Source of the DNA: a virus
Strand: one strand, 5' to 3'
Virus record (IMG/VR): IMGVR_UViG_3300036790_000093
Coordinates: 1-21,014 of that record
DNA: 21,014 nucleotides
This document shows, piece after piece, positions 1 to 21,014 of the stretch (positions are counted from its first letter, which is position 1; each line of letters begins with the position of its first letter). The position numbers and the translations under genes are program-made. The notes beneath the pieces were generated by a model. That model worked only from the letters and a program-made list of their open reading frames with translations. It made no database searches and was not told where the DNA came from.

Positions 1-828
1 ACACCCATTGTCAGTCACCTTGCACCGTGCCAAGTCGCAATCAACCGCCTACTTGCATCGCTCCAAGGGAACATCGAACTAGTCGGTAACCCCATCTTTA
101 TGGACGTGAAGGGTTCTGGCCTAGACCGTACTGCCATCGTCAACCGGCCAGGGCTACGTCTGTCGATGGACCAAAAGATGGCCCAGAGCCAAGGTGCGCA
201 GCCAAAGTGGCTAGAGCCCCCACAGATGCAGGGCGAGGTAACGAATCTTATCCAGTTCTGGATCGGCCGAATGGAGAATATCAGTGGGCTTTCGGGACCC
301 CAGAAGGGCCAGACAACGAAAGATCGTCAAGCGGCTCAAAGCCAGCAACAAGCTCAAGAGGCAGGTTTTGTGCGGGTACGTTCTTCCGTTCGCAACCTTG
401 AGCGAACGCTCTCCGAGGCATATCGTTTACTTGCTCACCTTGTCGTTCAAAACTACGACGTCCCTCGACAACTCGCCATCGTTGGGCCGACTGGCGAGAA
501 CTCTGCCCTTCTTCTAGCGTCAAAGCACTTCTACACGCCCAGCATCCATGGCAAGGTAGCGCCAATGAAGTTCGCCCTATTGGTCATGGCAGGTGCGGAT
601 AACCCAACCTCTCGCCAGTCCCGTATTGCCGAAGCCGATGCTCTGTTCGCACTCAAGGCCATCGACCGACCGGCGGTACTCGAACAACATGCGTTCCCCC
701 ATTGGCAGCAGATCAATGACCGGATGCAGCAACAGGAAATGGCAATCGCCCAAGCCCAGGCGGCAGGTGCGGCAGCAGGTAAGGGCGGCGGACAACCGCA
801 TGGCCCAGGTACCGGGCACGCACACTAA
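1..828 (+). CDS. Portal protein, C-terminal part (5' end cut by window edge)
   Basis: The frame is open from base 1, so this is the last 275 residues of a longer protein. The portal is the dodecameric ring at the capsid vertex through which DNA is packaged and ejected. Visible portal-like features are a long helical Gln-rich stretch around residues 95-115, a segment around residues 180-240 with the spacing of portal C-termini (RQSRIAEADALFALKAID, then HWQQINDRMQQQ), and a disordered Ala/Gly/His-rich tail ending GPGTGHAH. Its position directly before scaffold and capsid genes fits a portal. The stop codon overlaps the next start (TAATG). I am fairly sure of portal from helical pattern and gene order, but the diagnostic N-terminal half is outside the window. 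Confidence 0.75.
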   Translation, partial: TPIVSHLAPCQVAINRLLASLQGNIELVGNPIFMDVKGSGLDRTAIVNRPGLRLSMDQKMAQSQGAQPKWLEPPQMQGEVTNLIQFWIGRMENISGLSGPQKGQTTKDRQAAQSQQQAQEAGFVRVRSSVRNLERTLSEAYRLLAHLVVQNYDVPRQLAIVGPTGENSALLLASKHFYTPSIHGKVAPMKFALLVMAGADNPTSRQSRIAEADALFALKAIDRPAVLEQHAFPHWQQINDRMQQQEMAIAQAQAAGAAAGKGGGQPHGPGTGHAH

Positions 829-1160
829 TGCCCCTTGGTAGTAAAGGTATTCCACGATCGCTGCCAATGGTTCCACCGTCAGAGTCGTGGATGGACAAAG
901 GTGCATGCCGTGGAACGACCATCGACTTCTTCCCGACGAATGGTCACAACCTTCTAACTCGCCCAGCTAAAGAGACATGTAACCTTTGTCCAGTACAAAT
1001 GGACTGTCTCGACTATGCCCTAGTGCACAAGATCGACCACGGCGTTTGGGGCGGGACCGACGAGGCCCAGCGTAGACGCATCCGAAAGTCCAGGTCACAA
1101 GCAAATCGGCTGAGACTGGCGCAGAGCCCCGACGATACGCCACACTCCGCACATGGCTGA
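828..1160 (+). CDS. WhiB-family iron-sulfur transcription factor
   Basis: A 110-residue protein with the full WhiB signature: Cys27 (in WMDKGACRG), then Cys51-x2-Cys54-x5-Cys60, the four ligands expected to hold a 4Fe-4S cluster. The GVWGGT turn at residues 72-77 follows, then a basic stretch (RRRIRKSRSQ) that would contact DNA. WhiB proteins bind the sigma factor domain 4/RNA polymerase and tune transcription in Actinobacteria; phage copies can interfere with host WhiB proteins. The start overlaps the portal stop, so it is co-translated with head genes. The C-terminal 20 residues look disordered. The family call is secure. Whether it acts on phage or host promoters cannot be told from sequence. 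Confidence 0.95.
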   Translation: MPLGSKGIPRSLPMVPPSESWMDKGACRGTTIDFFPTNGHNLLTRPAKETCNLCPVQMDCLDYALVHKIDHGVWGGTDEAQRRRIRKSRSQANRLRLAQSPDDTPHSAHG

Positions 1161-1338
1161 GTACATGGGACCGGCGACCGACAACGAGGCCGACGTGATC
1201 GCCAACATGGACGGGCACCGGGTTCCAGACACCTTCGGCACCGGCGACCAGGACAAGTTCGGTGATGCCCATGCCAAGCGAATCCACAACGACATTCACC
1301 GACGCTATGGTCGGGATGCCGAAGAGGGCTACTGCTGA
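1153..1338 (+). CDS. Small hypothetical protein
   Basis: A 61-residue ORF that overlaps the end of the WhiB gene by 8 bases and ends in TGATG, sharing bases with the next start. It is acidic in its first half and has a His/Arg-rich segment (HAKRIHNDIHRRYGRD) near the C-terminus. I do not recognise a family. Coding status rests on tight packing between two other ORFs and codon use like its neighbours. No good Shine-Dalgarno motif precedes the ATG, so it would depend on translational coupling to the WhiB gene. Confidence 0.6.
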   Translation: MAEYMGPATDNEADVIANMDGHRVPDTFGTGDQDKFGDAHAKRIHNDIHRRYGRDAEEGYC

Positions 1339-1463
1339 TGGCGAAGCCGACCATGACCAATCCCCAGGCGGACGTTTCTGAGATCCAATCGCTTGAGGGC
1401 CAGATTCGAAAGATGCATCCTCGGAACAACGCTCGCAAGCCCAACAGAAATGGCAAGCGGTAA
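1338..1463 (+). CDS. Tiny basic protein (41 aa)
   Basis: An ATG overlapping the previous TGA opens a 41-residue ORF. The first half is mixed (TNPQADVSEIQSLEGQI) and the second strongly basic and Asn-rich, ending RKPNRNGKR. A GAGGG motif about 9 bases upstream could serve as ribosome-binding site. It is the first of four consecutive tiny ORFs that abut stop-to-start and all end in Arg/Lys-rich tails. I do not recognise the family. A nucleic-acid or capsid-interior role is inference from charge only. Confidence 0.55.
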   Translation: MAKPTMTNPQADVSEIQSLEGQIRKMHPRNNARKPNRNGKR

Positions 1464-1556
1464 ATGCCCTTCTCTTCACTCATCTACAAAACAGGCAAGA
1501 GCGGTAACCGACGTGGCAAGCGTGGTTCCGTTCGCAAGTCCCCACGGAGGAAGTAA
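1464..1556 (+). CDS. Tiny very basic protein (30 aa)
   Basis: The ATG directly follows the TAA of the preceding ORF (TAAATG). The 30-residue product begins MPFSSLIYKTGKSGN and ends with a nearly continuous basic stretch, RRGKRGSVRKSPRRK. There is no clear independent Shine-Dalgarno motif, so it would be translated by coupling. Its own last codons (CGG AGG) form the GGAGG motif serving the next gene. The function is unknown; the composition resembles small DNA-condensing peptides, but that is only a compositional likeness. Confidence 0.5.
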   Translation: MPFSSLIYKTGKSGNRRGKRGSVRKSPRRK

Positions 1557-1685
1557 ATGGCCGGAACAAAGGGTCGCACAGGGTTCAACCGCCTCACTGC
1601 CGGTCGTACCAAGGGCAACGGCATGGGCGGCAAGAAGAGGGGACACCAGCGCAAGATGCGCACTCACAACAGGACCGGGAGGTAG
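1557..1685 (+). CDS. Tiny very basic protein (42 aa)
   Basis: An ATG abutting the previous TAA, preceded by GGAGG at 1546-1550 with a 6-base spacer, which is a strong ribosome-binding site. The 42-residue product is rich in Gly, Arg, Lys and Thr (for example MAGTKGRTGFNRLTAGRTKG and KKRGHQRKMRTHNRTGR), almost without acidic residues, and probably disordered. Its last codons (GGG AGG) again form the Shine-Dalgarno motif of the next gene. I do not recognise a family; a nucleic-acid-binding role is suggested by charge alone. Confidence 0.55.
   Translation: MAGTKGRTGFNRLTAGRTKGNGMGGKKRGHQRKMRTHNRTGR
1678..1682 (+). promoter_or_regulatory. Shine-Dalgarno motif that decides the TTG start at 1687
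   Basis: GGAGG lies 4 bases before TTG 1687 and overlaps the last sense codons of the upstream basic ORF. With the recognisable MPFKSEKQRR beginning, it supports TTG over any ATG in this frame. Confidence 0.6.
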
Positions 1686-1686
1686 A

Positions 1687-1878
1687 TTGCCCTTCAAGTC
1701 GGAGAAGCAACGCCGCTACCTATGGGCAGAGCACCCCGGCATTGCAGAGGCATGGGCTCACGGAAGATCGTCGGTTACCGGTAGGAAAGAACCGGCATCT
1801 CGTCAAGGTAAGCGAAAAGGAGGTGGGAGCATGGCACGACACAAGGGCCGCAAGGGCGGTCGCCACAAGCGGAAGTAA
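1687..1878 (+). CDS. Small phage protein of the MPFKSEKQRR type (63 aa)
   Basis: Read from a TTG start at 1687, the product begins MPFKSEKQRRYLWAEHPGIA, a beginning I recognise from a widespread group of very small phage proteins of unknown function (MPFKSxxQRRxLW). That motif together with GGGAGG at 1677-1682 fixes the TTG start; the frame is open further upstream to 1393, but that extension lies over other genes. Residues 1-28 are the conserved part. The rest is basic and ends RHKGRKGGRHKRK. A second strong ribosome-binding site precedes an in-frame ATG at 1831, which would give a 15-residue peptide from the same frame. Role unknown. Confidence 0.7.
   Translation: MPFKSEKQRRYLWAEHPGIAEAWAHGRSSVTGRKEPASRQGKRKGGGSMARHKGRKGGRHKRK
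1819..1823 (+). promoter_or_regulatory. Strong internal Shine-Dalgarno motif before in-frame ATG 1831
   Basis: GGAGG followed by T with a 7-base spacer to ATG 1831, inside the 1687-1878 gene and in its frame. It is as good a ribosome-binding site as any in the window and could start a 15-residue basic peptide (MARHKGRKGGRHKRK). It may also be a by-product of Lys/Gly/Gly codons (AAA GGA GGT), so use is uncertain. Confidence 0.4.
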
Positions 1879-1912
1879 CTCCGCAGGAATCTCCCACCGG
1901 ATGATTCCAATA

Positions 1913-1951
1913 CCAACCTAACAGGACCCTGGGATCACCTTGTTAGGTTGG
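1913..1951 (+). other. Perfect 11-bp inverted repeat (hairpin) in the longest early intergenic gap
   Basis: CCAACCTAACA at 1913-1923 is matched exactly by TGTTAGGTTGG at 1941-1951 with a 17-base spacer. It sits between the basic-peptide cluster and the gene starting at 1989. No U-run follows (the next bases are GATGGG), so it is not a classical intrinsic terminator. It could be an actinobacterial-type U-less terminator, an RNA-processing or stabilising stem, or a protein-binding site. The gap 1879-1988 holds nothing else I can recognise. Confidence 0.6.
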
Positions 1952-1988
1952 GATGGGAAGCAACCAGAAACCAGCGAAAGGTAACCCA

Positions 1989-2489
1989 ATGGCAAACAGT
2001 GTTCTTACCATCGTATTCGAAAAAGCCGAGCAGAAGCTCGACACCGTGATTGCGGCGGCAGCCAATGAGCTGACCAAGCTGGGCCATACGGTCAAAGAGG
2101 TCCGTGTCATGGGCGACAGTGGTGAGGCCAAGGTGGCTCTCAACCAGGTTGAGGGAATCATCGACACGGCAGGTGAGACTGTCAAGGCCGACGCCGCCAC
2201 CGACGTGGCCGCAGTCGAAAAGGCCGATGTGGTTGCCAACAAGACACCTTCTGGCGCCAGTCCCGTTTCCCCCATTGCCGGCGTCCCCGACGTTCCGGTC
2301 GATGGTGCTCCCACACAGACAGTGGAAGAACGACGTCTGGCCCTTCTGGACGAACTGGAAGCTCTCGACAAAGAGGACGACGAGCCCGCCACCACGCCCG
2401 ACGTGACCGACTCACCCACCGATGCCACTGGACCGGTGGAGGCCAGCACGACCACGGCGGACCCTACGCAGGCCCCAGCGGCCTCCTAA
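1989..2489 (+). CDS. Hypothetical head-region protein (166 aa)
   Basis: The start at ATG 1989 (MANSVLTIVFEKAEQ) is preferred over ATG 1953 because AAAGG lies 8 bases before it, and the 1953 start falls right at the foot of the 1913-1951 hairpin. Residues 1-90 look like an ordered, largely helical domain (EKAEQKLDTVIAAAANELTK). From about residue 95 the chain is Pro/Thr/Asp-rich and acidic (LLDELEALDKEDDEPATT) and probably disordered. I do not recognise the family. It lies in the portal-to-scaffold interval, where small structural or assembly proteins are usual. Confidence 0.75.
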   Translation: MANSVLTIVFEKAEQKLDTVIAAAANELTKLGHTVKEVRVMGDSGEAKVALNQVEGIIDTAGETVKADAATDVAAVEKADVVANKTPSGASPVSPIAGVPDVPVDGAPTQTVEERRLALLDELEALDKEDDEPATTPDVTDSPTDATGPVEASTTTADPTQAPAAS

Positions 2490-2533
2490 GTCACTTTCAT
2501 CGCAAGCACCATAAACCAGAGAGGACATAGCAA

Positions 2534-2683
2534 ATGCCAGACCAGCGTACCGCTAGCAACTACAGCGGCAAGTCGGGCAAGACCAACGTGCAGATGCAGG
2601 GCCAGACCAAGAGCGGTTCCTACGGGGACGACTCGGGCCTGACTCGGCGCACCATGTCGCCGCCCACCGACCAGAAGCCGTAA
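2534..2683 (+). CDS. Small polar protein (49 aa)
   Basis: ATG 2534 is preceded by AGAGAGG about 10 bases upstream. The product (MPDQRTASNYSGKSGKTNVQ at its start) is rich in Ser, Gly, Gln, Lys and Thr with no hydrophobic core, so it is likely disordered. It sits between two better-supported ORFs with only short gaps, and the next ATG follows 6 bases after its stop. No family recognised. Confidence 0.55.
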   Translation: MPDQRTASNYSGKSGKTNVQMQGQTKSGSYGDDSGLTRRTMSPPTDQKP

Positions 2684-2689
2684 TAACCA

Positions 2690-3106
2690 ATGGCAAAGGA
2701 CGACTCCCCTCCGAGCTGGCAGCAGGCGCTCTCAGATGCGTCTGCATCCATAGCTTCGGCTATGGCGTCACCAGATGCGGATGTGAAGTTCGGCCTTGCT
2801 CTCATTGGTGCCATTTCAGAGCACACGCAGAAGAAGGGTGCTCCGCAATCGGGTGGTGCTGGGGCAGGTGCCCCCGGTGGGCCTGCTGGGGGAGGAACTG
2901 GTTCCCCTCCCCCGGCAGGAGGTCCACAACCATCGCCAGCAGGACAAGCGCCAGCAGGTGGTGGCGCACCGAACCAACAGATGAAATCGCAAGCCGCACC
3001 CGGTGGTCCGATCCCAGGTGGTATGTCACCCGGACTCGGTATGTCGGGAGATGCACAGAACGCCGACGAACTACGTCGGGTCCTAGCAGACGTAGCAGGT
3101 CAATAA
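2690..3106 (+). CDS. Hypothetical protein with Gly/Pro-rich tail (138 aa)
   Basis: The first 45 residues (from MAKDDSPPSWQQALSDASAS through FGLALIGAISEHTQK) look like a short helical domain. Residues 50-120 are low-complexity Gly/Ala/Pro/Gln with repeated GGG and PAGG motifs. The last 15 residues (NADELRRVLADVAGQ) look helical again. Such a layout, helix then flexible linker then helix, is common in phage assembly or virion-associated proteins, but I cannot name a family. It ends one base before the scaffold start. Confidence 0.7.
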   Translation: MAKDDSPPSWQQALSDASASIASAMASPDADVKFGLALIGAISEHTQKKGAPQSGGAGAGAPGGPAGGGTGSPPPAGGPQPSPAGQAPAGGGAPNQQMKSQAAPGGPIPGGMSPGLGMSGDAQNADELRRVLADVAGQ

Positions 3107-3107
3107 C

Positions 3108-4145
3108 ATGCCCCCCTTGCCCGAGAACAACCAGGAGATTTACGCCGACGCCGATCTAGGTGACGCCGAGCTGCAACAGTGGCTTACCTCTCTTGGTGAT
3201 GGTGCGGAAATCAGCCTACCCGGTTTGGACATTGGCCTTCCTACCGGTGTGCGAAACGTCAACGCTGGTATCGCACGGGTCGAAAAGCCCGTTGTCGATC
3301 AGACGCCAGTGGGTGAGGAAGATGATGATGACCCAGACCTTGACGATCCTCCCGACGACCCTCCGACGCCAGACCCGACAGCACAAACGTCGGCTACTCC
3401 TGACTTCTTTGAGGTCAATGGACGGCAGGTTCCCAAAGCTGACATTCAGCGCCTGTACGAGTTTGACCAGTTCCTCCGTGAGAACCCCGATGCAGCCCAA
3501 CGGGTTCAAGCTGCAATCCCCAAACCCGCCACAACCCCGCCCGTTGGGGGACCACCCGCTGTTCCCCCGGCCCCCGTTGCGACCGATCCGGTAACGTTCG
3601 AAGAGCCCACTCCCCCAGAGTGGATGGACCTGGATGACCCACAGGCAAAATGGCAGTGGGACAATCACGTTGCAGGTCAAAAGGCAATCTTTGAACAGGG
3701 TCAACGGCAGCAGCAGTTCCTCGCCCAACAGCAGCAGACCCAGCGGGATACCGTCAACCGTCAGGCCGCAGTGGACATGGGAACGGCACTGGACCAGTTT
3801 AAACAGTCCCACCCCAACCTGAATGAGGATGACATTGTTGCCATCCGCAAGGCCGCTGGCCCGTTCGTCGGTGGCATGATGGCCCAGCTCCCTCCGGTCG
3901 ATGCTCTTGTCCGGTCGATGGAAGTCGGCGGCATGATGGACGAGGACCTTCGAGCCAAGCTCACTGACCCAACCGTTCGTACGCCATCGGAGAAAGCAAA
4001 GACACGACACCGCAAGGCCCGACTCGGGGAACTCTCCGGTTCGGGACGTTCTGCCCCTAAGCAAGAGACACGACCAACATTCACGTCGGACAAGGACTTC
4101 ATCAATGCCATAGCGCAAGAGTTGTCCGAATCGATGCAGCGTTAA
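3108..4145 (+). CDS. Putative capsid scaffolding protein
   Basis: A 345-residue acidic protein just before the major capsid gene (apart from the inserted HNH gene), the usual place for a scaffold. Residues 60-95 carry an Asp/Glu/Pro-rich run (EEDDDDPDLDDPPDDPPTPD). A Pro-rich linker (150-185) and a Gln-rich probable coiled coil (GQKAIFEQGQRQQQFLAQQQ onward, about 195-235) follow. The C-terminus (from about 315, ETRPTFTSDKDFINAIAQEL) is a likely helix of the kind that contacts coat protein. Scaffolds assemble the procapsid from inside and then leave. No protease is visible here. The call rests on position, acidity and coiled-coil character rather than a specific motif. Confidence 0.65.
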   Translation: MPPLPENNQEIYADADLGDAELQQWLTSLGDGAEISLPGLDIGLPTGVRNVNAGIARVEKPVVDQTPVGEEDDDDPDLDDPPDDPPTPDPTAQTSATPDFFEVNGRQVPKADIQRLYEFDQFLRENPDAAQRVQAAIPKPATTPPVGGPPAVPPAPVATDPVTFEEPTPPEWMDLDDPQAKWQWDNHVAGQKAIFEQGQRQQQFLAQQQQTQRDTVNRQAAVDMGTALDQFKQSHPNLNEDDIVAIRKAAGPFVGGMMAQLPPVDALVRSMEVGGMMDEDLRAKLTDPTVRTPSEKAKTRHRKARLGELSGSGRSAPKQETRPTFTSDKDFINAIAQELSESMQR

Positions 4146-4149
4146 AACG

Positions 4150-4632
4150 ATGATTATAACCGCCATCGGAAATCGAGAGACAGCTAGGGGTAGATTCCTA
4201 ACTAAGTTTCTGGTCGATGATGGTTGTTGGGAGTGGCAGGCCGGAAAGTTCGAATCTTCAAAGGGTGGTTACGGACAGTTCTACTATGAGGGTAAGCCTA
4301 TTCAGGCTCATCGGTTCTCGTACATGATGTTCGTTAATGACATTCCAGAAGGATTGGTTGTTCTTCACACTTGCGACAACCCTCCGTGTGTTAACCCTTC
4401 TCACCTTACTCTTGGTACCCATGAGGATAACGCCAAGGATAGGGAATCCAAGCTGAGAGGTCGGAACTCTCGCAAAACCCACTGCCCCAACAATCACGAA
4501 TATAATGAGGAGAACACTTACATTACACCAGAAGGTTGGCGTAAGTGTCGAATCTGTATTCGTGAGCGTCAAAATGTCCATCCTTCAATGACCTTCATTG
4601 AAGAACCCACCAAAATGGAAATGGAGCAGTAG
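4150..4632 (+). CDS. HNH homing-type endonuclease
   Basis: A 160-residue protein with an N-terminal CWEW motif (26-29), an AHRFSY segment (53-58) and the HNH core VLHTCDNPPCVNPSHLTLG (71-89) with HEDNAKDR following. A C-terminal zinc site is formed by Cys112, His116, Cys133 and Cys136 (HCPNNH, then RKCRIC). Free-standing HNH nucleases of this type cut DNA and spread by homing. The gene lies between scaffold and capsid genes, interrupting an otherwise expected adjacency. Two sampled 60-base lines are about 48-50% GC against about 60% in the capsid gene, consistent with separate origin. It ends four bases before the preferred capsid start. Confidence 0.92.
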   Translation: MIITAIGNRETARGRFLTKFLVDDGCWEWQAGKFESSKGGYGQFYYEGKPIQAHRFSYMMFVNDIPEGLVVLHTCDNPPCVNPSHLTLGTHEDNAKDRESKLRGRNSRKTHCPNNHEYNEENTYITPEGWRKCRICIRERQNVHPSMTFIEEPTKMEMEQ

Positions 4633-4636
4633 TCAC

Positions 4637-5605
4637 GTGAGTGTGACCCCAATCGGCACGAACACAGTTACCGCCCTGTCAAGGCGACTGATTCTCCCCC
4701 GTATCGTGGACAACGTTTACAACAGCAACGTGCTGTTCTACCGTTGGTACCACGCCAACAAGTTCACCCAACAGGGTGGCACGCAGATCGAGCAGCCGCT
4801 CATGTACAAGCGCATGGCGGCAGGTGGTTCGTACTCGGGCTACCAGCTCTTGAACGTGACCCCCTCGGACACGATTCAGAATGCCGCATTCCCGTGGGCG
4901 CAGTATTACGTGCCGGTCACGGTCGACGGGCTCACCCTCCTCCGTGCCGACTCACCACTCGCCATTGCCGACTTCATCGCCACTCAGTTCAAGCAGGCTG
5001 AGATGGAGATGGCCGACAACCTCGGCAGTGGCCTCTGGTCGGACGGTAGCTCCTCCACCGACATCATCGGCAACATGGTCGCCATCGACAACGGCACCAT
5101 CGCATCGTCCTACGGTGCGATCAACCACTCGGGTAACACCTGGTGGAATGCGCAGATCGACAGTTCCACCACGACCCTCACCTTGGCAGCCATGCAGTCG
5201 CTCTTCGGTTCCTGCACGCAGGGTGGCCGTGCGCCGACAATCGGTTTCTGCACCCAGGCCAACTACAATCGGTACTGGTCGCTCAACCTGTCGCCACAGC
5301 AGTTCCCCGTGCAGCCTGGCGGTAAGGACATGCAGTTGGCTCAGGCCGGTTTCGAGAACCTGTTGTTCAATGGGATGCCGTTGCTGGTCGACTCGCACAT
5401 TCCCACCACGGGCTCCGAGGGCAACATGTTCTTTCTGAATGAGGACTACATTCAGATCGTCACCGCCACTCGGGCTGACTTCCACTTGCAGGACTTCCAG
5501 ACGCCAGTCAACCAGGACGCCATGTCGGCTCTCCTGCTGTGGGCCGGTCAGTTGGTGTTCGGCAACATTCAGCGGCAGGGCAAGTTCACCGCACTGTCGG
5601 CCTAA
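4637..5605 (+). CDS. Major capsid protein (probable HK97 fold)
   Basis: A 322-residue protein read from GTG 4637, starting with SVTPIGTNTVTALSRRLILP after the initiator. The same frame is open to a TTG at 4598, which would overlap the HNH gene; GTG 4637, with GGAG at 4623-4626, is preferred. Features seen in phage coat proteins are an N-terminal segment addressing the partner (LPRIVDNVYNSNVLFYRW), a long helix (LAIADFIATQFKQAEMEMAD, about residues 113-132), a beta-rich middle, and a late PLLVDSHIPTTG...MFFLNEDYIQI region. Position after the scaffold and before a decoration-like protein fits. The exact capsid subfamily is not clear to me. Confidence 0.85.
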   Translation: MSVTPIGTNTVTALSRRLILPRIVDNVYNSNVLFYRWYHANKFTQQGGTQIEQPLMYKRMAAGGSYSGYQLLNVTPSDTIQNAAFPWAQYYVPVTVDGLTLLRADSPLAIADFIATQFKQAEMEMADNLGSGLWSDGSSSTDIIGNMVAIDNGTIASSYGAINHSGNTWWNAQIDSSTTTLTLAAMQSLFGSCTQGGRAPTIGFCTQANYNRYWSLNLSPQQFPVQPGGKDMQLAQAGFENLLFNGMPLLVDSHIPTTGSEGNMFFLNEDYIQIVTATRADFHLQDFQTPVNQDAMSALLLWAGQLVFGNIQRQGKFTALSA

Positions 5606-5644
5606 TCCACATTCACCCAACGATTCATAGAAAGGGCATAAGTT

Positions 5645-6103
5645 ATGCCAGTAGACCAGTTGGTTGACCCGCTCGCCGAAGAGAACGAGAACGCCACCTA
5701 TGGGCGGGTTGTCGAATACTTCCAGTACAATCCCTCGGCTTCGGGCAACATTCAGAACGGCACTGCGGTTAAGTCCATCGACCTAACTGCCCCTGCTACG
5801 GGACCCATCCTCATCACGCCGACAAGCACGACCCCTGACAACAGGTTCGTCGGCATCGTTGTGGATGCGCCAACGGGTGGCTATGCCCCTGGCAGCTCTG
5901 TGGCCGTGTGTGTGGCCGGACCATGCCTTGCCCTATTCGACGCCAACAACACGGTAGTCAATGAGTTTGGTATTCAGGGCAGCACCACGGCAGGAACATT
6001 GACGATCAGTGCGACTGCCACCCTCGGACGGAAGTTCATCGTCGTCCTCGAAGCCGTCACCATCGCATCGGGGACTGCTCTTGTTCCCGTGAACATCGTC
6101 TGA
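5645..6103 (+). CDS. Putative capsid decoration/head-stabilising protein
   Basis: A 152-residue, largely beta-strand protein made of short hydrophobic stretches with Gly, Thr and Ala (FVGIVVDAPTGGYAPGSSVA, then STTAGTLTISATATLG). It follows the major capsid gene, the usual place for capsid cement proteins, and the pattern of a YGRVVEYFQ start, a middle VGIVVDAP..G and a late TAGTLTIS resembles decoration proteins of the DUF2190 kind. An AAAGGG motif 10 bases before ATG 5645 serves as ribosome-binding site. The function is inferred from position and composition. Confidence 0.6.
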   Translation: MPVDQLVDPLAEENENATYGRVVEYFQYNPSASGNIQNGTAVKSIDLTAPATGPILITPTSTTPDNRFVGIVVDAPTGGYAPGSSVAVCVAGPCLALFDANNTVVNEFGIQGSTTAGTLTISATATLGRKFIVVLEAVTIASGTALVPVNIV

Positions 6104-6113
6104 AAGGACCAAC

Positions 6114-6701
6114 ATGCCCGAAACCGTGCTTCTGCCCCGCCAGTCAGGGGGAACCATCCTTGACACTGGACAGCACTACTTCGTCAGGAATAACACCAAC
6201 AAGCGATTGACCTTGCCGGATGGTCGAACCGACTTTCTTCGGTACGCACGAATCGCCTACAGGTGTGAAGCTGGCGACGAGGCAATCGTTCCGTGGGCCG
6301 TCATTGCCTTGTACTTCGGGGACCCACGTTCCCAGATGGACAAGATTCACAAGGCAGAGGACAGCCAGGGCGAACACATGGTGCCCATGCGCCCCGCAGA
6401 ACTGCTCCGACTCTCCGTGTTCTACGGCGTGTACGAGCAAGGTGTCGACGCCATTTCGGCAATGGTCCCTGACGTGACGATCAAAACCCTCACCGGGGTC
6501 GAAATCATCCCGCCAGTGTTCGATCCCTACTGCGAGCACGTCTATGGGTTCCAGCGCAGCATGCAGAAGTCCAACGATGTTGCCACCCTCATGGCCGACA
6601 TGCAGGCACAGTTGGACGAAATGCGAATGCGCTACGACAGCATCAATGTCAACGGGCAGGACAACGACGCAGCAATCCCAGTCGACACGGGGCAGATGTA
6701 A
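6114..6701 (+). CDS. Hypothetical virion-region protein (195 aa)
   Basis: ATG 6114 with AAGGA about 6 bases upstream. The N-terminal 60 residues look beta-rich (GGTILDTGQHYFVRNNTNKR). The centre is helical (PAELLRLSVFYGVYEQGVDA). Residues 165-180 (ATLMADMQAQLDEMRMRYDS) form a likely short coiled coil before a polar tail. No catalytic motif is visible and I do not recognise the family. It is the last gene before the terminator at 6731, so it closes the head gene block; a minor capsid or head-completion role is possible but unproven. Confidence 0.75.
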   Translation: MPETVLLPRQSGGTILDTGQHYFVRNNTNKRLTLPDGRTDFLRYARIAYRCEAGDEAIVPWAVIALYFGDPRSQMDKIHKAEDSQGEHMVPMRPAELLRLSVFYGVYEQGVDAISAMVPDVTIKTLTGVEIIPPVFDPYCEHVYGFQRSMQKSNDVATLMADMQAQLDEMRMRYDSINVNGQDNDAAIPVDTGQM

Positions 6702-6730
6702 GAGTCCTCAGAAGCACCTGTATTGAGGGG

Positions 6731-6767
6731 ATGGCCCTGCCCTAATGGGGTGGGGCCATTTCTTATT
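6731..6767 (+). terminator. Intrinsic (rho-independent) terminator
   Basis: ATGGCCCTGCCC at 6731-6742 pairs with the bases up to GGGGCCAT ending at 6759: seven Watson-Crick pairs, two G-T wobbles, three more G-C pairs, and a loop of about 4 bases. The T-rich tail TTCTTATT follows at 6760-6767. It lies in the gap between the 6114-6701 gene and the GTG start at 6777 and is the only classical terminator I see in the window. Confidence 0.85.
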
Positions 6768-6776
6768 AGGAGCACA

Positions 6777-7136
6777 GTGCGCAACGTTGCCACATACGAC
6801 ACACTATCCACCCCAGAGCTTCGAACGGAGCTTGTAGAAGTCACGTCCCGACTTGTGGCCGAATACAATGACCTTGGGGCACGAGTCTCGGACTACCACC
6901 GTGACTACCTCATGGACTACGCACATGCAGCGGAATCCTCGGTATCGGGTAAGAACCGGGTAGCACAGCACGCCAATCTTGACGCCGGGGCCAAGATCGT
7001 CCAACTCCGTGCGACCATCAATGGTCTAACACTCTGTCGGGACCTCATTACCTTTCTTATTATCTCTCGTCAACCCGGTGCTCTGCCATTCCCATCCATC
7101 GCCAATGAGGACGGAGATGGGGTGCCAACAGTCTAA
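6777..7136 (+). CDS. Small helical hypothetical protein (119 aa)
   Basis: The chosen start is GTG 6777, preceded by AGGAG at 6768-6772. The frame is open upstream to a TTG at 6723, but that would read through the terminator stem. The product is mostly helical: residues 9-30 (STPELRTELVEVTSRLVAEY) and 65-95 (NLDAGAKIVQLRATINGLTL) look amphipathic. No motif is recognised. It is the first gene after the terminator and overlaps the next start (TAATG), so it heads the tail/ejection block. Similar small helical proteins of unknown role precede tail genes in many actinophages. Confidence 0.7.
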   Translation: MRNVATYDTLSTPELRTELVEVTSRLVAEYNDLGARVSDYHRDYLMDYAHAAESSVSGKNRVAQHANLDAGAKIVQLRATINGLTLCRDLITFLIISRQPGALPFPSIANEDGDGVPTV

Positions 7137-8845
7137 TGGTACAAGCCAATGACAAGATGGGCGGTAAGAAGGACCCCGGCCAATGGCTCCATATTGACGA
7201 CTTCTCGCCGGGGTGCTACGACCCATCGAACCAATCGACCTTCTCGCCGGTAACCAACCAGCCACTTGGTGCGGCAGACATTAATAACACGTTCTGTTGC
7301 TCTGTTATCAAGGGTGGATCACTCGGACCACTACCCTCAGTGGTAGGTGGCCTTGAACTGTCGGCATACGGCGGGCTTCAAGGTGGCGCTCCATTGGCTG
7401 TTCTTACCGGGTTCATCATCACGCCACAGCTAAACGATGGCAGCTACGAGATAATCGTCATTCTCGAAATGGATGATGGCACAACGCACTATGTCGTCGC
7501 TGCATCGTATGAGCCCGGTGGTTCCGTCAACCTCATCTCTGGGCCGACGAACAACAGCGACACGACACCTGGTTACTTCGGTGCGCCGTACCCAGCGTTT
7601 ACACGAGCGAATGCGGATGGTAGCTCTGGTCCCCCTCCACCTGGCCCGGTACTGATCTTCCCCGGCTCTGTGGCAACGGACGCTAGTGGCAGCAATGGAC
7701 ACCTGTGGCTATACCCAGAGCTAGACGATCCAACGTCTTACACGGCACAAGACCTCATTGTCTCGGGGAGCAGCATCACGGGCCAAGTAATCACATACGG
7801 CGACCGGATAATCTGCATCGTCGGCGTCGACTACGACTGGCCCGCTGGCGGTGGCATTAACACCAATGAGAACTTCAACTACACTGACCCACCGGAGTCC
7901 TCCGAATACGGCAACCAACAGACGATCATGTCGCCAGAAGAGCCATGGGGTTACGGTGCATGGGGCACTATGTCGGTCGGTGAACTGATTCTCATTAAGA
8001 AGTACGGCGGGGCAGTGATGCTCAATGGCGACATTAATGTGCCATCATCAATCATCCCATTGCCCGGTGTTCAGTCGACTGGTAACTTTGTCGGACGTGC
8101 GGCAATGACTCCCATCGGTTTGATCTACTGCTCTGAGAACCAAGGTGCATGGCTCTGGGACGGTGGTAACACTGCCCAGAAGATTAGCCAAGCCATTGCC
8201 GACAACTTCTTCGATCTAGAGAACAACGTCATCGAATCCAACAACTACGGGTTCTTTGTCGAGCACTGGCAGAAGTGGATCATGTTCTCTGGCAACATTT
8301 GGCTCGACACTGATACGCAGTCATGGTGGAACATCTTTCCGAAGAAGGGCATTTCCATCGGGTCGCTAACTGGCACTGACTTTTTCTGGTACTGCCTCAC
8401 TCGCAATGGCAACCAACTTCTCGCAGCACCATTGACAATGGACAGTGATTCTGACGTTGTGTTCTCGACATTGGATAACACGAACACGTCGGACACGTAC
8501 CAGTGGCAGTCGCTACCGATCCACGTCACCCAACAGGGCGATGCGCAGCGAGTAGTCGATATCCGTCAGATCATCGTGCGTTGTTCTGACCCAACCGGTA
8601 GCGGGAACTGCACACTCACGGCATCGCTACCAAATGGATCGTGGTCAGATACCTCGTCGGCAGCCGATACCCCTATCGGCTCTGATCCCACCATCGTCCG
8701 GTTTAACGTCGGCATGGGGGCACAAGGGCTCACCGACATTGTTATCCGTATCCTTGCCGAGAACCCCACGCCAGGACCGGCACCCATTATCGAGTCCATC
8801 GATATTGAGTACAAGGTCCGTGCGCCAGAGGCAGTGGCTAACTAA
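7136..8845 (+). CDS. Putative tail nozzle/hub protein (beta-propeller-like, 569 aa)
   Basis: A 569-residue protein with many short beta repeats. It includes the pattern typical of phage tail beta-propellers in which a 'dot-on-a-dial' segment is followed by a decorated tryptophan motif: GLIYCSENQGAWLWDGGNTA (about residues 324-343), then QAIADNFFDLENNVIESNNY and a WQKWIMFSGNIWLDTDTQSW strand pair. Podovirus nozzle proteins (T7 gp12, P22 gp10) share this architecture and form the distal tail tube. The head-tail adaptor encoded at 9607 supports this. It is joined by TAATG overlaps to both neighbours. The nozzle assignment is inference; a general structural role is safer. Confidence 0.55.
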   Translation: MVQANDKMGGKKDPGQWLHIDDFSPGCYDPSNQSTFSPVTNQPLGAADINNTFCCSVIKGGSLGPLPSVVGGLELSAYGGLQGGAPLAVLTGFIITPQLNDGSYEIIVILEMDDGTTHYVVAASYEPGGSVNLISGPTNNSDTTPGYFGAPYPAFTRANADGSSGPPPPGPVLIFPGSVATDASGSNGHLWLYPELDDPTSYTAQDLIVSGSSITGQVITYGDRIICIVGVDYDWPAGGGINTNENFNYTDPPESSEYGNQQTIMSPEEPWGYGAWGTMSVGELILIKKYGGAVMLNGDINVPSSIIPLPGVQSTGNFVGRAAMTPIGLIYCSENQGAWLWDGGNTAQKISQAIADNFFDLENNVIESNNYGFFVEHWQKWIMFSGNIWLDTDTQSWWNIFPKKGISIGSLTGTDFFWYCLTRNGNQLLAAPLTMDSDSDVVFSTLDNTNTSDTYQWQSLPIHVTQQGDAQRVVDIRQIIVRCSDPTGSGNCTLTASLPNGSWSDTSSAADTPIGSDPTIVRFNVGMGAQGLTDIVIRILAENPTPGPAPIIESIDIEYKVRAPEAVAN

Positions 8846-9597
8846 TGGCTATCCTCAGTTCCACAGCCAAGCGACTGTTCCTCCCGAAGAAAGGGGGCAA
8901 TCCTGAGCACCCTGCCACTAAGGGCGACATGGACACGAACAGCCGTGCCCTTGAGAACTATATCAACAATGGTGGCGTCGTAAACAGGATCATCGCTGGG
9001 ACGAACATCACTATTAGCCCGACGAGTGGTACGGGTGTAGTCACCATTAGTGCGAGTGGCAGCGGCGGCGGGTACGCATCACTGACCGGTGCCGGTGAGA
9101 CAACTACTCCCGGCGACCTTACCCAAGCCGGTGGGTTCACTGTCGATGACAATGCGGGTGACGGTATCTCTCTTACCAGTGGGGGATCAAGCGACGACGG
9201 CGACATTGAGATACGGGCGGAAAGTCACTCTACGACACCGGGCGGGGTAGTTAATATCAGTGCAGCCAATGGCGCTACGCAGCTAAGCATGAACGGTGGG
9301 ACTAGCCCTGCCATTGAGCTTATCTCCAATGGCTTAGGCAGCGATCCATTCGGAGAGGTTCAACTCAACAACTCTTTCGCCAGACTGTTATTCGGGGAGT
9401 CGGGAGTCGAGTACGAGATAATCATGGGTGGTGGTGCCATCTCTATCAACATCGGTGGGGTACCAGTGTTTCAGGCCGAATCGGGATTCAGCAACGCTAT
9501 CGGGTTCTACAATGAAACACCCATCACCAAGCAATCGACTCCCAGTACCCTTACCGATGTAATCACCATCCTGCAAAACCTCGGACTCTGTAGCTAA
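8845..9597 (+). CDS. Putative tail fibre / receptor-binding protein (250 aa)
   Basis: A 250-residue protein with a short basic N-terminal part (residues 1-50, a possible tail attachment segment), the motif IAGTNITISPTSGTGVVTIS at about residues 50-69 that is common near the start of fibre shafts, and then Gly/Ser/Thr-rich beta-strand repeats to the end, for example NAGDGISLTSGGSSDDGDIE. It is short for a fibre and lacks a visible enzymatic domain. The neighbouring genes encode tail parts. The fibre call rests on composition and that motif. Confidence 0.55.
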   Translation: MAILSSTAKRLFLPKKGGNPEHPATKGDMDTNSRALENYINNGGVVNRIIAGTNITISPTSGTGVVTISASGSGGGYASLTGAGETTTPGDLTQAGGFTVDDNAGDGISLTSGGSSDDGDIEIRAESHSTTPGGVVNISAANGATQLSMNGGTSPAIELISNGLGSDPFGEVQLNNSFARLLFGESGVEYEIIMGGGAISINIGGVPVFQAESGFSNAIGFYNETPITKQSTPSTLTDVITILQNLGLCS

Positions 9598-9606
9598 AGG
9601 ACAACA

Positions 9607-10293
9607 ATGGCCGTAGACCTAACAACAATGCTCGCCAATGTCCGGTCGCTACTGGACGAGCCCAACCCACAGTTCTGGTCCGACACCGAACTAACCAGTT
9701 GGATTAACGAATGTTGTGCGGCAGTCGCTCGCAAAGTCGAGTGGAAGCGTGCCGAGATGGACATTGCGGTCACGGCCAACGAACAAAACTACACTGCTCC
9801 GATCGACATGATCCGCATTTACCGCATCACCTTTCAGCCAACGGAGGACCCGACCAATAACACATACACCGTCGAGTTTCGTGGCATGATGGAGATGGAT
9901 CAGATTTGGGGCATTAACCAGGAGTGGCCCGCTAACTACCCGTTGTACTACACGACATGGGCAGTCCCGCCAGCACTTAATATCCAACTCTACCCAGTGC
10001 CATCAGTCGACGGCCAGTTGCAGGTCTACTACTACCAGCAGATCACGCCCGTAGTTTCTGGCTCGGATGACGTGGATATGCTTGAAGGTTACGAGGACTT
10101 GGTGATAGACTACACCATGTATCGTGCGTTACGAAAGGATGCCGACCCCCGGTGGCAAGAGTTCAAGACGACGTACGAGGACAAGCTCATCGACCTCTAC
10201 GACAATACCCGTACGTTCCAAGACCAGGCGGGTACATTCACTACAGGACAGGCAGCATTGCCAGAATGGTTGGTGAGTGATGGCCTCTACTAG
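9607..10293 (+). CDS. Head-tail adaptor protein (podovirus gp4/SU10-adaptor type)
   Basis: A 228-residue protein starting MAVDLTTMLANVRSLLDEPN. It has the layout of phage adaptors that dock under the portal ring. An N-terminal helix-turn motif comes first (residues 4-45: LLDEPNPQFWSDTELTSWIN, then CAAVARKVEW). A beta core begins VTANEQNYTAPIDMIRIYRI, and a late helical segment reads YEDLVIDYTMYRALRKDADP followed by WQEFKTTYEDKLIDLYDN. The W(S/T)D.EL..WIN..C pattern and the P.D..RI..V strand are features I associate with this family. AAAGGA precedes the ATG. Confidence is good for adaptor, less for the exact subfamily. Confidence 0.75.
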   Translation: MAVDLTTMLANVRSLLDEPNPQFWSDTELTSWINECCAAVARKVEWKRAEMDIAVTANEQNYTAPIDMIRIYRITFQPTEDPTNNTYTVEFRGMMEMDQIWGINQEWPANYPLYYTTWAVPPALNIQLYPVPSVDGQLQVYYYQQITPVVSGSDDVDMLEGYEDLVIDYTMYRALRKDADPRWQEFKTTYEDKLIDLYDNTRTFQDQAGTFTTGQAALPEWLVSDGLY

Positions 10294-10343
10294 CCAGGTT
10301 GCACCCGGCACCTGCGGCACTTTGAATATAAGGATGGAAGCCA

Positions 10344-11126
10344 ATGGCTAACTCAGGTGCAGCATACACAGCACAGAATCAGTCCGCTCTTCTGGGCCAA
10401 CTGACCGGTACAGTCGCCCCCCAAACGGCAGAGGGCAATGTTCAGAACACCCTTACGCAGGACCAACTTGGTCTAGTCAACCCTGAGTTGCAGGACAGTA
10501 CGGCGTACAACAACGCTATGGCCGGATATAACCAGGCCGGACTTGAGAACCAAGCAGCGGGCATCGGTATCAGTGGGCTAGGACTGCAACAGCAGGGCCA
10601 ACAGAACGCCGCCCAACAGGGGGTAGAGCAGCAGGAGTATGGGCTCCAATCGGGCCAGTACCCAGAACAATCGGCCGAAGCAGCGTTGGCGTACCAGAAC
10701 ACCATGCAGCAAACAGCCGGGGGCCAAGCTATCTCTGGCACCGCTAACACGGTAGGCGGTAAGCAACAGGTAGCTACGAATGCCGCCAACTACGGATACC
10801 AGCAGCAGGACATAGCACGGGCACAGGCACTCTCGGGCTTGGGACAGCAGTCAGAGGAAAGTGGTTACGGGTACAGCCAAGAACAGCTAGCCAATGCTCA
10901 GAGTCAACTTGGTCTGTCGGCGTCGGCCAACAACCTTTCCGAGCAGCAACTCATGACCATGCTCAACTACGGCAATACCCAGGCCGGAGAAGGGGCACAG
11001 CAGGACATTATCGGGCTACTGTCCCAACTTGGTCAGGGCGAACTGGGTCAGGTAGGAACAGCCGGGTCCGCATTGTCCAGCATCGGGTTCGCATCGGGAT
11101 TTAACGCACTAGCGGGAGCAGGGTGA
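10344..11126 (+). CDS. Gln/Ala/Gly-rich putative internal virion protein (260 aa)
   Basis: A low-complexity protein dominated by Gln, Ala, Gly and Ser, with repeated QQ and GLGQQ-like motifs (for example GIGISGLGLQQQGQQNAAQQ). It is probably helical and possibly coiled-coil, with a small hydrophobic C-terminus (GSALSSIGFASGFNALAGAG) that could insert into membrane. It lies between adaptor and the 1392-residue protein, where podoviruses keep their ejection proteins (P22 gp7/gp16/gp20 or T7 gp14/15/16). The function is inferred from position and composition. AAGGATGG precedes ATG 10344. Confidence 0.5.
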   Translation: MANSGAAYTAQNQSALLGQLTGTVAPQTAEGNVQNTLTQDQLGLVNPELQDSTAYNNAMAGYNQAGLENQAAGIGISGLGLQQQGQQNAAQQGVEQQEYGLQSGQYPEQSAEAALAYQNTMQQTAGGQAISGTANTVGGKQQVATNAANYGYQQQDIARAQALSGLGQQSEESGYGYSQEQLANAQSQLGLSASANNLSEQQLMTMLNYGNTQAGEGAQQDIIGLLSQLGQGELGQVGTAGSALSSIGFASGFNALAGAG

Positions 11127-11128
11127 CC

Positions 11129-11821
11129 ATGGCAGACACGACGATGACGACGACACCAGCGCCAGCACGGGCCAATGACATTGCGGCACCGGGTTCGCAA
11201 GCCAGTGCCAATGTACTAGGTGGGGCGCAGGGCAAAGGGACCACGGCAGTCAAGTACCCAACCGAGAGTTCCGACATTAACTCGATACTAGAGCCCTACG
11301 TTAACCAGCTCATGCAACTCGGGCCAGAGTATCAAAAGGAAATGGACTACCTGGCACCGTACCTCAGTGGCAGTGTGACCGACAACCAACTAGCCCCAAC
11401 GCAGGCGTACTCAGGGCCGGACGCCGCAACCGTCAATGCCGGGCAACAGTCACTCACCCAGGCCGACAATGCTCTCGGCTCTGCGGTAGAGGACGAGAAA
11501 GCACCGGGGTTCGGACAGGAAGCAACCGCCGCCAAGCAATACGAGCAGACCATCGCACCATCGGCCGGTATCCAGTCGGGACTCGCTTACCAGAAGTACC
11601 TTGAGACATACGGTGGGATGCAGGCCCCTACCGCCGACTGGACCCAAGAGCAAAAGGACGCATACGCCGCTATCGTAGGCGACACGAGCACGTCGGGTGG
11701 GCTCCCATCCATTGCCGACGAGGGGGCCGCTAATAACGCCAACACAACGGCCAACGATATCCAGCAGCAAATCACGAACGCATCCACAGCGTCGACGTCA
11801 GGTGGAGGCAACATTCAGTAA
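11129..11821 (+). CDS. Ala/Thr/Gln-rich putative internal virion protein (230 aa)
   Basis: Read from ATG 11129 (MADTTMTTTPAPARANDIAA), with AGGG five bases upstream. GTG 11123, which overlaps the previous stop, is an equally possible start two codons earlier. Residues 1-50 look disordered; 50-75 are helical (INSILEPYVNQLMQLGPEYQ); the middle is Ala/Gln-rich helix; the tail (about 200-230) is Asn/Thr/Ser-rich. No family recognised. It overlaps the next gene (TAATG) and, with its neighbours, forms a likely three-gene ejection-protein set. Its role is inference from context. Confidence 0.5.
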   Translation: MADTTMTTTPAPARANDIAAPGSQASANVLGGAQGKGTTAVKYPTESSDINSILEPYVNQLMQLGPEYQKEMDYLAPYLSGSVTDNQLAPTQAYSGPDAATVNAGQQSLTQADNALGSAVEDEKAPGFGQEATAAKQYEQTIAPSAGIQSGLAYQKYLETYGGMQAPTADWTQEQKDAYAAIVGDTSTSGGLPSIADEGAANNANTTANDIQQQITNASTASTSGGGNIQ

Positions 11822-14800
11822 TGCCGTCTAAGCCGCAGGTCCAAGAGTTTACCCAATCTTGGAATAAGACCGTCAACTGGGCAAAACAACAGGGTATCCC
11901 CTACTCTGCCTACTACCCCGTGTACCAGCTCGATACCCAGCGCATGCTCGGTGGGACACAACTGTCCGAGAGCGAACGAATCCGGGCCATTGAAGCCAGC
12001 GCCGGGCTCAACTACTCCACTGCACTGCCGACCGACAACCAGAATCCCGCTGACCTCATCGGCAACACAACAAAGAATGCCCAGGACATTTTCACGGGCC
12101 TAGAACCAACGCACATTATCCCCAATGTGTTCGATACGGTGAAATCCACCATCACGTCGCCCGGTCGAATACTCGGTGACGTTGGTGACGCACTGTTCGG
12201 TGGGAGTGCGGGGCGCAAGACAGCAGCCCAGGACATTCTCAAGCCCAACAATATCCTGGCATGGGCTCCGGGTGTGTACGACCTCGCCCAGGTATTCGCC
12301 GTCGACCCCAATCTAACCGGCTCCAAGGGCGCACAGGCCATAGCCAAGGACCCGATTACCTCCCTTCTAGACGTGATCCCATTTGGCCGGGCGCTCTCAG
12401 AAGGACTGGGACGCACCGCCATTGGTGACGCCGTATCCGACCGGGTGGGGATGACCACCGACGAGATGCGTAAAACCGGTATATGGCGTGTGGGTGGCAA
12501 ACTAGTCAAGTCGACTCCATTGCCCAAGGCCCTAATGAACGCTGAGCACCCGCTACTCAACTACGTCACTGATCCAGAGACAGGTCTACGCACGCCCACA
12601 GGAGTAAAGGAACAGCCGACCATTGGTGATCGGTGGGAGCAGTTTAAACGCAAGGCGGGTGCCAGTGGCGAACAGGCCGACATAACCGAATCCAACCTAA
12701 AACTGGGCGCAGAAGGTACCAGGGTAGTTGAGCCACTGCTAGAACCGGCTATGCAGGCGCTCAAGGGCCTCTCAGAGGACGACCGTACCCTGCTAACCAA
12801 GTGGTCGCAAACGGACTTCCGGCCCTACTCTGAGAAGATGGCCGATGATCGTATCCCGCCACAAGTACGTGAGGCCTACAGCGCCGCATACCAGTGGTCC
12901 CAGACGTACCAGCAACTCAAGATGCAGTCCGGGGAATCAGTCTCTATCCGCACGCCATGGAATAACCCCGATGGCACGCCCATTTACGAGCAGTACCTTG
13001 TCGACTCGGACCAGTACAAGGCCGTCAGTAAGACACTCGACCAATCCGTGTCCGACCAAGACGCACTCGACAAGGCCGCAGAGCCCTTCGACACCATCCT
13101 CTACAAGATAGACGAGAATGACCGGAACATGAGTGGCGTGTTCCAGGTTATCGACCAGCAAAGGGGTTCGGTATATGACAGCATTAAGCGTTCCATTCCC
13201 CAAGAAGCCAACGCAACTGCGGCAGAGCGACTTCGTTCTACGCTACCAGAGGGAGAACGCTGGGACCGTGCAGTTAGCGATCAAACTCCACTCATTAAGA
13301 ACCTACTTGGATTGGGACCTTCGGACAAGATCACTCTCCACCAGGTCAATGCCCTACGTGACCTGTTCGCCCCTGGTGGCCTACTCGACCAAGCCTACAA
13401 CGCCTACCGCAACCAAGACTGGGTAGCACTCAACAAGGCGACGAAAGCCGCAGTACGCAAGTTCAAGTCCAATGCACTGTCCTCAATCCCACGTGAAGGA
13501 CGAGCGCAACTCCACTCTATCTACCGCATTACCGAGAACCTACAGAAATACGCCGCTGACCGCCAGCGTATGGTCGAGCACCTGAACAAACTGGCAACGG
13601 GTCACTACCGTGGTGCCCGTGCATCCAAGGCCATCTACGAGAAGTCCATTTCCTACCTCTCAGTAAAGGCCGCCAAGTCGCACCAGAAGTGGCTAGAAAC
13701 CGCCATCCGAAACCCACCCGACGTATGGCGTAACGCCGCTATGGACGCACTGACCACCAAGGTGTCCCAACTTGAGAAAACTGCCACCGCCATGGAGGAC
13801 ACGCACAAGGTCCTTTCTGCCCAAGGATGGTCCGACAGCGAACTAACCAAGATGCGCCAGGACCCTCGTACCATCATGGAGATAATGACCAACGCCGCTA
13901 AGGGCACCATTGAGAACTCTATGCTGCCCGACGTCGACCACGCTGAGTTTCTAGCGGCCACCCAATCAATGTATGACGAGCTTGCATCCCTTCGTGCTCG
14001 TGGTCAGGCCCCTCTCTATGTTCCCGCTCTCACCACATACGACATTGACCATGGCCTCTCCCCCACCTACGATGCCCATGTAACCGGCGTCAAGGCCCGT
14101 AAGCCATCGTCGTCGTTCTCCAAGGTATGGGGCTACACGCCTACCATCTACGACCTTGGTGCCGGTATGCTCAAGGCGACAAAAGAGATGGTAGAGAAGG
14201 ACATTACCAACCAGTTCATCGAACAACAGCTAATGCCCCGGCTTATGCCCTCAACCGACGTACAGGCCATCGTTCGCAACTACTACTCGTCGGAGATAGC
14301 GAACCTAGCGGACGAGGCGGCAAAGGGCTCTCCACGTACGGAAACCGCCCTATCGGTAATCAACCGTGGGCTCGACAAGATGGGCCTAGAAGCCTTCGAT
14401 CCAAGCCAGTTCTTCGGGGAGGGGTTCTCGCACCCTGGGCTCAACCAGCCGTACTACATCGATAAGAACCTTGCATCGGCGTTTAAACAGTCAATCGACA
14501 AGTTTCAGTTCCCAGCACAGGGCATAGTCGACCGTGGCACCAACCTATTCCGCTTTAGCATCCTCGGCCTTAGCCCACGGTACACGGCGCACATTCTTAT
14601 GGGCGGTTCATTCCTCGTCGGCTTGCGAGCCCATCCCGGTATAGTCAAGTTCGCCGGTGACGCCATGCACTTCGCCGTCCACAACTCGTTCTCCGATAAA
14701 ACCCTCCAACGGTTCCCACATGCCGGTGAACTAGAAAGCACGACCTCTACCCAAGAGGGTGCGGCCATGGCCCAGTACCACTACGTCGCAATGAACAGTG

Positions 14801-15999
14801 CTGGGCGCAACTGGCTAATCCCCGAATGGATGAGTAACCATCTCTTGAACGACACGTACAAGAACCGCATCCGTGCGGCAGCCGATATCAACATGCGCTT
14901 TACCCGTGCCATAACCCGGTTCCAGAAAGCAATCGTCTACCTTGACGGTGCAGCACGAGCATCAAAGGAAGGTTCTTCCTTCTACGCCGACGAGCAAGTC
15001 CCAATGTCCGACGAACAGGGTAACCCAATCCATCACCCCGTGACCGGACGGCGCATGTACGAAACCAAGCGCAGTGAAGTCCCAATGTCGCCAGCCCAAG
15101 CCCACAAACAAGGTATGGATGCCGTTGCCGAGGTAATGGGTAACCTTCGGCACATGACGCCACTAGAGCGTAATCTCCTAGTTCGAGTGTTCCCATTCTA
15201 TGGGTGGACCAAGCACATTCTCCAATACGTCATGTCGTACCCATTCGACCACCCATACCGGGCAATGATTCTCTCCAACCTAGCGACCATGGATAGCGAG
15301 GACACCGCCAGCGGACTACCACTCCGTATCCAACTCCTTACCTTTGTTGGAACACCTGACAGTCAAGGGAACGTCACCGCACTCGACACCAAGGCTCTCA
15401 ATCCCCTCCGTGACACAGCAAACTACGCCAGCCTTACAGGGCTATTTGAGTCACTCAACCCCGCTATTACCGCCGTTGGAGCACTGGTAGACCCCCAGTT
15501 CTCATTCGGCGGACAGAACATGTACCCGAATGTCAGCTTCTCGACCCTTTACGGCACCAAGCAAGCGGGTGCGGGTGGTAACGCTTACGACGCCGCCGAA
15601 CAGTTCGTCCCCCAGTTGTCCGCCCTAGACGAGGCATTCAACCTCTCGGGCCAGTACGGTTACCTGGCATCCTCTGGCAACGGTGCGTTCAGTAAGAAGG
15701 TGTTTGAATCCCTCGGGCTCCCATTCACCCCAGAGCAACTGAACCTCCGGCAGATGGCAGCACAACAGGAAATCGATCGGTACCAAATAGCATCTAACGC
15801 GGGGTATGAGTACGCCAGCGGCTCTGACCCCAATGCCCTATCCGGCTATGCGGCCAACGCCAATATCCCTGACCCATTGAACACCGAGTACAACGTTACC
15901 CCAGCGTACCTCGAAGCAATGGAGAATGAGTCAGAGGATAAGTCGGGACTGCCTTACTTGGAGACAGCAACGCCGCCACCGTCGATTCCGGGGTTGTAG
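11821..15999 (+). CDS. Very large virion protein, probable internal/ejection protein (1392 aa)
   Basis: The largest gene in the window. Seen in order: an N-terminal region with Gly/Pro-rich hydrophobic segments (about 95-190), long charged helical stretches (about 270-760), and a hydrophobic region near 905-945 (LFRFSILGLSPRYTAHILMG). A block at about 1115-1150 follows (LLVRVFPFYGWTKHILQYVM), a segment type I recognise from the ends of large phage virion or polyvalent proteins. No lysozyme/transglycosylase or protease motif is clear to me. Size, position after adaptor and the two low-complexity proteins, and the mix of helices with membrane-like segments fit an ejected internal protein. The TAGTG stop overlap couples it to the following HNH gene. 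Confidence 0.6.
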   Translation: MPSKPQVQEFTQSWNKTVNWAKQQGIPYSAYYPVYQLDTQRMLGGTQLSESERIRAIEASAGLNYSTALPTDNQNPADLIGNTTKNAQDIFTGLEPTHIIPNVFDTVKSTITSPGRILGDVGDALFGGSAGRKTAAQDILKPNNILAWAPGVYDLAQVFAVDPNLTGSKGAQAIAKDPITSLLDVIPFGRALSEGLGRTAIGDAVSDRVGMTTDEMRKTGIWRVGGKLVKSTPLPKALMNAEHPLLNYVTDPETGLRTPTGVKEQPTIGDRWEQFKRKAGASGEQADITESNLKLGAEGTRVVEPLLEPAMQALKGLSEDDRTLLTKWSQTDFRPYSEKMADDRIPPQVREAYSAAYQWSQTYQQLKMQSGESVSIRTPWNNPDGTPIYEQYLVDSDQYKAVSKTLDQSVSDQDALDKAAEPFDTILYKIDENDRNMSGVFQVIDQQRGSVYDSIKRSIPQEANATAAERLRSTLPEGERWDRAVSDQTPLIKNLLGLGPSDKITLHQVNALRDLFAPGGLLDQAYNAYRNQDWVALNKATKAAVRKFKSNALSSIPREGRAQLHSIYRITENLQKYAADRQRMVEHLNKLATGHYRGARASKAIYEKSISYLSVKAAKSHQKWLETAIRNPPDVWRNAAMDALTTKVSQLEKTATAMEDTHKVLSAQGWSDSELTKMRQDPRTIMEIMTNAAKGTIENSMLPDVDHAEFLAATQSMYDELASLRARGQAPLYVPALTTYDIDHGLSPTYDAHVTGVKARKPSSSFSKVWGYTPTIYDLGAGMLKATKEMVEKDITNQFIEQQLMPRLMPSTDVQAIVRNYYSSEIANLADEAAKGSPRTETALSVINRGLDKMGLEAFDPSQFFGEGFSHPGLNQPYYIDKNLASAFKQSIDKFQFPAQGIVDRGTNLFRFSILGLSPRYTAHILMGGSFLVGLRAHPGIVKFAGDAMHFAVHNSFSDKTLQRFPHAGELESTTSTQEGAAMAQYHYVAMNSAGRNWLIPEWMSNHLLNDTYKNRIRAAADINMRFTRAITRFQKAIVYLDGAARASKEGSSFYADEQVPMSDEQGNPIHHPVTGRRMYETKRSEVPMSPAQAHKQGMDAVAEVMGNLRHMTPLERNLLVRVFPFYGWTKHILQYVMSYPFDHPYRAMILSNLATMDSEDTASGLPLRIQLLTFVGTPDSQGNVTALDTKALNPLRDTANYASLTGLFESLNPAITAVGALVDPQFSFGGQNMYPNVSFSTLYGTKQAGAGGNAYDAAEQFVPQLSALDEAFNLSGQYGYLASSGNGAFSKKVFESLGLPFTPEQLNLRQMAAQQEIDRYQIASNAGYEYASGSDPNALSGYAANANIPDPLNTEYNVTPAYLEAMENESEDKSGLPYLETATPPPSIPGL

Positions 16000-16367
16000 T
16001 GCCAGTACCACGTCCTCTTGGTAAAACTAACTACCGTAAGGTGTGGGAGCGTGATTACGGCATCTGTCAATACTGTGGTTTTCCTGGTGAGTCGATTGAC
16101 CACATTATTCCATGGGCATACCAACCCAATAACTCTATGGACAATCTCGTAGTTGCTTGTATGCCATGCAATAGATATGCCAGTGCTTCTATGTTCAGTA
16201 CGTTTCAAGAGAAGCGGGACTATGTGCTAATGAAGCGTAGGCCAGAGATAGAACGCCAATATCTTGAACACCAGATAGCACAAGAGGAAGAGGCCGAAGA
16301 ACGGGTCCGAGCCGGATTTTGCTCCGCACAGGATTGCGCAGGTGGTCACGAAATCACTTTGTCGTAG
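15999..16367 (+). CDS. HNH endonuclease (small, zinc-ribbon type)
   Basis: A 122-residue protein from GTG 15999, which overlaps the previous TAG. The HNH core is textbook: RDYGICQYCG (Cys23, Cys26), IDHIIPW (Asp34-His35), NLVVACMPCN (Asn49, Cys54, Cys57, Asn58). The four Cys bind structural zinc and His35 would act in catalysis. The usual lysine after CN is absent (CNRYA). A charged helix (EEEAEERVRAG) and a second Cys pair at the C-terminus (FCSAQDC) follow. It could be a homing nuclease or a packaging-associated HNH protein; its distance from terminase genes favours the first. The sequence is AT-richer than the gene before it. Confidence 0.9.
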   Translation: MPVPRPLGKTNYRKVWERDYGICQYCGFPGESIDHIIPWAYQPNNSMDNLVVACMPCNRYASASMFSTFQEKRDYVLMKRRPEIERQYLEHQIAQEEEAEERVRAGFCSAQDCAGGHEITLS

Positions 16368-16410
16368 GCCGGGGTCGTTCCGGGGGTCCATGGGCTTAGA
16401 AATGATCTGA

Positions 16411-16848
16411 GTGGTAAAACCCCAGGTCGCAGATATCCCCAGAAATCCACAGGGTTATCCCCTGGCCTGGCAGCCCGTGTTTATGTACACTGCTCCGGTG
16501 CCTGTCGGGGAGGGATCATTGTGGGACGAGCTAATGGGGCTCGTGGACCCAGAGCAGGTGACCCCAGAGCCAACGTTTGAGTCCCAGTCTGTTAAGGCCG
16601 GTCGATTCAATGACGACGGTACTTACGACCAGCATGGTGATCGTGGTGACCCATTTGCATGGGGATCAGTTTACCAAGTTGAGATTTGTGAACTTTCTGA
16701 GTCAGACGTCCTACAGGAGAATGCCCGTGCGGTACTCCATGAGGTAGGGTTCGTCATTATCGAAGAAGGCGGCACCGATATGTTCAAAGCTATGGGTGGC
16801 GTTATTCAAGCCGACGATCCTATTCAAGCTATCTATAGGAACCTGTAG
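16411..16848 (+). CDS. Hypothetical protein (145 aa)
   Basis: Read from GTG 16411, the first possible start after an in-frame stop at 16408-16410. No convincing Shine-Dalgarno motif precedes it, and the true start could be ATG 16483. The N-terminal half is Pro-rich (GYPLAWQPVFMYTAPVPVGE). The C-terminal half appears as a small alpha/beta fold (VYQVEICELSESDVLQENAR, then VLHEVGFVIIEEGG). No family recognised. The stop overlaps the start of the HTH gene (TAGTG), so it belongs to the same translational chain. Confidence 0.65.
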   Translation: MVKPQVADIPRNPQGYPLAWQPVFMYTAPVPVGEGSLWDELMGLVDPEQVTPEPTFESQSVKAGRFNDDGTYDQHGDRGDPFAWGSVYQVEICELSESDVLQENARAVLHEVGFVIIEEGGTDMFKAMGGVIQADDPIQAIYRNL

Positions 16849-17108
16849 TGGGCACGGAGCATAGCATAAAGCACACCGACTTCCACAAGGGCGACAGAGT
16901 GGTAGTCACCAAGCTCCAACTAAAGCTCCAAGCGCAGAAACAACCTAACTATATTGTTGGTGCGGCATGTGGCATCCACCCGACCACCCTGTCGTTCTAT
17001 GCCCGTGGTATCAAGCCCATCTCGGTTAAGCACGTTGCAGCCCTGTGTGAGCTATTCGAATGTGACCCCGAGGATATCCTTGGCACCATCGAAGTGGAGG
17101 TAGCCTAA
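16848..17108 (+). CDS. XRE/Cro-type helix-turn-helix DNA-binding protein
   Basis: An 86-residue protein. Residues 36-79 match the Cro/CI fold: IVGAACGIHPTTLSFYARGI supplies the helix-turn-helix (A-x3-G-h-x3-T-h-S-x-h-x-x-G pattern) and VKHVAALCELFECDPEDILG the closing helices with the common 'LA..L.v.pe.ll' ending. It would act as a DNA-binding regulator in the host cytoplasm; the target is unknown. Starts at GTG 16848, overlapping the previous stop. GTG 16899 with AAGGG upstream is an alternative that removes a poorly conserved 17-residue leader. It ends in TAATG with the next gene. Confidence 0.85.
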   Translation: MGTEHSIKHTDFHKGDRVVVTKLQLKLQAQKQPNYIVGAACGIHPTTLSFYARGIKPISVKHVAALCELFECDPEDILGTIEVEVA

Positions 17109-17404
17109 TGGCCGAGCCCGAAATATTCCAGTATGAAGGTGAGCCTGTGTTTATCCAAGCACCGGGACCAACCAACGCTATTCAGGTATCGGGTTGGAAG
17201 TGCGGTGAATGTGATGACATTCACATTAACATGGTAGTTAAGGTAGAAGCCCCTCCCAACCAAGAGTGGGCTCCCAACTATATTGGATTTTCCATTTCTC
17301 AAGAAGTCGCTAGGAAACTCCTACACGATATTCCCGATGAGCTTGAATACCCCGCTCCGGCAGACGAGGTTAACGCAGCGACCTTTTGGGTAGTGGCCTT
17401 CTAA
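17108..17404 (+). CDS. Small protein with a CxxC pair (98 aa)
   Basis: ATG 17108 overlaps the HTH stop. The 98-residue product has a Cys32-x2-Cys35 pair (GWKCGECDDIHINMVV) followed by beta strands, then a short helix (SISQEVARKLLHDIPDELEY) and a hydrophobic end (ATFWVVAF). One Cys pair alone could be half of a metal site shared in a dimer, or a redox pair. I do not recognise a family. It is followed with no gap by the 31-residue ORF at 17405. Confidence 0.75.
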   Translation: MAEPEIFQYEGEPVFIQAPGPTNAIQVSGWKCGECDDIHINMVVKVEAPPNQEWAPNYIGFSISQEVARKLLHDIPDELEYPAPADEVNAATFWVVAF

Positions 17405-17500
17405 ATGCCCAATACACCCGCCTTCTACATCTTCGCTTACAAGTTCCGCAACGGTCGCAGGCACCTATGCAACCACCACAGCCGGGCTGTTAAGAAGTGA
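17405..17500 (+). CDS. Tiny basic protein (31 aa)
   Basis: ATG directly after the TAA of the preceding gene (TAAATG) opens a 31-residue ORF: aromatic at the start (MPNTPAFYIFAYKFRNGRRH) and Cys/His-bearing after that (LCNHHSRAVKK). It ends in GTGA overlap with the next gene. Chain-like packing between two ORFs supports it. Too short for family recognition. Confidence 0.45.
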   Translation: MPNTPAFYIFAYKFRNGRRHLCNHHSRAVKK

Positions 17501-17760
17501 ACAGAGGTTATGCTCTCATAACCAAGGGCATAATACCAGAAGGTTTTCACCTCCGTGTTGGAATAACGAACGATGCTCGACGCTTGCATCTAGCTAGAGA
17601 GGATAATTCACTCCTCTGCGGTAGAGGTGCAGCTAGTGTGAAAACCAACGTTCCGGAAGATTATCAACCGTTTTGTGCAGGGTGCTTGAATAAGCTGTCA
17701 AGAAACGATGGTGGTCTAGAAATGATTGAAGAGGATTGGGCTCGGAAAGGTGGTGAATGA
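17497..17760 (+). CDS. Small zinc-binding protein (87 aa)
   Basis: Starts at GTG 17497 within the preceding stop region (GTGA). His31, Cys41, Cys60 and Cys63 are spaced as H-x9-C-x18-C-x2-C (RRLHLAREDNSLLCGR, then PFCAGCLNKL), a pattern I have seen in small actinobacterial and actinophage proteins, probably holding one zinc ion. N-terminal residues 5-24 are hydrophobic and may be one strand pair. One sampled line is about 47% GC, lower than flanking genes. The target and role are unknown. Confidence 0.7.
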   Translation: MNRGYALITKGIIPEGFHLRVGITNDARRLHLAREDNSLLCGRGAASVKTNVPEDYQPFCAGCLNKLSRNDGGLEMIEEDWARKGGE

Positions 17761-17801
17761 GAATGCACAAGAAAGAAGGTTTTCTCTTTAACGTTGGCTT
17801 T

Positions 17802-17886
17802 TAACACAAGAACACAGTAACACACTGCCCCACATGTAACACGGGATTACCGAAAAAAAAGTGTGTTATACACGTGCGCACGTGCG
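17802..17886 (+). promoter_or_regulatory. Operator-like repeat array upstream of the ribbon-helix-helix gene
   Basis: AACAC occurs at 17803, 17811 and 17819 with an exact 8-base period, and again at 17838. TAACACACT at 17818-17826 has a perfect inverted copy, AGTGTGTTA, at 17860-17868. Next comes CACGTGCG twice in tandem at 17871-17886, whose first 14 bases (CACGTGCGCACGTG) are a perfect palindrome. A run of eight A lies at 17853-17860. Together these look like binding sites for a regulator in the promoter/leader of the gene at 17912. I could not place convincing -35/-10 boxes. The gap 17761-17911 holds no other supported feature. Confidence 0.6.
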
Positions 17887-17911
17887 CCTTAAAAGACTAA
17901 AGAGAGCCAAC

Positions 17912-18454
17912 GTGTCAAAGGGCAGTCAGAAGAATCCCCCCACCAAGGTGCCAGAGGAATGGGAACTAGAGAATGAATCCGCTGTTTTCAGTCAGTACCG
18001 TCTCAATAGCGATATTTCGAAACGAGTCATATCTAAGACAACATCACATTCTCAGTTCCGGTGCCCCGAGTTTCTTATACGACGTGTAGAGATGTTGCTT
18101 GCTACTGGACAAGAGTCCATTCTCAAAACCAAGTCGGACGTTTTCGTTAACGCACTGTTTTGGTGGTTGGATGAATGGGACAAGCAACACACGGATGGAG
18201 CGAACGGACTTCTTCGGGCTCAAATGGCGCTCATGCAAATGAAGTTGGAACGTACGATTAGGTCTGATTTTCTCATAGAGGCAAAGGATCAACTTGACGA
18301 GTTGAAACGAGACGGAGATATTCGAAGGCTTAATCAACTACACGGTCACCTACAAATGGTCTACAGTGATTCATTGTCCGATTCTCCTGAGTCATATCTC
18401 AAGGATGTGAGAAATCTTATTAATGAGGTTAAACGACTAATGGACGACCACTAA
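17912..18454 (+). CDS. Putative ribbon-helix-helix DNA-binding protein with coiled-coil tail (180 aa)
   Basis: The preferred start is GTG 17912 (SKGSQKNPPTKVPEEWELEN after the initiator), preceded by AAAGAGAG. GTG 17861 would start inside the repeat array. Residues around 45-90 fit a ribbon-helix-helix: strand HSQFRCPEFLIRRVEMLLAT, loop, then TKSDVFVNALFWWLDEW, matching the 'strand, helix, S/T-x-x-D/E, helix' layout of Arc/MetJ-like proteins. The C-terminal half (about 100-180) is charged helix, probably coiled coil. Such dimers bind short tandem repeats, and one lies directly upstream. Two sampled lines are 38-45% GC against about 60% just downstream, which hints at recent acquisition. The fold call is from pattern only. 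Confidence 0.5.
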   Translation: MSKGSQKNPPTKVPEEWELENESAVFSQYRLNSDISKRVISKTTSHSQFRCPEFLIRRVEMLLATGQESILKTKSDVFVNALFWWLDEWDKQHTDGANGLLRAQMALMQMKLERTIRSDFLIEAKDQLDELKRDGDIRRLNQLHGHLQMVYSDSLSDSPESYLKDVRNLINEVKRLMDDH

Positions 18455-18612
18455 TGCCCCGAACACCCGACTCTCCGAACCAGTGCAACTCAGCGGACTA
18501 TGGCCCAGGCCACTGGGGACACAAGTGCAAGCTCGACAAGCATCCTCGCAGTGTGGCCCATCTCTGCGGGTGCGGGTGGATATGGTCAGACCCACAGTTG
18601 GAAGTCGTTTAA
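18454..18612 (+). CDS. Small Cys/His-rich zinc-binding protein (52 aa)
   Basis: ATG 18454 overlaps the previous stop (TAATG). The 52-residue product has Cys11, His20, His23, Cys25, His30, His36, Cys38 and Cys40 (GHWGHKCKLDKHPRSVAHLC, then GCGWIW), a layout common in tiny actinophage proteins and likely to bind one or two zinc ions. Base composition returns to about 60% GC here. Its stop codon lies inside one copy of the GTTTAAAC palindrome. No function can be assigned. Confidence 0.65.
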   Translation: MPRTPDSPNQCNSADYGPGHWGHKCKLDKHPRSVAHLCGCGWIWSDPQLEVV

Positions 18613-18614
18613 AC

Positions 18615-18776
18615 ATGCACTCTGAGCCCGAGCTAACCAAATGCACCAACTGTGCCCGAGTCGGTATGAAGAAAGAGAACGGTATCCCAGCGGGTTGGCG
18701 ACGTGGCGTACAGGACCAACTCTTATGCCCAGTATGTTGGGGCTCCCCGGCTTACTACAGGAACGATAATGCGTAA
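18615..18776 (+). CDS. Small zinc-ribbon protein (53 aa)
   Basis: ATG 18615 follows the previous stop by two bases; the frame is open further upstream but that part overlaps the previous gene. Two CxxC knuckles, Cys10-x2-Cys13 (KCTNCARVG) and Cys38-x2-Cys41 (LLCPVCWGSP), make a standard zinc ribbon. No further domain is present. It overlaps the next gene by 8 bases. Possible roles are nucleic-acid or protein binding. Confidence 0.65.
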   Translation: MHSEPELTKCTNCARVGMKKENGIPAGWRRGVQDQLLCPVCWGSPAYYRNDNA

Positions 18777-18957
18777 GCTAATCCACATCGACATAATGGA
18801 CGGTGAAGAGATACCACCAGCGGCCTACGAGGGTGGGCAGCTCTTCCAACGTGTCGACCCTATCCTAAGAGAGGACGCATGGAACGGTGGCGTGAGTGGG
18901 CTCCGCTACTGGTTTATCAAAGAGGTACCAGACGAACCGGAATCCAATGCCGATTGA
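18769..18957 (+). CDS. Small hypothetical protein (62 aa)
   Basis: ATG 18769 overlaps the zinc-ribbon gene; the stop overlaps the start of the helicase gene by 11 bases. The product (MRKLIHIDIMDGEEIPPAAY at its start, then LFQRVDPILREDAW) is acidic and mixed alpha/beta. No family recognised. The overlaps on both sides suggest it is translated with the helicase. Confidence 0.55.
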   Translation: MRKLIHIDIMDGEEIPPAAYEGGQLFQRVDPILREDAWNGGVSGLRYWFIKEVPDEPESNAD

Positions 18958-19930
18958 ACTACCCTCTTGGGCCACCGAAATCCGCCCCCATCAAATGAAA
19001 GGGCTGCAAGATGTTATGGCACAGTACAACGCTGGCAATAGCATCGCAGTCTTGGACGCACCAACTGGGGCAGGTAAGACGCTCATTGGGGAACTTGTAC
19101 GGCAGACACTCAACTGTCGGTCCCTCTATCTATGTTCTTCTATCTCACTGCAGGAACAGTTCGCCCGTGACTTCCCCCGTGCAAAGATTCTCAAGGGTCG
19201 AAGCAACTACCCTACGGCCGATGCCCCTCGGAAGTTTCCCGACCTCAATGCAGGAGACTGCGACAAAACCCGTGCAGACCTTCCCGCCTGTTTCGACTGT
19301 GACCCCGACGATACCACCTTGGACATGCCCCATTGTAAGTGGTGCCACCCGGTCAAAGCCTGTCCGTATGAGAAAGCTAAAGCGGAAGCCATCCAAAGTC
19401 CCATCGTTTGCACTAATACCAGTTACTTCCTCCATGAAGCCAACTACGTCGGGAATCTAACTCTTGCCCGCCAGTTGATAGTAGTGGACGAGGCCGACCT
19501 ACTTGAGGACAACCTGCTCTCATTCGTAGAAGTCCATATCTCCAAGAAACGAGCCGAGCAACTAGCTATTACTGCCCCAGAAAAGAAAACGGTTGAATCG
19601 GCGTGGGTGGAATGGGCACTCATGGCAGAGGACCAGTTAAAGAAGGAGCGCAAACATGAGCGATACTCCGGCAGCACTGTCACAGCTATTAGAGAGCGTC
19701 GATACCTCGAAAACCTTATTGGCAACGTCCGACGACTTAATGCTACGGATACGGGCCTTTCAAGCGGAGGTTGGGTCTACACTGGATATGATAAGGGTGA
19801 CATTAGCTTCAAGCCTGTCACGGTCGATACTATCGCACACCAGTACCTATGGAAGCACTCGCCACGATGGTTGTTGATGTCAGCCACCACTATTAGCTTC
19901 GAAGTGATGATGCAGTCGCTAGGACTATGA
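18947..19930 (+). CDS. XPD/DinG-like superfamily 2 helicase, N-terminal half (first RecA domain with Fe-S-type insert)
   Basis: A 327-residue protein from ATG 18947 (MPIELPSWATEIRPHQMKGL). Helicase motifs in order: Q-like RPHQ (13-16), Walker A APTGAGKT (38-45), Ia-like YLCSSISLQEQF (61-72), a Cys-rich insert (Cys105, 115, 118, 130, 133, 139) where XPD-family proteins hold a 4Fe-4S cluster, a second-segment PIVCTNTSYFLHEA, the DEAD box VVDEADLLED (179-188), and motif III LLMSATT near the C-terminus. It stops just after LGL, exactly where the second RecA domain should begin, and that domain is the next ORF. The family unwinds DNA 5' to 3'. The first usual cluster cysteine (after GRSNYP) is Thr90. 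Confidence 0.9.
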   Translation: MPIELPSWATEIRPHQMKGLQDVMAQYNAGNSIAVLDAPTGAGKTLIGELVRQTLNCRSLYLCSSISLQEQFARDFPRAKILKGRSNYPTADAPRKFPDLNAGDCDKTRADLPACFDCDPDDTTLDMPHCKWCHPVKACPYEKAKAEAIQSPIVCTNTSYFLHEANYVGNLTLARQLIVVDEADLLEDNLLSFVEVHISKKRAEQLAITAPEKKTVESAWVEWALMAEDQLKKERKHERYSGSTVTAIRERRYLENLIGNVRRLNATDTGLSSGGWVYTGYDKGDISFKPVTVDTIAHQYLWKHSPRWLLMSATTISFEVMMQSLGL

Positions 19931-20592
19931 GCCCACAGACCCAAACCTTCCAACACCACTCATGGGGTGGCGTATCAGTCCCCTCCACCTTCGACCCATC
20001 CCGGCGTCCCATCTACGTCCACCCCATTGCCGAGATGACCCGGAAGAACGAGGCCATCGCCCGCCCACTCATAACCAATGCAATCGAAAAGGTGGTGGCT
20101 CGACACCCCGATGACAAAATCCTCATCCATACAGTCTCGTACGCTCTCAATCGGTTCATTGAGGATCAGCTACGGCGGGGGGACTCCCTATTCCGGGTTG
20201 TCACTTACAACGCCGCTAACGAGAAACAGAGAGCTATTGACCGGTATCTCTCTCAACCGGGGTCAGTATTCCTCGCACCCTCTTTGGACCGTGGTATTGA
20301 CTTGCCGGGTGACGATTGCCGAGTCATCGTTGTATGCAAGGTACCTTTCCCTTCGCTTGGAGACAAACAGATTAGCGCCAGGATGCACTCTAAGGGAGGC
20401 CAGACGTGGTACACGGTCAAAACCATTCGGTCGCTAGTGCAGATGACTGGCCGGGGTATGCGCTCTGCCGACGACTTCTGCGAGAGTTATATCCTCGACA
20501 AGATGTTTCTAGAGAGCATTTGGCGACGTAACAGGAACCTGTTGCCCAAGTGGTGGTCGGATGCGTTGGTATGGAACAGGGGGACACTATGA
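19927..20592 (+). CDS. XPD/DinG-like superfamily 2 helicase, C-terminal half (second RecA domain)
   Basis: A 221-residue protein whose ATG overlaps the stop of the previous gene (ATGA at 19927-19930), in the -1 frame relative to it. It carries the remaining motifs: STFDPSRRPIYVHP (20-33), IV-like DKILIHTVSYALNRF (63-77), V-like APSLDRGIDLPGDD (117-130), and VI, QMTGRGMRS (172-180) with the arginine finger. Alone it lacks ATP-binding residues, so it must work with the upstream product. No slippery heptamer is seen at the junction and AGGA is only two bases before the ATG, so stop-restart coupling is the simplest way it is translated. A recent frameshift or sequencing error remains possible. 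Confidence 0.88.
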   Translation: MSPQTQTFQHHSWGGVSVPSTFDPSRRPIYVHPIAEMTRKNEAIARPLITNAIEKVVARHPDDKILIHTVSYALNRFIEDQLRRGDSLFRVVTYNAANEKQRAIDRYLSQPGSVFLAPSLDRGIDLPGDDCRVIVVCKVPFPSLGDKQISARMHSKGGQTWYTVKTIRSLVQMTGRGMRSADDFCESYILDKMFLESIWRRNRNLLPKWWSDALVWNRGTL

Positions 20593-20945
20593 CAATGAAC
20601 GTTGTACAAACTGGAAACACCGAGGTATGGATTCCTCGCCTGCCAGTGTTTAAACCAGACCCACTGTTCAACTTCATCCGTGACCTACGACACAAACAAC
20701 AACTATGGAATAGAGAGGAACCAACCATGCCCATTGACCAAGACGAACTAGATCGTCGGTTTCACCACCATCCACCGAAGGACCAAGAGGTAATAGACCG
20801 TCACGTTGAAATACGGCGTGCATGTATGAACCTTGCTTACACCATCGGCCAACTTGTGCCAGAGGGACGAGAGAAGTCACTGGCACTGACCCACACCGAA
20901 GAGGTAATGATGTGGGCCAACGCCGGGATTGCGAGGAACCAATGA
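20589..20945 (+). CDS. Acb2/Tad1-hairpin-like protein (possible cyclic-nucleotide sponge, anti-CBASS/anti-Thoeris)
   Basis: A 118-residue ORF starting at ATG 20589, which overlaps the helicase stop (ATGA). Its last 72 residues resemble, from memory, the family annotated Acb2/Tad1 hairpin domain: a RFHHHPPKD lead, a first helix with IRRACMNLAYTIGQLVP, and a second helix REKSLALTHTEEVMMWANAG ending IAR. Characterised members bind cyclic nucleotide signals from CBASS or Thoeris defences. The N-terminal 46 residues (MTMNVVQTGNTEVWIPRLPV and onward) are not part of that pattern. ATG 20727, behind a strong AGGA, would give the 72-residue form, the usual length for this family. Family recognition is moderately sure; the anti-defence role is inference. 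Confidence 0.55.
   Translation: MTMNVVQTGNTEVWIPRLPVFKPDPLFNFIRDLRHKQQLWNREEPTMPIDQDELDRRFHHHPPKDQEVIDRHVEIRRACMNLAYTIGQLVPEGREKSLALTHTEEVMMWANAGIARNQ
20716..20719 (+). promoter_or_regulatory. Internal Shine-Dalgarno motif before in-frame ATG 20727
   Basis: AGGA, inside a longer AGAGAGGAA, stands 7 bases before ATG 20727. That start yields only the conserved hairpin-like domain. The upstream ATG 20589 also has a reasonable motif (AGGGGGA), so the gene may give two products. Confidence 0.5.
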
Positions 20946-21014
20946 GGCTCAACATCTACGAGGAAGAACTGACCGACGAGGTAACCGTTGTATCAACCTA
21001 TGCCCAGAACACCG
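20942..21014 (+). CDS. Start of a conserved actinophage-type protein (3' end cut by window edge)
   Basis: ATG 20942 overlaps the previous TGA (ATGA). Only 24 complete codons are visible, beginning MRLNIYEEELTDEVTVVSTY. I recall proteins beginning MR(L/V/I)N(I/V)YAEELT from many actinophage and actinobacterial genomes, of unknown function. The rest is outside the window, so this call is tentative, but the coding status is supported by the overlap and the open frame. Confidence 0.6.
   Translation, partial: MRLNIYEEELTDEVTVVSTYAQNT

Follow-up and report, generated by a model that had tools for sequence, protein, structure and literature searches.

A conserved two-gene XPD/DinG-like helicase in a clade of uncultured phages

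In a virus fragment of 21,014 bases (IMG/VR record IMGVR_UViG_3300036790_000093; this whole stretch is called the window) the two RecA domains of an XPD/DinG-like helicase are encoded by two overlapping genes, ORF1 and ORF2. The conserved two-gene XPD/DinG-like helicase is real. We consider it highly likely that ORF1 and ORF2 encode an obligate two-subunit helicase, with the ATP site at the subunit interface. The split has been retained through long evolution and looks like that of a genuine two-part enzyme, not of a broken gene.

Motifs, family and predicted fold

An earlier note, made from the sequence of the window, had claimed that the two RecA domains are on separate ORFs overlapping by ATGA, and that the split lies between motif III in ORF1 and RecA domain 2 in ORF2 with all motifs on one side or the other. 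Coordinates, frames and motifs were found to be as claimed (Table 1). ORF1 ends in SATTISFEVMMQSLGL before its stop codon, and ORF2 begins with MSPQTQTFQHHSWGGVSVPSTFDPSRRPIYV. The SF2 motifs I-VI follow in order over the two RecA domains of ORF1 plus ORF2 and are invariant in the group of split relatives described below; the longer motif V stretch of ORF2 reads RGIDLPGDDCR. Four cysteines, expected of XPD/DinG proteins as Fe-S ligands, are present between motifs I and II in all ten split contigs, the cluster being putative.

Table 1. Positions of the two helicase genes and of their motifs in the window
Feature	Position	Strand	Remarks
ORF1 (proposed subunit A)	18947..19930	+	327 aa; ATG at 18947, TGA at 19928-19930; RecA domain 1 with Fe-S and Arch-type insertions; phrog_2488 18-372
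ORF2 (proposed subunit B)	19927..20592	+	221 aa; ATG at 19927, end at 20592; RecA domain 2 (Helicase_C_2); PF13307 E 1e-22; phrog_2488 374-576
ATGA start/stop overlap of ORF1 and ORF2	19927..19930	+	Seen in the sequence; ATGA also in L030, TTGA in L029
Walker A / motif I DAPTGAGKT (ORF1)	19055..19081	+	Invariant columns
Four Cys, C105, C130, C133, C139 (ORF1)	19259..19363	+	Putative 4Fe-4S ligands; invariant in 10/10 split relatives
Motif II DEAD (ORF1)	19487..19498	+	D181, E182, D184 invariant
Motif III SATT (final motif of ORF1)	19880..19891	+	S312-T314 invariant
Motif IV region HTVSY (first motif of ORF2)	20128..20142	+	Invariant
Motif V region RGIDL (ORF2)	20290..20304	+	R, G, D, L invariant
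Motif VI QMTGRGMR (ORF2)	20440..20463	+	Arginine finger motif; Q, M, G, R, G, R invariant

Both ORFs matched PHROG 2488 (DNA helicase, 579 positions) with E-values that exclude chance, 1e-36 for ORF1 and 3e-43 for ORF2, and together they cover consecutive parts of this single-chain profile nearly end to end. The Pfam family Helicase_C_2 matched ORF2 with 81 bits (cut-off 25.3), and DEAD_2 matched ORF1 barely over its cut-off (21.4 versus 21). The phage single-chain helicases of PHROG 2488 have the same domains and motifs in the same order as ORF1 plus ORF2, and their representatives in cultured phages are ~31-34% identical to ORF2. These helicases are one polypeptide; among the relatives recovered, split members were confined to a single clade of ten contigs. 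Phage records searched at the DNA level gave no match, nor did viral contigs searched at the protein level with ORF1 alone; single-sequence patterns were too strict, and the relatives were found with alignments. A scan of genome contigs detected no prophage of the split-helicase group, the matches being distant cellular relatives (22-33%).

One of the split relatives, L026, is readable in frame through its single stop, and its joined product was folded by AlphaFold2 with 50 relatives. The read-through model had a pLDDT of 93.7 and a pTM of 0.92, and its weakest ten-residue block (66) was residues 331-340, the junction. Its whole length could be matched to structures of DinG and XPD: the top match was DinG 6fws_A (Z 25.4, 496 residues, rmsd 5.3), and E. 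coli DinG (6fws/6fwr) and archaeal XPD (4a15, 3crv) gave Z 22-25 over 460-510 residues. In this predicted structure, which represents one joined chain and not the binding of two, the parts together make one XPD/DinG-type molecule. Motifs, four cysteines, fold and family HMMs all agree with membership of the XPD/DinG (Rad3-type SF2) family. The Fe-S type cysteines are common to DinG/XPD and the split helicase, and in function too it would be expected to resemble them; ssDNA-stimulated ATPase and 5'-3' unwinding are traits of this family. However, DinG/XPD are single chains, a usual though not strictly defining trait of the family, whereas RecA1 and RecA2 are separate proteins in the window and its nine relatives.

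Conservation of the split and variety of the junctions

A profile for each half was run over the stop-to-stop ORFs of IMG/VR relatives, in 106 and then 80 loci. The halves were on different ORFs in ten distinct contigs (the window, L030, L026, L028, L027, L029, L031, L033, L032 and L035), with the split point at the same interdomain site in 10/10. In the remaining loci where both halves were detected, they were always on one ORF. The nine split relatives came from six metagenomes and are ~45-73% identical to the window in amino acid sequence, which indicates that the split is old. When the joined halves were placed in a maximum-likelihood tree, the ten contigs formed one clade (support 97/94) with no unsplit member, corresponding to one change of state. 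The clade was not recovered from the C-half sequences alone, probably because these hold too little signal. Conservation in phage genomes, which the earlier note had proposed as a check, was thus borne out; the note had regarded an uninterrupted gene in close relatives, along with reads showing an indel at the junction, as a sign of error or recent mutation, and the close relatives are all split.

Every helicase motif, Walker A included, and the four cysteines were invariant across the ten contigs. Among six relatives pN/pS averaged 0.35 in the first half and 0.30 in the second, synonymous sites being close to saturated, and purifying selection acts on both halves. The two also evolve in step, their distance matrices being correlated (Mantel r 0.81, p 0.0001). 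An error of sequencing or assembly, or a pseudogene of recent origin, might be suspected since IMG/VR contigs are metagenome assemblies and one indel can also create a four-base overlap. To this reading we give virtually no chance, and for the clade as a whole it is already refuted: ten contigs with differing junction sequences fall into one clade, and both halves are under purifying selection with all motifs intact. It is also highly unlikely that the halves have parted functionally, the domain 1 protein, for example, binding DNA and the Fe-S cluster alone and the domain 2 protein acting as a regulator. Separate genes would permit independent dosage, and small genes lie between the halves in some phages, but the motifs of the composite ATP site are all retained on both sides and the halves change together.

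The borders of the junction are constant: ORF1 ends with LG(L/I/V) and at most five further residues, and ORF2 typically starts just before V-P-S-T-F. What lies between the borders varies. There is no spacer in the window and L030 (ATGA) or in L029 (TTGA). In L026 an in-frame TAA is followed six bases on by ATG. The halves of L027 are separated by a 61-codon ORF joined to them by GTGA and ATGA, those of L028 by one of 46 codons with TAAATG and ATGA at its two ends, and in L035, L032 and L031 further ORFs were found within 149-723 bases. In all, 149-723 bases with small ORFs, some start/stop-coupled on both sides, separate the halves in 5/10 contigs, and fusion by read-through or frameshift therefore cannot be the general rule. 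The gap ORF of L028 has a homologue in the window, a small cysteine-rich ORF upstream of the helicase (18454-18612, +; 58% identity over 40 residues); small genes thus move around the operon. L033 (6837-6972) is an exception that we cannot explain: the ORF2 frame stays open over the last part of ORF1, yet offers no start codon near the junction, and the closest in-frame starts lie within ORF1, 76 and 94 bases upstream.

The earlier note had argued for a two-subunit helicase partly from the ATGA restart overlap. The two-subunit reading is supported by the conserved split and the varying junctions, but the overlap is a weak argument: four-base overlaps occur at 3/24 neighbouring gene pairs in the window and are ordinary junctions in these phages, so that ATGA by itself argues little. 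The relatives are the stronger evidence. The note had also held a -1 frameshift fusion to be less likely, having seen no slippery heptamer, and we too consider it very improbable that programmed -1 frameshifting in the overlap yields one fused protein. In four contigs (the window, L030, L029 and L033) ORF2 is read in the -1 frame relative to ORF1, and the junction of L033 lacks a start codon, but this frame is forced by any four-base overlap. The 31 bases open in both frames in the window contain no slippery heptamer, and X_XXY_YYZ was likewise absent from the shared open stretch of L030, L029 and L033. The spacers with extra ORFs in five relatives and the in-frame stop followed by ATG in L026 also speak against a frameshift.

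Introns, inteins and homing endonucleases often interrupt phage genes (PMC3653736, PMC2988022), and two HNH genes are present elsewhere in the window. Rejoining of the halves by an intron or intein, or recent breakage of the gene by a mobile element, is nevertheless exceedingly improbable: seven of the split loci gave no match to any Rfam intron family, nothing separates the two genes at the window junction, and none of the gap ORFs tested was named a homing endonuclease by Pfam. In this last respect the helicase differs from the phage Aeh1 ribonucleotide reductase, whose nrdA is split by a homing endonuclease gene into nrdA-a and nrdA-b and is functional without a self-splicing intron (PMC3653736); it resembles that enzyme, of another kind, in being a phage enzyme in two genes. 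The split may have originated by an ancestral mobile insertion that was later lost.

Gene neighbourhood

In full-length relatives the helicase pair is followed by the genes F12, F21, F13, F14 and F17, in this order. F13 has a weak Cas4-type match, F14 is AAA_24 (Sak4-like), and F17 is an ERCC4 plus helix-hairpin-helix nuclease. Unsplit uncultured phages carry a single-chain helicase at the same cassette position, and in most of those examined homologues of F12, F13, F14 and F17 follow it in the same order; the two genes thus occupy the exact slot of the single gene. We infer that the cassette is a recombination or replication module using ssDNA. A DNA polymerase A was sought without success in 13 records that contain split or single-chain relatives. 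F12 (L107:16532-17269 and homologues) is conserved, has no family match, and is predicted to combine an OB-like core with a disordered stretch. Its fold gave weak OB-fold matches (best PrgE, Z 6.0), a lead that it is possibly an ssDNA-binding protein of the OB-fold kind.

Directly 3' of ORF2, again with an ATGA overlap, lies an ORF (20589-20945, +) with an Acb2/Tad1 hairpin domain (PF24729, E 1.8e-19), whose product is likely a cyclic-nucleotide sponge against CBASS or Thoeris defence. A WhiB-like regulator gene (828-1160, +, phrog_472) hints at an actinobacterial (Actinomycetota) host; searches of cultured phages with the capsid protein gave only 22-28% relatives. The two HNH endonuclease genes are at 4150-4632 (+), directly upstream of the major capsid gene, and at 15999-16367 (+). 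In G002 (L117/L118), the contig holding L033, one 609-codon ORF occupies the place of the separate capsid (F6) and F9 genes of its relatives, by either a fusion or an indel. In the single-chain relatives L014, L018, L015 and L020 the stop-to-stop ORFs extend ~500 bases or more further upstream of the helicase domain, perhaps as an additional N-terminal domain.

Known split helicases and the proposed two-subunit enzyme

The earlier note knew of no two-piece XPD/DinG-like helicase. In the literature on split helicases, searched mainly in freely accessible papers, neither a two-piece XPD or DinG nor one divided between the RecA domains was found, but split SF2 helicases as such exist. The Lhr-type large helicase and the reverse gyrase of Nanoarchaeota are encoded by two-piece genes that have been retained (PMC3655853); like ORF1/ORF2 they are kept in two pieces, but they belong to families other than XPD/DinG. 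The SF2 helicase DrmAB of DISARM comes from two adjacent genes whose products form a complex (PMC12458937). There the separated part is an OB-CON-DUF1998 module and DrmA keeps both RecA domains, unlike ORF1/ORF2. Splitting of SF2 helicases is therefore already known, and the division of an XPD/DinG helicase between its RecA domains appears to be new here.

Subunit A would supply RecA domain 1, its Fe-S and Arch-type insertions and the ATP-binding motifs, and subunit B RecA domain 2 with the arginine-finger motif. In the window the ORF2 product would be made by coupled translation at the ATGA, and in relatives after one or more small genes. The ATP site of SF2 helicases lies between the two RecA domains, and for this reason neither subunit alone should hydrolyse ATP productively. 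The products very probably form a heterodimer sharing one ATP site. With DNA and ATP the subunits are predicted to come together as a heterodimeric translocase of the 5'-3' type; the physical complex, its ATPase and unwinding activities and its polarity are all inferred properties. The pair would substitute for the single-chain helicase in the phage recombination/replication cassette. That separate synthesis of the halves of this obligate heterodimer, in some phages together with small zinc-ribbon-like proteins encoded between them, controls assembly or allows exchange of the RecA2 subunit is a more tentative, rather unlikely variant.

In SF2 helicases a single chain nearly always carries both RecA lobes, and the usual picture of the motor cycle includes the short linker that joins them. 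A relative of XPD/DinG that has naturally lost this linker, kept across phages down to ~45-48% identity, would reveal whether translocation needs it. With a two-component helicase of this kind the halves could be mixed, titrated and swapped.
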